A stretch of DNA of 64,000 nt, from positions 62,001-126,000 of the forward strand of contig NZ_CABFKH010000003.1 of assembly GCF_901764975.1 (NCBI RefSeq), in the 5' to 3' direction. This document shows, in pieces, positions 1-64,000 of the stretch. The stretch comes from Actinobacillus indolicus. Its GTDB lineage: Bacteria > Pseudomonadota > Gammaproteobacteria > Enterobacterales > Pasteurellaceae. Every line of letters starts with the position of its first letter. Positions within the stretch are counted from its first letter, which is position 1. The position numbers and the translations under genes were made by a program. Below the pieces are notes generated by a model. That model did no database searches. It worked only from the letters and a program-made list of their open reading frames with translations, and was not told the origin of the DNA.

Positions 1-231
1 TCCCAATATATTCCCAATTTAGATTTCGCACTGCCTTGCTTATTCGCCATTTTAGCTTATGAACAATACAGTAGCCAAAAGCAGTGGAAGCCGATTTTTA
101 TTGCATTGATTGGATTTTTACTTGCAGGGCAAATCACACAAACAAGCGTCTTGCTTGTGGCAATCATCATCGCCATTATCATTGTCGCTTTCTTGCCCCA
201 ATCATTCACTGAGAAAAAAGGACAAGTTTAA
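1..231 (+). CDS. azlC: AzlC family branched-chain amino acid exporter subunit (3' end only)
   Basis: The window opens inside this gene: frame 1 is open from base 1 to a TAA at 229-231, giving the last 76 residues. They are hydrophobic, with two or three membrane segments and a short polar tail ending EKKGQV. The assignment rests mainly on the next gene, an AzlD-type small membrane protein whose ATG overlaps the stop (TAATG). AzlC and AzlD form a two-subunit exporter of branched-chain amino acids in characterised bacteria. The substrate here is not shown by the sequence. Confidence 0.75.
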   Translation, partial: SQYIPNLDFALPCLFAILAYEQYSSQKQWKPIFIALIGFLLAGQITQTSVLLVAIIIAIIIVAFLPQSFTEKKGQV

Positions 232-557
232 TGGAAGCGCAAAATATTATTTATATGTTGATTGCATTGGCATTAGGTACTCAACTTTGTCGCTTTTTAC
301 CGTTATTTTTACCCAAAACCGTACTATCTTCTCCGATTTTGCAGAAATTGAATAAGATGTTACCGCTTGTGATTATGGTACTACTGGTACTGACGAGCTT
401 AAGTTTACCGAAAAACAATGAAGGCTATAGCTTATTTATTGCTCAACTGATCGCACTTATTTTGGTGATTGCTAGCTATAAATGGCTAAAGAACATTTTG
501 CTGAGTGTTGGTTTAGGGATCTTGAGTTTAAATTTGATTTTGTTAGGGCTAAATTAG
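231..557 (+). CDS. azlD: AzlD family transport protein
   Basis: A 108-residue protein with about four predicted membrane helices, including a proline-marked first pair (RFLPLFLPK). Length and layout fit the small AzlD subunit that partners AzlC. The start overlaps the stop of the preceding AzlC-like gene by one base, which implies translational coupling. The pair is a probable branched-chain amino acid exporter of the inner membrane. The gene ends just before a hairpin shared with the convergent gph. Confidence 0.8.
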   Translation: MEAQNIIYMLIALALGTQLCRFLPLFLPKTVLSSPILQKLNKMLPLVIMVLLVLTSLSLPKNNEGYSLFIAQLIALILVIASYKWLKNILLSVGLGILSLNLILLGLN

Positions 558-562
558 CGAAA

Positions 563-583
563 AAGGTTGGCAATGCCAACCTT
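563..583. terminator. bidirectional terminator between azlD and gph
   Basis: Stem AAGGTTGGCA pairs with its complement around a one-base loop. It lies in the 30 bp between two convergent genes, with A-rich sequence on the left and T-rich on the right, so it can serve both strands. Confidence 0.75.
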
Positions 584-587
584 CATT

Positions 588-1262
588 TTATCCCTTCACA
601 ATCTTCAAAATCTCAGCAAAGTCTTCACAAACATAATCAGGCTCAGACTCACTAATGGGAATATTGTAGTTGTATCCATAGGTTAAACCCACGCTTTTAC
701 AACCTGCAGCCTTCGCTGCCAAAATATCGTTCTTAGAATCTCCGACAAATAACATCTCGTGGGGATATAAACCAAATTTACCACAAAGGTAATAAAGTGG
801 CGCTGGGTGTGGTTTAATTTGAGGCAGAGATTGCCCACCAAGCGCTTCTGAAAAGAGATGATCGATTTTAAAGGCTTGCAATACAGGTAAAACGTGCTTA
901 GTTGGTTTATTTGTTACCACAGCTAAAATATAGCCCTGTGCTTTGAGTGCTTCCAATGTGTCTTTAACATTAGGATAGAGCTTGCTGATGTTGCAGACAT
1001 TTTCGCCATAAAAATAACCAAATCGGCGTTTAATTTGGGCTAATTCGTCCTGTGAAAAGTTATCTGCTTTTCCTGTCCATTCCATTCCTTTCGCAAAAAG
1101 TACATCAGCTCCATTGCCAATCCAAGTCAGCACAAGCTCTTCAGGGGCTTGTGGCAAGCAGACTTCAGCAAAGGCTGAATTAAGCGATAAGGCTAAATCA
1201 GGTAAGCTATTGACTAGCGTTCCATCGAGATCAAAACCGATTAATTTGAATTGTTGTGTCAT
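588..1262 (-). CDS. gph: phosphoglycolate phosphatase
   Basis: A 224-residue HAD-superfamily hydrolase. Motif I is DLDGTLVNS near the N-terminus, motif II is VTNKPT in the middle, and motif III/IV is FVGDSKNDILAAKAAG, with the Asp residues needed for Mg2+ binding and catalysis. It removes phosphate from 2-phosphoglycolate, a product of DNA repair and oxidation chemistry. A longer frame begins at 1304, but the start at 1262 has AAGGAG just upstream and matches the family N-terminus (MTQQFKLIGFDLDG). An uptake signal lies directly upstream at about 1275-1300. Confidence 0.9.
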   Translation of the reverse strand: MTQQFKLIGFDLDGTLVNSLPDLALSLNSAFAEVCLPQAPEELVLTWIGNGADVLFAKGMEWTGKADNFSQDELAQIKRRFGYFYGENVCNISKLYPNVKDTLEALKAQGYILAVVTNKPTKHVLPVLQAFKIDHLFSEALGGQSLPQIKPHPAPLYYLCGKFGLYPHEMLFVGDSKNDILAAKAAGCKSVGLTYGYNYNIPISESEPDYVCEDFAEILKIVKG

Positions 1263-1329
1263 TTTATTCTCCTTAAAAGACAAGCGGTGAGATTTTGCAA
1301 ACATTTTGCGTTATCTCACCGCTCGTAGC

Positions 1330-2127
1330 TTATTTATTTCTATCCATTTTATAAGCAACCGCCATAATCACTATTCCCCCGATAATCATCGGCAATGAGA
1401 GCAACTGCCCACGCGTGATTAAATCCGCTGCGGTATTTACATTTGGGTCGAACTCACGGAAGTATTCGACGATAAAGCGGAACACTCCATAGCCCACTAA
1501 AAATAGTCCTGCCACCGAGCCTGTTGGGCGTGGTTTACGGATATAAATGTTTAGGATAAAGAACAGTACTAACCCTTCTAAAACGGCTTCGTAAAGTTGA
1601 GATGGATGGCGTGGTAAATAGCCGCCACTCGGGAACATGATTGCCCAAGGCACATCGGTGACACGTCCCCAAAGTTCGTCATTGATGAAGTTACCAATAC
1701 GCCCTAATCCTAGCCCAAAAGGAATAAGCGGTGCGATAAAGTCAGCAGTTTGCCAAAAGCTACGATTTTGACGATGGGAAGTCCAAAGCATTGCAACAAT
1801 CACACCAAGTAAACCGCCGTGGAACGACATTCCCCCTTCCCAAATACGGAATAAATACAGGGGATCTTGTAGGAAGCGGTCGAAGCTATAAAAGAATACA
1901 TCGCCAATTCTGCCGCCCAGTACAACGCCCCAAAAGCCGTTAAACAGAAGCTGATCGACTTGTTCAACACTCCATACACCATTAGAATTTTTTGCACGTT
2001 TAGTACCAAGCCAATAAGCAAAGCCAAAGCCGAGCAGATACATAATGCCATACCAATGTAACGAAACTGGACCAAGTTTGAGAGCCACAGGATCGATATT
2101 TGGAAAGGCTAAAAATTGTTCAGACAT
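1330..2127 (-). CDS. lgt: prolipoprotein diacylglyceryl transferase
   Basis: Inner-membrane enzyme that transfers diacylglycerol from phosphatidylglycerol to the lipobox cysteine of prelipoproteins, the first step of lipoprotein maturation. The 265-residue product has about seven membrane segments and the Lgt signature [14 protein letters not shown], including the conserved Arg and Asn. The start at 2127 follows AAAGGAAA; an upstream in-frame start at 2166 would overlap the next gene and is less likely. It lies downstream of the TSUP permease and rppH on the same strand, so the three are probably one transcription unit. Confidence 0.95.
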
Positions 2128-2137
2128 AAATTTCCTT

Positions 2138-2932
2138 TTATTTAAAAAACATATTGACCGCAACACACATCAAGAAAATGGCAAATGCTCGTTTTAAAAT
2201 GGGAACAGGTAGCACATTGGCGGCACTTGCTCCAAGTTTTGATGTAAAAATAGATGTTAGCGTAATACCTAGCAAGGCTGGCAGATAGATGTAACCAAAA
2301 GAGTATTCGGGTAAATGTGGATTATTCCAACCGCTAATCACAAAACTAATCGCCCCCGCTAACCCTAATAGACCGCCACAAAACGAAGAAGTGCCAATCG
2401 CTTTTTTCAATTCAATACCGCGACTGTTTAAAAAAGGTACAATAAATGCACCACCTGCAATCCCAGCAAAGCTCGAAAGCATTCCAATAACGCCACCAGC
2501 AATGACAGTGGATTGGGTTGTTAGTGGCTTTGGCTCTACTTGTTTTGGCTTTAATGATAGAAACATTTTCAGGGAGAGATAGAGAATCATCACCGCAAAA
2601 ATTTTAGTCATCACACTTTTTGGCAAATCACTCACAATCAGCCCAGAAACAAACACGGATACCATTAGTGCTGGAACAAAAAATTTCGCCACAGACCATT
2701 GAACATTGCCCAATTTATGATGACGCTGTGCCGCAGAAAAGGTGGTTAAAACAATCGTGGAAAATGATGTACCTAATGCCATTGCCATTAATAAATCATC
2801 GGGTACGCCAATTTTAGGTAATAGATAGACCAATGTCGGCACAATAATCATTCCGCCACCAATGCCAAACAGCCCTGCAAGAAAGCCTGCCACCGTCCCT
2901 AAAATAAGGCAACTGACTAACATTTCGACCAT
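2138..2932 (-). CDS. TSUP family (TauE/SafE-like) membrane permease
   Basis: A 264-residue protein of about eight membrane helices in two homologous halves. Each half starts with a glycine-rich motif: [16 protein letters not shown] near residue 20 and [16 protein letters not shown] near residue 155. This repeat is typical of the TauE/SafE (TSUP, formerly UPF0721) family of probable sulfur-compound or organic-anion exporters. Substrate unknown. The start abuts the stop of rppH with a one-base overlap, and lgt follows within about ten bases, which suggests co-transcription. Confidence 0.85.
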
Positions 2933-3543
2933 TATTTTTTCCCCTTAAATGTACGGTATGGCTTCCGAAATTCCCGTTTGGTTGAACGGAAATCGCGTTT
3001 TTCTGTTTTAGTTTCTTTCTGTTCTTTTGTATTTTCTCGAGTGGTGTCGCTATCCGTTTTTCTCATTTCACCCATTAACACTTGAGCAAACTCTTTCATC
3101 ACTTTACGATAAACATCACGTTTAAATGAAACCACTTGTCGAACAGGATACCAAAAGCTCACCCAACGCCAGCCGTCAAATTCTGGTGTTTTACTGGTTT
3201 TAAGATTAATCGCACTTTCATCTGCCACTAATTGCAACAGAAACCAACGCTGTTTTTGACCAATACAGACAGGTTGGGTTTGTTCATTACGAACTAAGCG
3301 TTTCGGCAATTTATATTTTAGCCAATACTTCGATGCCCAAAGTAATCGCACATCTTTTTTAGATAAACCGACTTCTTCAAAGAGCTCACGGTACATTGCT
3401 GCTTCAATGTTTTCCCCTTCATTAATTCCACCTTGTGGAAATTGCCAAGAGTTTTGACCAAACCGTTTTGCCCAGAGAACCTGCCCTTGTTTATTGCAGA
3501 TCACGATACCAACATTTGGGCGGTAACCATCGAAATCGATCAA
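2932..3543 (-). CDS. rppH: RNA pyrophosphohydrolase (Nudix)
   Basis: A 203-residue Nudix hydrolase. RppH removes pyrophosphate from the 5' end of mRNA and so starts RNase E-dependent decay. The Nudix box [22 protein letters not shown] occupies about residues 37-59 with the REXXEE-type glutamates. [23 protein letters not shown] is the RppH-specific segment. The start codon is TTG at 3543, chosen because it gives the family N-terminus [13 protein letters not shown] and has TAAGGCGG upstream. The C-terminal 45 residues are Lys/Arg/Thr-rich and poorly conserved. First gene of a probable rppH-TSUP-lgt operon. Confidence 0.93.
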
Positions 3544-3654
3544 TTTAGACCGCCTTAATTGAATAAATTTGAAAATGATGAGATTGTTTCATACTTCGGC
3601 TATTTGAACAACCGCCAAGGGCTAAACAAGCGGTGAGATTTACACATTTTTTTG

Positions 3655-4020
3655 CAGTCTGTTGATAACTCTGTGGATAATGTGAAAATTTGTTGATAAC
3701 TTTTTTGGGATAACTTTACTAACCACTAGATCTTCATTTCGATCTTATTTTCTTTTATTGATCATTTTCGATCTCATTCCACTGTATAAGCACACATTTG
3801 ATCGCTTATTTTATTCTCTTTTTAGGATAACTTAGCTATTTTTCATACTAAATGCCTATTCTATTCACATTTTGCATGGTTTTATCCCCATTCTCTGTGG
3901 ATAAAATTGTGATAGATCGGGATAATGATCGTGTATAACCTAAAATAACGATCTGAATAATTTACTTTTCCTATATAAAACAATAAGTTAGATGAAATTT
4001 GAATAAGCATGAGATTGAAG
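3655..4020. other. candidate chromosomal replication origin (oriC)
   Basis: In this gene-free stretch eight GATC sites lie within 225 bases (3729, 3741, 3760, 3770, 3800, 3915, 3927, 3950). Four head 13-mer-like units resembling E. coli GATCTNTTNTTTT (3729-3782). DnaA-box 9-mers, read as TGTGGATAA, are perfect at 3672-3680 and 3896-3904. One-mismatch forms lie at 3660-3668 and 3691-3699 (TGTTGATAA), 3882-3890 (TTATCCCCA, opposite strand) and 3930-3938 (CGTGTATAA). AT-rich sequence follows from 3955. Flanking genes diverge. Dam sites plus DnaA boxes plus A/T-rich 13-mers are the enterobacterial oriC plan. No dnaA, dnaN or mnmG lies nearby, so this stays a candidate. Confidence 0.65.
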
Positions 4021-4061
4021 TTTATTTTTTAATCATTATTTTTCTTTAAAAAATTTCACGT

Positions 4062-4078
4062 CTTAAGGGTTTCTTAAG
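4062..4078 (+). promoter_or_regulatory. QseB/PmrA-type response-regulator box
   Basis: Direct repeat CTTAAG-N5-CTTAAG, the half-site and spacing described for PmrA/QseB-class OmpR-family regulators. It lies about 70 bases upstream of ygiW, with a possible -10 (TTTAAT/TAATAC) at 4089-4096. The ygiW-qseB-qseC operon is therefore probably autoregulated. Confidence 0.65.
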
Positions 4079-4148
4079 ATTTATTTGGTTTAATACATTC
4101 CAACAAAGCAATATAGCTTTGGTTTATAAACTTAACTTGGAGAAATTT

Positions 4149-4571
4149 ATGAAAAAATTAACCTTAATCTCAACTTTAGTATTATCCACATTAACAGCAT
4201 CAGCTTTTGCAAATACCCCAAATGGTGGATTTCAAGATCCAAATGCACCACAAACGATGAACCAAGTTCAACAAAAAGGGGAATTTAAACGTGGAGGCTA
4301 CAATAGCAATCAAGCACCTTCCAAAGTGAGTGAAGTCGCTTCAATGAATGATGATCAATATGTCGTTTTACAAGGTAAGATTGTAAAACAAGTCGGGAAA
4401 GAAGATTTCTTATTCCGTGATGCAAGCGGGGAAATTAACGTAGAAATTGAGCGTAAAGCTTGGGCTGGGCAAGAAATTACCCCAAATAATGAAGTGAAAC
4501 TCTATGGTGAAGTTGATAAGTCTTGGAATAAGACCGATATTGAAGTTCATCGTGTAGAAAAAGTAAATTAA
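4149..4571 (+). CDS. ygiW: YgiW/YdeI family periplasmic OB-fold stress protein
   Basis: A 140-residue exported protein with a signal peptide of about 21 residues ending ASAFA. The mature part carries the BOF (bacterial OB-fold) domain: [23 protein letters not shown], then the WAGQEI and [11 protein letters not shown] segments. Relatives are linked to peroxide, cadmium and cationic-peptide stress. The start at 4149 has TTGGAG nine bases upstream; an earlier in-frame start at 4119 would spoil the signal peptide. It precedes qseBC, as in many gamma-proteobacteria, but a hairpin separates it from qseB. Confidence 0.88.
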
Positions 4572-4583
4572 TGCGATAATTCC

Positions 4584-4608
4584 AAGTGGCAGCAATGCCA
4601 CTTTTTCT
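4584..4608 (+). terminator. intra-operon terminator or attenuator between ygiW and qseB
   Basis: Stem AAGTGGCA, loop GCAA, complement TGCCACTT, then a T-rich run. Being inside an operon, it probably lets only part of transcription pass into qseBC. Confidence 0.6.
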
Positions 4609-4623
4609 ATTTTGGAGGTTGAG

Positions 4624-5295
4624 ATGCGTATTTTATTAATTGAAGACGATTCGTTAATTGGCGAAGGGTTGAAATTAGGGCTAACTAAATCGGGTTTTAG
4701 TGTGGATTGGTTTACGGACGGTAAAACAGGTTTAGATGCGCTCAGTTCTGCCCCTTACGATGCCGTAGTGCTCGATCTCACCTTGCCTAAAATGGACGGA
4801 CTTGATGTGCTACAAAATTGGCGCAGAGCAAATCAAGATGTGCCGGTGCTGATTTTAACCGCAAGAGATACCCTTGATGAACGTATCACAGGGCTACAAC
4901 GTGGAGCAGATGATTATCTTTGTAAACCTTTTGCACTCGCAGAAGTTGTGGCACGCTTACAAGCATTGATCCGCCGTCGTTATGGACATACTAATCCTGT
5001 GATTGAACACAGCTTAGTGAGATTCGATCCAAACCAACGTAAAGTGTTCCTTAAAGATCAGGAAGTGACCTTAACCACAAGGGAATACAATTTACTTGAG
5101 TTATTTATGCACAATAAAGATCGTGTCTTAACCCGTTCTTCTATTGAAGAAAAACTCTATACTTGGGACGATGAAGTTAATAGCAATGCGCTCGAAGTAC
5201 ACATCTATAACCTTCGCCAAAAATTAGGAAAACAATTTATTCGCACTGTACACGGCGTAGGCTATGCCTTAGGGAAAAACGATGAAACTCATTAA
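4624..5295 (+). CDS. qseB: OmpR-family response regulator QseB
   Basis: A 223-residue two-domain regulator. The receiver domain covers residues 1-115 with acidic pocket D8-D9, phospho-acceptor D51 in [11 protein letters not shown], the LTAR threonine and CKPF lysine. The C-terminal winged-helix DNA-binding domain covers about 125-220 ([32 protein letters not shown]). The ATG at 4624 with GGAG upstream is preferred over an in-frame TTG at 4612. It overlaps qseC by 14 bases. The nearest known pair is QseBC/PmrAB. The direct repeat at 4062-4078 is a likely target. Confidence 0.92.
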
Positions 5296-6652
5296 AAATA
5301 CCAGTTTACGTTTTCGTTTAATGCTGGTGATTTCCTGTACTGCGGTGTTTATTTGGTTGATCTCAACGGCTGTGGCATGGGTACAAGTCCGTAGCGAAGT
5401 TAATAAAGTATTTGATGCCCAGCAGATTTTATTTGCGCAACGCCTTGCCTCATCGGATTTACGCACCTTACTGATGGAACGAAAACCCCAACGCGCATTT
5501 AATGGCGAACATCATAAAAAAGGCTTTAAAAAAGCGAAATTTGATGATGATGCTTTGGCGTTTGCGATTTTCACCTCTCAAGGAGAAATGGTGCTGAGTG
5601 ATGGTAATAGTGGTGAAAATTTCCCTTTTAAAAACATGAGTGGTTTTTCAAAATCTCGTTTAAATCATGAAGATGATGATGAATGGCGAATTTTTTGGTT
5701 GCCGATTGGTGATCGTTTCTTGGTCGCCGTTGGACAAGAGCTCGATTATCGTGATGATCTCACTCAAGGCATGGTCTTTAGTCAAATGTGGATTTGGTTT
5801 GCAAGCCTTCCATTATTATTAGGCTTAATTGTTTGGGTGATTAAGCGAGAATTACAGACGCTACAACGCGTAGGCGAACAAGTTAAACAGCGAACACCGG
5901 AAGACAATAGTCCGCTTTCGACAGAAGTGCCAAAAGAGATTTTGCCGTTAGTGACGAGCTTAAATCAGTTTTTCGATAAAACATCAACGATGTTATTAAG
6001 AGAGCGTCGATTTACTTCGGATGCCGCTCACGAATTACGTAGTCCGTTAGCCGCATTAAAGATTCAAACGGAAATCGCACAATTAGCGGGTGATGATAGC
6101 GCCTTGCGTGATAAGGCGTTAGGCAATTTAACCCAAGGCATTAACCGAGCAACCCAACTTATTGAGCAACTGCTTACGCTATCCCGTTTAGATAACTTAA
6201 CGGAGTTGGAAGGTGTAGAAGATATTCATTGGGATAAATTAATTCCATCATTGGTAGGAGAGCTTTATTTCCAAGCACAAAAACGTGATATGGAGATTGA
6301 ATTTGAACAGAAGGGAACACCTAAAGTCCAGCAAGGACAGCCTTTATTGCTTTCATTGATGTTAAGAAATTTGATTGATAACGCAATTAAATACTGTCAG
6401 CCAAATAGCGTAATTCGAGTAACGTTAGAACAACATCGAATTATTGTAGAAGATAATGGCGGTGGTGTGGATGAGGCGGATTTGGCTAAATTAGGACAAC
6501 GTTTTTATCGTCCAGCAGGTCAAAATGAAAAAGGAAGTGGGCTTGGTTTATCCATCGTTAGACGTATTGCAGAGCTTCACCATTATCAAATTCAGATTGA
6601 AAATGGCGCTATTGATGGCCAAAAAGGATTAAAAGCCACCATTCTACTTTAA
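5282..6652 (+). CDS. qseC: sensor histidine kinase QseC
   Basis: A 456-residue inner-membrane kinase. TM1 is at about residues 13-35, a periplasmic domain of some 130 residues follows, and TM2 is at about 168-188. The dimerisation/phospho-acceptor H-box is [11 protein letters not shown] with H250. The ATPase domain has N box [13 protein letters not shown]1 VEDNGGGVD and G2 GSGLGLSIV. The periplasmic part is rich in His, Lys and Asp ([16 protein letters not shown]), perhaps a metal or charge sensor; that is inference. It is translated from an ATG inside the end of qseB. It phosphorylates QseB in known systems. Confidence 0.92.
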
Positions 6653-6657
6653 GCTTC

Positions 6658-6715
6658 ACAAGCGGTACGATTCTCTCTATTTTTTGCAAAATATGAGCAA
6701 GATCGTACCGCTTGT
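6658..6715. terminator. inverted uptake-signal pair between qseC and rph
   Basis: ACAAGCGGTACGAT at the left is repeated as its complement ATCGTACCGCTTGT at the right, with TTTTTTGCAAA between. It forms a hairpin in the gap between convergent genes. Confidence 0.7.
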
Positions 6716-6726
6716 ATAATGAGCTC

Positions 6727-7443
6727 TTAGTTGTTTAACGCCTGACGCTGTGCTTCAAACAACTGTTCAATCCCTTTCTGTGCTAAATCAAGGAGTTGCA
6801 ATAATTCCATATGGCTGAACGGTTCACCTTCGGCTGTGCCTTGTACTTCCACTAAACGACCGTCTTCAACCATCACCACATTCATATCAGTTTCTGCGTT
6901 AGAGTCTTCTACATATTCCAAATCACAGACTGCTTGTCCATCAACAATCCCAACCGAAATTGCCGCCACCAATCCTTTCATAGGGTTTTCTTTCAATAAG
7001 CCATCAGCGATCAATCTGTTAATCGCATCGTGTAACGCAATGCAAGCCCCAGTGATAGAGGCAGTCCGTGTACCGCCGTCGGCTTGGATTACATCGCAAT
7101 CTACCGTAATCGTACGCTCACCTAAGGTTTTCAAATCCACAACAGCACGCAAGGAGCGAGCGATTAAACGCTGGATTTCCATTGTACGACCGCCTTGCTT
7201 GCCTTTCGCCGCTTCACGTTGGGTACGGCTATGGGTGGCTCTTGGCAACATACCGTATTCAGCAGTCACCCAACCTTGTTGTTGCCCTTTAAGAAAGCGT
7301 GGCACAGTTTCTTCGACGGTGGCGTTACACAGCACTTTGGTTTCACCAAATTCCACCAACACAGACCCTTCGGCATGGCGAGTATAGTGACGAGTAATTT
7401 TTACAGGACGAGTTTGATCAACAGGACGATTATTTGGACGCAT
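6727..7443 (-). CDS. rph: ribonuclease PH
   Basis: A 238-residue phosphorolytic 3'-5' exoribonuclease that trims tRNA precursors. The sequence is near full family identity: [13 protein letters not shown] at the N-terminus, the phosphate-binding [27 protein letters not shown], and the C-terminal [14 protein letters not shown]. Usual length (238). Unlike the frameshifted copy of E. coli K-12, the C-terminus is intact. It is divergent from yicC, the same arrangement as in E. coli. Confidence 0.97.
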
Positions 7444-7533
7444 ATTTATTCCTTTTCTCTAAAAAATTTCCCCTATTCTAGCAGAATACCAAGTACAATA
7501 TGCCAAATTTTGTAACAAAGAGAAAAGAGTACA

Positions 7534-8397
7534 ATGATTTACAGTATGACCGCTTTCGCCCACCTTGAGCTTAAAAAAGAGTGGGGTAACGCCGTATGGG
7601 AAATCCGTTCGGTTAATCAACGTTTTTTAGAAACCTATTTCCGTCTGCCTGAAGCCTTTCGCAATTTGGAAATGACCTTGCGTGAACGTCTGCGAACAGC
7701 ATTAACCCGTGGTAAAGTCGAGTGTAGTTTACGCATTGAATTAAATACTAATCAAAACAATGGGTTAACCTTAAATCAAGAGTATGCCAAACAGGTGATT
7801 AGCTCATTACAATGGCTAAAAGAAACAGCCCAAGAAGGCGAAATTAACTTAGTGGATATTCTGCGTTTCCCTGGGGTTGTCGATAACCAAAATCAAGATC
7901 TCGACCAGATCAGCCAAGATTTATTAGACGGTTTTGAGCAGATCCTTGCAGAATTTATTGCAATGCGTGGACGTGAAGGGGCGAACTTACAAGCCTTAAT
8001 TCAACAGCGTTTAGACGCCATTGCAACAGAAGCAACAAAAGTGCAGGCTCAAATGCCTAGCGTTTTACAGTGGCAAAAAGACCGCTTGCAACAGCGTTTT
8101 GATGAACTGAACTTGCAACTTGATCCACAACGTTTAGAGCAAGAAATGGTACTACTCGCTCAAAAAGTCGATGTGGCGGAAGAGTTAGATCGCTTACAGC
8201 TACACGTCAAAGAAACCACATCTATTTTGAAAAAAGGCGGTGCGGTTGGGCGTAAATTAGACTTTATGATGCAAGAACTAAATCGTGAAGCGAATACGCT
8301 CGCCTCAAAATCTATTAATGCTGATGTCACTAATTCTGCCGTTGAGCTGAAAGTGTTGATTGAACAGATGCGTGAGCAAATTCAGAATTTGGAGTAG
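7534..8397 (+). CDS. yicC: YicC family endoribonuclease
   Basis: A 287-residue protein that starts MIYSMTAFA, the hallmark of the YicC family. The N-terminal domain contains WEIRSVNQRFLE and LRERLRTALTRGKVE. The C-terminal domain has the conserved KGGAVGRKLDFMMQELNREANTLASKS. YicC proteins are metal-dependent endoribonucleases involved in sRNA turnover. The gene is divergent from rph and is followed after three bases by murB, which probably shares its transcript. Confidence 0.93.
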   Translation: MIYSMTAFAHLELKKEWGNAVWEIRSVNQRFLETYFRLPEAFRNLEMTLRERLRTALTRGKVECSLRIELNTNQNNGLTLNQEYAKQVISSLQWLKETAQEGEINLVDILRFPGVVDNQNQDLDQISQDLLDGFEQILAEFIAMRGREGANLQALIQQRLDAIATEATKVQAQMPSVLQWQKDRLQQRFDELNLQLDPQRLEQEMVLLAQKVDVAEELDRLQLHVKETTSILKKGGAVGRKLDFMMQELNREANTLASKSINADVTNSAVELKVLIEQMREQIQNLE

Positions 8398-8400
8398 TCA

Positions 8401-9429
8401 ATGAGTCAGACCTTAACCCCATTTCATACCTTTCATTTGCCCGCAAAAGCGTCGGTCATTATCGAGTTCAACAGCATTGAACAACTATTAACCGAATGGC
8501 AAAAAGCCGATCAAGCACAGCAACCAATTTTGTTGCTAGGGCAAGGCTCTAATGTGCTGTTTTTAGACGATTTTGACGGCACAGTATTAGTCAATAAGCT
8601 CAAAGGGATCGAACATCGTCAAGACGATCATTTTCATTATTTACAGGTGGCTGGCGGTGAAAATTGGCACGAACTCGTGCAATGGACGTTGAAACAAAGG
8701 ATTGGCGGGCTTGAAAATCTGGCGTTAATTCCTGGTGTTGCTGGCTCTGCACCGATTCAAAATATCGGGGCTTACGGGGTGGAATTTGAGCGTGTTTGCG
8801 ATTATGTTGATGTGCTAAATCTTAAAACGGGTGAACAGTTTCGCTTAACGAAAAATGAGTGTGAGTTTGGCTATCGCGAAAGTGTATTCAAACATCAATA
8901 TCGTGAGCATTATGCGATTGTGGCTGTCGGTTTGAAGTTGGCAAAGGCGTGGCAACCTGTTTTAAATTATGGTTCTCTGGCACAATTTGATCCAAATGCA
9001 GTGACACCACAGCAAGTGTTTGATGAAGTCTGTGCCGTACGCCGTGCGAAATTGCCGAATCCAGATGAGTTTGGTAACGCGGGCAGTTTCTTTAAAAATC
9101 CTGTGGTGGAATTTGCAAAATTTCAACAGATTCAGACCGCTTACCCGACTATTCCAAACTATCCGCAAGCGGATGGTTCAGTCAAATTACCTGCAGGTTG
9201 GTTGATTGACCAAGCAAATTTAAAGGGTTTCCAAATCGGCGGAGCGGCAGTCCATACCCAACAAGCGTTGGTGCTGATTAATAAAGAGAATGCCACTGGG
9301 GCTGATGTTGTTGCATTAGCCAAAGAAGTCCGTCGTCAAGTCCGTGAAAAATTTGGCGTTGAATTACACCCTGAAGTGCGTTTTATGGGACGACAGGGCG
9401 AAGTGGATAGTGAACTGGTGACAAGGTAA
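8401..9429 (+). CDS. murB: UDP-N-acetylenolpyruvoylglucosamine reductase
   Basis: A 342-residue FAD enzyme that reduces UDP-GlcNAc-enolpyruvate to UDP-MurNAc with NADPH in peptidoglycan synthesis. FAD-binding segment [19 protein letters not shown] is at about residues 44-62. [19 protein letters not shown] is the pyrophosphate/FAD loop. FGYRESVFK and NAGSFFKNP carry the catalytic Ser region of a type I MurB. It is followed immediately by birA, as in E. coli. Confidence 0.96.
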
Positions 9430-9435
9430 TTGGCA

Positions 9436-10197
9436 ATGGGACTTGATCAACATTTAATTACATCGGCATTAACGCAAGGGCAAGCTCTTGTATTTAAAGA
9501 GATTGACTCCACCAACGAATACCTACTGACGCACTATAAAACCTTGCCGTTAGGCTCACTCTGTGTGGCGGAATCTCAAACAGCAGGGCGGGGCAGACGC
9601 GGACGGCAATGGTATTCCCCTGAAAGCCAGAACGTTTATTTCTCAATGTTGTGGCACTATCCTTCATTGGAAATCCCACAGCTTTCGTCATTAAGTTTAG
9701 TGGTCTCAGTATTAATTGCCGAGACCTTTCAAGCACTGAACGTACCACATATTCAAATTAAATGGCCCAATGATATTTACTATCAAGGTAAAAAAATGGG
9801 GGGCATTTTGATTGAGAGCCGTGTCGATAAAACGGGAATTTACCTTGTGATTGGTATCGGCTTAAATTTAGGTATGAACAATGTCGATGAAAATGTGGTC
9901 ACGCAGGCTTGGAGCGATCTGTCTGAACATCAGATAGATCGTTCCCAACTGGTTGCTGAACTGGCAAAACGCTTACAAAATGCCTTAACAACTTACCCAC
10001 AAACCGCCTTTGAACCCTATGCAGAACGTTGGCAACAGTTTGATATTTTCCGCAATCAAGCGGTCAGATTAATCACAGAAAATGAAGAAATTCATGGCAT
10101 TTCTCTTGGGATTAACGAAGATGGAGAATTGATTTTGCAACAAGGAGAAATTATTCGCAGTTTTGCGATAGGGGAAATTTCATTGAGATCTGCCTAG
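9436..10197 (+). CDS. birA: biotin--[acetyl-CoA-carboxylase] ligase, lacking the repressor domain
   Basis: A 253-residue biotin protein ligase that activates biotin to biotinyl-AMP and transfers it to BCCP. The catalytic core is complete: IDSTNEYLL, the biotinyl-AMP loop AGRGRRGRQWYSP, IKWPNDIYYQGKKMGGILIES and a small C-terminal SH3-like domain. E. coli BirA is 321 residues with an N-terminal winged helix of about 65; here the protein begins at the start of the catalytic domain and murB lies directly upstream, so no helix-turn-helix is encoded. It cannot repress biotin genes in the BirA manner. The ATG at 9436 is preferred to the TTG at 9430 from AAGG spacing. Confidence 0.93.
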   Translation: MGLDQHLITSALTQGQALVFKEIDSTNEYLLTHYKTLPLGSLCVAESQTAGRGRRGRQWYSPESQNVYFSMLWHYPSLEIPQLSSLSLVVSVLIAETFQALNVPHIQIKWPNDIYYQGKKMGGILIESRVDKTGIYLVIGIGLNLGMNNVDENVVTQAWSDLSEHQIDRSQLVAELAKRLQNALTTYPQTAFEPYAERWQQFDIFRNQAVRLITENEEIHGISLGINEDGELILQQGEIIRSFAIGEISLRSA

Positions 10198-10207
10198 CAG
10201 ATCTCAA
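10183..10207. terminator. perfect hairpin overlapping the birA stop codon
   Basis: An 11-bp stem TTGAGATCTGC with loop CTA lies between the convergent birA and rpoH and includes the birA stop. No long T run follows, so it may be a weak terminator or an mRNA 3' end protector. Confidence 0.5.
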
Positions 10208-10218
10208 TCTAAAACCCA

Positions 10219-11175
10219 TTATTCAAGGGTAATCGCATCTTTAATTTTCTTGAGCGCTTGATTTTCTAGCTGTCGAACACGTTCTGCAGAAATATTATAT
10301 TTTGCAGCTAAATCGTGTAAGGTGGCTTTGTTTTCATCTAACCAACGTGTTTTGATAATGTCTTGGCTACGTTCGTCAAGTTGCGTCAGTGCATAAGCAA
10401 GCTGTGCTGTGGCTTGTCCATTGTGTTCTTCATCTTCCAATTCATCTGCAAAGTTAGAACGATCATCTTCAATATACATGGATGGAACATAAGCTTCATC
10501 ACTATCATCACCGACAGGTAAATCAAAGCCCATATCTTGCCCTGTCATTCGTGATTCCATCTCTTTAACATCTTCGGGAGATACACCTAAGTCCTCAGCG
10601 ACTTTTTGAATTTCATCTTCGCTAAACCATGCAAGACGTTGTTTATTTTTACGTAGGTTAAAGAATAACTTGCGTTGAGCTTTGGTCGTTGCCACTTTCA
10701 CAATACGCCAGTTTTTCAGCACATACTCATGAATTTCTGCTTTCACCCAATGTACCGCAAACGAGACTAAACGAACGCCAACTTCAGGATTAAAGCGTTT
10801 TACCGCTTTCATTAAGCCAATATTACCTTCCTGAATTAAGTCAGCTAACGGCAAACCATAGCCCATATAACCTCGTGCAATGTGCACCACAAAACGTAAA
10901 TGCGACATAATCAGCTGTTTTGCTGCATCTAAATCTTCATCGTAGTAAAAACGTTCTGCGAGCTCTTTTTCTTGCTCTGCGGTTAAAATAGGATATTGAT
11001 TTGCCATACGAATATAGCTATCAAGACTTCCGCCTTGTGGCACAAGCATATTATTCGCAAGGGCAGGGTGGGTGCTATCATCATTATCTTCGATTAGTTC
11101 AACCTCATCTGGCTCTATAATTTCTGCATCTTCGATATCTGTATCATCAATATCCATTTTAGGCTGTATAGTCAT
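10219..11175 (-). CDS. rpoH: RNA polymerase sigma factor RpoH (sigma-32)
   Basis: A 318-residue heat-shock sigma factor. Region 2 reads [41 protein letters not shown], then the RpoH box QRKLFFNLR, and region 4 [16 protein letters not shown] with the AERVRQLE recognition helix. The homologous part starts at about residue 48 ([14 protein letters not shown]). Before it lies an unusually acidic extension of about 45 residues. E. coli RpoH is 284 residues. The start at 11175 has AGAGAAG upstream; a start at 11049 would remove the extension and give near-usual length. Confidence 0.94.
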
Positions 11176-11280
11176 ATTCTTCTCTTATTAGTCATACAAT
11201 TAGTTTGAAAACTAAATTGCAAAAAAGTTTACAGATCTTACCGCTTTCTGATTAGATTACCAACTGATTTAATAAATCAA

Positions 11281-11308
11281 TAAAAAAACCGAGTTCAAAT
11301 GAACTCGG
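11281..11308 (-). terminator. terminator of the MFS antiporter gene
   Basis: Stem CCGAGTTCA with complement TGAACTCGG, followed on the minus strand by a run of T (bases 11282-11288). Confidence 0.8.
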
Positions 11309-11326
11309 CTTCTATCAAAACAGTAC

Positions 11327-12664
11327 TTAAGCTTTGATGGTTTTCTCCTCATGTTTTGCAAGGACTAAATACCCAATAGCTGAAAATGCTGAAAGTAGTG
11401 CAATCACAACATAAGACCAGAACCAACCAAATCCATCAGCCATTAATGGCATTACCCAGTTTGCTCCCATATTACCAATAAGATAAGCTGTTACGCCTAC
11501 AAAGCCAATTGCTGTTCCTGCCACATTTAATGGCACAAAGTTGATTGTCAAAATATTGACGATTAACTGCGGACCATAAATTAAAGCGCCAAGAATCCCG
11601 CAAATAACAAGAAGTAATCCATAGTTTGACGGACCTGAAACAGCAACATATTCATAGGCGAAAACAATACCAACCATGATAAATAAACCAATAGCCCCCA
11701 TTTTTGCCATTTTGTTCGGATATTTCACCGCTAGCCATGCAAAAACTAATGACCCTGGAATTGCCACCCATTCTAAAACAGAAATTGCCATGTGAGCTTC
11801 TGCATCACCTAAGTGAGCCACTTCGTGAAGATAAATTGGCATCCAATCTTCGATACCAAAGCGGATAAAATATAAAGCGACATTGACAGCTGCAACTAAG
11901 AGCAATGCAGGGTTCAAAAAGACATATTTCCAAATTAATTGCCAATAAGTCAGCGTATTTTTTTCTTCTTCCGTTGCCACATTTGATTCACCCGCATCGC
12001 CATACATAGTACGTAACGAGTCTAAACCTTCAGATTCAGGGTTATCTCCGCCATATTTCCAACAAAATAAAGCAAAAAGTAATACCAAAACACCTGGAAC
12101 TAAGAACGCCATAAAAATATCGCCTGTGGCTGGCACAATAAATCCCATGGTTGTCATTGTGGCGATTGCCATTGGTAACAATGCAGAACCCATATTTTGA
12201 GAAATATTCCAACCTGCAATCGCAGCACCACGTGTTTTATTCGGATAATAATTAGCAATCATATTTTGAGATGCAGGGGCTAAAGCACCTTGCACAACAC
12301 CACAAAGAATGAGCAGTATTGCAAGTAAAATAATCGAAGTATGGGAAATACCGATAATAATACAGATTGCAGCACTCGCAGCTAAACAGATAGAAAATAG
12401 CTTACGTAGATCAACACGGTCTCCCAATGCTCCCATGTAAAATTTAGCCAAACCATAGGAAATCGTTAGGCAAGAAAGGAGCATTGCAATATCAGCTTTG
12501 TCCCATCCATTTGTGACCATAATAGATTTAGACATTAATTTAAAATTATTCCGTACCAAATAAGCACAGACATAACCTAAAAATGCCACGATAAAAATCA
12601 TTTTTTGACGTTTTAAAAACGTCATAAATTTTTCAGGTTCTCTTTGAGCATAATCGAAAGACAT
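11327..12664 (-). CDS. MFS organophosphate:phosphate antiporter family transporter
   Basis: A 445-residue protein with about 12 membrane helices of the OPA family (GlpT/UhpT/PgtP). Family marks are YLVRNNFKLM in TM1, the ISYGLAKFYMGALGDR loop, NISQNMGSALLP, and GPQLIVNILTINFVPLNVAGTAIGFVGVTAYLIG near the C-terminus. Candidate substrates are glycerol-3-phosphate, hexose phosphates or phosphoglycerate; it is not clearly closest to any one, so no symbol is given. The ATG at 12664 has AAAGGAG six bases upstream and is preferred to an upstream start at 12691. Own terminator at 11281-11308. Confidence 0.82.
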   Translation of the reverse strand: MSFDYAQREPEKFMTFLKRQKMIFIVAFLGYVCAYLVRNNFKLMSKSIMVTNGWDKADIAMLLSCLTISYGLAKFYMGALGDRVDLRKLFSICLAASAAICIIIGISHTSIILLAILLILCGVVQGALAPASQNMIANYYPNKTRGAAIAGWNISQNMGSALLPMAIATMTTMGFIVPATGDIFMAFLVPGVLVLLFALFCWKYGGDNPESEGLDSLRTMYGDAGESNVATEEEKNTLTYWQLIWKYVFLNPALLLVAAVNVALYFIRFGIEDWMPIYLHEVAHLGDAEAHMAISVLEWVAIPGSLVFAWLAVKYPNKMAKMGAIGLFIMVGIVFAYEYVAVSGPSNYGLLLVICGILGALIYGPQLIVNILTINFVPLNVAGTAIGFVGVTAYLIGNMGANWVMPLMADGFGWFWSYVVIALLSAFSAIGYLVLAKHEEKTIKA

Positions 12665-12863
12665 AACCGCTCCTTTTAATACGAACATCATATATTACTT
12701 AATTTATTTTATAAGAGCTTATGATGTAAAAGTCCCATAAAACAATTAACATATTATGAAAAGTAGTATTAATACACAATCATTTCATGTTGAAAATCGA
12801 AACTAATTTGTATTTATGTGAACTACTTCAAAAAACGAATCAAAGAGAATGATGCAAAATTTT

Positions 12864-12892
12864 TTGCAAATCTCACCGCTTTCCTTTACAAT
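12864..12892 (+). promoter_or_regulatory. ssrA promoter embedded in an uptake signal
   Basis: -35 TTGCAA (12864-12869), 17-base spacer, -10 TACAAT (12887-12892), upstream of ssrA. The -35 and spacer are the inverted uptake signal (TTTTTGCAAATCTCACCGCT). Confidence 0.7.
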
Positions 12893-12904
12893 CGCCAGAC
12901 TTTT

Positions 12905-13269
12905 GGGGCTGATCTTGGATTCGACGGGATTAGCGAAGTCCAAGGTGCACGTCGAGGTGCGGTAGGCCTCGTAAACAAACCGCAAAAAATAGTCGCAAAC
13001 GACGAACAATACGCTTTAGCAGCTTAATAACCTGCTCATAGCCTTATCGCCTCAGCTTCCGCTCGTAAGACGAGGAGTTCGATAAGTCACCCAAAACGAG
13101 ATCGTGTGGACGCCGCCGTTTGAGGATCGAAACACTAAATTAAATCAAACTAGCTTATTCTTTGCGTGTCTGTCCGCTGGGGGTAAGCGAAATTAAAGAC
13201 TAGACTAAACGTGTAGTGCTGAAGATGGAGTAATTTCGGACGCGGGTTCAACTCCCGCCAGCTCCACCA
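12905..13269 (+). ncRNA. ssrA: transfer-messenger RNA (tmRNA)
   Basis: One-piece tmRNA of about 365 nt. The 5' end GGGGCTGATCTTGGATTCGA and the 3' end with TTCAACTCCCGCCAGCTCCACCA form the tRNA-Ala-like domain, with a T-loop and an encoded CCA. The tag frame resumes with GCA at 12995 and reads ANDEQYALAA followed by TAA at 13025-13027, one residue different from the E. coli ANDENYALAA tag. It rescues stalled ribosomes with SmpB. A 17-bp-spaced sigma-70 promoter lies upstream and a strong terminator downstream. Confidence 0.97.
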
Positions 13270-13301
13270 AAACACAGTTCGATAGAGTTCTATCAAATAC
13301 G

Positions 13302-13338
13302 AAAAAGCCTTGAAAATAAACGTTTTCAAGGCTTTTTT
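13302..13338 (+). terminator. rho-independent terminator of ssrA
   Basis: A 15-bp stem AAAAAGCCTTGAAAA with a six-base loop, ending in a run of six T. Confidence 0.9.
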
Positions 13339-13630
13339 GTTCCTATATAGTTCAATGTAAAACAATCACATCCAACAAATTAAGTACCTAGCTGTTATGA
13401 TGGCATTATTGTTAGGTACTAATAATAGCTATTTTGAAATGGTTGGAAATAAGTTAAAAGAAAGCTTACTGGCTTATTCATCATAACAGAGTAATGCAAG
13501 CGGTCATTTAAGGTTAATTTTTTGCAAATTACCGTTCTAAATAAAGCACTCATTTTTAAACGAGTGCCATGAGAGAATGTCGAAAATAACAGGGAGTTTT
13601 GTTTATCTCTGTTAGCAGAGATAAAATCCA
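13339..13630. other. non-coding gap between ssrA and cysE
   Basis: Holds one uptake signal (about 13499-13535) and two small hairpins. GCACTC...GAGTGC at 13546-13567 is followed by T-rich sequence on the minus strand and may end cysE. TTTATCTCT...AGAGATAAA lies at 13602-13625. A 70-codon minus-strand frame (13419-13631) has no signal of being a gene. Confidence 0.5.
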
Positions 13631-14449
13631 CTAAATCCCATCACCATTAACACCTTCATTTGCATCATCAAAATATTGGTTCATGTCAAAAGCGGGTTTT
13701 TGATCTTGAGATTGACCGATAATTCTAGCTGGTACACCTGCGGCGGTGGCGTATTCTGGCACCGCTTGTAAGACAACAGAGTTTGCGCCAATCTTTGAGT
13801 AACGTCCGATTTCGATATTGCCAAGGATTTTTGCCCCTGCGCCAATCATAACGCCTTCTCGGATTTTAGGATGACGATCACCATGCTCTTTCCCTGTTCC
13901 ACCAAGTGTTACACCTTGTAGAATAGACACATCATTTTCTATGACCGCCGTTTCTCCAACAACAATACCTGTTGCATGATCTAACATGATGCCACAGCCG
14001 ACTCTTGCAGCGGGGTGAATATCAACATCAAAGGCGACGGAAATCTCGTTTTGTAGGTAGATCGCTAATGCTTTTCTGCCTTGTTTCCATAAATAGTGTG
14101 TTACTCGATAACTTTGTAAGGCATGGTAACCTTTTAAGTAAAGTAAAGGAGTGCTCCATTTATCAACCGCAGGATCTCGTGTGCGAACGGCGTTAATATC
14201 ATGAGCAGCGCTGATGATAATTTGTGGATCAGCCTGATAAGCTTCTTCGATGATCTCTTTTAAGGCAATCGCAGGCATAATGGCGTTAGAGAGTTTATTT
14301 GCCAAGATATAACTTAATGCATCGCCTAAGTTGTGATGTTTTAAAATCGTGGCGTGGAAAAAACTGGCAAGCATCGGCTCACTATTTGCTAATTCTTTTG
14401 CTTCTTCACGAATATGATGCCAAATTTGATCGAGCTGTTGTGTTGTCAT
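13631..14449 (-). CDS. cysE: serine O-acetyltransferase
   Basis: A 272-residue enzyme that makes O-acetylserine from serine and acetyl-CoA, the first step of cysteine synthesis. The N-terminal helical domain is residues 1-140. The left-handed beta-helix of hexapeptide repeats follows with the active-site region DIHPAARVGCGIMLDHATGIVVGETAVI and VTLGGTGKEHGDRHPKI. The C-terminal tail binds cysteine synthase in the family; here it ends in Ile (VNGDGI), the usual CysK anchor. It lies two bases downstream of gpsA, as in other gamma-proteobacteria. Confidence 0.96.
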   Translation of the reverse strand: MTTQQLDQIWHHIREEAKELANSEPMLASFFHATILKHHNLGDALSYILANKLSNAIMPAIALKEIIEEAYQADPQIIISAAHDINAVRTRDPAVDKWSTPLLYLKGYHALQSYRVTHYLWKQGRKALAIYLQNEISVAFDVDIHPAARVGCGIMLDHATGIVVGETAVIENDVSILQGVTLGGTGKEHGDRHPKIREGVMIGAGAKILGNIEIGRYSKIGANSVVLQAVPEYATAAGVPARIIGQSQDQKPAFDMNQYFDDANEGVNGDGI

Positions 14450-14451
14450 TT

Positions 14452-15462
14452 CTATTCTCCTTTTCGTTCACGTCCTAATAGCGTAGTTGCAACTTCTGTA
14501 GCTTGTTTACCGCAAAATAACATTTGGTAAATCTGCTCGACAATCGGCATTTCAACGCCTTGTTGCTGAGCCAGTAAATAGGCTTCTTTAGTATTATAAA
14601 ATCCTTCTACTACTTGTCCGATTTCTGCCATGGCATCTTCTGCGGAGCGACCTTGTCCTAGCATTAAGCCAAAACGACGATTACGGGATTGATTGTCGGT
14701 ACAGGTAAGCACTAAGTCGCCTAATCCAGCCATGCCCATAAATGTGGTTGGATTTGCACCTAATGTTGCCCCTAAACGGCTTATTTCCGCCAGTCCTCGT
14801 GTAATTAATGCTGTGCGAGCGTTTGCCCCAAATCCCATGCCATCAGAGATACCTGCGCCGATCGCAATGACGTTTTTAATTGCACCACCTAATTGAACAC
14901 CCACCATATCACTGTTTAGATAGACTCGAAAGGCTTTAGAGCAGTGAATACGTTGTTGCATTTCATCGGCAAAAGATGCATCGTTTGATGCAAGGGAAAT
15001 TGCAGTTGGCAGCCCTTGAGCCAATTCTTTTGCAAATGTTGGGCCAGAGAGTACTGCAAGCGGGTGGTTTTGCCCTAAAATTTGCAAAGCAACATCTTGT
15101 AATAAGCGCCCAGTATCTCGTTCTAATCCTTTTGTTGCCCACATAATACGATGTTCTGGGGTCAGTAAAGGTTGAATTTGTTGTAATACATCGGAAAATA
15201 CGTGGCTAGGCACAACGATAAGAATGTCCTTTGCTTTCATTAACGCTAGGGCTAAATCACTTTCAATCTCTAAGGCTTCAGGAAATACAATATCAGGCAA
15301 GAATTCTGCATTCATGCGAGTTTCTGCCATTTGAGCCATCTTCTGTGGATTATGACCCCAAAGATAGGTTTTGTGGCCATTACGAGAAAGTGCGATAGCA
15401 AGGGCTGTACCATAAGAGCCTGCGCCTAAAACAGTGACGGGAGCAGTATATGTTTTATTCAT
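14452..15462 (-). CDS. gpsA: glycerol-3-phosphate dehydrogenase [NAD(P)+]
   Basis: A 336-residue enzyme that makes sn-glycerol-3-phosphate for phospholipids from dihydroxyacetone phosphate. The Rossmann motif [18 protein letters not shown] is near the N-terminus. Catalytic and substrate segments are [50 protein letters not shown] (with the catalytic Lys) and [13 protein letters not shown]. It is the second-to-last gene of a probable rhodanese-secB-gpsA-cysE operon, the classic gamma-proteobacterial order. Confidence 0.97.
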
Positions 15463-15527
15463 ATTTATTATTTTTAGCTAAAAAAATAGGCATGCCTTAG
15501 CATACCTATCTTTATTGATGAAAACAA

Positions 15528-16028
15528 TTAGTTTACTGCAGGTGTTTCACCCTTTTCTTCTGCTTGTTGACGCTCTAAGTAGTCCATAAATAGCGCATCA
15601 AAGTTTACAGGTGAAAGATTTAATGCTGGGAATGTTCCACGGTTAACTAGGCTTGAAATTAATTCACGCGCATAAGGGTACAATACATTCGGGCATTGTG
15701 ATGCTAAACAGTGTGCTAACTGAATGCCTTCCAAACCTTTAATCGTAAATACGCCCGCTTGTTTCACTTCACAGATAAATGCAACATCTTCGCTATCTTC
15801 TAAAGTTGTTTGAACATTGATATGTAACACGATTTCGTAGGTATCTTCTGCAATCTCACGAGTTTCGGTATCTAATTCAAACCCTAACTGTGGTTTCCAC
15901 TCTTGTTGAAAAATATGCGGAAGGTTCGGTGCTTCAAAAGAAACATCTTTGATATAGATACGTTGAATTTGCATTTCAAATGGAGTTTGTTGCTCTTCTG
16001 TTGCTGCAACTTGGTTTTCTTCAGCCAT
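15528..16028 (-). CDS. secB: protein-export chaperone SecB
   Basis: A 166-residue cytosolic chaperone that keeps precursors unfolded and hands them to SecA. Conserved parts are [28 protein letters not shown] at the N-terminus and [36 protein letters not shown] near the C-terminus. The ATG at 16028 is favoured because AAGGA lies six bases before it; the ATG at 16034 is too close to that site. Neighbours gpsA and the rhodanese-like gene are the usual ones. Confidence 0.96.
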
Positions 16029-16055
16029 TGTCATTCCTTATTTGAATTTATTGAG

Positions 16056-16508
16056 TTATTTATGTTTTTTCACAAGCGGTAAGTTAGCTGCACGCCAGCC
16101 TGCAATACCTTCTTTCAACACATAAACTTTATTAAAGCCTTGTTTAACAAGTTCGTTTGCTAAACCACCTGCACTCAAGCCATTGGCATCAACCACAATC
16201 ACCGCATGCTCTTTATGCTTTTCAATAGACTGGATTTTTTTCGCTTTAATATCGCTTGGAATTAAATGCAAACTTTCAATGATATGCCCGTGTCTGAATT
16301 CATCATCTGAACGCACATCAACCAGTACTGCATCTTCTTTATTAATCAGTTGGGTTGCTTGAGCGTTATCCACAATTTTGAATTTGCTCGTCGCACCTTT
16401 ATATAAATTGATCACCACAGCAATCACTAACGCAATCCATGCCACAACCATGATGGTGTGGTTGGCAACGAATTGCTGAAGTTGTTCTGCAAAAGTGAGT
16501 TGTTCCAT
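16056..16508 (-). CDS. membrane-anchored rhodanese-like protein (YibN-like)
   Basis: A 150-residue protein with one N-terminal membrane segment (about 17-36) and a rhodanese domain (VLVDVRSDDEFRHGHIIESLHLIPSD; VLKEGIAGWRAANLPLV). The loop that normally carries the catalytic Cys reads DANGLSAGGLANEL and has no Cys, so sulfurtransferase activity is unlikely. It occupies the YibN position upstream of secB. Function unknown; perhaps a binding or scaffolding role near the membrane. Confidence 0.85.
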   Translation of the reverse strand: MEQLTFAEQLQQFVANHTIMVVAWIALVIAVVINLYKGATSKFKIVDNAQATQLINKEDAVLVDVRSDDEFRHGHIIESLHLIPSDIKAKKIQSIEKHKEHAVIVVDANGLSAGGLANELVKQGFNKVYVLKEGIAGWRAANLPLVKKHK

Positions 16509-16610
16509 AGGTTTCTCTCTAATATAAACGGATAGTCATAGCGAGATAAACTCGCCAACGGCATTTAATACAAGGCACGCCAAGGCGTGCCAAATAATGA
16601 ATAAGAGAAA

Positions 16611-17909
16611 TTAGCCTTGTTGTTGAGCCATCACTTCATCAAATGAAGAGGCTTTTTCTGTCACTTTTGCTTTTGCAAGCACAGCTTCAACTGCTTGTTC
16701 TTCCAACACTACGTTACGGATGTTATCTGTTAAGCGTGGGTTTTTCGCATAGTATTCAACCACTTCTGCTGGTTGTTCGTAAGCTGATGCTAATTCTGCG
16801 ATGGTTTCTTTCACACGATCTTCATCAACTTTTAACTCGTTAGATGTGATTACACTTGAAAGTAATAAACCGACTTGAACACGGCGTTTTGCATCTGCTT
16901 CAAATAATTCAGCTGGTAATTGTGCAGCCATTTCTGGTTTGCCGCCGAAACGTTGAACTGCTTGCTGACGTAATACATCCACTTCTTCAGCGACTGCTGA
17001 TGCAGGGACTTCGATGTCGTTATTTGCTAATAAACCGTTGATTACTTGGTTTTTCACACGAGCAGTTAATGCATTTTTTAACTCACGTTGCATATTTTTC
17101 TTGATTTCAGCACGTAACTCTTCAACGGTTTTTGCTGAACCAAATTTTTTCACAAACTCTTCTGTTAATTCAGGAAGAACAGTGTTTTCTACTTTTTTCA
17201 AGGTAATTGCGAACTTCGCAGCTTTACCTTTTAAGTTCTCAGCGTGGTATTCTGTTGGGAAAGTTACGTTGATGTCGAACTGTTCGCCCGCTTTGTGACC
17301 TACGATACCTTCTTCAAAACCAGGGATCATACGACCTTGACCCATTGCTAATACGAAGTCAGATGCTTTACCGCCTTCGAACTCTTCGCCATCTACTGAA
17401 CCTACGAAGTCGATAGTTACACGGCCATCTGCTTTCGCTGCTTCAGCAGTTTCTGCGAATGTTGCTTGTTGTTTGCGTAATACATCAACCATTTTGTCTA
17501 AATCAGCTTCTGTGATTTCAGCTACTGGTTTTTCTACTTCGATGTTTTCTAAGCCTTTTAATTCAACTTCTGGGAACACTTCAAATGTTGCAGTGAAAGA
17601 GAACTCTTGACCTGGTTGGTAGTTGTTTGGAGTGAATGTTGGACGACCTGCAAGGTTGATTTTCTCTGCAATCACAACATCAAAGAAAGCACGTTGCATT
17701 TCTTCAGATAAAACATCTTGACGAGCCGCTAAACCGAAACGTTGTTCAATGATTGAGTGAGGAACTTTCCCTTTACGGAAACCATCTACACGAGCATTTT
17801 TCGCATAGCCTTTTAATTGTTCTTTATAGCCTGCTTCGATTTTATCTGCAGGAACGGTAACTGTTACGCGGCGTTGTAAGCCTTCTAATGTTTCAATAGA
17901 AATTGACAT
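16611..17909 (-). CDS. tig: trigger factor
   Basis: A 432-residue ribosome-bound chaperone and peptidyl-prolyl isomerase. The ribosome-binding signature [17 protein letters not shown] is at about residues 43-59. The FKBP-type domain ([27 protein letters not shown]) is about 160-245, and the helical C-terminal chaperone arms follow. Length matches E. coli (432). clpP, often downstream, is not here. The next gene on this strand is the rhodanese-secB group after about 100 bases. Confidence 0.97.
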
Positions 17910-18069
17910 TCTTAAACCTCAGTAATTGGAAAAGGATTTGGTATCTAAAATACAGATAGAAAAATAGACCGAAATTGTAACGTTCTGTCAATGCAATGTC
18001 GAGAACTTTAGTCAATAGAGCGTGGATCGTGAAAGGGGGAAAGTGTGTTTGAGTGAATTTTAAACAAAA

Positions 18070-18097
18070 ATGGAAAGTCTTTTCAGACTTTCCATTT
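18070..18097 (-). terminator. terminator of the BON-LysM gene
   Basis: Stem ATGGAAAGTCT with loop TTTC and its complement, followed on the minus strand by TTTTTG. It lies 20 bases past the gene end. Confidence 0.85.
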
Positions 18098-18117
18098 TTA
18101 CATATCAAAGGATAAAA

Positions 18118-18558
18118 TTATAACCCTTTAGGAATACGAATTTTTTGACCAGGGAAGATCTTATCTTCGTGTTTAATCACTTCTTTGTTTGCTTCAACGA
18201 TCGCTTTATATTTTGCACCGTTACCATAAGCATTTTCAGCGATTTTCCATAAAGTATCACCTTTTTGAATCACATAGAATTCATCATCACCTGCGATTTG
18301 GCCTTCTTTAATCACCACATCATCAATATTCACATTGTTAATGCCTGCAACGTTACCCGCCATTAAAATTGCTTTTTCGATTGCGATTGCTGTTGATGCC
18401 GCACCAGTAATTTTTGCTGTGCCATCTTCAACAGTAACGTTTAAGCCTTCAATACCTGGATTATCTTCTGCAATGTGATCTGTCACTGCTTTAGATGCAT
18501 CTTCTTCTTTGTTAAATAGTTTTTTGCCAATATTTGCTGCAAAATCAAATAAACCCAT
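18118..18558 (-). CDS. kbp: BON and LysM domain potassium-binding protein Kbp (YgaU)
   Basis: A 146-residue cytoplasmic protein. The BON domain is about residues 25-85 (GLNVTVEDGTAKITGAASTA; VAGINNVNIDDVVI). The C-terminal LysM domain is 93-144 (YVIQKGDTLWKIAENAYGNG; ILPGQKIRIPK-type end). This is the layout and length of E. coli YgaU/Kbp, a K+-sensing protein. It has no signal peptide. Single gene with its own terminator. Confidence 0.92.
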   Translation of the reverse strand: MGLFDFAANIGKKLFNKEEDASKAVTDHIAEDNPGIEGLNVTVEDGTAKITGAASTAIAIEKAILMAGNVAGINNVNIDDVVIKEGQIAGDDEFYVIQKGDTLWKIAENAYGNGAKYKAIVEANKEVIKHEDKIFPGQKIRIPKGL

Positions 18559-18789
18559 AGTTTAAGTCCTCTTAAAGTGAAAAATCTTGAGCGAGATACT
18601 CAATCGCTCATTAGAGTAACTGATTTTAAGAAAGTTCAGTAATCATTTTTGTATTTGTCATAAAAATCTATTAACAAGCGGGTACTTTTGCAAAAAAGTT
18701 TGCAAATCTAACCGCTTGCAGTTTCTGTTATTTTCCTTAAATTTACGTTACAATCGCTCGTTTACAATTTTAATGCAAAAGGATAGACC

Positions 18790-19227
18790 GTGAAGCAAGT
18801 GCAATTCTATATTTTGAGCCAAACTCAAATAGGCGAACTTTCCGCCCAAGAAGCCCTTGCTTGCGATTTAGCCGCAAAAGCGTGGCGACAAGGTAAACGC
18901 GTACTGATTGCTTGTGAAACCGAAGAACAAGCATTCAACCTTGATGAAGCACTTTGGGCAAGAGAAGCAGATGATTTTGTACCGCATAATCTGTCTGGTG
19001 AAGTCACTACCTATGCCACACCGATTGAAATTTCGTGGAAAGGTAAACGCAATGCTCAACGTAGAGATCTGTTAATTTCATTACAAACAGCATTACCCGA
19101 TTTTATTAACAGCTTTAATCAAATTATTGATTTTGTCCCTGTGGATGAAACTGAAAAATCCCAAGCAAGAGAGCGTTATAAACAGTATCGTCAGTTGGGG
19201 TGGCAGTTGAGCACCGAGCAAGTTTAA
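18790..19227 (+). CDS. holC: DNA polymerase III subunit chi
   Basis: A 145-residue clamp-loader accessory subunit that links the complex to SSB. Family marks are QVQFYILSQ at the N-terminus, ALACDLAAKAWRQGKRVLIACE, LDEALW and FVPHNL. The start codon is GTG with AAAAGGATAGA upstream. valS lies downstream as in other gamma-proteobacteria, but two acetyltransferase genes stand in between. Confidence 0.9.
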   Translation: MKQVQFYILSQTQIGELSAQEALACDLAAKAWRQGKRVLIACETEEQAFNLDEALWAREADDFVPHNLSGEVTTYATPIEISWKGKRNAQRRDLLISLQTALPDFINSFNQIIDFVPVDETEKSQARERYKQYRQLGWQLSTEQV

Positions 19228-19235
19228 GGAGAGAA

Positions 19236-19739
19236 ATGTTCCGCCTAGCAGAACAAGATGATTTAACCCGAATTCTTGAAATTTATAACCAAGTGATTGA
19301 AAGACGCACGGTGACGGCTGATTTAGCTCCTGCAACGAAGGAAAGTCGCCAAGCGTGGTTTAATCAGCATCTAAATCATACTAAATATCCGATTTGGGTG
19401 TATGAATTGGACGGACAAATTGTTGCGTGGTGTAGCTACTCGCAATTTTACAGCCGTGCCGCTTATGACGGCTCTAGCGAAATCAGTTTTTATCTCGATA
19501 AAGCGGTTCACGGCAAAGGTATCGGCAAAGCCTGCGTAAATTTCCTGATTGAACAAATGCCAAATTACCAACTGCACACGTTATTAGCGTTTGTGTTCGG
19601 CAATAACACTCAAAGTTTAGGCTTACTGAATAAAGTGGGTTTTGAAATTTGGGGAAAACTCCCCCAAGTTGCAGATATGGAAACGCATTTTGAAGATTTA
19701 GTGATCTTAGGATTGAAACAAGGCGTATGTGGCAACTAA
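19236..19739 (+). CDS. GNAT family N-acetyltransferase (phosphinothricin acetyltransferase-like)
   Basis: A 167-residue GNAT enzyme of the PAT/MnaT type. It begins FRLAEQDDLTRILEIYNQVI, the usual PAT beta1-alpha1. The acetyl-CoA loop is HGKGIGKACVNFLI and a final EIWGKLPQVADMETHFEDLVILG strand pair fits. Substrate unknown; relatives acetylate amino-acid analogues such as methionine sulfoximine or sulfone. The ATG at 19236 has AAGGAG overlapping the holC stop, so it is coupled to holC; the frame runs back to 19200 without support. Confidence 0.85.
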   Translation: MFRLAEQDDLTRILEIYNQVIERRTVTADLAPATKESRQAWFNQHLNHTKYPIWVYELDGQIVAWCSYSQFYSRAAYDGSSEISFYLDKAVHGKGIGKACVNFLIEQMPNYQLHTLLAFVFGNNTQSLGLLNKVGFEIWGKLPQVADMETHFEDLVILGLKQGVCGN

Positions 19740-20158
19740 AGGCATTTTCCGAACTTTCTGCCCAAGAACTTTTTGAGATTTACCAAGCGCGTATCGCCGT
19801 TTTTGTGGTAGAACAGAATTGCGCTTATCAAGAAGTCGATGACAAAGATCGGAAAGCCTTACACCTTTTTGCAAAAAATTCGGCAAAACTGACCGCTTAC
19901 TGTCGGATTATCCCTGAACAAGACGGTGTGCATATCGGCAGAGTGTTGGTAACAAAAGAAGCTCGTGGGACAGGCTTAGCAAAAAAATTGATGACACAAG
20001 CCTTAACCATTTGCCAGCAACAATGGCAAAGTGAAAACGTCTATGTGCAAGCTCAAGCCTACTTGCAAGATTTTTATCAATCGCTCGGGTTTAAACCGAT
20101 TTCTGAGGTTTATTTGGAAGATGGGATACCGCATTTGGATATGGTAAAAGGCGAGTAA
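19727..20158 (+). CDS. elaA: ElaA family GNAT N-acetyltransferase
   Basis: A 143-residue protein of the ElaA subfamily. Marks are WQLKAFSELSAQELFEIYQARIAVFVVEQNCAYQEVDDKD at the N-terminus, HIGRVLVTKEARGTGLAKKLM as the CoA-binding turn, and the QAQAYLQDFYQSLGFKPI end. Target unknown. It overlaps the preceding acetyltransferase by 13 bases, implying a holC-GNAT-elaA operon. Confidence 0.88.
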   Translation: MWQLKAFSELSAQELFEIYQARIAVFVVEQNCAYQEVDDKDRKALHLFAKNSAKLTAYCRIIPEQDGVHIGRVLVTKEARGTGLAKKLMTQALTICQQQWQSENVYVQAQAYLQDFYQSLGFKPISEVYLEDGIPHLDMVKGE

Positions 20159-20164
20159 CAAATT

Positions 20165-20306
20165 TCCCCTAGCCCTAGCACTGTAAAACCGTACTAGGTT
20201 AAGCATAATTCAGCCCCGCTGGGACTGGAGATTAGAAAAAAAGGCCACAGCGTGGCTCACTCAGTCGAAGACTGAACGTAACCACGTACGGCTTTGCCGT
20301 GCGTGG
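20165..20306. repeat. cluster of short palindromes related to the MITE-like element
   Basis: The gap upstream of valS holds several hairpins: GCCAC...GTGGC (about 20253-20265), CAGTC...GACTG, and CCACGTACGG-CTTTG-CCGTGCGTGG (20282-20306). The segment GCATAATTCAGCCCC (about 20203) is identical to part of the elements at 55185 and 56183, and the palindrome with core GTACGGC resembles theirs. I read it as a decayed or variant copy. An uptake signal follows at about 20310. Confidence 0.5.
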
Positions 20307-20457
20307 ATGACAAGCGGTTAGATTTGAGTAAAATTTTGCAAAATTTATAGAAAGCCAAGAGACTAAATAAATTTCATAGGATGCGTGCAAACGCACCATT
20401 TCATTTTAAATTTAGAAATAACGGTGTGTTATAAGCACCTTAGCAAAGAGAAACAAA

Positions 20458-23322
20458 ATGACCCAAAAATTCGAAATGGCAGATCGTTTCGACTCATCGG
20501 CAGTCGAACAAGCACTTTATAAACACTGGGAAGAACAAGGCTATTTTAAGCCGAATGAAAACCCGAATGTTCCAAGTTACTGTATCGCAATCCCACCGCC
20601 AAATGTGACGGGGAGTTTGCATATGGGGCACGCTTTCCAGCAAACCTTAATGGATACCTTAATCCGTTTTAACCGTATGGAAGGCAATAACACCCTATGG
20701 CAAGCGGGGACTGACCACGCGGGGATTGCGACCCAAATGGTGGTGGAACGTAAAATTGCGGCGGAAGAAGGCAAAACTCGTCACGATTATGGGCGTGAGG
20801 CTTTCATCAATAAAATCTGGGAGTGGAAAGCTTATTCAGGCGGTACAATCAGCCAGCAAATGCGCCGCTTAGGTAACTCAATTGACTGGGATCGTGAGCG
20901 TTTTACGATGGACGACGGCTTGTCCAATGCGGTAAAAGAAGTGTTCGTGCGTTTACACGAAGAGGGCTTGATTTATCGTGGTAAACGCTTGGTAAACTGG
21001 GATCCGAAATTGCATACGGCGATTTCCGATCTTGAAGTGGAAAACAAAGAGAGCAAAGGCTCGCTGTGGCATTTCCGCTATCCGTTAGCTAATGGGGCGA
21101 AAACAGCGGACGGTAAAGATTATTTGGTGGTGGCAACTACTCGTCCTGAAACGATGTTAGGCGATACGGCGGTGGCGGTTCACCCTGAAGATGAGCGTTA
21201 TCAATCGTTGATCGGCAAAACCGTGATCCTACCGCTTGCAAACCGTGAAATCCCGATTATTGCTGACGATTATGTAGAGCGTGAGTTCGGTACGGGCGTG
21301 GTGAAAATTACCCCTGCCCACGACTTCAACGACTACGAAGTGGGTAAACGTCATCAGTTGCCAATGGTAAACGTGATGACCTTAAATGCGGATATTCGTG
21401 CGGAAGCGGAAATTATCGGCTCAGACGGTAAACCATTGCAAAATTATGTCGCAATTATCCCGGCTGATTATCAAGGTTTAGAGCGTTTTGCGGCTCGTAA
21501 GAAAATCGTGGCGGACTTTGAAGCCCTTGGTTTATTAGAAGAAATTAAACCGCACGACTTAAAAGTGCCTTACGGCGACCGTGGTGGCGTGCCGATTGAG
21601 CCAATGCTGACAGACCAATGGTATGTGAGCGTGAAACCGCTTGCGGAAGTAGCAACTAAAGCAGTGGAAGACGGCGAAATTCAATTCGTACCAAAACAGT
21701 ATGAAAACCTCTATTTCTCTTGGATGCGTGATATTCAAGACTGGTGTATTTCTCGCCAACTTTGGTGGGGACACCGTATTCCTGCGTGGTACGATGCGGA
21801 AGGCAACGTTTATGTGGCGCGTGATGAAGCGGAAGTGCGGTCAAAATATCAGTTAAATGCTGATGTTGCGTTAAAACAAGATGAAGACGTGTTAGATACT
21901 TGGTTCTCATCAGGCTTATGGACATTTTCAACTTTAGGCTGGCCGGAGCAAACCAAAGAGCTCAAAATGTATCACCCGACCGATGTGTTAATCACAGGCT
22001 TTGACATCATCTTCTTCTGGGTGGCTCGTATGATTATGTTTACGATGCACTTCATCAAAGATGAAAACGGCAAACCGCAAGTGCCGTTCAAAACTGTGTA
22101 TGTAACGGGCTTGATCCGTGATGAACAAGGGCAAAAAATGTCGAAATCAAAAGGGAACGTATTAGACCCGATTGATATGATTGACGGTATCAGCCTTGAA
22201 GATCTACTCGAAAAACGCACGGGCAATATGATGCAACCGCAGTTGGCAGAAAAAATTGCCAAAGCAACCCGTAAAGAGTTCGAGAACGGTATCGCCCCAC
22301 ACGGTACGGACGCATTGCGTTTCACCTTGGCGGCACTAGCGAGCAACGGACGTGACATCAACTGGGATATGAAACGTTTGGAAGGCTATCGTAATTTCTG
22401 TAACAAATTATGGAATGCGAGCCGTTTCGTACTTACTAACGATAAATTAGACTTATCGGCAGGCGAAGTGGAATACAGCTTGGCGGATCGTTGGATCCAA
22501 TCCACATTCAACCGCACTGTGGGCGAGTTCCGTGATGCGTTAAGCCAATACCGTTTCGACTTAGCAGCAAATACCATTTACGAATTCACTTGGAACCAAT
22601 TCTGTGACTGGTACTTAGAACTGACCAAACCTGTGTTTGCGAACGGCACAGATGCACAAAAACGTGGTGCAAGCCAAACCCTCGTGCGTGTGTTGGAAAA
22701 ACTATTACGTTTAGCGCACCCGATTATTCCGTTCATCACGGAAGAAATCTGGCAGAAAGTCAAAGACTTTGCAGGGGTAGAAGGCGACACCATTATGTTA
22801 CAACCTTTCCCGAAAGTAGAGGAAAGCCAAATTGACGAAGCGGCAGAAATGCAAATCAACTGGTTGAAAGAGTTGATTGTGGCTGTGCGTAATATCCGTG
22901 CAGAATGCAACATCGCCCCAAGTAAAGGCTTGGATTTCTTAGTGCGTAACCTGTCTGATGAACATTGCAAAATGTTAGCGGAAAATGATCGCTTGTTAAA
23001 AGCAATGGCGAAATTAGACAGCGTACAAGTGCTTGCCCAAGGCGAAGAAGCTCCGCTTTCAGTGGCAAAACTAATCGGCAACGCAGAAGTGCTAGTACCA
23101 ATGGCAGGCTTTATCAACAAAGATGCCGAACTTGCTCGTTTAACCAAAGAGATCGAAAAACTTCAAGGCGAAGTTAAACGTATCGAAGGCAAACTCAGCA
23201 ACGAAGCCTTTGTCGCAAAAGCTCCAGAACAAGTGATCGCTAAAGAGCGTGAAAAAATGCAAGAGTACCAAGACGGACTTGAGAAATTGCAAGCGCAGCA
23301 TAAGGCGATTGAAGCACTTTAG
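20458..23322 (+). CDS. valS: valyl-tRNA synthetase
   Basis: A 954-residue class Ia synthetase that charges tRNA-Val. The HIGH motif is in [15 protein letters not shown] (about residue 48) and the KMSKS in [10 protein letters not shown] (about 560). An editing CP1 domain lies between (about 200-345). The tRNA-binding anticodon domain and a C-terminal coiled coil (about 885-950, [16 protein letters not shown]) follow. Length is as in E. coli (951). It has its own leader of about 300 bp with palindromes and ends in a strong terminator. Confidence 0.97.
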
Positions 23323-23332
23323 TGTGAGAAGA

Positions 23333-23367
23333 AAACCGTTGGGTGATGAGGACCCAACGGTTTTTTT
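23333..23367. terminator. terminator between valS and panF
   Basis: Stem AACCGTTGGGT with loop GATGAGG and its complement, followed by seven T. It serves valS, and perhaps the convergent panF on the other strand. Confidence 0.85.
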
Positions 23368-23377
23368 ATATGTTTTG

Positions 23378-24814
23378 TTATTGGTTTTGAGATTTTTTCT
23401 CTCCAATGCGGTTGCCTATATAAAATGCAACTAAACCAATAAAGAGTGCGGGAACAATAACGTGGAAGCTTAAAATTTTAATTCCTAACACTGTCATTCC
23501 CACATAGCTTGTTAATCCTGCCACCATAGACCATAATGCCCCTGTGGCATTTGCTTTTTTCCAGAATAGCCCTAAGACAATCACCCATAAGAATGTGGCT
23601 TCTAATCCGCCTAATGAAAGTAAATTCAGCCAGATTAACATTTCAGGGGGATTGATAGAGGCAAAAATTAAGAATATGCAAATGGTTAACGTTGTTGTTG
23701 TAGAGAAGAATTTAATCTTCTTCTCATCATCAATAGCATTAGGTTTAATGGCCAAGTAAAGATCTTTAATCAATGTTGATGATGATTGAATCAACATTGA
23801 ATCAATAGACGACATAATGGCTGCCATTGGTGCGGCTAAGAAAATACCTGCCACAACAGGAGGTAAAACTTGCATCATTAATGTTGGGATAACCTGATCT
23901 GCGACCTTTAAATCTGGTAGTAACGCTCTGCCTAATGTGCCAGCAAGATGCATACCAAACATTAAAATCGCGACGACCACAGTACCAATAATTAACGCAC
24001 GATGTAATGCTTTGCTGTCCTTGTACGCCATACTTCGTACCGCAAGATGAGGTAATCCAATTAAACCAAAGCAGACTAATACCCAAAAGGAGGTCATGAA
24101 GGTAAAATCTAATGGACGTTCATCAATGCCGTAGGGTTCAATCAGTTGGGGGTTAATGATTTCTAATTGATTGATCGCATTTTCAACGCCACCTGTGGCA
24201 TAAATAACACCGCCGAGTAATAACAGCGTACCGAATACCATCACTAATCCTTGAATAGTATCGGTCAATACGACTGCACGGAATCCACCAATGAAAGTAT
24301 AGATCCCTACAGTGATTGCAAAGATAAGAATAGAGGTGGAATAAGAGATGCCTAGGGTTGTTTCGAGCAAACGTCCAGCGCCAATAAATTGAACGGTCAT
24401 CATGGCAAAGAATGAGAGCAATAATGCAAAGCTGGAGATCCAAACAACAAAGCGATTTTGATAGCGAGCGAATAAAATATCATTGATCGTCACGCTGTTT
24501 GTTTGGCGAGCAAGCATGGCTAATTTTTTTCCAACAACGCCCAAAGAGAGTAATACCGCAGGGACTTGAATCATCGCAAGTAAAACCCAGCCTAATCCAT
24601 ATTTATAGGCCGCGCCAGGACCTCCAATAAAGCTACTTGCACCAACGTAGGTGGCTGCTGTTGTCATAGCGAGAACAAAGCCAGACATGGAACGTCCGCC
24701 CATGTAATATTCTGATAAGAAACTACCGCTTGTACGTTGGCGGTAAGCATAGTACGCCACACCAAATACAAAAATTAAGTAGGCAATAAGGGGAAGTAAC
24801 ATCTCAAGATTCAT
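23378..24814 (-). CDS. panF: sodium/pantothenate symporter
   Basis: A 478-residue sodium:solute symporter (SSF family, about 13 helices) that imports pantothenate for coenzyme A synthesis. Marks are FLSEYYMGGRSMSGFVLAMT, ATYVGASSFIGGPGAAY in TM2, GGFRAVVLTDTIQGLVM as the SSF signature, and AAPMAAIMSSIDSMLIQSSS in TM8. The protein aligns over its length with E. coli PanF (483 residues). It overlaps yhdT by 11 bases, the same coupling as in E. coli. Confidence 0.93.
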   Translation of the reverse strand: MNLEMLLPLIAYLIFVFGVAYYAYRQRTSGSFLSEYYMGGRSMSGFVLAMTTAATYVGASSFIGGPGAAYKYGLGWVLLAMIQVPAVLLSLGVVGKKLAMLARQTNSVTINDILFARYQNRFVVWISSFALLLSFFAMMTVQFIGAGRLLETTLGISYSTSILIFAITVGIYTFIGGFRAVVLTDTIQGLVMVFGTLLLLGGVIYATGGVENAINQLEIINPQLIEPYGIDERPLDFTFMTSFWVLVCFGLIGLPHLAVRSMAYKDSKALHRALIIGTVVVAILMFGMHLAGTLGRALLPDLKVADQVIPTLMMQVLPPVVAGIFLAAPMAAIMSSIDSMLIQSSSTLIKDLYLAIKPNAIDDEKKIKFFSTTTTLTICIFLIFASINPPEMLIWLNLLSLGGLEATFLWVIVLGLFWKKANATGALWSMVAGLTSYVGMTVLGIKILSFHVIVPALFIGLVAFYIGNRIGEKKSQNQ

Positions 24815-25043
24815 CTTTGCCCTCTAAATCAAACTCTTTAAAACAGCATTTAACCACCATGACAATGACTAAAATAAATAAGAGTGGTAAATAAATACAT
24901 GAAAGCTCGAACCAGATTGGGAAACCTAAAATGCCTCTTCCTGTTGGAGAAAAATAAGCAAATCCTATCCAGCCAAGTATATAGAATAAGGTGAGCGACA
25001 ATGCCCAACGGACTTCTTTACTAATTTGTTGTGAAATTTTCAT
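24804..25043 (-). CDS. yhdT: YhdT family membrane protein (DUF997)
   Basis: A 79-residue protein with two membrane segments (about 14-32 and 44-66), containing GWIGFAYFSPTGRGILGFPIWFELSC. Length and position just upstream of and overlapping panF are those of E. coli YhdT. Probably an accessory to PanF; this is inferred from the conserved pairing, not shown. Confidence 0.88.
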   Translation of the reverse strand: MKISQQISKEVRWALSLTLFYILGWIGFAYFSPTGRGILGFPIWFELSCIYLPLLFILVIVMVVKCCFKEFDLEGKDES

Positions 25044-25060
25044 ATTATTCCTTTAAAACA

Positions 25061-25082
25061 AAACCTCGCATTTGCGAGGCTT
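25061..25082 (-). terminator. terminator of metJ
   Basis: Stem CCTCGCA-TT-TGCGAGG followed on the minus strand by TTTTG; sits between metJ and yhdT. Confidence 0.8.
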
Positions 25083-25091
25083 AGGTTTAGA

Positions 25092-25409
25092 TTAATATTG
25101 CCACTCATCAGGGTCAATGCCCATTTTTCGCATTTTCGCTTTAGCTTCTTCTGGAATTTCATCATGGCGCTCTTTCATCAGATCTTCATCCGTTGGAAGT
25201 GGCTGACCTGTGAAAGCATGAAGAAATGCTTCACACAACAATTCACTGTTTGTTGCATGACGAAGATTACGGATTTGACGACGTGTACGTTCATTCGTCA
25301 AAATTTCCAATACTTTAATTGGAATAGAGACTGTGATTTTTTTAACTTGTTCGCTCTTTTTGCCGTGCTCAGCATAAGGGCTAATATATTCACCGTTCCA
25401 ATCTGCCAT
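25092..25409 (-). CDS. metJ: methionine repressor MetJ
   Basis: A 105-residue ribbon-helix-helix repressor that binds DNA with S-adenosylmethionine. It has the conserved [26 protein letters not shown] start with the DNA-contacting beta strand [11 protein letters not shown], then [34 protein letters not shown]. It is single-standing here and has a probable operator of three met boxes upstream, so autoregulation is likely. Confidence 0.97.
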
Positions 25410-25468
25410 GGATTATCTACCTTAAATTCAATCAAGTGGTGTATATTCTAATCAAAACCGCAATATAT

Positions 25469-25492
25469 CGCAATCTAGACGTCTAGATTTCT
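25469..25492. promoter_or_regulatory. MetJ operator (three 8-bp met boxes)
   Basis: The central box AGACGTCT (25477-25484) is a perfect match to the met box. It is flanked without spacing by CGCAATCT (25469-25476) and AGATTTCT (25485-25492). Tandem 8-mers are the MetJ binding pattern. It lies about 60 bases upstream of the metJ start, between metJ and acpP. Confidence 0.75.
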
Positions 25493-25502
25493 TAAAGACA
25501 AT

Positions 25503-25530
25503 AAAAAAGGCGACATAAAGTCGCCTTTTT
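25503..25530 (-). terminator. terminator of acpP
   Basis: Stem AAGGCGAC with loop ATAAA and its complement GTCGCCTT, followed by T on the minus strand; ends 12 bases before the acpP stop. Confidence 0.85.
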
Positions 25531-25541
25531 TAGAATAAATC

Positions 25542-25772
25542 TTATTGATTGTTTTGAACGTAATCAATCGCAGATTGAACAGTAGTGATTTTTTCTGCTT
25601 CTTCATCTGGAATTTCGATATCAAATTCTTCTTCTAAAGCCATCACTAACTCAACAGTGTCAAGAGAGTCTGCACCTAAATCTTCGATGAAAGAAGCTTC
25701 TGGTTTTACATCTTCTGCTTTTGCACCAAGTTGATCAACGATAATTTTTTTTACGCGTTCTTCAATGCTCAT
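25542..25772 (-). CDS. acpP: acyl carrier protein
   Basis: A 76-residue ACP that carries fatty-acid chains on a 4'-phosphopantetheine arm. The attachment motif is [19 protein letters not shown] with the modified Ser at residue 36. It is one residue shorter at the N-terminus than E. coli ACP. It stands alone; fabG or fabF are not adjacent in this window, unlike in E. coli. It has its own promoter and terminator. Confidence 0.97.
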
Positions 25773-25819
25773 TTTTTGTTTCCTATGTGTATAAATTCGC
25801 TAAGTGCGAGAGTTGATAT

Positions 25820-25847
25820 AGTGTAAAGGAAAATTTGCTAAATTCAA
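25820..25847 (-). promoter_or_regulatory. acpP promoter
   Basis: On the minus strand, TTGAAT (-35, 25842-25847), 16-base spacer, and TACACT (-10, 25820-25825). It lies 48 bases before the acpP start. Confidence 0.5.
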
Positions 25848-26130
25848 CTATTTTAAAACAAGTCAAACCAGCAATGTGTTCCAGTATACTAAGAATAAAA
25901 GGTTTCGTCAGTAAACTCGACGAAAAAGCCTTAGCATTCTAACATTATGGCTAGGGATTATCCATAGCGGATTTTTGATCGAATCGGCATTTCTCTAAAA
26001 TTACCTAAAACAAGCGGTCAGATTTTAGGATTTTTTTACAATTTGCAAAATTCTTTGTCGATCTAACCGCTTTTTGATTTAAAATACCGCCCATTTCGTT
26101 TTATAGAATTGATACAAATAGGATAAATAA
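25848..26130. other. non-coding gap between acpP and proS
   Basis: Holds an inverted pair of uptake signals (about 26009-26074) near proS and a short palindrome GTTTCGTCAG-TAAA-CTCGACGAAAA (about 25902-25926). No gene-like frame was seen. The proS promoter probably overlaps the uptake signals, but no clear -35/-10 pair stands out. Confidence 0.45.
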
Positions 26131-27846
26131 ATGCGTACAAGTCAATATCTCTTTTCAACCTTGAAAGAAACCCCAAACGACGCTCAAGTCGTTAGCCATC
26201 AGTTAATGTTGCGTGCTGGTATGATCCGACCGCTTGCATCAGGTATGTATAACTGGTTGCCGACTGGGTTGCGTGTGTTGAAAAAAGTAGAAAATATTAT
26301 TCGTGAAGAGATGAATAAAAGCGGTGCTTTAGAAGTAGAAATGCCTGTGGTGCAACCAGCAGATTTATGGGTTGAGTCTGAGCGTTGGGAAGATTACGGC
26401 CCTGAGTTACTGCGTTTTAAAGATCGTGGCGACCGCCCGTTCGTATTAGGCCCGACCCACGAAGAAGTCATTACCGATTTAGTGCGCCGTGAAGTGAGTT
26501 CATATAAACAACTTCCGTTAAACCTATACCAAATTCAAACCAAATTCCGTGACGAAGTGCGTCCACGTTTTGGGGTAATGCGTGGACGTGAGTTTTTGAT
26601 GAAAGACGCTTACTCATTCCACACCAGCAAAGAGTCGCTTCAAGAAACCTACGATGTGATGCACCAAACTTATAGCAATATTTTCACTCGTTTAGGCTTA
26701 GATTTCCGTCCTGTTGCAGCGGATACGGGGTCTATCGGTGGTTCAGCATCACACGAATTTCAGGTGTTGGCACAAAGCGGTGAAGATGATGTCGTGTTCT
26801 CAACCGAATCCGACTATGCGGCAAATATTGAGCTTGCAGAAGCGATTGCAGTCGGCGAGCGTCAAGCTCCAACGGCAGAAATGACCCTTGTAGATACGCC
26901 AAATGCAAAAACCATTGCAGAGCTCGTTGAGCAGTTCAATTTACCGATTGAAAAAACGGTGAAAACCTTGATTGTAAAAGGTGCAAGTGAAGAACAGCCG
27001 TTAGTGGCATTAGTTATCCGTGGCGACCACGAACTCAATGAAATCAAAGCGGTGAAATGCGAAGAAGTGGCAGAGCCGTTTGAATTTGCTGATGAAGCGG
27101 AAATTAAAGCGAAAATCGGTGCAGGCGTAGGTTCGTTAGGCCCTGTGAATATGCCAATTCCAGTAATTATCGACAGAAGTGTGGCGTTAATGAGCGGCTT
27201 TGGTGCAGGGGCGAACATTGACGGTAAGCACTACTTCAACATCAACTGGGAACGTGATGTTGCTTTACCAAAAATTGCAGATTTGCGTAATGTGGTAGAA
27301 GGCGACCCAAGTCCAGACGGTAAAGGTACGCTATTAATTAAACGTGGTATTGAAGTGGGGCATATTTTCCAACTTGGCACAAAATATTCTGAAGCGATGA
27401 AAGCGACAGTACAAGGGGAAGATGGTCGTCCACAAACAATGATTATGGGTTGTTATGGTATCGGTGTCACTCGTGTTGTTGCTGCTGCAATTGAACAGCA
27501 CCACGATGAACGTGGGATCATTTGGCCGACCGATGCGATTGCTCCGTTCACTGTTGCGGTTGTCCCTATGAATATGCACAAGTCTGAAAGTGTCCAAACC
27601 TTTGCAGAAGATCTGTATAAAACCTTACGTTCACAAGGTGTTGATGTGATTTTCGACGACCGTAAAGAACGTCCAGGTGTGATGTTTGCTGATATGGAAT
27701 TAATTGGCGTACCACATATGGTGGTTATCGGTGAGAAAAACCTTGAAAATGGCGAAATTGAGTACAAAAACCGCCGTACAGGTGAGAAACAGATGATTGC
27801 CAAAGAACAGTTGTTGGATTTCTTGAAAGGGCAGATTAAGGCGTAA
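26131..27846 (+). CDS. proS: prolyl-tRNA synthetase
   Basis: A 571-residue bacterial-type class II synthetase. Motif 2 is [26 protein letters not shown], and motif 3 is [17 protein letters not shown]. The INS editing domain lies at about 225-405 ([12 protein letters not shown]; the [13 protein letters not shown] segment), removing mis-charged alanine. The C-terminal anticodon domain contains [33 protein letters not shown]. Length as in E. coli (572). Transcribed alone; convergent with argS. Confidence 0.97.
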
Positions 27847-27867
27847 TTGTAAAACGTAGCTTAAAAC

Positions 27868-27903
27868 AGACCGCTTGTAGTGACTTACAAGCGGTCTTTG
27901 TTT
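27868..27903. terminator. inverted uptake-signal terminator between proS and argS
   Basis: Twelve-base stem AGACCGCTTGTA with loop GTGACT, then its complement and TTTGTTTTT. The stem is built from two uptake-signal cores facing each other. Confidence 0.85.
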
Positions 27904-29631
27904 TTACATCTTCTCAACCGTCTTAATACCCAACAGATCCAACCCTTGTTTTAAGGTTTTCGCTGTTAAGTGAGCTAGTTTTAAGCGACTTTGCTTAATG
28001 CTTTCTTCAGCATTGAGAATTGGGCAGGCTTCGTAGAAGCTAGAGAAAATGCCTGCTAATTCATAGAGATATTGGCAGAGAACGTGTGGCGTGCCGTCTT
28101 TTGCCACCACAGTCACCGCTTCTTCAAACTGCAATAGTTTAATCGCAAGGTTGCGTTCTTTTTCGTCAGTTAAAATGATATTGCCTGTTAAGCTATTCGG
28201 GTCGATCCCTGCACGGCTGAAGATCGAACGCACACGCGTATAGGCATATTGCATATAAGGTGCAGTGTTGCCTTCAAAGCTCAACATATTATCCCAGTCA
28301 AACACATAGTCTGTGGTGCGGTTTTTGCTGAGATCGGAATATTTCACCGCCCCGATTGCCACGGCTTCCACCACAGCTTGCTTTTCACAAGCGGTTAAAT
28401 CTGGATTTTTTTCTGCAATTAATTTTTCTGCACGCTCAACAGCTTCATCAAGTAAATCGGCTAATTTAACCGTGCCACCTGTACGGGTTTTGAATGGTTT
28501 GCCATCTTTGCCTAACATCATTCCAAAGTTGTGATGTTCAAGGCTGAAGCTGTCTGGCACATAACCTGCTTTACGAGTGATTAACCAAGCCTGTTGCATA
28601 TGTTGGCTTTGGCGAGTGTCGGAAAAGACCAACGCACGATCTGCTTTTAAGGTTTCGTAGCGGTATTTGGCAGCAGCAATGTCGGTGGTGGTGTAAAGGA
28701 AACCGCCATCTTTTTTCTGCACGATCACGCCCATTGGATCGCCGTCTTTATTTTTAAATTCGTCAAGGAAAACCACTAATGCCCCGTCATCTTCAACGGC
28801 TAAACCCTGTGCTTTTAAATCCGCCACAATTTCAGGCAACATTGGATTGTAAAGGCTCTCGCCCATTACATCGTTTTCAGTAAGCGTCACGTTCAAACGG
28901 TTGTAGTTATGTTGGTTTTGTTGCATTGTGATGTTTACCAACTTCTTCCACATCGTACGGCAATAATCATCGCCACTTTGCAATTTCACCACATAATTTC
29001 GAGCTTTTTCTGCAAAGACTTCATCACTATCATAATGCTCTTTTGCTGCGCGATAAAAGGCTTCAAGATCGCTCAATTCCATTTCGGACGCGTGTTCGTT
29101 TTCCATTTTTTCTAGGTAAGCAATCAGCATCCCAAATTGCGTTCCCCAGTCGCCGACGTGGTTAGCACGAATAACTTTGTTGCCTAAAAATTCTAAGGCA
29201 CGCACTACGCCGTCGCCGATAATGGTGGAACGTAAATGCCCAACGTGCATCTCTTTAGCGACGTTTGGTGATGAATAATCGACCACTACCGTTTGAGCTT
29301 GATTTAAGTTAATGCCTAATTTATCACCACTGAATGCGTTTTCCGCCTGTTGAGCTAACCAAGTTGGGGCTAAGAAAATGTTGATAAAACCCGGGCCTGC
29401 GATTTCTAATTTTTCTGCAATGCCGTTTAAATCAACGTTATCCACCACTTTTTGAGCAAATTCACGCGGGTTTAAGCCTAATTTTTTTGCTGCCCCCATA
29501 ATGCCGTTTGCTTGATAATCGCCGAATTGGACTTTGCCTGATTGACGCACTAATGGCTCAACATTTTGCTCTGCCCCTGCGACAATCATTGCTTGCTTGA
29601 TTTTTTCCGATAGAATGTGTTGAATATTCAC
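27904..29631 (-). CDS. argS: arginyl-tRNA synthetase
   Basis: A 575-residue class Ia synthetase. The HIGH motif is in [20 protein letters not shown] (about residue 120-140). The KMSKS equivalent [15 protein letters not shown] is of the type lacking the canonical Lys pair, as in E. coli ArgRS. The N-terminal add-1 domain and the C-terminal DALR anticodon domain are present. Convergent with proS and divergent from yecM, a neighbour shared with E. coli. Confidence 0.97.
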
Positions 29632-29658
29632 GTTTATACCTATTTCTAATACTAAAAA

Positions 29659-30285
29659 ATGTGTGCAATGATACTAAAAAATACTGATAAATGCTCCGAA
29701 TTTGCAAACTTTTTCACAAATCTAACCGCTTGTTTTGGTGATCTTGCTGAATTTGAGCGAAAAATAGCACAGATTGCTGGGATTGCTCAGATTGATTTGA
29801 GCCAATATCAGATCGATCATCTGGCGGTGCGAATGAATAGCGATGAAGTCGCTCACCAATGGAAAGCAATACTACTGACTGGCTCAACGTTATTAAAAGA
29901 GAGTGAAGTTAATGGTCGCCCGATAGGTTTGTTTACTCTAAATCAGCCTCTGCATTTTTGCAGACAAGCCGTTTCAGTGATTGAGTTGCCGTTCCCTAAA
30001 GGCAACAGCTACCCAGAAGAAGGTTGGGAACATATTGAGATTGTTATCCCAATGCACGAAAATGAGAGCGTTGAACAGTGGTGTAAGCGGATAGATGAGC
30101 AATTTTCTTTGCAAGCTAATTCCGAATTAAAGATTAAAATCAGCCAGCCGCAAGTTGAAGGTGAACGTTTACCAAATCCAAGTGTGTCAATTTCGTTAAA
30201 AAATGCAACTTATCGTAATTTTTGCTGTCTTAAATTGCATCCTTATGATATAAATACAATCGTTTGTTCAGAGTATAGTCTTTGA
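29659..30285 (+). CDS. yecM: YecM family protein
   Basis: A 208-residue cytosolic protein of the YecM family (VOC fold, metal-binding look, no known reaction). Conserved segments are [52 protein letters not shown] and [12 protein letters not shown]. It lies next to argS as in E. coli. No strong ribosome site is visible and the start may be at 29659 or 29668. Contains an uptake signal inside the 5' coding part (about 29700-29730). Confidence 0.88.
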
Positions 30286-30306
30286 ACTTTTTTATTGGAG
30301 AACAAT

Positions 30307-30771
30307 ATGAAAAAATTTGGATTAGCGGCAGCATTAATGGCTGGTTTAACACTTGTGGGTTGTGCAAATACAGATGTCTATAGCGGTAGCGTTTACCGTG
30401 GAGAACAAGCTAAAGAAGCTCGTTCAATCAGCTATGGCACCATTTTATCTGTACGCGATGTTAAAATCCAAGCGGATAACCAAGGCGTTATCGGTACAGT
30501 TGGCGGTGGCGTATTAGGCGGTATTGCTGGCTCTACAATTGGCGGTGGTACAGGTCAAGCAGTAGCAACGGCAATTGGTGCAATTGCAGGTTCAATGATC
30601 GGTAGTACAGTCGAAGAAAAAGCGAGTCAAGTTTCTTCTTTAGAAATGGTGATTCGTAAAGATGATGGCAAAGAAATCGTTGTAGTTCAGAAGAAAGAAG
30701 ACGGTTTTGTACCAGGTAAGCGTGTAAGAATCGTGGGTTCTAGCTCAGATCTAAACGTTTCACTTTTATAA
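30307..30771 (+). CDS. slyB: SlyB/Pcp-type outer-membrane lipoprotein with glycine zipper
   Basis: A 154-residue lipoprotein. The signal peptide ends in the lipobox LVGC (Cys 19). A glycine-zipper region follows at about residues 60-105 (GGGVLGGIAGSTIGGGTG; AIGAIAGSMIG), which packs as a membrane hairpin. The C-terminal beta part ends RVRIVGSSSDL. This is the SlyB/Pcp (PAL cross-reacting) family, which stabilises the outer membrane under stress and is PhoP-controlled in enterics. The ATG at 30307 follows TTGGAGAACAAT. Confidence 0.9.
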   Translation: MKKFGLAAALMAGLTLVGCANTDVYSGSVYRGEQAKEARSISYGTILSVRDVKIQADNQGVIGTVGGGVLGGIAGSTIGGGTGQAVATAIGAIAGSMIGSTVEEKASQVSSLEMVIRKDDGKEIVVVQKKEDGFVPGKRVRIVGSSSDLNVSLL

Positions 30772-30810
30772 TTTTTTAATTTATTTTGTTTATATCTTAA
30801 GGACATAAAA

Positions 30811-31086
30811 ATGAAAAAATTTTCACTTATTGTATTAATGAGTGCCGTGTTAGCAGCTTGTACTGCTGATGTTTACTCTGATAAAGGCAATGCAACTGTA
30901 GTAAGTAGCAAAAATTTATCTGATAACACTGTTGAACTTGTTGTTAAAAAAGACAACGGTGAATTAGTGACAATGACTCGTGAGTATGATGCTCATGCAG
31001 CAGTTGGTGCAAGAGTAAATGTTACTGACACTTATAACCATGAAGATCCTGATTTAAAAACAATTCGTCGTTACGAATTCAAATAA
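30811..31086 (+). CDS. small lipoprotein resembling SlyB ends without the glycine zipper
   Basis: A 91-residue protein with signal peptide and lipobox LAAC (Cys 17). The mature start C-TADVYSDKGNATVV parallels C-ANTDVYSGSVYRG of the neighbour, and ELVVKKDNGELVTMTREYD...VGARVNVTDTY parallels its MVIRKDDGKEIVVVQ...PGKRVRIVG. The central zipper is missing. I infer a duplicate of slyB that lost or never had that region. It is 40 bases downstream of slyB on the same strand and is followed by a strong terminator. Function unknown. Confidence 0.75.
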   Translation: MKKFSLIVLMSAVLAACTADVYSDKGNATVVSSKNLSDNTVELVVKKDNGELVTMTREYDAHAAVGARVNVTDTYNHEDPDLKTIRRYEFK

Positions 31087-31102
31087 TTTAGGCTTAAAAC
31101 AA

Positions 31103-31128
31103 AACCTCGATATTTATCGAGGTTTTTT
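31103..31128 (+). terminator. terminator of the lipoprotein pair
   Basis: Stem AACCTCGAT with loop ATTT and its complement, then TTTTT. Confidence 0.88.
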
Positions 31129-31181
31129 ATGCTTAGAATTGGCATAAAATGTAAAAAATTCATCAAATATCCCCGATTGTT

Positions 31182-33356
31182 ATGCATAATTTCTTTAGAA
31201 AAATCTCATCGAATTGGTTAAATGCAAATATTGTTGGTACATTGCCGATATTTTTTGCGATGAATATTGCTGTATTATTGGTTTGGAAATTTAATATCTC
31301 CAAACAAACCATGCCGTTAGTCTTAGGGATTATTGCTGCAGGCTTGTCTGATTTAGATAATCGTTTAACTGGGCGTTTAACCAATCTCTTTTTTACCTTA
31401 ATTGCATTTGCTATTTCAGCGTTAAGCTCTCAGCTTGCATTAAGTCACGGCTGGCTATTTATTCCGTTAATTACCGTAATCACCTTTATTGTGATTATGT
31501 TAGGTGCTATCGGGCAGCGCTATAGTACGATAGCCTTTGGAACGCTGTTAGTTTCTGTTTATACCACCTTAACTTATACAGAAAGCGCATCTTGGTATGG
31601 CAATACGCTGATGATTCTTGCTGGAACCTTGCTTTATGGAACGGTGGCGGTAGTGGTGTACCTGCTTTTCCCAAATCGTACAGTACAAGAAAATATGGCG
31701 TTGTATTTCGAAGCCTTGGGAAAATATCTGCAAGCCAAATCTGATTTTTTTGACCCTGATGATACGGATTGCTTACCAGCAAAACAATTTGCGTTAGCTA
31801 AAGCGAATATTGATGTCATGACGACGTTTGATAAAGCACGTGTTTCCTTGTTCTATCGTTTACGAGGACAACATCGCCATTTACGTACTCAAAAAATGTT
31901 GCGCTATTATTTTACAGGGCAAGATATTTGGGAAAGAGCGAGTTCAAGCTACACCCAATACGAAAGTTTATTTCAAAGCCTGAAAAATACCGATTTGATT
32001 TTCCGTTTCCAACGCTTATTAGAATTACAAGCCATGGCTTGTCAGCAAATTGCCCACAGTTTGCGCCATAACGAATCTTACCGACATAATAATCGTGGTG
32101 AGCGTGTATTAACTGGACTGACTTCATCCTTATCTTATCATCAAGCACAAGGTGTTTCTCATTTTTCTACGTTGCAGTCTATTACTGAAAATCTACGCAA
32201 TATTGAAGGTCAATTAGCGCAATTATCAGATGAAAAAAGAGAAACGGAACATCGTAAAACTCAACCCAAAACTGCCCGCTTGATCGCAGAAAATGTCTCT
32301 GGATTTAGCAATATGTTGAAAGCGATTAAAAGCCAATGCCATTTTAGCTCACAGCTTTTCCGCCATGCGGTACGTTTGTCGATTGTGGTCTGTTTGTGTA
32401 GTACTTTGGTTGAAATATTTCAGATCAAGGAAGGCTATTGGATTTTATTAACCGCTGTTTTAGTTTGCCAACCTAACTATTCTGCGACCAAAAAACGTTT
32501 AGTTCAGCGTGTTATTGGCACCGTCTTAGGTGTGATCGTGGGCATGTCTTTTCGCTATCTGTCCCCAACCCTTGAGGCGCAATTAGGTATTATCGTTGCA
32601 GCAAGTAGCTTATTCTTTTTCTTTAGGACGAATAATTACAGCTTTTCTACCTTTTTTATTACGATTCAAGTACTGGTGAGCTTTGATGTCGTTGGCTTTG
32701 GGGCGGACAGCGCGATGTTACCTCGTATTTTAGACACATTACTGGGTGTTGGCATTGCGTGGTTTGGCGTGTCTTATTTATGGCCAGATTGGCGTTATAT
32801 TAATTTGCACAATAGTTTGAAAGAGACATTAAAAGCAAGTTCAACCTATCTACGTCATATCGTGGCACAATTACAATTTGGCTATCGAGATCAGTTTTCT
32901 TATCGTATTGCTCGGCGTTCTGCACAAAATGCGGTGGCAAGTTTAAGTACTGCGGTTTCTAATATGACAGGTGAGCCTAAAAAATACCATAAAGAGTTAG
33001 ACTTTGCCCCCAAATTATTAGGATTAAGTTATACCTTAATGAGCTATATTTCAGCCTTAGGCACACATAGAATAGATAGTCACCACTTAAGTAACGACAT
33101 TGATTTTTCTGCAGTCTTTTTTAAACAAGCTAAACAAGTTGCCATGTTGTTGGAACAAATGGCACAAGGCGTAGCCTGTACCGAACAGACGATTCAGACC
33201 ATGGATCAACAGCTCCAGCAATTTGAAACCAAATTCCAGTCACAGATTGACGGACGCAGTTTAATTTTATTACAGCAATTACGCCTTATCGTGCAATTAT
33301 TACCGCAGTTGTGGGGATTGGTTGGCATAGAGAAAAGTCATCATAATGAAAAATAA
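31182..33356 (+). CDS. yccS: YccS family FUSC inner-membrane protein
   Basis: A 724-residue protein of the YccS/YhfK type. It has two blocks of about six helices (about 20-165 and 395-515), each followed by a large cytoplasmic domain, the FUSC/aromatic-acid-exporter layout. KEGYWILLTAVLVCQPNYSATKKRLVQRVIGTVLGVIVG near residue 415 is the best-conserved piece. Probably an efflux-type membrane protein; substrate unknown. E. coli YccS has 717 residues. Starts 96 bases past the lipoprotein pair. Confidence 0.88.
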   Translation: MHNFFRKISSNWLNANIVGTLPIFFAMNIAVLLVWKFNISKQTMPLVLGIIAAGLSDLDNRLTGRLTNLFFTLIAFAISALSSQLALSHGWLFIPLITVITFIVIMLGAIGQRYSTIAFGTLLVSVYTTLTYTESASWYGNTLMILAGTLLYGTVAVVVYLLFPNRTVQENMALYFEALGKYLQAKSDFFDPDDTDCLPAKQFALAKANIDVMTTFDKARVSLFYRLRGQHRHLRTQKMLRYYFTGQDIWERASSSYTQYESLFQSLKNTDLIFRFQRLLELQAMACQQIAHSLRHNESYRHNNRGERVLTGLTSSLSYHQAQGVSHFSTLQSITENLRNIEGQLAQLSDEKRETEHRKTQPKTARLIAENVSGFSNMLKAIKSQCHFSSQLFRHAVRLSIVVCLCSTLVEIFQIKEGYWILLTAVLVCQPNYSATKKRLVQRVIGTVLGVIVGMSFRYLSPTLEAQLGIIVAASSLFFFFRTNNYSFSTFFITIQVLVSFDVVGFGADSAMLPRILDTLLGVGIAWFGVSYLWPDWRYINLHNSLKETLKASSTYLRHIVAQLQFGYRDQFSYRIARRSAQNAVASLSTAVSNMTGEPKKYHKELDFAPKLLGLSYTLMSYISALGTHRIDSHHLSNDIDFSAVFFKQAKQVAMLLEQMAQGVACTEQTIQTMDQQLQQFETKFQSQIDGRSLILLQQLRLIVQLLPQLWGLVGIEKSHHNEK

Positions 33357-33377
33357 AGGGTATCCACAGATACCCTT
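33356..33377. terminator. terminator between yccS and ubiD
   Basis: Stem AAGGGTATC with loop CACA and its complement, in the gap of 26 bases between convergent genes. Confidence 0.65.
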
Positions 33378-33382
33378 CATGA

Positions 33383-34846
33383 TTATATCCCCAAACTTTC
33401 CCAAATTTCATCAACACGTTTGACGACATCGGGATTTTTGGTAATCGGCGTTCCCCATTCTCGTTGGGTTTCGCCAGCCCATTTATTGGTGGCATCAATC
33501 CCCATTTTTGAGCCTAACCCAGCCACAGGCGAAGCAAAATCAAGGTAATCAATCGGTGTGTTTTCGATTAAGGTTGTATCTCTTGCAGGATCGCAACGGG
33601 TGGTAATCGCCCAAATTACATCTTTCCAATCTCTCGCATTGACATCATCATCACACACAATCACAAATTTAGTGTACATAAACTGCCGTAAAAACGACCA
33701 AACACCCATCATTACTCGCTTGGCGTGTCCTGCGTATTGCTTTTTGATGGTCACTACAGCTAGGCGATAAGAACAGCCTTCGGGTGGTAAGTAGAAATCA
33801 ACGATTTCAGGGAACTGCTTCTGTAAAATCGGGATAAACACCTCATTCAAGGCTTCGCCTAAGACCGCAGGTTCATCAGGCGGTCTGCCCGTGTAGGTGG
33901 AATGATAGATGGCATCTTTTCGCATGGTGATATGCGTCACGGTAAACACAGGGAAATACTCTTGTTCATTGTAGTAACCCGTATGATCGCCGTAAGGCCC
34001 TTCCAACGCCGTTTCGTTAAGATCGATATAGCCTTCAAGCACAATCTCCGCACTGGCAGGCACTTCCAAATCATTGCTGATGGATTTCACCACTTCGGTT
34101 TTATGTCCACGCAACAACCCTGCAAATGCGTATTCCGATAAGGTATCGGGGATCGGAGTGACGGCAGCTAAAATCGTGGCTGGATCTGCCCCTAATGCGA
34201 CGGAAACAGGAAACGGCTTATCTGGGTTAGCTTCTTTCCACTCTTGGAAATCCAACGCACCGCCACGATGTGACAGCCAACGCATAATCAGTTTATTTTT
34301 GCCGATTAACTGCTGGCGATAAATCCCCAAATTTAACCGCTTTTTATAAGGTCCTTGCGTAATGGTTAAACCCCAAGTGACAAGCGGTGCGACATCACCT
34401 TGCCAGCAGTGCATAATCGGCAGTTGATACAGATCGACATCATCACCTGAGATCACCACTTGCTGACAATCTGCTTTATTCAACACCTTACTTGGCATAT
34501 TCAGCACTTGCTTCCACTGTGGCAACTGCCCGATCAGATCTTTAAAGCCTTTTGGTGGTTCGGGTTCTTTTAAGAACGCCAACAACTTGCCTAGCTCTCG
34601 CAAGGCTTTAGTATCTTCTTGCCCCATCCCCATTGCCACACGTTCCGGCGTGCCGAACAGATTGCACAGCACAGGCATTTTGTAGCCTTTCGGGTTTTCA
34701 AATAAGAGAGCCGGACCGCCTTTACGCAAAGTACGATCCGCAATCTCGGTCATTTCCAAATAAGGATCGATCTCTTGAGTAATACGCTTCAGTTCGCCTT
34801 TTTGCTCAAGCAGATCGAGAAATTCTCGCAGGTTTTTATATTTCAT
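33383..34846 (-). CDS. ubiD: 4-hydroxy-3-polyprenylbenzoate decarboxylase
   Basis: A 487-residue prenyl-FMN-dependent decarboxylase in ubiquinone synthesis. The start [22 protein letters not shown] is that of the family. Conserved parts are [54 protein letters not shown] with the catalytic Glu/Asp environment, and [15 protein letters not shown]. The ATG at 34846 with GGAG seven bases upstream is preferred to a GTG at 34858. Convergent with yccS. Confidence 0.95.
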
Positions 34847-35018
34847 TGGATTCTCCACATCATTGGCGGAAGTATAGCAAAATTTTAACGAAATCTAACC
34901 GCTTGCAAGCGGTCACTTTTCATAAAAAATTTGCAAATTCAAATAACCATAAAAAAATTATAGAAATTTAATGCAGTTCTGCTAAGATCTCGCCACTTTG
35001 ATTGAAAGGAGATAAGTT

Positions 35019-35972
35019 ATGTTTAAGAAAAGTGTATTAAGCCTTGCCTTATTAGGTGCAACTGCCGTAGCAAACGCCGATGTATTAACCACCGTTAAGC
35101 CACTTGGCTTTATTGCGAATGCGATTACTGACGGTGTAACAGAAACGAAAGTGCTCTTGCCAACCAGTGCTTCACCACACGATTACAGCCTAAAACCGTC
35201 TGATGTTGAGCAACTTCAATCAGCACAGCTTGTGGTATGGATTGGCGAAGAGATGGAATCTTTTTTAGAGAAAAGTATTGATAAACTACCGAAAGAGAAA
35301 GTGTTAACCCTTGAAGATGTGCCTGCAATTAAAGAGCTTGTGGAACATTCGGGTGAAGAAAAAGAAGACAAGCACGATCATAAAGATGATCATAAACACG
35401 ATCACAAGCACGAACATAAACATTCGCATAACCACGCTCACGATGGGCATAGCCACGATGAAGATTGGCATATTTGGCTTTCACCAAAAGCAGGTGAGCA
35501 GATCGCAGAGCAAATTGCTGAGCGTTTAAGCCAACAATTACCTGAACAAAAAGCAAAAATTGCAGAGAATTTAGCGAATTTTAAAGCCACATTGGCAACG
35601 AAAAATAGCGAGATTGCGAAACAGTTAGAGCCTTTAAAATCAAAAGGTTACTACACTTTCCACGATGCCTATGGCTATTTTGAAGAGGCTTATGGATTGA
35701 AATCATTAGGTTCATTCACTATCAACCCAACCGTTGCACCAGGGGCGAAGACCTTAAATGCGATTAAGAAAAGCATTGCTCAGAAACAAGCACAATGTCT
35801 ATTTGCCGAGCCACAATTTACGCCAAAAGTGATTGAAAGCTTAAGCAAAGGCACATCAGCCAAAGTAGGGCAATTAGATCCATTAGGGGCGAAAATTGAA
35901 TTAAGTAAAAATGCTTACCCTGAATTTTTGCAGTCTTTGGCTAATCAATTTAGTGATTGTTTAGGCAAATAA
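35019..35972 (+). CDS. znuA: zinc ABC transporter substrate-binding protein
   Basis: A 317-residue periplasmic protein with a 20-residue signal peptide ending ANA. It is a cluster A-I metal binder; zinc ligands expected are H54 (SASPHDY), a His in the DWHIWLSPK segment, and the FHDAYGYFEE His. Between them lies a His/Asp-rich loop (about 108-153) typical of ZnuA, where it buffers zinc. AGGAG sits seven bases before the ATG. The permease and ATPase genes (znuBC) are not adjacent, and no clear Zur box was found. Confidence 0.95.
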   Translation: MFKKSVLSLALLGATAVANADVLTTVKPLGFIANAITDGVTETKVLLPTSASPHDYSLKPSDVEQLQSAQLVVWIGEEMESFLEKSIDKLPKEKVLTLEDVPAIKELVEHSGEEKEDKHDHKDDHKHDHKHEHKHSHNHAHDGHSHDEDWHIWLSPKAGEQIAEQIAERLSQQLPEQKAKIAENLANFKATLATKNSEIAKQLEPLKSKGYYTFHDAYGYFEEAYGLKSLGSFTINPTVAPGAKTLNAIKKSIAQKQAQCLFAEPQFTPKVIESLSKGTSAKVGQLDPLGAKIELSKNAYPEFLQSLANQFSDCLGK

Positions 35973-35980
35973 GATTGACA

Positions 35981-36038
35981 ACAAGCGGTCGTTTTAGGGA
36001 AAAAATTTGCAAATTTTTCTCTTGAACCGACCGCTTGT
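35981..36038. terminator. inverted uptake-signal pair between znuA and ppnN
   Basis: ACAAGCGGTCG at the left and CGACCGCTTGT at the right flank an AT-rich centre with TTTGCAAATTTTT. Confidence 0.7.
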
Positions 36039-36054
36039 CGCATTTAAATGAATG

Positions 36055-37422
36055 TTAATCGTTTATAACCAGTTCGTAACACGGCTGGTACGCTTCTCCG
36101 TCAGGTAACTTCATCCGATTTTGTTGAATAAAATCTTGTAAAAGTTTATCCATTTTCTCCATTAAAACCGCATCGCCATGAAGTTTAAATGGCCCAAATT
36201 GCTCAATTCTTTCTAGGGTTTCCGATTTAATATTTCCCGCTACAATACCTGAGAACAGTCGGCGTAAATTAGCGACCAGATCTGCAATCGGTTGGTTGAG
36301 ATTTAAGTTCAATCCTGCCATATTTTCATGGGTTGGAATGAAAGGCGTTTGTAGCTCTTCGGTAATTTTTAATGACCAGTTAAATCCATAAGCATCGCCC
36401 ACGACTTTACGATAAGCTTTGACCTCTTCCATCGCTCGTTTAACTTTATGGGCAACTTCAATCGGCTCATTAATAATAATTTCATAGAGTGATTGTGCCT
36501 GTTTACCTAAGGTTTCGCCAATAAAACGGTCAATGGTTTGAAAGTAAGCTTCACTCTCTTTAGGACCAGTTAAAATCACAGGTAATTTATGATGCGTATT
36601 TTCAGGGTTGAGCTTGATCCCGATGATATAGAGCAGTTCTTCAAAGGTACCAGGGCCACCCGGGAAAATGATAATTGCATGCCCTGTTCTGACAAAGGCT
36701 TCTAACCGTTTTTCAATATCAGGCATAATCACAAGCTCATTGACAATAGGGTTAGGCGGTTCTGAGGCAATAATAGAAGGCTCGGTGATCCCAATAAAAC
36801 GGCTCTGCTTATAACGTTGGTTTGCATGCCCAATGGTTGCGCCTTTCATTGGGGCTTCCATAACGCCTGTGCCACAGCCTGTAATGATGTTTAACTCCCG
36901 CAAACCTAACTCTAACCCAACTGCTCGGCAATATTGGTATTCCGTTTGATTAATCGAGTGACCGCCCCAACAGACGACCAAATTCGGATCTTCATCCAAC
37001 GCTAACACTTTTGCGTTACGCAAAATAGCAAATACTTGGTTTGTGATAGCTTGAGTTGAGGATACATTCGTTAAATTAATTTGTTGCCCAATCGCATTCA
37101 CAAATAAAATGTCTCTTAAGACAGCAAAAAGGTGATATTGGATATTCACCATAATTTTGTTATCGACAAAAGCCGTTTGCGGTGGATGATGTAACTCAAG
37201 TGCCACACCACGTTCACGCTTAATAAGGTTAATTTTGAAATTAGTATAGGCGTTTAACAAGGCACGGCTGTCATCGGTGACTGCGCCAGAATTTAACACC
37301 GCCAATGAGCAGTTGCGGTATAGGGTATAAAGCTCACTTTCCACTTTTTGAGTGAGTAATTCCATTTCTAAATGGGAAAGTTGCTCCATACTTCCTTTTG
37401 GGTTGATGTAATATGTTGTCAT
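36055..37422 (-). CDS. ppnN: pyrimidine/purine nucleotide 5'-monophosphate nucleosidase
   Basis: A 455-residue protein of the YgdH/PpnN family. It cleaves the N-glycosidic bond of nucleoside 5'-monophosphates and is stimulated by (p)ppGpp in E. coli. The LOG-type nucleotide site is at about 180-270: [15 protein letters not shown] and [17 protein letters not shown]. The N-terminal domain [19 protein letters not shown] is characteristic. It follows the ybjD-type gene after three bases. Confidence 0.95.
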
Positions 37423-37425
37423 TGG

Positions 37426-38991
37426 TTATCCTTTTACAAAATTTAATACTTTCGCAAATAAGCGAGTAAATAAGCTAGGAATAGATTGCTTGCCACGTTT
37501 TTCAATTTCTGAGGCTAAAGCAAGGGCTAAATCTGGTTTTGTAGAACGACGTATTGCCAGTTGAATAATCTTACTGGCAGGGAAGTAATTCCCTTGGGCT
37601 TTCCAGCGAGAAAGGTGGATAAAAACAGGAGCAAACCCCGAAAAATAGAGAAAATGCTCAATATCGCTTTTAGGTAATACCGTTAAACGTTCTGAGAGTG
37701 TTTCACTTTCATCGATAAATTCTTTCACCGTTTCGGCATATTTTTTCCCAGCCATATCGCCATCGGTTAATACGTGCCATTCAATGCCCATCGCTTTCAC
37801 ATATTTTAATAAAGGGGGAAGTCCGCATTGAGCAAATTCTACAATGCGAATACCTTCAAGTTCTAAATTGATGCCGAGTTGCTCAGCTAAAGCAGAAAGT
37901 AACCACACTTCCGTTTCACCTTCAACCAATATCCATGCATTGGCAAAAAGGGCAATGCTACGATTGTAATGAATATGGAAGGTTAAACGACGCAACGCTT
38001 GTTTAGATAAGGTATATTTCGCTAATTGATAGGATTTTATTGCCTCTGATGAACGAACTAAACGGCAAATAGAGCGTAATTCGACTTGTGAAAGTAGCTC
38101 AATAGAGTTGGTTGTGGTAATCCGCTGAATTGGGAGAGAATTCATCAGTTCCCACAAAATCGCCATCATTCTTGGATGTAACCGAGCATCAGGATCCTCA
38201 AATAATATGATCGGCTGTTGTATAAAACGCCCCTCTTTGACTTTTGGTGTCGGTGCAATAAACAGCTGTGATAACTGAGTGAAGATGGCTTGGCGTAAAG
38301 CATTTCCGCCTTGTTTTAAATCACTGCAAAGCTGTTTGGCTTTTTGCCATAGCTCAGAGGTATCGGAAATCTGATCTTGCTGAAGATTAGGTTGGAAAAA
38401 ATAGTATTGTAGTAGTTGTAAAAAGGCTTCGATATTTTCATTCAGCTCATTTTTACACGCGGTTGAAGAAAGACGGCATAGACTCTTTTCAAAATTATCT
38501 TGCAATCGAGCATCTCTAAAGCGGAATACAGGGAAACGAGCTAATAGTAAAGAAAGAATCTCTTCTTTTTGAGCAAGTTGAATTTCATTGCCCGCTTGAT
38601 CTAAAAAGGCATAGTCCGTATGAATACGTTCTTGTTGATACTCACCGCTAATTTTGAGATAAATGCGATGGTATTGATCTTGATGTTCCACAAATAGCGC
38701 ATCGTATGCCTGATGATTTGGATCTAAATGCTCCCCAATGGCACTACAACTAAAGCTAAAGAGCAAGGTAATTTGTTTTACACATTGCCCTGTTTTTGTA
38801 TCAAGAATATGAAAATCAGAAGGAAGAAAGTGATAACGCTGTTGTTCAGGGTTAAAAATCAAACTTAATGCATCTAGTAAACTAGATTTACCCCAAGCAT
38901 TTTCACCAATTAACACCATATTCGGTCTAAGTGTTAGTGAAAGACGATTAATGCCTCTAAACCCAATAATATCAATATTGCGTAAGTACAT
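37426..38991 (-). CDS. ybjD: OLD-family ATPase with TOPRIM domain (YbjD-like)
   Basis: A 521-residue protein. The N-terminal P-loop reads LIGENAWGKSSLLDAL (about residue 30) after the SMC-like start RNIDIIGFRGINRLSL. The ABC-type Walker B region is IILFEDPDARLHPRMM (about 260). The C-terminal TOPRIM has VEGETEVWLLSALAEQ and HVLTDGDMAGKKYAE, the acidic metal residues. This is the OLD (overcoming lysogenisation defect)-type ATP-dependent nuclease plan, class YbjD (DUF2813). Function in E. coli is not settled. Placed 15 bases after lpxB and three before ppnN. Confidence 0.88.
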   Translation of the reverse strand: MYLRNIDIIGFRGINRLSLTLRPNMVLIGENAWGKSSLLDALSLIFNPEQQRYHFLPSDFHILDTKTGQCVKQITLLFSFSCSAIGEHLDPNHQAYDALFVEHQDQYHRIYLKISGEYQQERIHTDYAFLDQAGNEIQLAQKEEILSLLLARFPVFRFRDARLQDNFEKSLCRLSSTACKNELNENIEAFLQLLQYYFFQPNLQQDQISDTSELWQKAKQLCSDLKQGGNALRQAIFTQLSQLFIAPTPKVKEGRFIQQPIILFEDPDARLHPRMMAILWELMNSLPIQRITTTNSIELLSQVELRSICRLVRSSEAIKSYQLAKYTLSKQALRRLTFHIHYNRSIALFANAWILVEGETEVWLLSALAEQLGINLELEGIRIVEFAQCGLPPLLKYVKAMGIEWHVLTDGDMAGKKYAETVKEFIDESETLSERLTVLPKSDIEHFLYFSGFAPVFIHLSRWKAQGNYFPASKIIQLAIRRSTKPDLALALASEIEKRGKQSIPSLFTRLFAKVLNFVKG

Positions 38992-39006
38992 CTTCCCTCC
39001 ATTGAT

Positions 39007-40167
39007 TTAGCTGTTTATCACATCGACCACCGCTTGTGCTGCCTGTGCATCCGCATCACATTGAATGAGTTTATGTAATTCCATAAAATGTTGTTTTAAG
39101 GTATTTTTTTGAGCTACATCACGAGGTTCTTGCGATAAATATACCCCTAAATGTTGTGCGAGATTCTCAGGTGTACACTCTTCTTGAATTAACTCGGTCA
39201 CAAGCGGTTGGTTTGCGAGTAAATTTGGCAAAGAGATATAATCGGTTTTTACCAATTTTTTGGCAAGCCAATAGGTCAAAGGCTTCATCTTATAACCCAC
39301 CACCATCGGCGATTTACACAACATTGCTTCAAGTGCGGCGGTGCCAGATGCTAATAATGTCGCTTCGGCCACAATCATCGCAGCTCGAGCATTGCCCGCT
39401 AAGGTGATCACTTCTAATTCTGGAGCAACTTGTGCTTTGATCGCTTCAAATTGTTCACGGCGTTTTTCATTAACCAAAGGCACTAAAAATTGAACATCAG
39501 GGTATTGAGCTTTCAGTAATTGTGCGGTTTTTAAAAACGGCTCTGTCAGGAAATTCAATTCACTTCCACGACTTCCCACTAGAATCGCTACATAACGTTG
39601 ATTTTCATCTAATTGCAATAAACGGCAAGCCTCTTGGCGATTTGGTTTTAACGCAATCGCATCGGCCATGGTATGTCCGATAAAACGACAAGGGGCATTA
39701 AAACGGTCGTAAAAGGCTTTTTCAAAAGGTAAAAAGGCTAAAACAAGATTTGTTGCACGCGCAATTTTATGGACACGATTTTGTCGCCACGCCCATACTG
39801 ATGGACTCACATAGTGAATGGTTTTGATACCTTGTGCTTTGAGTTTTTCTTCTACGCCAAGATTAAAATCAGGAGCATCAATCCCGATAAAAATATCGGG
39901 TTTTAAGGCTAACATGGTATCAATCACTTGCTTACGGCGTTTCAGCAAGCGAGGCAAATGTTTGACGACTTCAGCCAATCCCATTACCGCAAGTTCTTCC
40001 ATATCAAATAACGTTTCACAGCCTTCTTTGAGCATTCGCTCTCCGGCAACACCGATAAAACGTGCATTAGGATAATGGATTTTTAATGCACGGATTAAGC
40101 CCGCACCCAAAATGTCGCCTGAAATTTCACCTGCAACAATGGCAATAAGAGGAGATGTTGTTGTCAT
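39007..40167 (-). CDS. lpxB: lipid-A-disaccharide synthase
   Basis: A 386-residue GT19 glycosyltransferase that joins UDP-2,3-diacylglucosamine and lipid X. It shows [18 protein letters not shown] at the start, [33 protein letters not shown], and [20 protein letters not shown] near residue 290. The start at 40167 gives the family N-terminus. A frame start at 40224 (with AGGTG upstream) would add 19 residues and cannot be ruled out. lpxA and fabZ are not adjacent; downstream are ybjD and ppnN. Confidence 0.95.
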
Positions 40168-40367
40168 ATCTTGCCCATTTAGATTAAGGATGAAGTTTAT
40201 TATAGGAGAATTAGCATTTTTCACCTAAATTTTTTATTAGGCAATTTTTTATGCCTTTTATTTCTATGAAATGAAAAAATATCTCGTTACAGTTATATCT
40301 TATTAGGTATAATGGAGCGGTAAATTTAGTTTACACTCCATTTTTTATATACTCGGAATGACACATT

Positions 40368-41465
40368 ATGAAAAAAACACTCTTTACTCTTTCTGCATTA
40401 GCTATGGCAGCGAGTTCTGCACAGGCTTATACTCTAGTAGATAATCAAGAAACTGGAACTAAATTAGATTTTAGCGGTTCTCTTCGTCTTAAATGGAACA
40501 GTACATCAGATAAAACGGAGTACACCAATGGCACAACAGAGCGTGAACATGTGAATTACGCAGTTGCTAACAATGGCTCACGTTTTGGTTTCAAATTAAC
40601 CCAACAACTTGGTAATGGTTTCTATGGTTTAGGGCGTGTTGAATGGCGTTTCCGTGGTACATCAAGCTCACAACACGACTTTGATGACCTTTATACGCGC
40701 CAACTTTATGCTGGTATTGGTCATAAACAGTACGGTGAATTAACCTACGGCCACATGACAACCATTACTGATGAAGTAAAACGTACAGACTTACCAAATA
40801 CCTTAAGCTTAAGTGATGGTTTATTAAATAGCGCATCACGTAAAGTCGTTCAATATACTTATAGCGGTATTGAAGGCTTAAAATTAGGTGCTTTCTACGG
40901 CGGTCATAGCCAACGTGGTAATGATGCTCGTGATCTTGCTAATGAGCGTAAAGATGTATGGGGTGCTGGCGCTATCTATAATCACAAAATTGATGATTTA
41001 CAAAGCATCAAATTTGGTACAGGTATCTCTAGTGAACGTTTCAAACAACGTAACACAGGACATACCTATGATTATACTGCCTATGCGTTTGGTACAGCGT
41101 ATACTTACGATAAAACCACGTTTGGTGTAGACTTGGAGCGTGGTGTAACGCGCGATCAAGGCACTATTGGTAATAAACGCATACGTAAAGAAATTCGTAC
41201 CGTACTTTATCAGAAATTAACGGATGATTGGTCTGCTTATACGATGTATGCCTATAAAACAAACCGTTTAGATAATGTTGCAGGTGCTGATACCAACAAG
41301 AAAACTCACGAGTTTATGTTAGGAACAGAATACTATATCGTACCTAAATACTTAAAAACCTTTGTTGAGTGGAAAACGCAAAAAGTGAATAACTACACGA
41401 GTGGCGTAAAAGTATCAAAAGAACGTAATAACGAAACTGTTATCGGTGTACGTGCTTACTGGTAA
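40368..41465 (+). CDS. outer-membrane porin (OmpP2/Gram-negative porin family)
   Basis: A 365-residue protein with a 20-residue signal peptide ending SAQA, then alternating aromatic/hydrophobic beta strands, such as LDFSGSLRLKW, FGFKLTQQLGNGFYGLGRVEWRF and YGELTYGHMTT. This is the general trimeric porin type of Pasteurellaceae. The last residue is Trp (GVRAYW), which suits the C-terminal aromatic signal for outer-membrane insertion. It stands alone with an AT-rich promoter region (TATAAT at about 40309) and its own terminator. Confidence 0.9.
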   Translation: MKKTLFTLSALAMAASSAQAYTLVDNQETGTKLDFSGSLRLKWNSTSDKTEYTNGTTEREHVNYAVANNGSRFGFKLTQQLGNGFYGLGRVEWRFRGTSSSQHDFDDLYTRQLYAGIGHKQYGELTYGHMTTITDEVKRTDLPNTLSLSDGLLNSASRKVVQYTYSGIEGLKLGAFYGGHSQRGNDARDLANERKDVWGAGAIYNHKIDDLQSIKFGTGISSERFKQRNTGHTYDYTAYAFGTAYTYDKTTFGVDLERGVTRDQGTIGNKRIRKEIRTVLYQKLTDDWSAYTMYAYKTNRLDNVAGADTNKKTHEFMLGTEYYIVPKYLKTFVEWKTQKVNNYTSGVKVSKERNNETVIGVRAYW

Positions 41466-41476
41466 TCTGTCATGAC

Positions 41477-41504
41477 AAAGTGTGTCTTCGTGGCACACTT
41501 TTTC
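41477..41504 (+). terminator. terminator of the porin gene
   Basis: Stem AAAGTGTG with a nine-base loop and complement CACACTTT, followed by T. Confidence 0.8.
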
Positions 41505-41512
41505 TACAAAAC

Positions 41513-41559
41513 ACAAGCGGTCAGATCGTTGCAAAATTTTGCAATCATCTGACCGCTTG
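41513..41559. terminator. inverted uptake-signal pair between porin and asd
   Basis: CAAGCGGTCAGAT at the left and ATCTGACCGCTTG at the right, with GTTGCAAAATTTTGCAA in the loop. A second hairpin after the porin terminator; it lies at the 3' end of asd. Confidence 0.7.
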
Positions 41560-41576
41560 ATCATTAGATGAAAAGA

Positions 41577-42692
41577 TTATTTCACTAACTGTACTAAAAT
41601 ACGGCGTACAGGCTCTGCTGCACCCCATAATAATTGGTCGCCTACGGTAAAGGCTGCCAAATACTCTGGTCCCATTGCTAATTTACGTAAACGACCAACC
41701 GGTACGCTTAATGTGCCAGTCACTTTCGCTGGGGTTAATTCGCGTAATGTGGTTTCTTTGTCGTTTGGAATGACTTTCACCCACTCATTGTGGCTTGCAA
41801 TGATTTGTTCGATTTCCGCTAATGGAATATCTTTTTTGAGTTTAATCGTAAACGCTTGGCTGTGGCAACGTAGTGCACCGATACGTACACATAAACCATC
41901 CACTGGAATTGGATTTGCGCTTAAACCTAAAATTTTGTTGGTTTCTGCGTAGCCTTTCCACTCTTCTTTAGTCTGTCCTGTTTCTGGAAGTAATTTATCA
42001 ATCCAAGGAATTAAGCTACCTGCAAGCGGTGCACCAAAGTTTGCTGTTGGGAAATCTTCTGAACGCATTTCTGCCGTTACTTTACGTTCAATCTCTAAAA
42101 TTGATGATGCTGGATCAGCTAATTCTGCTTTGACTGAATCTTCGAGTTCACCCATTTGAACTAGCAATTCACGCATATTCTTCGCACCTGCGCCAGAAGC
42201 CGCTTGGTAAGTTGCCACAGACACCCACTCCACGAGATCTTTCTCGAATAAACCGCCGATTGCCATTAACATTAAGCTCACGGTACAGTTTCCGCCTACG
42301 AAAGTTTTAATGCCTTTTTGTAAACCTTCGGTAATGACGTGTTGGTTTACTGGGTCTAATACAATGATTGCATCATCTTGCATACGTAATGCAGACGCTG
42401 CATCGATCCAATAGCCATTCCAACCTGTTGCTTTTAATTTTGGGTAGACTTCGTTGGTATAATCACCGCCTTGACAGGTCACGATAATGTCTAATTTTTG
42501 TAATTCTGCAATATCAAAAGCATTTTTCAATGTACCTGCGTCTTTACCTGCAAAAACAGGCGCTTTTTGACCCGCTTGTGAGGTGGTGAAGAATACAGGG
42601 TTAATGTTAGCGAAGTCATTTTCTTGTACCATACGATCCATTAATACGGATCCCACCATACCACGCCATCCGATAAAACCAACGTTTTGCAT
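41577..42692 (-). CDS. asd: aspartate-semialdehyde dehydrogenase
   Basis: A 371-residue enzyme that reduces beta-aspartyl phosphate to the semialdehyde for lysine, threonine, methionine and diaminopimelate. NADP motif [14 protein letters not shown] is at the start, catalytic Cys 136 is in [14 protein letters not shown], and [18 protein letters not shown] and [17 protein letters not shown] with the substrate Arg/His are present. Length and sequence fit the Gram-negative type. I saw no riboswitch-like leader in the upstream gap. Confidence 0.97.
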
Positions 42693-43025
42693 TTTTTTCT
42701 CCTAGTTACGATATTGAAGTTGTGTTTGAATTGAAAGATTGATAAATACAAGATTTTTTCAAGAAAAGCAATGGCTATTCTTATTTACTTCAAAAAATAA
42801 ATTAATCAAAGAAAATCTTAATCGTTCAAAAATTGACTAGACGCAAATGATTTTCTTCAATGATTAAAATAAATACGGATAATTGACATTTTATTACTTA
42901 TTTGACCTGTTTTGGCGTGTCTTTATTTAAATTTTGTAGTAAAGTGTCACCATCTTTTTGGAAGGGGGCGTTATACCTTTCAATATATTTTTATTATTTT
43001 TTACTCCATTTAAGAGGAACCTACT
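42693..43025. promoter_or_regulatory. intergenic region with ptsH promoter
   Basis: The 333 bp between divergent asd and ptsH are very AT-rich. A sigma-70-like pair for ptsH is TTGACC (42902-42907), 17 bases, ATTTAA (42925-42930). A CRP site could be expected for pts but none is clear to me. The ATG of ptsH is preceded by AAGAGG. No gene seen. Confidence 0.45.
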
Positions 43026-43283
43026 ATGTACTCAAAAGATGTCACAATTACTGCGCCAAATGGCTTACACACACGTCCAGCAGCAGAATTCGTTAAAGCA
43101 GCAAAAGGCTTTGCGTCAGATGTTACAGTCACTTCAGGTGGTAAAAGTGCAAGTGCAAAAAGCTTATTCAAACTTCAAACATTAGGTTTAACTCAGGGGA
43201 CAGTAATTACGATCTCTGCTGAAGGTGAAGATGAACAAAAAGCGGTAGATTTCTTAGTCGATTTAATCCCTACATTAGAGTAA
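43026..43283 (+). CDS. ptsH: phosphocarrier protein HPr
   Basis: An 85-residue PTS phosphocarrier that passes phosphate from enzyme I to sugar-specific EIIA. H15 in GLHTRPA is the phosphorylation site and S46 is in [14 protein letters not shown]. First gene of ptsH-ptsI-crr; a terminator-like hairpin separates it from ptsI. Confidence 0.97.
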
Positions 43284-43299
43284 TTTTCTATAGTTTATG

Positions 43300-43338
43300 C
43301 GACTTTACTACTCAATATTCGGGTGGTGAAGTCGTTTT
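43300..43338 (+). terminator. hairpin between ptsH and ptsI
   Basis: Stem CGACTTTACTAC pairs fully, with two G-T wobbles, to GTGGTGAAGTCG across 11 bases and is followed by TTTTGT. It can reduce read-through into ptsI and so favour HPr over enzyme I; that role is inferred. Confidence 0.6.
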
Positions 43339-43382
43339 GTGCTATTTAGCATCTACCATACTATTTCACCCGAGGATTTATT

Positions 43383-45104
43383 ATGATCACAGGTATTGCT
43401 GCTTCGCCAGGTATCGTATTTGGTAAAGCGCTTGTTCTAAAAGAAGAACCAATCGTTCTTAATACTAAAAAAATTACTGCAGCTCAAATTGAGGCTGAAA
43501 AAGCAAAATTCTTTGCTGGTCGTGAAAAGGCGGCTGCTCAACTTACCGCGATTAAAGAGAAAGCAAGACGTACTCTTGGCGAGGAGAAAGAAGCGATCTT
43601 TGAAGGTCACTTAATGATCTTAGAAGATGAAGAGCTTGAAGAAGAAATTTTAGGCTATGTTGAAGAAAATTTAGTAACTGCCGATGTTGCTGCAAGCAAA
43701 ATTATTGATATGCAAGCGACGATGCTCGCAGAAATTGATGATGAATATCTCAAAGAGCGCGCTGGCGATATCCGTGATATTGGAAACCGTTTAATTCGCA
43801 ATATTTTAGGGATGAATATTGTGGATCTTGGCGATATTCAAGAAGAATCTATCCTTGTTGCCTACGATTTAACCCCATCAGAAACAGCTCAATTAAATTT
43901 AGATAAAGTACTTGGTTTTGTGACCGATATTGGTGGTCGTACTTCACATACCTCAATTATGGCTCGTTCATTAGAGCTTCCTGCGGTGGTGGGTACCAAT
44001 AATGTGACATCATTAGTCAATACAGGTGATATCTTAATCCTTGATGCGATTCACAATGAAGTGCATGTCAATCCTTCTGCAGAGCAACTCGAAAAAGCGA
44101 AAGCGTTGCAAACTAAAATTGCAGAAGAAAAAGCTGAACTGGCTAAATTAAAAGATTTACCAGCGGAAACCTTAGATGGTCACCGTATTGAAGTCGTTGG
44201 AAACATCGGGACTATCCGTGATGTGGATGGCGTATTACGTAACGGTGGTGAAGGCGTTGGTTTGTATCGTACTGAATTCTTATTCATGGATCGTAACCAA
44301 TTACCAGGTGAAGAAGAGCAGTTCCAAGCCTATAAAGAAATTGTGGAAGCAATGGAAGGTAAGCTCGTAGTACTTCGTACTATGGATATCGGTGGTGATA
44401 AAGAGCTACCGTACTTAGAATTACCAAAAGAGATGAACCCATTCTTAGGCTGGCGTGCGGTGCGTATCGGTTTAGTACGTCGTGAAATTTTAGATACACA
44501 ATTACGCGCGGTATTACGTGCATCTGCCTTTGGTAAATTAGCGGTGATGTTCCCGATGATTATTTCGGTAGAAGAGATCCGTGAATTAAAAGAAATCATT
44601 GCAGAGCTTAAAGCTCAACTTCATACAGAAGGTAAAGCCTTTGATAAGAACTTGCAAATTGGTGTAATGGTAGAAACGCCATCTGCAGCAGTAAATGCAC
44701 GCCATCTTGCGAAAGAAGTGGATTTCTTCAGTATTGGGACTAACGATTTAACTCAGTATACCTTGGCGGTTGACCGTGGTAATGAATTAATTGCACATCT
44801 ATATAATCCATTAACGCCGTCAGTCTTGAACTTAATTAAACAAGTGATTGATGCCTCTCACGCAGAAGGCAAATGGACGGGTATGTGTGGTGAGTTAGCG
44901 GGTGATGTGCGTGCAACGGCACTATTACTTGGTATGGGCTTAGACGAGTTCAGTATGAGTGCAATTTCTGTACCGCATGTGAAGAAATTAGCGCGGAGCA
45001 TTAATTATGCGGATGCAAAAGCATTAGCAGATAAAGCGCTTGCTCAGCCAACGGCAGCCGATATTGAACGTTTAGTTGACGAGTTTTACCAAAAGCTTAA
45101 CTAA
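43383..45104 (+). CDS. ptsI: phosphoenolpyruvate-protein phosphotransferase (enzyme I)
   Basis: A 573-residue cytosolic enzyme that takes phosphate from PEP to HPr. The active His 189 lies in [13 protein letters not shown]. The PEP-binding C-terminal domain contains [38 protein letters not shown] and [20 protein letters not shown], and the C-terminal GMCGELAGD (Cys 502-type). Length is two less than E. coli (575). Followed by crr after a further hairpin. Confidence 0.97.
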
Positions 45105-45120
45105 AAATGAATACAAATAC

Positions 45121-45151
45121 AAAATTCTCGTATAAAATGTACGAGGATTTT
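45121..45151 (+). terminator. hairpin between ptsI and crr
   Basis: Stem AAAATTCTCGTA pairs with TACGAGGATTTT (one T-G wobble), then TGTTCATTT. A weak terminator or mRNA-stability hairpin. Confidence 0.5.
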
Positions 45152-45177
45152 GTTCATTTAATAATGGAGATTTGAAT

Positions 45178-45681
45178 ATGGGATTTTTTGATAAACTATT
45201 CGGTGGCAAAAAAGATGTTGCTGCGAAAGAAGTAAAAATCTATGCACCGCTTTCAGGTGAAATCGTTAATATTGAAGATGTGCCAGATGTTGTATTTTCT
45301 GAAAAAATCGTAGGTGATGGTGTTGCAATTCGTCCTACTGGTGATACTATCGTTTCACCAGTGAACGGTACCATTGGTAAAATTTTTGAAACCAACCACG
45401 CATTTTCAATTGAATCGGATGAAGGTATTGAGTTATTCGTTCACTTCGGTATTGATACTGTAGAATTAAAAGGTGAAGGCTTTACTCGTCTTGCAGAAGA
45501 AGGTCAAAAAGTAAAAGTAGGTGAGCCTGTGATTAAATTTGATCTTGAATTACTTGAAGCAAAAGCGAAGTCAGTATTAACACCAGTTGTAATTTCAAAC
45601 ATGGATGAAATTACGAACTTACAAAAATTATCTGGCGAAGTAGTTAAAGGTGAAAGCGTTGTTTTAACCTTAACTAAATAA
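45178..45681 (+). CDS. crr: PTS glucose-specific enzyme IIA
   Basis: A 167-residue EIIA-Glc. The phosphorylated His is H89 in ELFVHFGIDTVEL, and H74 (ETNHAFSIES) stabilises the phosphate. It also serves in catabolite control in the family. The ATG at 45178 follows ATGGAGA; the TTG at 45172 is unlikely. The last gene of the pts operon, with a strong terminator. Confidence 0.96.
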   Translation: MGFFDKLFGGKKDVAAKEVKIYAPLSGEIVNIEDVPDVVFSEKIVGDGVAIRPTGDTIVSPVNGTIGKIFETNHAFSIESDEGIELFVHFGIDTVELKGEGFTRLAEEGQKVKVGEPVIKFDLELLEAKAKSVLTPVVISNMDEITNLQKLSGEVVKGESVVLTLTK

Positions 45682-45700
45682 TTATTCAACGAGAAGTACT

Positions 45701-45728
45701 AAACCACAGGCTCCCCTGTGGTTTTTTT
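45701..45728 (+). terminator. terminator of the pts operon
   Basis: Stem AAACCACAGG, four-base loop CTCC, complement and seven T. Confidence 0.9.
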
Positions 45729-45891
45729 ATGGCTACGTTTTTGCAAAGTTTTCCACAAATCTGACCGCTTGGAAAATGAATTTGTTATAGCCATAAAATA
45801 CACAACAAGGTAAAATAGACAAGGTTTTTGCGTAAAGGATAGCCCTTTACGCTTTTATTTTCTTACTTATTGATTTATCTATTATTTAACA

Positions 45892-47319
45892 ATGGCAAAA
45901 TTACATATTACGACTTGGGGATGCCAAATGAACGAGTATGACTCGTCCAAAATGGCGGATCTTTTAAATAGCACCCATGGTTTAGAATTGACAGAGAATC
46001 CTGAAGATGCAGATGTATTACTATTAAATACCTGCTCTATCCGTGAAAAAGCACAGGAAAAAGTCTTCTCTCAACTTGGTCGCTGGAAACACTGGAAAAA
46101 AGATAAACCAGATTTAATTATCGGTGTGGGCGGTTGTGTAGCTTCACAAGAAGGCGAACATATCCGTGAACGAGCACCTTTTGTGGATATTGTTTTTGGA
46201 CCACAAACCTTACATCGCTTACCTGAGATGATTAACCAAATCCGTGGCGGTAAAAGTTCCGTGGTGGACATTAGTTTCCCTGAGATTGAGAAATTTGACC
46301 GCTTACCAGAGCCACGTGCAGAAGGGCCGACAGCCTTTGTTTCTATCATGGAAGGCTGTAACAAATATTGTTCATTCTGTGTCGTACCTTATACTCGTGG
46401 TGAAGAAGTCAGTCGCCCTGTGGATGATGTGTTATTTGAAATCGCACAACTGGCAGAGCAAGGGGTTCGCGAAGTGAACTTACTGGGTCAAAACGTGAAT
46501 GCCTATCGAGGTGAAACCTTTGACGGTGGCATTTGTACCTTTGCTGAGTTACTACGTTTAGTCGCATCTATTGATGGAATTGACCGTTTACGTTATACCA
46601 CAAGTCATCCGATTGAATTCACTGATGATATTATCGAAGTGTATAAAGATACCCCTGAATTAGTCAGTTTCTTACACTTGCCAATTCAAAGTGGTTCAGA
46701 TCGTGTGTTAACCATGATGAAACGTAATCATACGGCATTAGAGTATAAAGCGACGATCCGTAAATTACGTGAAGCTCGTCCGGATATTCAAATCAGTTCA
46801 GATTTTATTGTGGGCTTCCCAGGTGAAACGGCGGAAGATTTTGATCAGACAATGAAAGTGATCGAGCAAGTCAACTTTGATATGAGTTTCAGCTTTATCT
46901 ATTCTGCACGTCCTGGTACGCCTGCGGCAGATTTACCAGATGATGTGAGCGAAGATGAGAAAAAAGAGCGTTTATATCGCTTACAGCAACGTATTAACAA
47001 CCAAGCCTTACAGTTTAGCCGTGCAATGTTAGGCACAGAACAACGTATTTTGGTAGAAGGTCCGTCGAAAAAAGACATTATGGAATTAACGGGGCGTACT
47101 GAAAATAACCGTATTGTTAATTTCCAAGGTACGCCAGATATGATTGGCAAATTTGTCGATGTTAAAATTACCGATGTTTATACCAACTCGCTACGTGGCG
47201 AAGTGGTGAGAACTGAAGATCAAATGGGGCTTCGTGTTGTGGAGTCAGCTGCAAGTGTGATTGCTCGAACGCGTAAAGAAGACGAGCTTGGCGTAGGCAA
47301 GTTTGTGGTAAATTTGTAA
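45892..47319 (+). CDS. miaB: tRNA-2-methylthio-N6-isopentenyladenosine synthase
   Basis: A 475-residue methylthiotransferase that adds the 2-methylthio group to i6A37 of tRNAs. The N-terminal UPF0004 domain has C11 ([12 protein letters not shown]), the NTCSIREKA Cys and the GGCVASQEG Cys for the auxiliary [4Fe-4S] cluster. The radical-SAM triad is in [16 protein letters not shown], and a TRAM domain ends the protein. The 5' leader of about 150 bases has uptake signals. Length as in E. coli (474). Confidence 0.96.
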
Positions 47320-47336
47320 AATTTCATAAAAAACAG

Positions 47337-47364
47337 ACCGCTTGTAGTAAACTACAAGCGGTTT
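47337..47364. terminator. inverted uptake-signal terminator after miaB
   Basis: Stem ACCGCTTGTAGT, loop AA, complement ACTACAAGCGGT, then TTTT. Confidence 0.88.
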
Positions 47365-47443
47365 TGGATTTTAAGGCAAAACAAAATTAACGATTCGCTT
47401 GAATATTGAAGGAGCAAATATCCTTCGTAGGAGAATACAAATC

Positions 47444-48652
47444 ATGATTTTTAAGCTAGAAGGTCAATTCCTGCATTATGATTGGGGTGGAGAAACTTTT
47501 ATTCCTAATTGGCTTAAATTAAAACAACGAGAAAATAAGCCTTATGCAGAATATTGGTTAGGTGCTCATCGCTCTGCGCCATCTATGATCGAGTTTGAAG
47601 GGCAATGGTTGCCATTAGATCGTGTGATTGATAAAGCACCAAAACTTTTAGGCGAAAAATCCCGAGAGCAATTTGGTGATGAGTTACCTTTTTTATTGAA
47701 AATTTTGGATGTAAAGCTACCGCTTTCGATTCAGTTACACCCGACCAAAAAAGAGGCAGAATACGGTTTTGAGCGAGAGAATGAAGAAGGTATTCCCCTT
47801 AGTGCACCAAACCGTACTTACAAAGATCGTAATCATAAACCCGAAATGATGATTGCTTTATCAGACTTCTGGTTACTGCATGGTTTTAAATCAGAAGATG
47901 CAATCAAAGAGAGCTTGCAAAAGCATCCGTCATTATCTGGATTAGCGAAAGCGATTGAAGCACAAAGCTTGCCTACAGTATATGCCCAAATTATGCAAGC
48001 CGATCAAGCTCAGTTAGCTGAATGGCTTTTGCCTATTATTAATGAAAAAGGTGAGGCTTATCAACAAGATAAACTAAAATTAGATGATCCAGATTATTGG
48101 CTATTGTTTACCCTTGAGGCAATGAATATTAGCCTAGACAAATTAGATGCGGGATTACTCTGTTTTTATCTCTTTAACATTGTTAATGTGAAAAAAGGCG
48201 AAGGCATCTATCAAGGCACGGGTTTACCCCATGCTTATTTGCGTGGACAAAATATTGAACTCATGGCAGCATCGGACAATGTAATTCGTGGTGGTCTGAC
48301 CCCAAAATATGTTGATATTCCCGCGTTGTTGCATACCATTGATTATCGTGCAATTAACCCCAAGATCATTCCTAGAGCAGAAGAAAATGAAGAATCGCCT
48401 ATTCATCATTATCCAACGCCAGAAGCGCAAGATTTTGCGATGCAACATTTGGCATTTAAGCCATTTGATGAAGAGACTTTCTATGCAGATAGCGCATCTA
48501 TTCTTTTGGTGATGTCAGGGAGTCTATATATTGATTTGGGCGAAGATGCAATTCATTTGAAACAAGGGGAGTCCGTTTTCATTGCAGCTGGTAGCCAAGT
48601 AGACTTAATTGGCGAAATGGATGGCTATGCAGTGATTGCAACATTGCCTTAA
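47444..48652 (+). CDS. manA: mannose-6-phosphate isomerase, class I
   Basis: A 402-residue zinc enzyme that interconverts mannose-6-phosphate and fructose-6-phosphate. Zinc ligands are seen in LPLSIQLHPTK (Gln/His) and YKDRNHKPEMM, and the active-site Arg in HAYLRGQNIELMAASDNVIRGGLTPKYVD. AGGAG lies upstream of the ATG at 47444. An earlier in-frame start (47399) has no homology. GDP-mannose synthesis would need partners not in the window. Confidence 0.92.
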   Translation: MIFKLEGQFLHYDWGGETFIPNWLKLKQRENKPYAEYWLGAHRSAPSMIEFEGQWLPLDRVIDKAPKLLGEKSREQFGDELPFLLKILDVKLPLSIQLHPTKKEAEYGFERENEEGIPLSAPNRTYKDRNHKPEMMIALSDFWLLHGFKSEDAIKESLQKHPSLSGLAKAIEAQSLPTVYAQIMQADQAQLAEWLLPIINEKGEAYQQDKLKLDDPDYWLLFTLEAMNISLDKLDAGLLCFYLFNIVNVKKGEGIYQGTGLPHAYLRGQNIELMAASDNVIRGGLTPKYVDIPALLHTIDYRAINPKIIPRAEENEESPIHHYPTPEAQDFAMQHLAFKPFDEETFYADSASILLVMSGSLYIDLGEDAIHLKQGESVFIAAGSQVDLIGEMDGYAVIATLP

Positions 48653-48747
48653 TTTTGAATTACATCAAAGATCCTTAGCTTATTGCTAGATAAACCGTTA
48701 AAATACCGAGTACAATTTCATTAAATCATTACTATAAGGAGTATAAG

Positions 48748-49260
48748 ATGAAATTAATAAAGTCTTTACTTACAATTTCGTTAACGACATGTTTAGTTCT
48801 TTCTGCTCATGCAGAAACTACAAAGATTTCACCGAGTGTGCAAGAAACTAATGTTCAGAAAAATGCGGCTCAAACTAAAGCAGAAAAAAGCTTAAAACAG
48901 TTTACTGATGCTATTTCGGTGAAGTTTTTAGGTATTGAAGCTTCTAGGGATGATAAAAATCAAGTTATCCTTAACTTTAAATATACAGTTGAAAATAAGA
49001 GCAAACGCAATATTAGAACAGTACATTGGGCAACAAATTATATGGTTGGTAATCAAGTGATTTTATTGCAAGATATGCCTGTTTCCTTTAAGAATAATTT
49101 GAAACGTGGCACAACGAGTGAAATTGTTTTCTCTGTTCCGTTCAATAATTTACCGCAAGAAACACAGGCATTATTAAGTCAGCCGAATGTGTCGATTAAT
49201 GCAAATTACCAAGCGAAGAGTATTGTTTTCTCTAATGGTGCAAAAATTATTGTGCAATAA
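48748..49260 (+). CDS. exported protein of unknown function
   Basis: A 170-residue protein with a signal peptide of about 23 residues ending SAHA. The remainder is a short charged stretch (about 24-55, NVQKNAAQTKAEKSLKQF) and a beta-rich domain (VILNFKYTVENKSKRNIRTVHWATNY; LKRGTTSEIVFSVPFNNLP; VSINANYQAKSIVFSNG). The pattern of a beta-sandwich with NKSKRNI-type loops resembles small periplasmic Ig-like proteins, but I do not recognise it. AAGGAG sits before the ATG. It stands alone, with an inverted uptake-signal terminator. Confidence 0.75.
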   Translation: MKLIKSLLTISLTTCLVLSAHAETTKISPSVQETNVQKNAAQTKAEKSLKQFTDAISVKFLGIEASRDDKNQVILNFKYTVENKSKRNIRTVHWATNYMVGNQVILLQDMPVSFKNNLKRGTTSEIVFSVPFNNLPQETQALLSQPNVSINANYQAKSIVFSNGAKIIVQ

Positions 49261-49279
49261 TTTTTTTCTAAGTGATCAT

Positions 49280-49326
49280 TCAAGCAGTTAGATTTGTAAA
49301 ATATTTTGCAAATCTAACCGCTTGTT
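49280..49326. terminator. inverted uptake-signal pair between the unknown gene and serA
   Basis: CAAGCAGTTAGATTTG at the left, CAAATCTAACCGCTTG at the right (one mismatch), T-rich flanks. Serves both convergent genes. Confidence 0.75.
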
Positions 49327-49330
49327 TTTA

Positions 49331-50563
49331 TTAGTAAAGTACGCGTGTTTTAATTGTACCTTCGATCTCTTTTAAACGTTTTAATGCTTCTGTTGTACTT
49401 TCTGTTTCAACATCAATCACAACATAGCCGATCGTTGGATCCGTTTGTAAGAACTGGGCAGCAATATTGATATTGGCATCCACAAAAACTTGGTTAATTT
49501 TATTTAAAATACCTGGTTTGTTTTCATGAATGTGTAATAAACGTTTTGTGCCTTTATGTTCAGGTAATGAAACTTCAGGGAAGTTAACCGCTGAAAGTGT
49601 TGAACCATTATCTGAATATTTCACGAATTTATTAGCCACTTCTGTACCAATATTTTCCTGAGCTTCCGAGGTTGATCCACCAATGTGAGGGGTTAAGATC
49701 ACATTATCAAATTCGCAAAGCGGTGACTCAAACGGATCGCTTGCAGAAGCTGGTTCTTCTGGGAACACATCTAGAGCAGCACCACGCAATTTATCTGCCT
49801 TTAAGGCTTCCACTAAAGCATCAATATCCACGACTGTACCACGAGCAGCGTTAACAAGCACTGCGCCTTCTTTCATTTGAGCCAAACGCTCCGCATTAAT
49901 TAAATTTTTCGTGGATGCATTTTCTGGCACGTGTAACGAAATTGCATCACAAGTTGCTAACAACTCTTGTAAGCTTGCTACTTGTTGTGCATTACCGAGT
50001 GGTAATTTATTTTCAATATCGTAGAAGTAAACTTGCATACCAATAGATTCTGCAATGATACTGAGCTGAGAACCAATATGCCCATAGCCGATAATCCCTA
50101 ATTTTTTACCACGTACTTCGTTTGAGCCCGCAGCAGATTTATTCCAAATACCACGATGTACTTCCGCATTCGCTTTAGGGACTTGGCGCATTAACACAAT
50201 GATTTCACCTAACACCAATTCTGCAACAGAACGAGTATTTGAGAAAGGTGCATTAAACACAGGGATCCCACGACGTTTTGCTGATTCTAAATCAACTTGG
50301 TTTGTGCCAATACAGAAACAGCCTACCGCAATCAGCTTTTGTGCTTGTTGTAAAACTTCATCGGTAAGGAAAGTGCGAGAACGAATACCGAGAAAATGTG
50401 CATCTTTTATCGTATCAATAAGCTCTTGGCCATCAAGGGCTTTTTTATGGTACTCAATATTGGTATAGCCTGCATTTTTCAGCACATCCACTGCATTTTG
50501 GTGCACGCCTTCGAGCAGAACAAATTTAATTTTAGATTTATCTAAAGAAACTTTGGTTGTCAT
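49331..50563 (-). CDS. serA: D-3-phosphoglycerate dehydrogenase
   Basis: A 410-residue first enzyme of serine synthesis. NAD-binding GIIGYGHIGSQLSIIAESIGM, catalytic EEPAS/LCEFDNVILTPHIGG (His) and AARGTVVDIDAL are present. The C-terminal ACT domain (about 338-410; LLHIHENKPGILNKIN) is for serine feedback. The 410-residue length is that of E. coli SerA. rpiA lies 25 bases upstream on the same strand, as in enterics, so they are probably co-transcribed. Confidence 0.97.
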   Translation of the reverse strand: MTTKVSLDKSKIKFVLLEGVHQNAVDVLKNAGYTNIEYHKKALDGQELIDTIKDAHFLGIRSRTFLTDEVLQQAQKLIAVGCFCIGTNQVDLESAKRRGIPVFNAPFSNTRSVAELVLGEIIVLMRQVPKANAEVHRGIWNKSAAGSNEVRGKKLGIIGYGHIGSQLSIIAESIGMQVYFYDIENKLPLGNAQQVASLQELLATCDAISLHVPENASTKNLINAERLAQMKEGAVLVNAARGTVVDIDALVEALKADKLRGAALDVFPEEPASASDPFESPLCEFDNVILTPHIGGSTSEAQENIGTEVANKFVKYSDNGSTLSAVNFPEVSLPEHKGTKRLLHIHENKPGILNKINQVFVDANINIAAQFLQTDPTIGYVVIDVETESTTEALKRLKEIEGTIKTRVLY

Positions 50564-50588
50564 GTTTGCCTTCCGTTTTTATTTTGTT

Positions 50589-51248
50589 TTATTCAATAAT
50601 TTTTGCACCATCAGGCGTACCCACGATGGTCACATTCGCATAACGTTGTGCAAAAATACCGTTAGTAACAACGCCTGCGATATTATTAATGGTTTGTTCC
50701 ATTTTTAATGGCTCAAGAATTTTGAAGTTATACACATCTAAAATCACATTGCCGTTGTCTGTTACAACGCCTTCACGGTATTCGGGCGATCCCCCTAAGG
50801 CTACTAATTGACGAGCGACATAAGAACGTGCCATTGGAATCACTTCCACAGGTAATGCGAAGGTTGAGCCTAACACATCGACTTGTTTACTAGAATCCAC
50901 AATACAGATGAATTTTTTTGCTAATGAACTCACAATTTTTTCACGTGTAAGTGCTGCACCACCGCCTTTAATCATATAGCCTTGTGGGGTGATTTCATCT
51001 GCACCGTCAATGTAAACATCCAGTGAGCTTACTTCATTTGCATTGAAAACTTCAATACCGAGTGCTCTTAAACGTTCTTCAGAGGCTTTAGAAGCAGCTA
51101 CTGTACCTTTAATATCGCCAGCCATTTCGCCTAAGGCATCAATAAAACAGTTAACCGTTGAGCCACTTCCTACACCCACGATAGTGTCAGGTTTGACATA
51201 TTGTAAAGCCGCACGAGCTGCGACTTTTTTCATTTCAAGTTGATCCAT
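50589..51248 (-). CDS. rpiA: ribose-5-phosphate isomerase A
   Basis: A 219-residue enzyme of the pentose phosphate pathway. The substrate loop [16 protein letters not shown], the catalytic [25 protein letters not shown] and [10 protein letters not shown] are conserved. Length as in E. coli (219). AAGGAG before the ATG. The next upstream gene, glmM, is ended by an uptake-signal hairpin, so rpiA starts a new unit. Confidence 0.97.
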
Positions 51249-51296
51249 AGCGTTCTCCTTAAAGCAAACGTTTGCGTTATTATAATTTAAAAAAGA

Positions 51297-51343
51297 ACAA
51301 GCGGTAAGATCCTTGCAAAATTTTGCAGAAATCTTACCGCTTG
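51297..51343 (-). terminator. inverted uptake-signal terminator after glmM
   Basis: CAAGCGGTAAGAT...ATCTTACCGCTTG with TTGCAAAATTTTGCA inside. Lies between the end of glmM and the start of rpiA. Confidence 0.7.
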
Positions 51344-51346
51344 CGA

Positions 51347-52681
51347 TTAGTTACGTTTCACTGCTTCTGCAATTTCTTCTGCACAGCTTTGTGCTAATTC
51401 GCCATCTTCGCACTCTACCATCACACGAATTAACGGTTCCGTGCCTGATTTACGCAGTAAGATACGACCTTTGCCTGCTAAACGTTGTTCAACATCTTTT
51501 GCAACAGCTTTAACTTCATCACTGTCTAATGGATTTGCACCGCCTGCAAAGCGAACATTGATTAACACTTGTGGGAATAACGGCACAGCTTTAGCCAGAT
51601 CATTCAGGCTTAACTTATGAGATGCCATTGCAGCTAAGACTTCAAGTGAGGCAACGATGCCATCACCTGTGGTATTTTTGTCTAGCACGATAATATGCCC
51701 TGAGTTTTCGCCGCCGAGCTTCCAGCCTTTTTCTTTCAAGACTTCAAGTACATAACGGTCGCCTACATTTGCTCGTGCAAATGGAATCGCTAACTCTTTT
51801 AAGGCAAGCTCAAGGCTCATATTACTCATTAATGTACCCACGACACCGCCGTGTAATTTGCCTGAACGTAATGCTTCACGGGCAATAATGAATAAGATTT
51901 GGTCACCATCGACTTTGTTGCCTAAGTGGTCAACCATAATTAAACGGTCGCCATCACCATCATAAGCTAAACCGACATCTGCTTCTGCTTCAACAACTAC
52001 TTTCTGTAAAGCTTTGATATCCGTTGCACCGCATTTCTCATTGATGTTTAAACCATTTGGGTGTGTACCGATTTCGATCACTTCAGCACCTAACTCACGC
52101 ATCACACTTGGTGCAATGTGATAGGTTGCTCCATTGGCACAATCCACCACGATTTTATAACCTTCAAGGCTTAAATGTGATGGGAAGGTGCTTTTACAGA
52201 ATTCGATATAGCGCCCTGCAGCATCGTTAATACGACTTGCACGACCTAATTCTGCCGATTCGACACAGTCCATCGGTTGATCAAGCATTGCTTCGATAGC
52301 TTCTTCAACTTCATCTGGTAATTTTTCACCCACGGCTGAGAAGAATTTAATTCCGTTATCATCATAAGGATTATGAGAAGCTGAAATTACAATCCCTGCT
52401 TCTGCACGGAATGTACGAGTTAAGTAAGCAATCGCAGGAGTTGGCATCGGGCCTGTAAAAGCGGCGGATAAACCTGCCGCTGCTAAACCTGCTTCTAAAG
52501 CCGATTCCAACATATAGCCTGAAATACGGGTATCTTTACCGATTAATACTTTTTTAGAGCCTTGTGTCGCAAGCACTTTACCTGCTGCCCAACCGAGTTT
52601 TAACGCAAAATCAGGGGTAATTGGATATGTACCGACTTTGCCACGCACCCCATCGGTGCCAAAATATTTACGTTCTGCCAT
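51347..52681 (-). CDS. glmM: phosphoglucosamine mutase
   Basis: A 444-residue enzyme converting glucosamine-6-P to glucosamine-1-P for UDP-GlcNAc. The phosphoserine S102 is in [15 protein letters not shown], the Mg2+ site is [13 protein letters not shown], and the sugar loop is [10 protein letters not shown]. Phosphate-binding is in [14 protein letters not shown]. Length as E. coli (445). Unlike E. coli it is not with folP/ftsH but follows ilvA. Confidence 0.96.
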
Positions 52682-52708
52682 AAAAGGTCCTTTATGAAAT
52701 ATAAATAA

Positions 52709-54235
52709 TTATTTTAAGAAATAGCGATATGCAGGGCTATCATTTACATCTTGATAGCGATACCCTAATTTTTCTAAATCTCGTTTGAATGCTTCTTTTT
52801 CACTGCCGTTCACAACAAATGCCGCCAAGATGTCACCATAATCTGCGCCATGAGCTCGATAGTGGAACAGAGAAATATCCCAGTTTTCTAATGTCTGTAA
52901 GAACTTCAACAATGCGCCTTTCTGCTCTGGGAATTCGAAACTATATAGCTCTTCCTGATGAATAGAGCTTGGGCGACCGCCGACCATATAACGAATGTGG
53001 GTTTTCGCAATGTCATCATCGGATAAATCAGTGACTGGATAGCCATTTTGTTGTAAATCTTTGATAATCTCTAATTTTTCAGCATTCCCACTAATACGCA
53101 CACCCACAAAGATACAGGCTTGCTGATCGTCTGCGTGGCGATAATTAAATTCTGTGACGGCTCGATTGCCGATTAGCTGGCAGAATTTAAGGAATGCGCC
53201 TTTTTGTTCAGGAATCGAAACAGCTAAGAGTGCCTCGTGTTTTTCGCCGATTTCACAACGTTCTGACACATAGCGTAGTGTATGGAAGTTAAGGTTTGCT
53301 CCCGATAAAATACAGGCGAGATTTTTACCTTCAAGATTGTGTTGAGCGACATATTTTTTCAGCCCCGCTAAAGATAATGCCCCCGACGGCTCTGCCACCG
53401 CACGCACATTCTCAAACACATCTTTCAATGCCGCACAGACTTCATCGTTATCGACTAACACAACATCATCAACATATTGCTGACATAAACGGAAGGTTTC
53501 ATCGCCAATACGTTTAACCGCAACACCATCAGCAAATAAACCCACACGCTCTAAATCAACAGGTTGCCCTGCTTGCAAGGCATAAAATAGACAAGCGGAA
53601 TCTTTAGACTCAACCCCAATGACTTTAATTTCAGGCATCAATTGCTTAATCAGCACGGCAATACCCGCAATCAAACCACCGCCACCGACAGGCACAAAAA
53701 TATAGTTCAGATCGGCATTTTGTTGTAATAATTCCATACCGATAGAGCCTTGTCCTGCAATCACTAACGGGTGATCGAACGGGTGAACAAAGGTCATATT
53801 CAGCTCTTGGGAAAGCTCAATCGCTTTGGCTTTGGCTTCATCAAAATTTGCCCCATAGAGCAACACTTCCCCACCAAAACCACGCACGGCATCCACTTTG
53901 ATCGACGGCGTATTTTGTGGCATCACAATTAACGCTCGCAAACCGAGATGTTTCGCAGACAAAGCAACACCTTGAGCGTGATTACCAGCAGAAGCCGCAA
54001 TCACCCCTGCATTTTTCTGAGCTGGAGAGAGATTAGAAATCATCGCATAAGCCCCACGCAGTTTAAAACTATGCACTGGCTGGCGATCTTCACGTTTAAT
54101 GGAAATATGATTACCCAAACGCTCTGAGAGCTTTTCCATTTTTTGTAATGGCGTGACTTGGGCAAGATCGTAGATTTTAGAGCTTAAAATGGCACGGAGG
54201 TAATCCGTGCCTGATTGTAATGGGGTATCACTCAT
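52709..54235 (-). CDS. ilvA: threonine deaminase (biosynthetic)
   Basis: A 508-residue PLP enzyme that makes 2-oxobutanoate from threonine, the committed step of isoleucine synthesis. PLP-binding K58 is in HSFKLRGAYAM, with a glycine-rich VPVGGGGLIAG. Two ACT-like regulatory domains follow (about 335-410 and 428-505; KGAFLKFCQLIGNRAVTEFNYR; KGALLKFLQTLENWDISLFHYR), for isoleucine inhibition. Isolated from other ilv genes; slyD upstream by 18 bases. Confidence 0.96.
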   Translation of the reverse strand: MSDTPLQSGTDYLRAILSSKIYDLAQVTPLQKMEKLSERLGNHISIKREDRQPVHSFKLRGAYAMISNLSPAQKNAGVIAASAGNHAQGVALSAKHLGLRALIVMPQNTPSIKVDAVRGFGGEVLLYGANFDEAKAKAIELSQELNMTFVHPFDHPLVIAGQGSIGMELLQQNADLNYIFVPVGGGGLIAGIAVLIKQLMPEIKVIGVESKDSACLFYALQAGQPVDLERVGLFADGVAVKRIGDETFRLCQQYVDDVVLVDNDEVCAALKDVFENVRAVAEPSGALSLAGLKKYVAQHNLEGKNLACILSGANLNFHTLRYVSERCEIGEKHEALLAVSIPEQKGAFLKFCQLIGNRAVTEFNYRHADDQQACIFVGVRISGNAEKLEIIKDLQQNGYPVTDLSDDDIAKTHIRYMVGGRPSSIHQEELYSFEFPEQKGALLKFLQTLENWDISLFHYRAHGADYGDILAAFVVNGSEKEAFKRDLEKLGYRYQDVNDSPAYRYFLK

Positions 54236-54253
54236 CGTTCAACCAACCTTTAA

Positions 54254-54829
54254 TTAGTGGTTGCAACCACAACCGCCGTGTCCGTGATGGTGGTGATGAT
54301 CGTGGTCGTGATGGCCGCCACAACAACCGTGATCTTCATCGTGATCGTGACCACAGCAACCGCCTTCTTGATGAACGTGACCGTGAGCGATTTCTTCTAA
54401 TGTCGCTTCACGAGTTGCAACTACTTCCACAGAGAATAATAACTCTTGACCAGCTAACATATGGTTACCATCAACAACCACTTCATCGCCATCAACTTCC
54501 GTGATCACCACAGGTAATGGACCTAAATCTGTGTCTGCGATAAAACGCATACCTACTTCTAATTCATCAACGCCCATAAACACATCTTTTGGTACACGTT
54601 GCACCATATTTTCATTGTATTCGCCGTATGCTTCTTCTGGTTTAACACGCACTTCAAAGGTATCACCAACCGCTTTACCTTCTAACGCATTTTCTAAACC
54701 GATAACAAGATTGTTGTGGCCGTGTAAATATTCTAATGGTTGCTCAACTGGTGCTTCATCAACTAATACGCCATCTTGAGTACGAACTTGATATGCGATA
54801 CTTGGCACAACATTTTTTGCGATTTTCAT
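54254..54829 (-). CDS. slyD: FKBP-type peptidyl-prolyl isomerase SlyD
   Basis: A 191-residue prolyl isomerase and nickel/zinc chaperone. The FKBP part (VVPSIAYQVRTQDGVLVDEA; PLEYLHGHNNLVIGLENALEGK) has the IF insert at about 75-125. The C-terminal tail (about 147-191) is dense in His, Cys, Gly and Asp (GGCCGHDHDEDHGCCGG; DHDHHHHHGHGG), a metal site used for Ni delivery. Length as E. coli (196). First gene of a slyD-ilvA-glmM run. Confidence 0.95.
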   Translation of the reverse strand: MKIAKNVVPSIAYQVRTQDGVLVDEAPVEQPLEYLHGHNNLVIGLENALEGKAVGDTFEVRVKPEEAYGEYNENMVQRVPKDVFMGVDELEVGMRFIADTDLGPLPVVITEVDGDEVVVDGNHMLAGQELLFSVEVVATREATLEEIAHGHVHQEGGCCGHDHDEDHGCCGGHHDHDHHHHHGHGGCGCNH

Positions 54830-54908
54830 GTAAGGATTCCTTATTTATTGATAAAAATTCCAAGCATTGTAGCTTGTTATGAAGGATTTGCAAATTTTAG
54901 AAAGAAAG

Positions 54909-54935
54909 TGACCGCTTATATTCATAAAGCGGTCA
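54909..54935 (-). terminator. hairpin after the 53-residue lipoprotein gene
   Basis: TGACCGCTTATA and TATAAAGCGGTCA-type halves form a stem based on shortened uptake cores, followed by TTTC on the minus strand. Confidence 0.55.
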
Positions 54936-54941
54936 TTAAAA

Positions 54942-55103
54942 TTAATCTGTAATATCAGGGGTAACAGCATCCACCACATCAACTGCTGCTCCTACTGCAG
55001 TAGTTGCTGCACCAACTGCAGTACCGACAACAGAGGTCACTAAACAAGCACTTAAAGTGCTACAAACTAAAATGAATCCGAGAAGTTTAACTAAATGTTT
55101 CAT
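54942..55103 (-). CDS. very small lipoprotein
   Basis: A 53-residue frame reading MKHLVKLLGFILVCSTLSAC, with a clear lipobox LSAC (Cys 20). The mature part is Ala/Val/Thr-rich (VVGTAVGAATTAVGAAVDV) and ends VDAVTPDITD. This pattern recalls small Gammaproteobacterial lipoproteins of the kind with VVDAVTPD ends; that is from memory of the family, not a search. No good ribosome site is seen. It sits between slyD and the MITE-like element. Confidence 0.6.
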   Translation of the reverse strand: MKHLVKLLGFILVCSTLSACLVTSVVGTAVGAATTAVGAAVDVVDAVTPDITD

Positions 55104-55184
55104 AAAATATAAAAAATAAAACCAAAAACAGTGTCGATTATAACCGAAGATAAAGCGATTTTCTTTAAAATCTATAAAAGATGT

Positions 55185-55400
55185 TAAGGCGTATTGATGT
55201 TTTGATGGTGTAAAATCACCAAGAGTTGTTTATTTAATATCCCAGCACGGCAGAGCCGTACTGGGTTACGCATAATTCAGCCCCTTTGGGGCTGAGAATT
55301 AGAGTAGTAAAGCCACTCAACTATGCGTAACCTAGTACGCATTTTGCATGCTAGGTACAAAATAGTATGTTTTATAAGCACAAAACATCAACAAGCCTTA
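55185..55400. mobile_element. MITE-like element, copy 1
   Basis: A 216-bp element ending in the inverted pair TAAGGCGTATTGATGTTTT (left) and AAAACATCAACAAGCCTTA (right). Inside are strong palindromes: CCCAGCACGGC...GTACTGGG and CAGCCCCTTTGGGGCTG, and the AACCTAGTACG...GCTAGG pair. It encodes no protein. The outer TA on each side could be a 2-bp target duplication. Copy 2 at 56183 is the same sequence in reverse. Confidence 0.7.
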
Positions 55401-55413
55401 TTTATCTTATTTT

Positions 55414-56139
55414 TTATTCAAATCGCACTTTACCCGAAGCAGATGCGTTGATAATTTGCTTACCTGCTTCAAGTGGTAATTCATCAGCAGATTTCATTTT
55501 CATTGATGCGGCTTCCATTGCGTACATACGTGGCGCAGTATATCCATGATTAGCACTGTTTGGTGTATCTAAGCGAATATCGCTTAAAATATATTTATTC
55601 GCTTTTAACCCTTTTTGGATAACTTCCGCTTTATGTTGGAATTGTTCAATAATTTCTAAGGTCATTTCATCTTCAAGGGCTTTGGCTTTTTCAGGTGAAA
55701 CACTGAAATCCACCGAACCAATCGCCACATTATCCCCTAAGTTTTCAAGCACTTTGGCAATCGCTTCAAAGTTTTTACCCTTCAGTTGAATATGCCCTTC
55801 TGCCACCCAACCGATTACTTTGCCTTTATTATCATATTCCGCATAGTTACTGATACCGTCCGCAGACACTTCGATGCTTGAATCTTGCTTCGCCAGTTCT
55901 AATACCTTATTCAAATCTGCCGAAACCGTTTTTTTCAACTCGGCTAACTTTTTACCTGATTTACGACTATAAACATCTGCATGCATTAAATCTTTTTCAA
56001 CATGACGGGTTACTTGTGTTGAAAAATGGAAAACAGATCCTGTTTCTGCTTTGGCTTCCGATGTCGTTTCAGGTTCGGCAGAAGCACTTAATGTGATAAA
56101 TGCAAGCGGTAAGATCGCTAAATAATTTTTCAATTTCAT
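55414..56139 (-). CDS. exported SIMPL-domain protein (DUF541)
   Basis: A 241-residue protein with a 21-residue signal peptide ending ASA, then an acidic stretch and a SIMPL domain (about 35-241). Marks are HFSTQVTRHVEKDLMHADVY, VSADGISNYAEYDNKGKVIGWVAEGHIQLKG and PRMYAMEAASMKMKSADELPLEAGKQIINASASGKVRF. Related proteins are periplasmic or outer-membrane-associated and of little-known role (E. coli YggE). It lies exactly between two inverted copies of a MITE-like element, 14 and 43 bases away. Confidence 0.85.
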   Translation of the reverse strand: MKLKNYLAILPLAFITLSASAEPETTSEAKAETGSVFHFSTQVTRHVEKDLMHADVYSRKSGKKLAELKKTVSADLNKVLELAKQDSSIEVSADGISNYAEYDNKGKVIGWVAEGHIQLKGKNFEAIAKVLENLGDNVAIGSVDFSVSPEKAKALEDEMTLEIIEQFQHKAEVIQKGLKANKYILSDIRLDTPNSANHGYTAPRMYAMEAASMKMKSADELPLEAGKQIINASASGKVRFE

Positions 56140-56182
56140 AGAAGATTCCTTGAGTTAAAGATCAGTTTAAAAATATGCAGAT

Positions 56183-56397
56183 TAAGGCTTGTTGATGTTT
56201 TTTGCCGTAAAATATACTATTTTGTACCTAGCACGCAAAATGCATACTATGCTACGCATAGTTGAGTGGCTTTGTCACTCTAATTCTCAGCCCCAAAGGG
56301 GCTGAATTATGCGTAACCCAGTACGGCTCTGCCGTGCTGGGATGTTAAACAAACAACTTTTGATGATTTTATACTCTCAAAACATCAACACGCCTTA
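56183..56397. mobile_element. MITE-like element, copy 2 (inverted)
   Basis: A 215-bp reverse copy of the element at 55185, starting TAAGGCTTGTTGATG and ending CATCAACACGCCTTA. The two copies share nearly all of their length, with small differences. TA is the outer dinucleotide on both ends. No coding capacity. Confidence 0.7.
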
Positions 56398-56422
56398 GAA
56401 TGCTTTTAAGTAAATAAGTTCC

Positions 56423-57157
56423 CTATTCAACCGAAAGAACAATGGCTTGATTCAAGTGCTGCTCATGGATTTTCCATTGAATGTTATATCCTGCAATTAA
56501 CATCCCATAAATACGTTCGCTCTGTTTTCCTTGCTGATAAGCTGGACGAGGATCTTGAGCAATGATGTCTCGAATAAATTCAATCGGATCTTCAATCTCA
56601 AATGTTGCAAAATTTTCACAAGATCTTACCGCTTGTAATGCTTTTTCAGTAAATTCCACACTCAATTTAGCTTCGGGCTTCGTTTGGGCAAAGCCTGAAG
56701 CTGCATTCGGCTCACTGTCGGCATAAGCAATATAAGGTTTGATGTCCAAAATCGGCGTTCCGTCCACTAAATCCACGCTCCCAAAATGCAGAAACACATC
56801 TCCATTTTTTATTTCAACACGATGTAACTCGACTTTCGATAGCCCGATTGGATTTGGTCGATGCGTTGCACGGCTTGCAAACACGCCAATACGTTCATTT
56901 CCCCCTAAACGTGGTGGGCGCACGGTAGCGTGCCATTCTCGTTCTGGAATTTGGTGAAATTGGAAAATAAGCCAAAGGTGACTAAATTGCTCTAATCCAC
57001 GCACGGCATCTACACTATTGTAAGGTGGAAGCAGTTGCAAAATCCCCTTGCCTTCTTTGACTAAATTGGGCTGACGTGGCACGGCAAATTTTTCACCATA
57101 AGGCGAACGGATTACGCCAATAGGATGAACAAGAAGAGAAGAAATCGGATTTGCCAT
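56423..57157 (-). CDS. trmO: tRNA (adenine(37)-N6)-methyltransferase TrmO
   Basis: A 244-residue enzyme of the YaeB/VirR/TsaA family that methylates t6A37 to m6t6A using S-adenosylmethionine. Marks are [23 protein letters not shown] at the start, [56 protein letters not shown] and [12 protein letters not shown]. The ATG at 57157 gives the family start (E. coli 235 residues). The frame runs on to 57409 but the extra part overlaps the menA 5' region and shows no homology. Confidence 0.93.
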
Positions 57158-57257
57158 AAAATCTATAAAATTCTGCGAAAAATCAAAACATAGGAGCGCA
57201 TTTTGTAATAATATGCACAATTTTGAAAGCATAAATTCTGATAAGCAAACATTTAAT

Positions 57258-58163
57258 ATGAAGAAAGATTCGACTTTTTCGATTTGGTTTTCCACGGCTC
57301 GCCCTAAAACATTGCCCTTAGCATTGGCATCTATTCTTGTTGGTGCAGCATTGGCAGGATGGCAAGGCAAATTTGATTTACTCACCACATTACTTGCATT
57401 TATCACCACAATTTTATTACAGATTCTCTCTAACTTTGCGAATGACTATGGCGATCATGTCAAAGGATCTGATACCGCAGAACGCATCGGTCCACTTCGT
57501 GCTATTCAACACGGAAAAATCACAGGAGAGCAGTTAAAGAAAGCTTTAATTACTGTGGCGGTGCTTTCATTTTTATCGGGATGTCTATTGATTGGCTATG
57601 CTTACCAAACTTGGCAAGATTTAGTGGTATTTGCCAGCCTAGGTATTCTCGCCATTGTCGCCGCAATTACCTATACCGTAGGCAAAAAACCCTATGGATA
57701 TCTAGGATTGGGGGATATTTCTGTACTCATTTTCTTTGGTTTTTTAGCCGTACTAGGCACATTCTATTTACAAGCCCATGAATTACATTTCAGTTTACTT
57801 CTGCCTGCCTTTGGTTGCGGGTTGCTCTCTGTTGCGGTATTAAATATCAATAATTTACGTGATATTGAACAAGATAAACAAGCAGGAAAAAATACCTTAA
57901 TTGTTCGTATTGGCAGCCAAAATGGACGCATTTATCATGTAGTTTTGCTCAGTTTAGCCTTACTATCCTACTTACTTTTTGCTTTGGCAAATTTTAGCGA
58001 TTGGTATAACTTTCTATTTTTACTTGCAACACCACTTTTAGTAAAACATGGCTTATTCGTTTATCGACATCAACACCCTACGGAACTTCGTCCTATTTTA
58101 GGACAAATGGCAGGGATTGCACTTGTGACAAATATTTTATTTAGCTTGAGCGTTATTTTGTAA
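57258..58163 (+). CDS. menA: 1,4-dihydroxy-2-naphthoate polyprenyltransferase
   Basis: A 301-residue UbiA-superfamily membrane enzyme of menaquinone synthesis. Marks are [21 protein letters not shown], the prenyl-diphosphate site [24 protein letters not shown] (first aspartate region) and [25 protein letters not shown] (second). About eight to nine helices. The ATG at 57258 suits the family; 57213 is an alternative. Divergent from trmO with only 100 bases between. Confidence 0.93.
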
Positions 58164-58174
58164 AAAAGAGAAAG

Positions 58175-58212
58175 AAAAAGACCGCTTGTAAACCAATACA
58201 AGCGGTCTTTTT
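58175..58212. terminator. inverted uptake-signal terminator between menA and erpA
   Basis: Stem AAAAAGACCGCTTGTA with loop AACCAA and complement, ending in TTTTTT. Confidence 0.9.
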
Positions 58213-58225
58213 TGAGAAAAAAATT

Positions 58226-58567
58226 TCAAATACTGAAAGAAGAACCACAGCCACAAGTTGAACTCGCATTTGGGTTTTGCACCACAAAACGTGAACCTTC
58301 TAACCCTTCCACATAATCGACCGTACCACCAATTAAGTACTGTAAGCTCATTGGGTCAACAACTAAACCCACATTTTGATTTTCGATGGTTAAATCTCCA
58401 TCGTTGACTTGATCATCAAAGGTAAACCCATATTGGAAACCGCTACATCCCCCACCTGTGATATACACGCGTAAACGTAGGTTTGGATTCTCTTCCCCTT
58501 CAATTAAGCTCTTTACCTTACGTGCAGCTGCATCGGTAAAGACTAAAGGCACATTTATCTCACTCAT
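58226..58567 (-). CDS. erpA: iron-sulfur cluster insertion protein ErpA
   Basis: A 113-residue A-type carrier that delivers [4Fe-4S] clusters to targets such as IspG. The three Cys ligands are C41 in [12 protein letters not shown], and C105 and C107 in [11 protein letters not shown]. Length as E. coli (114). It forms the border of a polysaccharide locus: in A. pleuropneumoniae, as I recall, the O-antigen locus lies between erpA and rpsU. Confidence 0.96.
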
Positions 58568-58868
58568 TTTTTGTCCTACATCAAATTTTTAGAAAGTTGC
58601 GCATTATCTAACAATTATGGGGGAAGGGCAATAATATGAGTGCAAATAGGAAATGAGATTTACAAATTTCATATAATTAATTGATATATAATGCAAAAGT
58701 GAGGCTGCTTTTGAAAGTTTGGATTGAGATATAGATTATTGCATCATAAGTAAAAAAATGAAAAGAACTATTGAAAGTAAATTATTTAGAGTAAAATAGC
58801 ACATCCGAATTTAATTGACTATAACTAATCAATAGTAACTTCTTAGATAACAGTGGGGCTTTTACTAC
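58568..58868. other. non-coding gap upstream of wzz
   Basis: An AT-rich stretch between divergent erpA and wzz, with no uptake signal and no gene-like frame. It presumably holds both promoters; ATAAAT/TATAAT-like sequences are too many to pick one. A JUMPstart/ops element (GGCGGTAG) was looked for and not found. Confidence 0.4.
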
Positions 58869-59984
58869 ATGTCACAAGAAATCAAACAACAAAATGATGA
58901 GATTGATCTTATTGAACTTATTAAAGTTCTTTGGGATAAGAAAATTTGGATCATCTTAAGTACTTTTGTGTTTACTGCGCTTGCAGGCGTTTATGCGTTT
59001 ACAGCAAAAGAACAATGGACTTCTAAAGCGGAAGTGATTGCACCTAAAGTCACGGATTTAGGGACTTATTTTAATATCCGAAAAGAGTATTCTCGTATTT
59101 TAGGTGGTGAGTTTGATGCTGGAGCTTTTGCAGGTGGTATGTTTGGCAAATTTAACTTATTATCTGAGTCTTTAGATGAGCGTGCAAAGTTTTTCCTTCA
59201 ATCTAATGTTTATCAAAAATTAACGGAAGGAAAAGATGAACAAACTGCGAGAGTGATTTTATCAGATCTTATTAATGAAAATACCAAAATCACAAAACCA
59301 GATCCTAAAAAAGAGCCCGATCTTATCGGTAGAAAAATTAGTTTTTCTGCAGAAACACCTGAAGATGCTCGTACAACTTTGGAGCAATTTATTGGATTCG
59401 TTAGTAATTCAGCTTACCAATTGGAATTAGAAAACTTTTTAATTGGATTTAATGAAGTTGTCAATGATTTAAACTATGAGAAAACCAAGTTTGAAAGAGA
59501 TTTAACAATTCAACATAAAGTTCAATTAGAAAACCTGAACAATGCACTGAGTATTGCGAAATCTGCCGGAATTAAAGAGTATTCAAAATCGTTTGGTTCT
59601 ATGAATAATGAGGCAGCTTTACAAGCTATTGCTATGTCTGAAACTAAAATTCCTCTTTCAGATTCAAAATTAAGTGATGGTACTTACCTTTTCATGCTAG
59701 GTGAAAAATACCTACAAGCACAAATTGATGTAATTACACAAAAAGGCATAATTTACCCACCGAGATATTACCAAGTTTCAGAGTTACTAAAAGAGTTAGA
59801 ACCATTGCTAGTAAAAACAAAGGAAGCTAAGGCTAATGCATTTAGTTATCAAGCTAGTCCGGATTATCCTGTGGCGAAGGATAAACCCCAAAAAGCATTA
59901 ATTTTGTTAATTGCAGCTATTTTAGGTGCAATTTTTAGTTCTTTTTATATTTTTATAGTGCAACTTTTTAATAAAAGACTTTAA
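58869..59984 (+). CDS. wzz: Wzz-type polysaccharide chain-length determinant
   Basis: A 371-residue inner-membrane protein. The Wzz domain opens IDLIELIKVLWDKKIWIILSTFVFTALAGVYAF with TM1 at about 28-48. A large periplasmic alpha-helical region follows and TM2 is near 341-361 (ALILLIAAILGAIFSSFYIFIVQ), preceded by the Pro-rich PDYPVAKDKPQKA. This is the co-polymerase that sets O-antigen chain length. First gene of the locus, set 301 bases from erpA. Confidence 0.88.
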   Translation: MSQEIKQQNDEIDLIELIKVLWDKKIWIILSTFVFTALAGVYAFTAKEQWTSKAEVIAPKVTDLGTYFNIRKEYSRILGGEFDAGAFAGGMFGKFNLLSESLDERAKFFLQSNVYQKLTEGKDEQTARVILSDLINENTKITKPDPKKEPDLIGRKISFSAETPEDARTTLEQFIGFVSNSAYQLELENFLIGFNEVVNDLNYEKTKFERDLTIQHKVQLENLNNALSIAKSAGIKEYSKSFGSMNNEAALQAIAMSETKIPLSDSKLSDGTYLFMLGEKYLQAQIDVITQKGIIYPPRYYQVSELLKELEPLLVKTKEAKANAFSYQASPDYPVAKDKPQKALILLIAAILGAIFSSFYIFIVQLFNKRL

Positions 59985-59997
59985 TGCATACCATAAT

Positions 59998-61254
59998 ATG
60001 AATAATAGTAATGTCATAAAAAATATCGTTGCACTAACTTTTTTACAGTTGTCAAATTATATCGTTCCTTTGATGGCATGGCCTTTATTGGCTAGAACAT
60101 TAGGTATTGAGCAGTTTGGACTTTTGATGATGCTATTTGCAATTTGCTCAATGGCTAATGTTTTTACTGATTTTGGATTTAATTTATCGGCTACGCATAA
60201 AATTGCTCAATTTACTAATGATAAAGAATATGTTGGTCAGTTATTAGGTAATATCTTTTTTATCAAGGTAATATTTGCGATTATTGCAAGTATTATTACA
60301 TATATATATATCGATTTAAGTCTTTTTTCTCAGGAGGATACGCTACTGGATTATATATCAATTTTGCTTATTATGTTTATTATTTTTTCCCAGTCTATTC
60401 ATTGTATTTGGTTCTTTCAGGGTATTGAAAAGATGAAATACATTACTAAAATAAATATAATAGCTAAGTTAGGATATGTTTTTTTATTATTTTTTTCCTT
60501 TTTATTTTTTCAAAGTATTAATATTGCATTATTTTGTTTCTTTATAACACAATTGTTTATTAGTTTTTTATTTATTAGGTGCATATATAAAGAAAAATTT
60601 TATATTTTACCTCCAAAAATGAATATGATTTATAAAGAACTGCAACATAGTTTTAGTTTTTTTACCTCAAGAGTTGCAGTGTCAATATATACACTATGTA
60701 ATACATTAATTTTAGGATATTTCAGTGGAGTTACTATGGTTGGTTTATATAGTTCTGCTGAAAAGGTCTATCAAGCAGGTAATGGGCTTGTAGGTGTTGT
60801 ATCTCAAGCTTTATTTCCGTACTCTGTGAGAACAAAAAACATTCAGTTACTATTTAAAATATCATCGGTGATGTTTTTTATAGTAAGTATATCCTCATAT
60901 ATTATTAGCTTTTTTTCTGCGGATATTATGGGAATATTATTCGGTGATAACTTTCGTGATAGTGGTAGATTACTAAATATATTTTTAGTTATTTTAACAT
61001 TTTCTTCTATCTCTATGATTATGGGCTATCCAATGTTTTCCGCTTTAAATTCTGTTAAGTGGGCAAACTATACCGTTATATTTGGAGCTGTATTTCATTT
61101 GATTGGAATAGTATGTTTAGTAACAATGAAAGTAATTACTATAGAGAATGTTTTATTTCTTACACTAATAACAGAAGTGTTAGTTTTTGTGTTAAGAATA
61201 AGTTGTGCATGTTTCTTATATAGGAGAAATAATAAATGTCTCAAACTGACATAG
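59998..61254 (+). CDS. wzx: O-antigen flippase (Wzx family)
   Basis: A 418-residue membrane protein with about 12 helices of the MATE/polysaccharide-transport type. It shows IVPLMAWPLLARTLGIEQFGLLMMLFAI and FTDFGFNLSATHKIAQ near the N-terminus, YSSAEKVYQAGNGLVGVVSQALFPYS in the middle. It flips the undecaprenyl-diphosphate-linked unit across the inner membrane. Base composition is very AT-rich. It overlaps the next gene by 19 bases. Confidence 0.85.
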   Translation: MNNSNVIKNIVALTFLQLSNYIVPLMAWPLLARTLGIEQFGLLMMLFAICSMANVFTDFGFNLSATHKIAQFTNDKEYVGQLLGNIFFIKVIFAIIASIITYIYIDLSLFSQEDTLLDYISILLIMFIIFSQSIHCIWFFQGIEKMKYITKINIIAKLGYVFLLFFSFLFFQSINIALFCFFITQLFISFLFIRCIYKEKFYILPPKMNMIYKELQHSFSFFTSRVAVSIYTLCNTLILGYFSGVTMVGLYSSAEKVYQAGNGLVGVVSQALFPYSVRTKNIQLLFKISSVMFFIVSISSYIISFFSADIMGILFGDNFRDSGRLLNIFLVILTFSSISMIMGYPMFSALNSVKWANYTVIFGAVFHLIGIVCLVTMKVITIENVLFLTLITEVLVFVLRISCACFLYRRNNKCLKLT

Positions 61255-62225
61255 ATATTGTTTTAATTTGGGTTGATAATAATGATCCAAAGTGGCAAGA
61301 AGATTTTTTTTATCATAAAAAAGATGGCGAAGCTATTAATAGTGCTAGATTTAGAGATTGGGAGAATTTGCATTATTGGTTTCGAGGAATTGAAAAAAAT
61401 GCTCCTTGGGTGAGAAAAGTTCATTTAGTTACTAGTGGTCATTTTCCTTCTTGGCTAAATAGAACTCACACTAAATTAAATTTAGTTTCTCATTCAGATT
61501 ATATTGATAAAAAATTTCTGCCAACATTTAATTCTCACTCCATTGAGTTAAATTTGCATAGAATAGATGATTTATCTGAAAAATTTATTTTCTTTAATGA
61601 TGATATGTTTTTAGTTAATTTAACTCAACCAGAAGATTTTTTTAAGAATAGTTTGCCAAGAGATGTTTCTATATTAAATGCTTATTCGGGAGAGGGAATA
61701 TCTCATATATTGATGAATGATTTAAATATAATAAATAAGTATTTTAATAAAAAAACTGTTATAAAAAATAATTTTTTTAAATTCTTTAATTTTAATTATG
61801 GTGTAGATCTGCTAAGAACTATTTCGCTCTTGCCTTGGCCACGTTTTACTGGTTTTTTTGACCCTCACCTTCCTCAACCTTTTTTAAAATCAACGTTTGT
61901 AGAAGTATGGCAAAAAGAATCTAAATTACTAGATGAAGTAACTAGCCATAAGTTTCGAGATTCTCAGGATGTTAACCAATATTTATTTAGATATTGGCAG
62001 CTAGTATCTGGAAATTTTATTCCAAACAAAATTAGAGATATTGGTATAACTTATCATTTGACTGATGATAACGTTGATATTGCGGTCAAAATACTTAAGA
62101 GTGAAAAATATAAAATGATGTGTATTAATGATACTTCATTTTTTCATGATTTTGAAATGGTTAAAAGGAAAATTAATTCCGCGTTAGAATATAAGTTTCC
62201 TGAAAAATCTACTTTTGAGATATAA
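61236..62225 (+). CDS. Stealth-family polysaccharide phosphotransferase
   Basis: A 329-residue cytosolic protein. Region CR1 is IDIVLIWVDNNDPKWQ at the N-terminus and CR2 is ARFRDWENLHYWFRGIEKNAPWVRKVHLVTSGHFP. CR3-type sequence includes EKFIFFNDDMFLVN. Stealth enzymes join sugars through phosphodiester links, as in capsules of Neisseria and Actinobacillus. Here it sits in a Wzx/Wzy locus, so a phosphate-containing repeat unit is predicted. Start inside the wzx end. Confidence 0.88.
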   Translation: MSQTDIDIVLIWVDNNDPKWQEDFFYHKKDGEAINSARFRDWENLHYWFRGIEKNAPWVRKVHLVTSGHFPSWLNRTHTKLNLVSHSDYIDKKFLPTFNSHSIELNLHRIDDLSEKFIFFNDDMFLVNLTQPEDFFKNSLPRDVSILNAYSGEGISHILMNDLNIINKYFNKKTVIKNNFFKFFNFNYGVDLLRTISLLPWPRFTGFFDPHLPQPFLKSTFVEVWQKESKLLDEVTSHKFRDSQDVNQYLFRYWQLVSGNFIPNKIRDIGITYHLTDDNVDIAVKILKSEKYKMMCINDTSFFHDFEMVKRKINSALEYKFPEKSTFEI

Positions 62226-62226
62226 T

Positions 62227-63303
62227 ATGTTAGCAACTTATCTTATTTATAATCTAACATTAATCTTTGGAGGAGGATTAGCCTTTTTATCCCAGATAGA
62301 AAATAAAAAAGTATATAAAGATGTATTATATACTTTATCTTTTTTTATTGTGTGGCTAGTAGGAGCTTTTCGTTATAATGTTGGGACAGATTATCCAAAT
62401 TATGTATATATTTTTGAAAATATAGATGAATATGAATTTGGAAAGCTTGAACCATTATACTATTTGTTAAATCAACTAATTTTATATCTTAATTTAGATG
62501 CTCAGTGGTTATTTTTTGTTACATCTTTTATTATTACCTTTTTTGTATATAAAGTAGGTAAGAATTATCACAGAGGGTGGTTTGTTGTTTTCTTTATCTT
62601 ATTATTTTATTTTCAATCTTTTAACATAGTTAGGCAAATAGTTGCAATGAGTATTATGTTATATGGTATCCATAGTTTAATACATTCATCTAATTGGAAG
62701 TTTCTTATCTGTATATTGTTTGCAGCAGGATTTCACTATAGTGCATTTATCTTTTTACCTCTTTTTATTTTTAGAAAAGTTAGGATTGGTTGGTTTACGG
62801 GAATTATAATGTTATGTCTTTGTTTATTTATTATAACTAAACTGGATATAGTCAATATTATATTGCAAAATCCTATAATTCAAGACTCCAAATATGGTGT
62901 TTATGCATTTAATGAATATAATAAAGAAACTGAAATTGGAAGTGGTGTAGGTATTGTTATTCAGCTCCTTATCCCTATATCTTTTTTATTATTGGTTATT
63001 TTTATGAAGGATCTAAAAGGATATTCTATTATATCTTTATTATGTATTGGTTTTATTATAAGTATGTTAATGACTTTAAATGTATATATTTTTACAAGAG
63101 TTATGGTTATGTTATCCTCTTGTTATTTATTTGCTGTAAGTTATATTTATAATAGCACATTTAGGCTAAAAAACATCTTATTAATTTTTTTGTTATTAAT
63201 AAATGTGATAATGTTTGAACATACGATTAATATTGCCCAATTCAATTTATATAGCGGGTTAGGGATATCTCCTTATCAATCTATTTTAGGGTTTTTTCTA
63301 TGA
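62227..63303 (+). CDS. wzy: EpsG-family polysaccharide polymerase (Wzy-like)
   Basis: A 358-residue membrane protein with about ten helices. The EpsG hallmark is AFRYNVGTDYPNYVYIFE (about residue 45) with EPLYYLLNQLI, and QSFNIVRQIVAMSIMLYGI (about 130). It probably polymerises the repeat unit in the periplasm. The ATG at 62227 is two bases after the preceding gene; a TTG at 62215 is less likely. Overlaps the next gene by four bases (ATGA). Confidence 0.8.
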   Translation: MLATYLIYNLTLIFGGGLAFLSQIENKKVYKDVLYTLSFFIVWLVGAFRYNVGTDYPNYVYIFENIDEYEFGKLEPLYYLLNQLILYLNLDAQWLFFVTSFIITFFVYKVGKNYHRGWFVVFFILLFYFQSFNIVRQIVAMSIMLYGIHSLIHSSNWKFLICILFAAGFHYSAFIFLPLFIFRKVRIGWFTGIIMLCLCLFIITKLDIVNIILQNPIIQDSKYGVYAFNEYNKETEIGSGVGIVIQLLIPISFLLLVIFMKDLKGYSIISLLCIGFIISMLMTLNVYIFTRVMVMLSSCYLFAVSYIYNSTFRLKNILLIFLLLINVIMFEHTINIAQFNLYSGLGISPYQSILGFFL

Positions 63304-64000
63304 AAATAATGCAAGTTAATTCAGTTTATAACTTTGGCAGCACTGGCCGCATTGTTAAAGATCTAAAAGAGGTTATTCAATCTCAAGGAGCGGAAGGGGT
63401 AATCATCTATGGCAGAGGAAATGATAGTTCAGACAATAATGTATTTAAAATAGGAGCTGATCTAGATTTTAAATTGCATGTTATTTACTCTAGGTTGACT
63501 GATAAATCTGGTTTTTTCTCTAGTTATTACACAAGAAAAGTAATAAAAAAAATAAAAGAGTATGCGCCTGATTTAATTCATTTACATAATGTCCATGGAT
63601 ATTATATAAATATTGAATTGTTGTTTAATTTCATAAAAGAGTATGGGAAACCAATTGTGTGGACACTACATGATTGTTGGCCATTTACAGGGCATTGTGC
63701 TTATTATGATGCTGTTAGTTGTCAGAAATGGCAAGAAGAGTGTAAAAAGTGTCCCCAGACTCATGAGTATCCTAAAAGTTTTATTGATAATAGTTTAGAC
63801 AATTTTCATAGAAAAAAAATTTTATTTACATCTATAGAACAACTATACTTAGTTACACCTTCTGAGTGGCTTAAGCAAGAGGTTAAAAAAAGTTTTTTAA
63901 AAGAATATCCTTGCTATGTTATACCTAATGGTATTGATTTAAAGGAATTTAACTCAAATAATTTTTCTCAGGAAAATAAAAATATATTTCAGCCTTGTAA
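63300..64000 (+). CDS. GT4-type glycosyltransferase (5' part only)
   Basis: The first 233 residues of a glycosyltransferase cut by the window end. It opens MKIMQVNSVYNFGSTGRIVKDL, a GT4 start, then HLHNVHGYYINIELLFNFIKEYGKP, VWTLHDCWPFTGHCAYYD, CKKCPQTHEYPKS and VIPNGIDLKEF, a pattern seen in WcaC-like transferases of O-antigen and capsule loci. The start is an ATG overlapping the polymerase stop. Substrate unknown. Confidence 0.85.
   Translation, partial: MKIMQVNSVYNFGSTGRIVKDLKEVIQSQGAEGVIIYGRGNDSSDNNVFKIGADLDFKLHVIYSRLTDKSGFFSSYYTRKVIKKIKEYAPDLIHLHNVHGYYINIELLFNFIKEYGKPIVWTLHDCWPFTGHCAYYDAVSCQKWQEECKKCPQTHEYPKSFIDNSLDNFHRKKILFTSIEQLYLVTPSEWLKQEVKKSFLKEYPCYVIPNGIDLKEFNSNNFSQENKNIFQPC

Follow-up and report, generated by a model that had tools for sequence, protein, structure and literature searches.

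Among the small mobile DNAs of bacteria, MITEs and REPINs are usually held to be separate classes. The passages on bacterial MITEs in PMC3733652 and PMC2817692 describe the Correia/NEMIS, RUP and Nezha families as non-coding, intergenic elements of 70-300 bp that end in terminal inverted repeats and fold strongly, and give IS630 as the parent of Correia and RUP. REPINs and BIMEs with their RAYTs are presented, in parts of PMC3116915 and PMC2817692, as inverted palindromic units that cluster in tandem by a Y1 gene and carry compensatory changes, and one passage of Bertels and Rainey 2011 (PMC3116915) suggests that REPINs derive from palindromes flanking an IS200-like element. For the IS427 group of IS5, the Paracoccus table in PMC3281130 gives a 2-bp target duplication and a length of ~830-870 bp, with two overlapping ORFs as the usual arrangement and a single ORF in one member.

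The locus analysed here lies in a window of 64,000 nucleotides (contig 3, positions 62001-126000, of the Actinobacillus genome that we call G000; the other two genomes of the genus in our set are G001 and G002), and consists of two inverted copies of a short element on either side of a SIMPL-domain gene. The copies resemble Correia/NEMIS, RUP and Nezha in their length, terminal inverted repeats, lack of coding capacity, strong fold and intergenic position. However, their ends are of IS5 type, where Correia and RUP have an IS630 parent, and, in contrast to the three families as these papers portray them, their interior repeat (the ‘core’) also occurs without the ends. We think it likely that the copies are non-autonomous mini-transposons of the IS5/ISSpu10 kind with a REPIN-like middle, and that they represent two separate insertions and not a composite transposon. 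The features of the locus are as follows.

20172-20309, forward strand: a third core, this one lacking ends of IS5 type (57.1 bits with model R1, E 4.8e-11)
54942-55103, reverse strand: small lipoprotein-like gene of 53 aa (by eye), kept in the alignment with G001 and G002, on the far side of the missing aqpZ
55185-55400, forward strand: left MITE copy, 216 bp, at the site of aqpZ in relatives
55185-55203, forward strand: terminal inverted repeat TAAGGCGTATTGATGTTTT, outer end of the left copy
55239-55358, forward strand: REPIN-like core of the left copy, with five helices (131.8 bits with model R1, which was built from 18 sequences including this one)
55382-55400, reverse strand: terminal inverted repeat TAAGGCTTGTTGATGTTTT, gene-side end of the left copy
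55414-56139, reverse strand: SIMPL (DUF541) gene framed by the copies (PF04402, E 3.1e-25)
56183-56397, reverse strand: right MITE copy, 215 bp; G001 shares the orthologous site between trmO and the SIMPL gene
56183-56201, forward strand: terminal inverted repeat TAAGGCTTGTTGATGTTTT, gene-side end of the right copy
56224-56343, reverse strand: REPIN-like core of the right copy (128.7 bits with model R1, whose 18 sequences likewise include it)
56379-56397, reverse strand: terminal inverted repeat TAAGGCGTGTTGATGTTTT, outer end of the right copy
56423-57157, reverse strand: trmO (PF01980/PF18389), a conserved neighbour whose end lies 25 bp past the right copy

The inverted pair has arms at 55176-55374 and 56208-56406, which are 90% complementary over 199 nt without a gap. 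The original prediction had described an inverted pair of MITE-like copies of ~215 bp, exactly framing the SIMPL gene, and this description holds: the right copy aligns at full length to positions 1-216 of the left with 91% identity (E 1.8e-81; 91.2% over the 215 aligned bases), and the gaps to the gene are 13 bp on the left and 43 bp on the right, for which ‘exactly’ is a fair word. The terminal inverted repeats with flanking TA that it had noted are likewise there, as four matching 19-bp ends with the consensus TARGGCnTGTTGATGTTTT, each of which has TA at its outer edge. No ORF of at least 60 aa was found wholly inside either copy. With lengths of 216 and 215 bp, four such ends and non-coding interiors, both copies have the size and structure by which MITEs are recognized, and the transposase-bearing ISs and the empty site described below mark them as MITEs. 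The sequence TAAGGCNTNTTGATGTTTT has four exact matches in the 2.1-Mb draft genome G000, and these are the four ends of the two copies; a scan of G000 with the end pattern in which up to 3 mismatches were allowed returned 40 matches.

The earlier guess that the ends loosely resemble those of IS5-group elements with TA targets is borne out by IS5-family elements that carry both a transposase and matching ends. At no more than one mismatch, the end pattern has matches in 40 of 140 genomes of the Pasteurellaceae; by row count there are 86 matches versus 25 for a reversed control, so many single end matches are due to chance. Genome G097 has five matches, all near contig ends, and a complete element of 890 bp stands at the start of one of its contigs. 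This element has TAGGGCGTGTTGATCTTTT on one side and TAGGGGCTGTTGATCTTTC on the other and encodes a 267-aa protein, an IS5-family transposase (265 bits with NF033580 IS5_3, cut-off 110; PF13340 and PF01609). A second intact IS, in G142, ends in TAGGGCGTGTTGAACTTTTGAGTA and encodes a protein 69% identical to that of G097. Of 3,136 plasmid records 30 were listed, a set that leaves out one record with 80-90% identity; in this set the best full-length matches are ISSpu10-family elements with 66% identity. A Shewanella IS of this family has the ends TAGGGCTTGTTGATCTTT and TAGGGCCTGTTGATCTTT, and a Moellerella element has the end TAGAGCGTGTTGATCTTT. Of the 18 positions of the MITE consensus TARGGCnTGTTGATGTTT, 17 are matched by the first Shewanella end (with R and n taken as matches), and the ISs, which are themselves ~880-890 bp long, also have TA at their edges. 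The copies in the window, on the other hand, contain no transposase and have the ends alone in common with these ISs: the G097 IS matches the MITE ends at all but 2 of 19 positions, and by eye little is shared past ~25 bp. Autonomous elements with matching ends, for which a search had been proposed, are therefore present in G097, G142 and Shewanella, contrary to what would have refuted the prediction. These ISs possibly belong to the IS427 group: the TA edges and the length of 880-890 bp roughly fit the Paracoccus table, and the G097 gene is one ORF, where two overlapping ones are usual for that group.

A transposase of the G097 type was detected at E<=1e-20 in 6 of the 140 family genomes, where some copies are broken or partial, but was not found at this threshold in G000, G001 or G002. 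Since the genus yielded no matching transposase, movement of the copies probably needs, or needed, an enzyme from outside. A PF01609 search of the genus gave a single gene, in G001 (L184, 389 aa), which we rejected as a helper: its length is different, it lacks such ends, self-comparison found no inverted repeats around it, and a Rhs-like frame lies alongside (by eye). Separately, G003 contains a 270-bp element (L153 2073-2342; contig 3, 39072-39341) with TAGGGCGTGTTGATGTTTC at both ends and another interior, without a core, and contig 10 of the same genome has a second pair of TAGGGCGTGTTGATGTTTC ends.

The SIMPL gene has orthologues in 24 of the 41 genomes searched, including all three of the genus (G000, G001 with 92% and G002 with 88%). 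We fetched eight SIMPL neighbourhoods, aligned those of G000, G001 and G002, and scanned all eight with the core model. In the alignment, gene order is the same to either side of the gene; G001 has a single copy, between trmO and the SIMPL gene and thus at the position of the right copy, and G002 has none. Correspondingly, the scan recorded a core twice in G000 and once in G001, and the remaining six neighbourhoods had none. Judged by these comparisons of gene content and order, the SIMPL gene is vertically inherited, and is not cargo. The interval between this gene and the lipoprotein-like gene holds aquaporin Z and no copy in G001 (NF003838, 411 bits) and G002, whereas in G000 it holds the left copy and no aqpZ. 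By coordinates, a close AqpZ adjoins the SIMPL gene in G003 and G011 as well. No close aqpZ was found in G000, whose sole relative of the gene is 31% identical and located elsewhere in the genome. Because aqpZ stands next to the SIMPL gene in relatives and G000 has only this 31% relative, aqpZ was most likely lost in the G000 lineage, with the left copy marking the place. The break points are not readable to the base, and insertion with loss of the adjoining DNA, deletion between two direct copies, and replacement by transformation would all fit. The locus gives a concrete example of a MITE sitting at the site of a probable gene loss, and we infer that the left insertion and the loss of aqpZ are linked.

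As regards effects on the neighbouring genes, no Rfam family matched within 54800-56700 up to E 1, and a promoter scan of the region gave 5 sites compared with 5.8 in shuffles. Since this is no excess, we claim no promoter role. Terminator-like sites number 6 versus 1.5 expected, and two of the six are inside the copies. The copies beside the SIMPL gene are presumably passive insertions, whose folds may affect transcripts.

The synteny decides against a composite transposon, in which both copies and the SIMPL gene would move, or have moved, as one unit. Intact-ended inverted copies so close to either side of one gene do invite this interpretation, which was part of the original prediction, but the bracketed gene is a family gene that keeps the same, collinear neighbourhood when accompanied by one copy or by none, and the left copy occupies the position of aqpZ. 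We therefore reject the composite transposon on synteny and give it next to no credence. A local inverted duplication, by which the left copy would have been made from the right through a short-range hop or recombination in the G000 lineage, fits the fact that the sole two intact copies of the genome are 1 kb apart. By simple arithmetic, random sites in 2.1 Mb would bring them within this distance with a chance of ~0.1%, and this improbable spacing hints either at a local hop that preceded the species split or roughly coincided with it, or at an insertion hot spot. A tree constrained to unite left and right copies is also not rejected (p-AU 0.104). However, the left copy resembles the G001 copy (93.4%) more than it does the right copy (91.2%), which is itself 92.4% identical to the G001 copy, and the unconstrained tree groups the G000 right copy with that of G001 (support 80/76 and 75/76). 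Shared derived bases point the same way, with four common to the G000 right and G001 copies, two to the left and G001 copies, and one to left and right, and each copy has TA edges of its own. We consider a local duplication unlikely, though not implausible. The two copies would most simply be separate insertions, of which the right one entered upstream of the SIMPL gene before G000 and G001 split, and the left one now stands downstream of the gene where the G000 lineage lost aqpZ.

Further copies elsewhere, which had been proposed as a check, exist in both the genus and the family. G000 has two intact copies, G001 has two near-complete ones, and four two-ended copies were found among the stretches fetched from G093. 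Actinobacillus porcinus, A. minor and an uncultured Actinobacillus have copies of 213-217 bp, whose identity to the left copy is 86-91%; matching records number 22, and some matches outside the Pasteurellaceae are expected by chance. A Glaesserella parasuis plasmid carries a match (90% identity over 71% of the query) that lacks the left end, and phage records gave no match. The proposed comparison with empty sites succeeded in one place: in the alignment of G000, G001 and G002 neither copy of the pair has a clean empty site, but another G001 copy, which is 190 bp long with one decayed end and lies upstream of aroA, is missing in G000. The empty site in G000 reads ...CCACA/TTATGC... and the filled site in G001 reads ...CCACA-TA[element]TA-TTC..., so that there is one TA when empty and a TA on either side when filled, with a drift of 1-2 bases. 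Since the boundary of this insertion is an IS5-type end, the comparison argues, as far as sequence can tell, that the end-to-end unit moved as a whole. At another place in G000 (L003; contig 4, 31982), a decayed copy can be discerned by eye, consisting of a core and a sub-terminal stretch like that of the right copy, with its ends gone.

The original prediction was thus right about the pair, its MITE nature and its IS5-type ends, and wrong about a composite transposon, and it overlooked that the interior is structured. The 120-nt middle can be folded into a hairpin A, a closing stem TTACGCATA.../...TATGCGTAA, two inner hairpins and a second hairpin A, and is laid out as two inverted halves, each of the form ‘hairpin A - GTTAnGCATAA - hairpin B’. 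Folding of whole copies gives z-scores of -11.1, -12.1 and -9.3. In the alignment of the 18 sequences, 91.0% of pair cells are standard pairs. Compensatory changes, as counted among these related sequences, altered both sides in 11 of 48 pairs, a number that was reached in none of 500 shuffles and compares with 0-5 in slid controls, whereas one of the five covariation measures (further pair types) was within the shuffle range (308/500).

With scoring limited to 25 candidates in any one genome, and with most places counted on both strands, the covariance model of the core has matches at E<=1e-4 in 66 of the 140 Pasteurellaceae genomes. No IS5-type end at one mismatch or fewer was found in 42 of these 66, among which G092 has ends with 2 and 4 mismatches. 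We also compiled 74 distinct cores from 79 matches entered by hand, most of them with at least ~41 bits, after exclusion of place-repeats and of weaker half-units by tnpA genes; at least one match of 41.4 bits (L271) is omitted. When an end is called at up to 4 mismatches on each side, 23 cores have both ends, 2 have one end and a contig end on the other side, and 49 have none, proportions that reflect a set including the model's own sequences and the best match per genome and are not population estimates. The split is sharp, in that a best end match of 3-4 mismatches occurs in only 2 of 639 control pieces of 100 bp from the window.

Several observations connect the core to IS200-type genes. 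On contig 7 of G000, four cores, forming two tandem pairs, lie upstream of a 151-aa Y1 gene (PF01797), whose product L007 scores 68.2 bits with the IS200 model NF033573 (cut-off 55). This gene was found at E<=1e-20 in 46 of the 140 genomes, with three copies in G000. Among 30 tnpA loci that we fetched, one per genome, a core match is situated no more than 200 bp from the gene in 21 at E<=1e-4 and in 28 at E<=1 (hand count), many of the matches being half-units that run into the end of the gene. In L257 and L260, which have no core match, two hairpins joined by a GTTAATCTAG linker are visible by eye. At several loci, such as L247, tnpA is placed between two inverted half-units, and a free core corresponds to these halves minus the gene; this arrangement recalls the origin of REPINs suggested in the passage of PMC3116915 mentioned above. 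Half-units flanking tnpA occur in many genera, and cores near tnpA lack the IS5-type ends.

The core therefore shows what characterizes REPINs and BIMEs with RAYTs as these are presented in the papers, namely an inverted palindromic pair near a Y1 transposase gene, tandem clustering and compensatory changes. It differs from them in having two hairpins per half and no GT(A/G)G head, which is absent by eye from both the core alignment and the tnpA flanks. Moreover, unlike RAYTs, the one Y1 protein tested (L007) reaches 25.6 bits with the model of REP-associated tyrosine transposases, NF047646, below its cut-off of 80. The Haemophilus REPs tabulated in PMC2817692 (Nunvar 2010) are, to judge from that table, of another type, GTAGGGTGGGC.... 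As classical REP features are missing, we call the core REPIN-like: it appears to work like a REPIN, and we do not claim that it is one. A junction with a repeat of the GTAGGGTGGGC... type can be seen by eye at L016 (G027, contig 1, 827422), where half a MITE, broken within its core, is joined to such a REP.

These links raise the question of whether Y1 mobility alone might move the 216-bp element, with the IS5-like ends as passengers. The three Y1 tnpA genes of G000, and the failure to find an IS5 helper, speak in favour of this, but the boundary at the single empty site, that at aroA, is an IS5-type end with TA and not the edge of the core, and the cores near tnpA do without these ends. IS200-type mobility as the only mechanism is thus disfavoured, and we regard it as very unlikely. 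Alternatively, the interior could be a generic hairpin insulator or terminator that was born in the MITE, pieces of which tnpA loci later captured. Strong folds are common in MITEs, and fragments of the MITE do exist (L016, L027 and L037, by eye). However, the many genomes and distinct cores in which IS5-type ends are lacking, together with the half-units beside tnpA in many genera, speak against a birth in the MITE, and we consider it unlikely.

We thus return to non-autonomous mini-transposons with a REPIN-like middle as the likely explanation. Each copy would consist of two 19-bp ends of the IS5-family, DDE-type kind, inserted at TA and leaving TA on both sides, around a middle that would be a REPIN-like unit such as flanks IS200-type Y1 genes in the family, and not a shrunken IS5 gene. 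An IS5-family transposase, probably supplied from outside the genome, would move the 216-bp unit. The core would descend from the ends of an IS200-type gene, as a Y1/REPIN-like unit, and transposition of the element and independent mobility of the core are both inferred. It seems that a REPIN-like repeat has come to sit inside an IS5-type MITE, with two mobility systems in 216 bp. On our analysis, IS-derived MITEs and REPINs are each known kinds of element, and the new part would be their nesting in one small element; among the matches listed in a search of the open-licence literature, we found no description of a MITE-REPIN chimera, or of these repeats in Pasteurellaceae. IS5-type ends around a REPIN-like core would show that MITEs and REPINs can be stacked, and a stacked element would offer REPIN-like repeats a route across species. 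More tentatively, it is possible, if short of probable, that the element is a hybrid open to two unrelated transposases, which arose when a REPIN-like unit recognized by IS200-type HUH enzymes gained DDE ends of IS5 type. If so, the repeat would spread with the help of IS5 helpers, even on plasmids, and then meet its own Y1 enzyme. Groups of genomes differ in the stretches that separate end from core, and capture of the core by IS5-type ends may thus have happened more than once.

The tnpA genes have a recurrent genomic position. On contig 1 of G000 (17500-25500; L275), the gene order is hisD-hisC-tnpA-hisB-hisH-hisA-hisF-tnpA-hisI, with hisA and hisI assigned by eye. In the 30 family loci (L245-L274, from 30 of the 46 genomes with a match), tnpA is between hisC and hisB in 13, between hisH and hisF in 9, between hisF and hisI in 1, and between tldD and prmA in 4, and has none of these neighbours in 3. 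Its repeated residence in one operon, that for histidine, suggests either that it has been domesticated or that the hairpins flanking it have a regulatory role.
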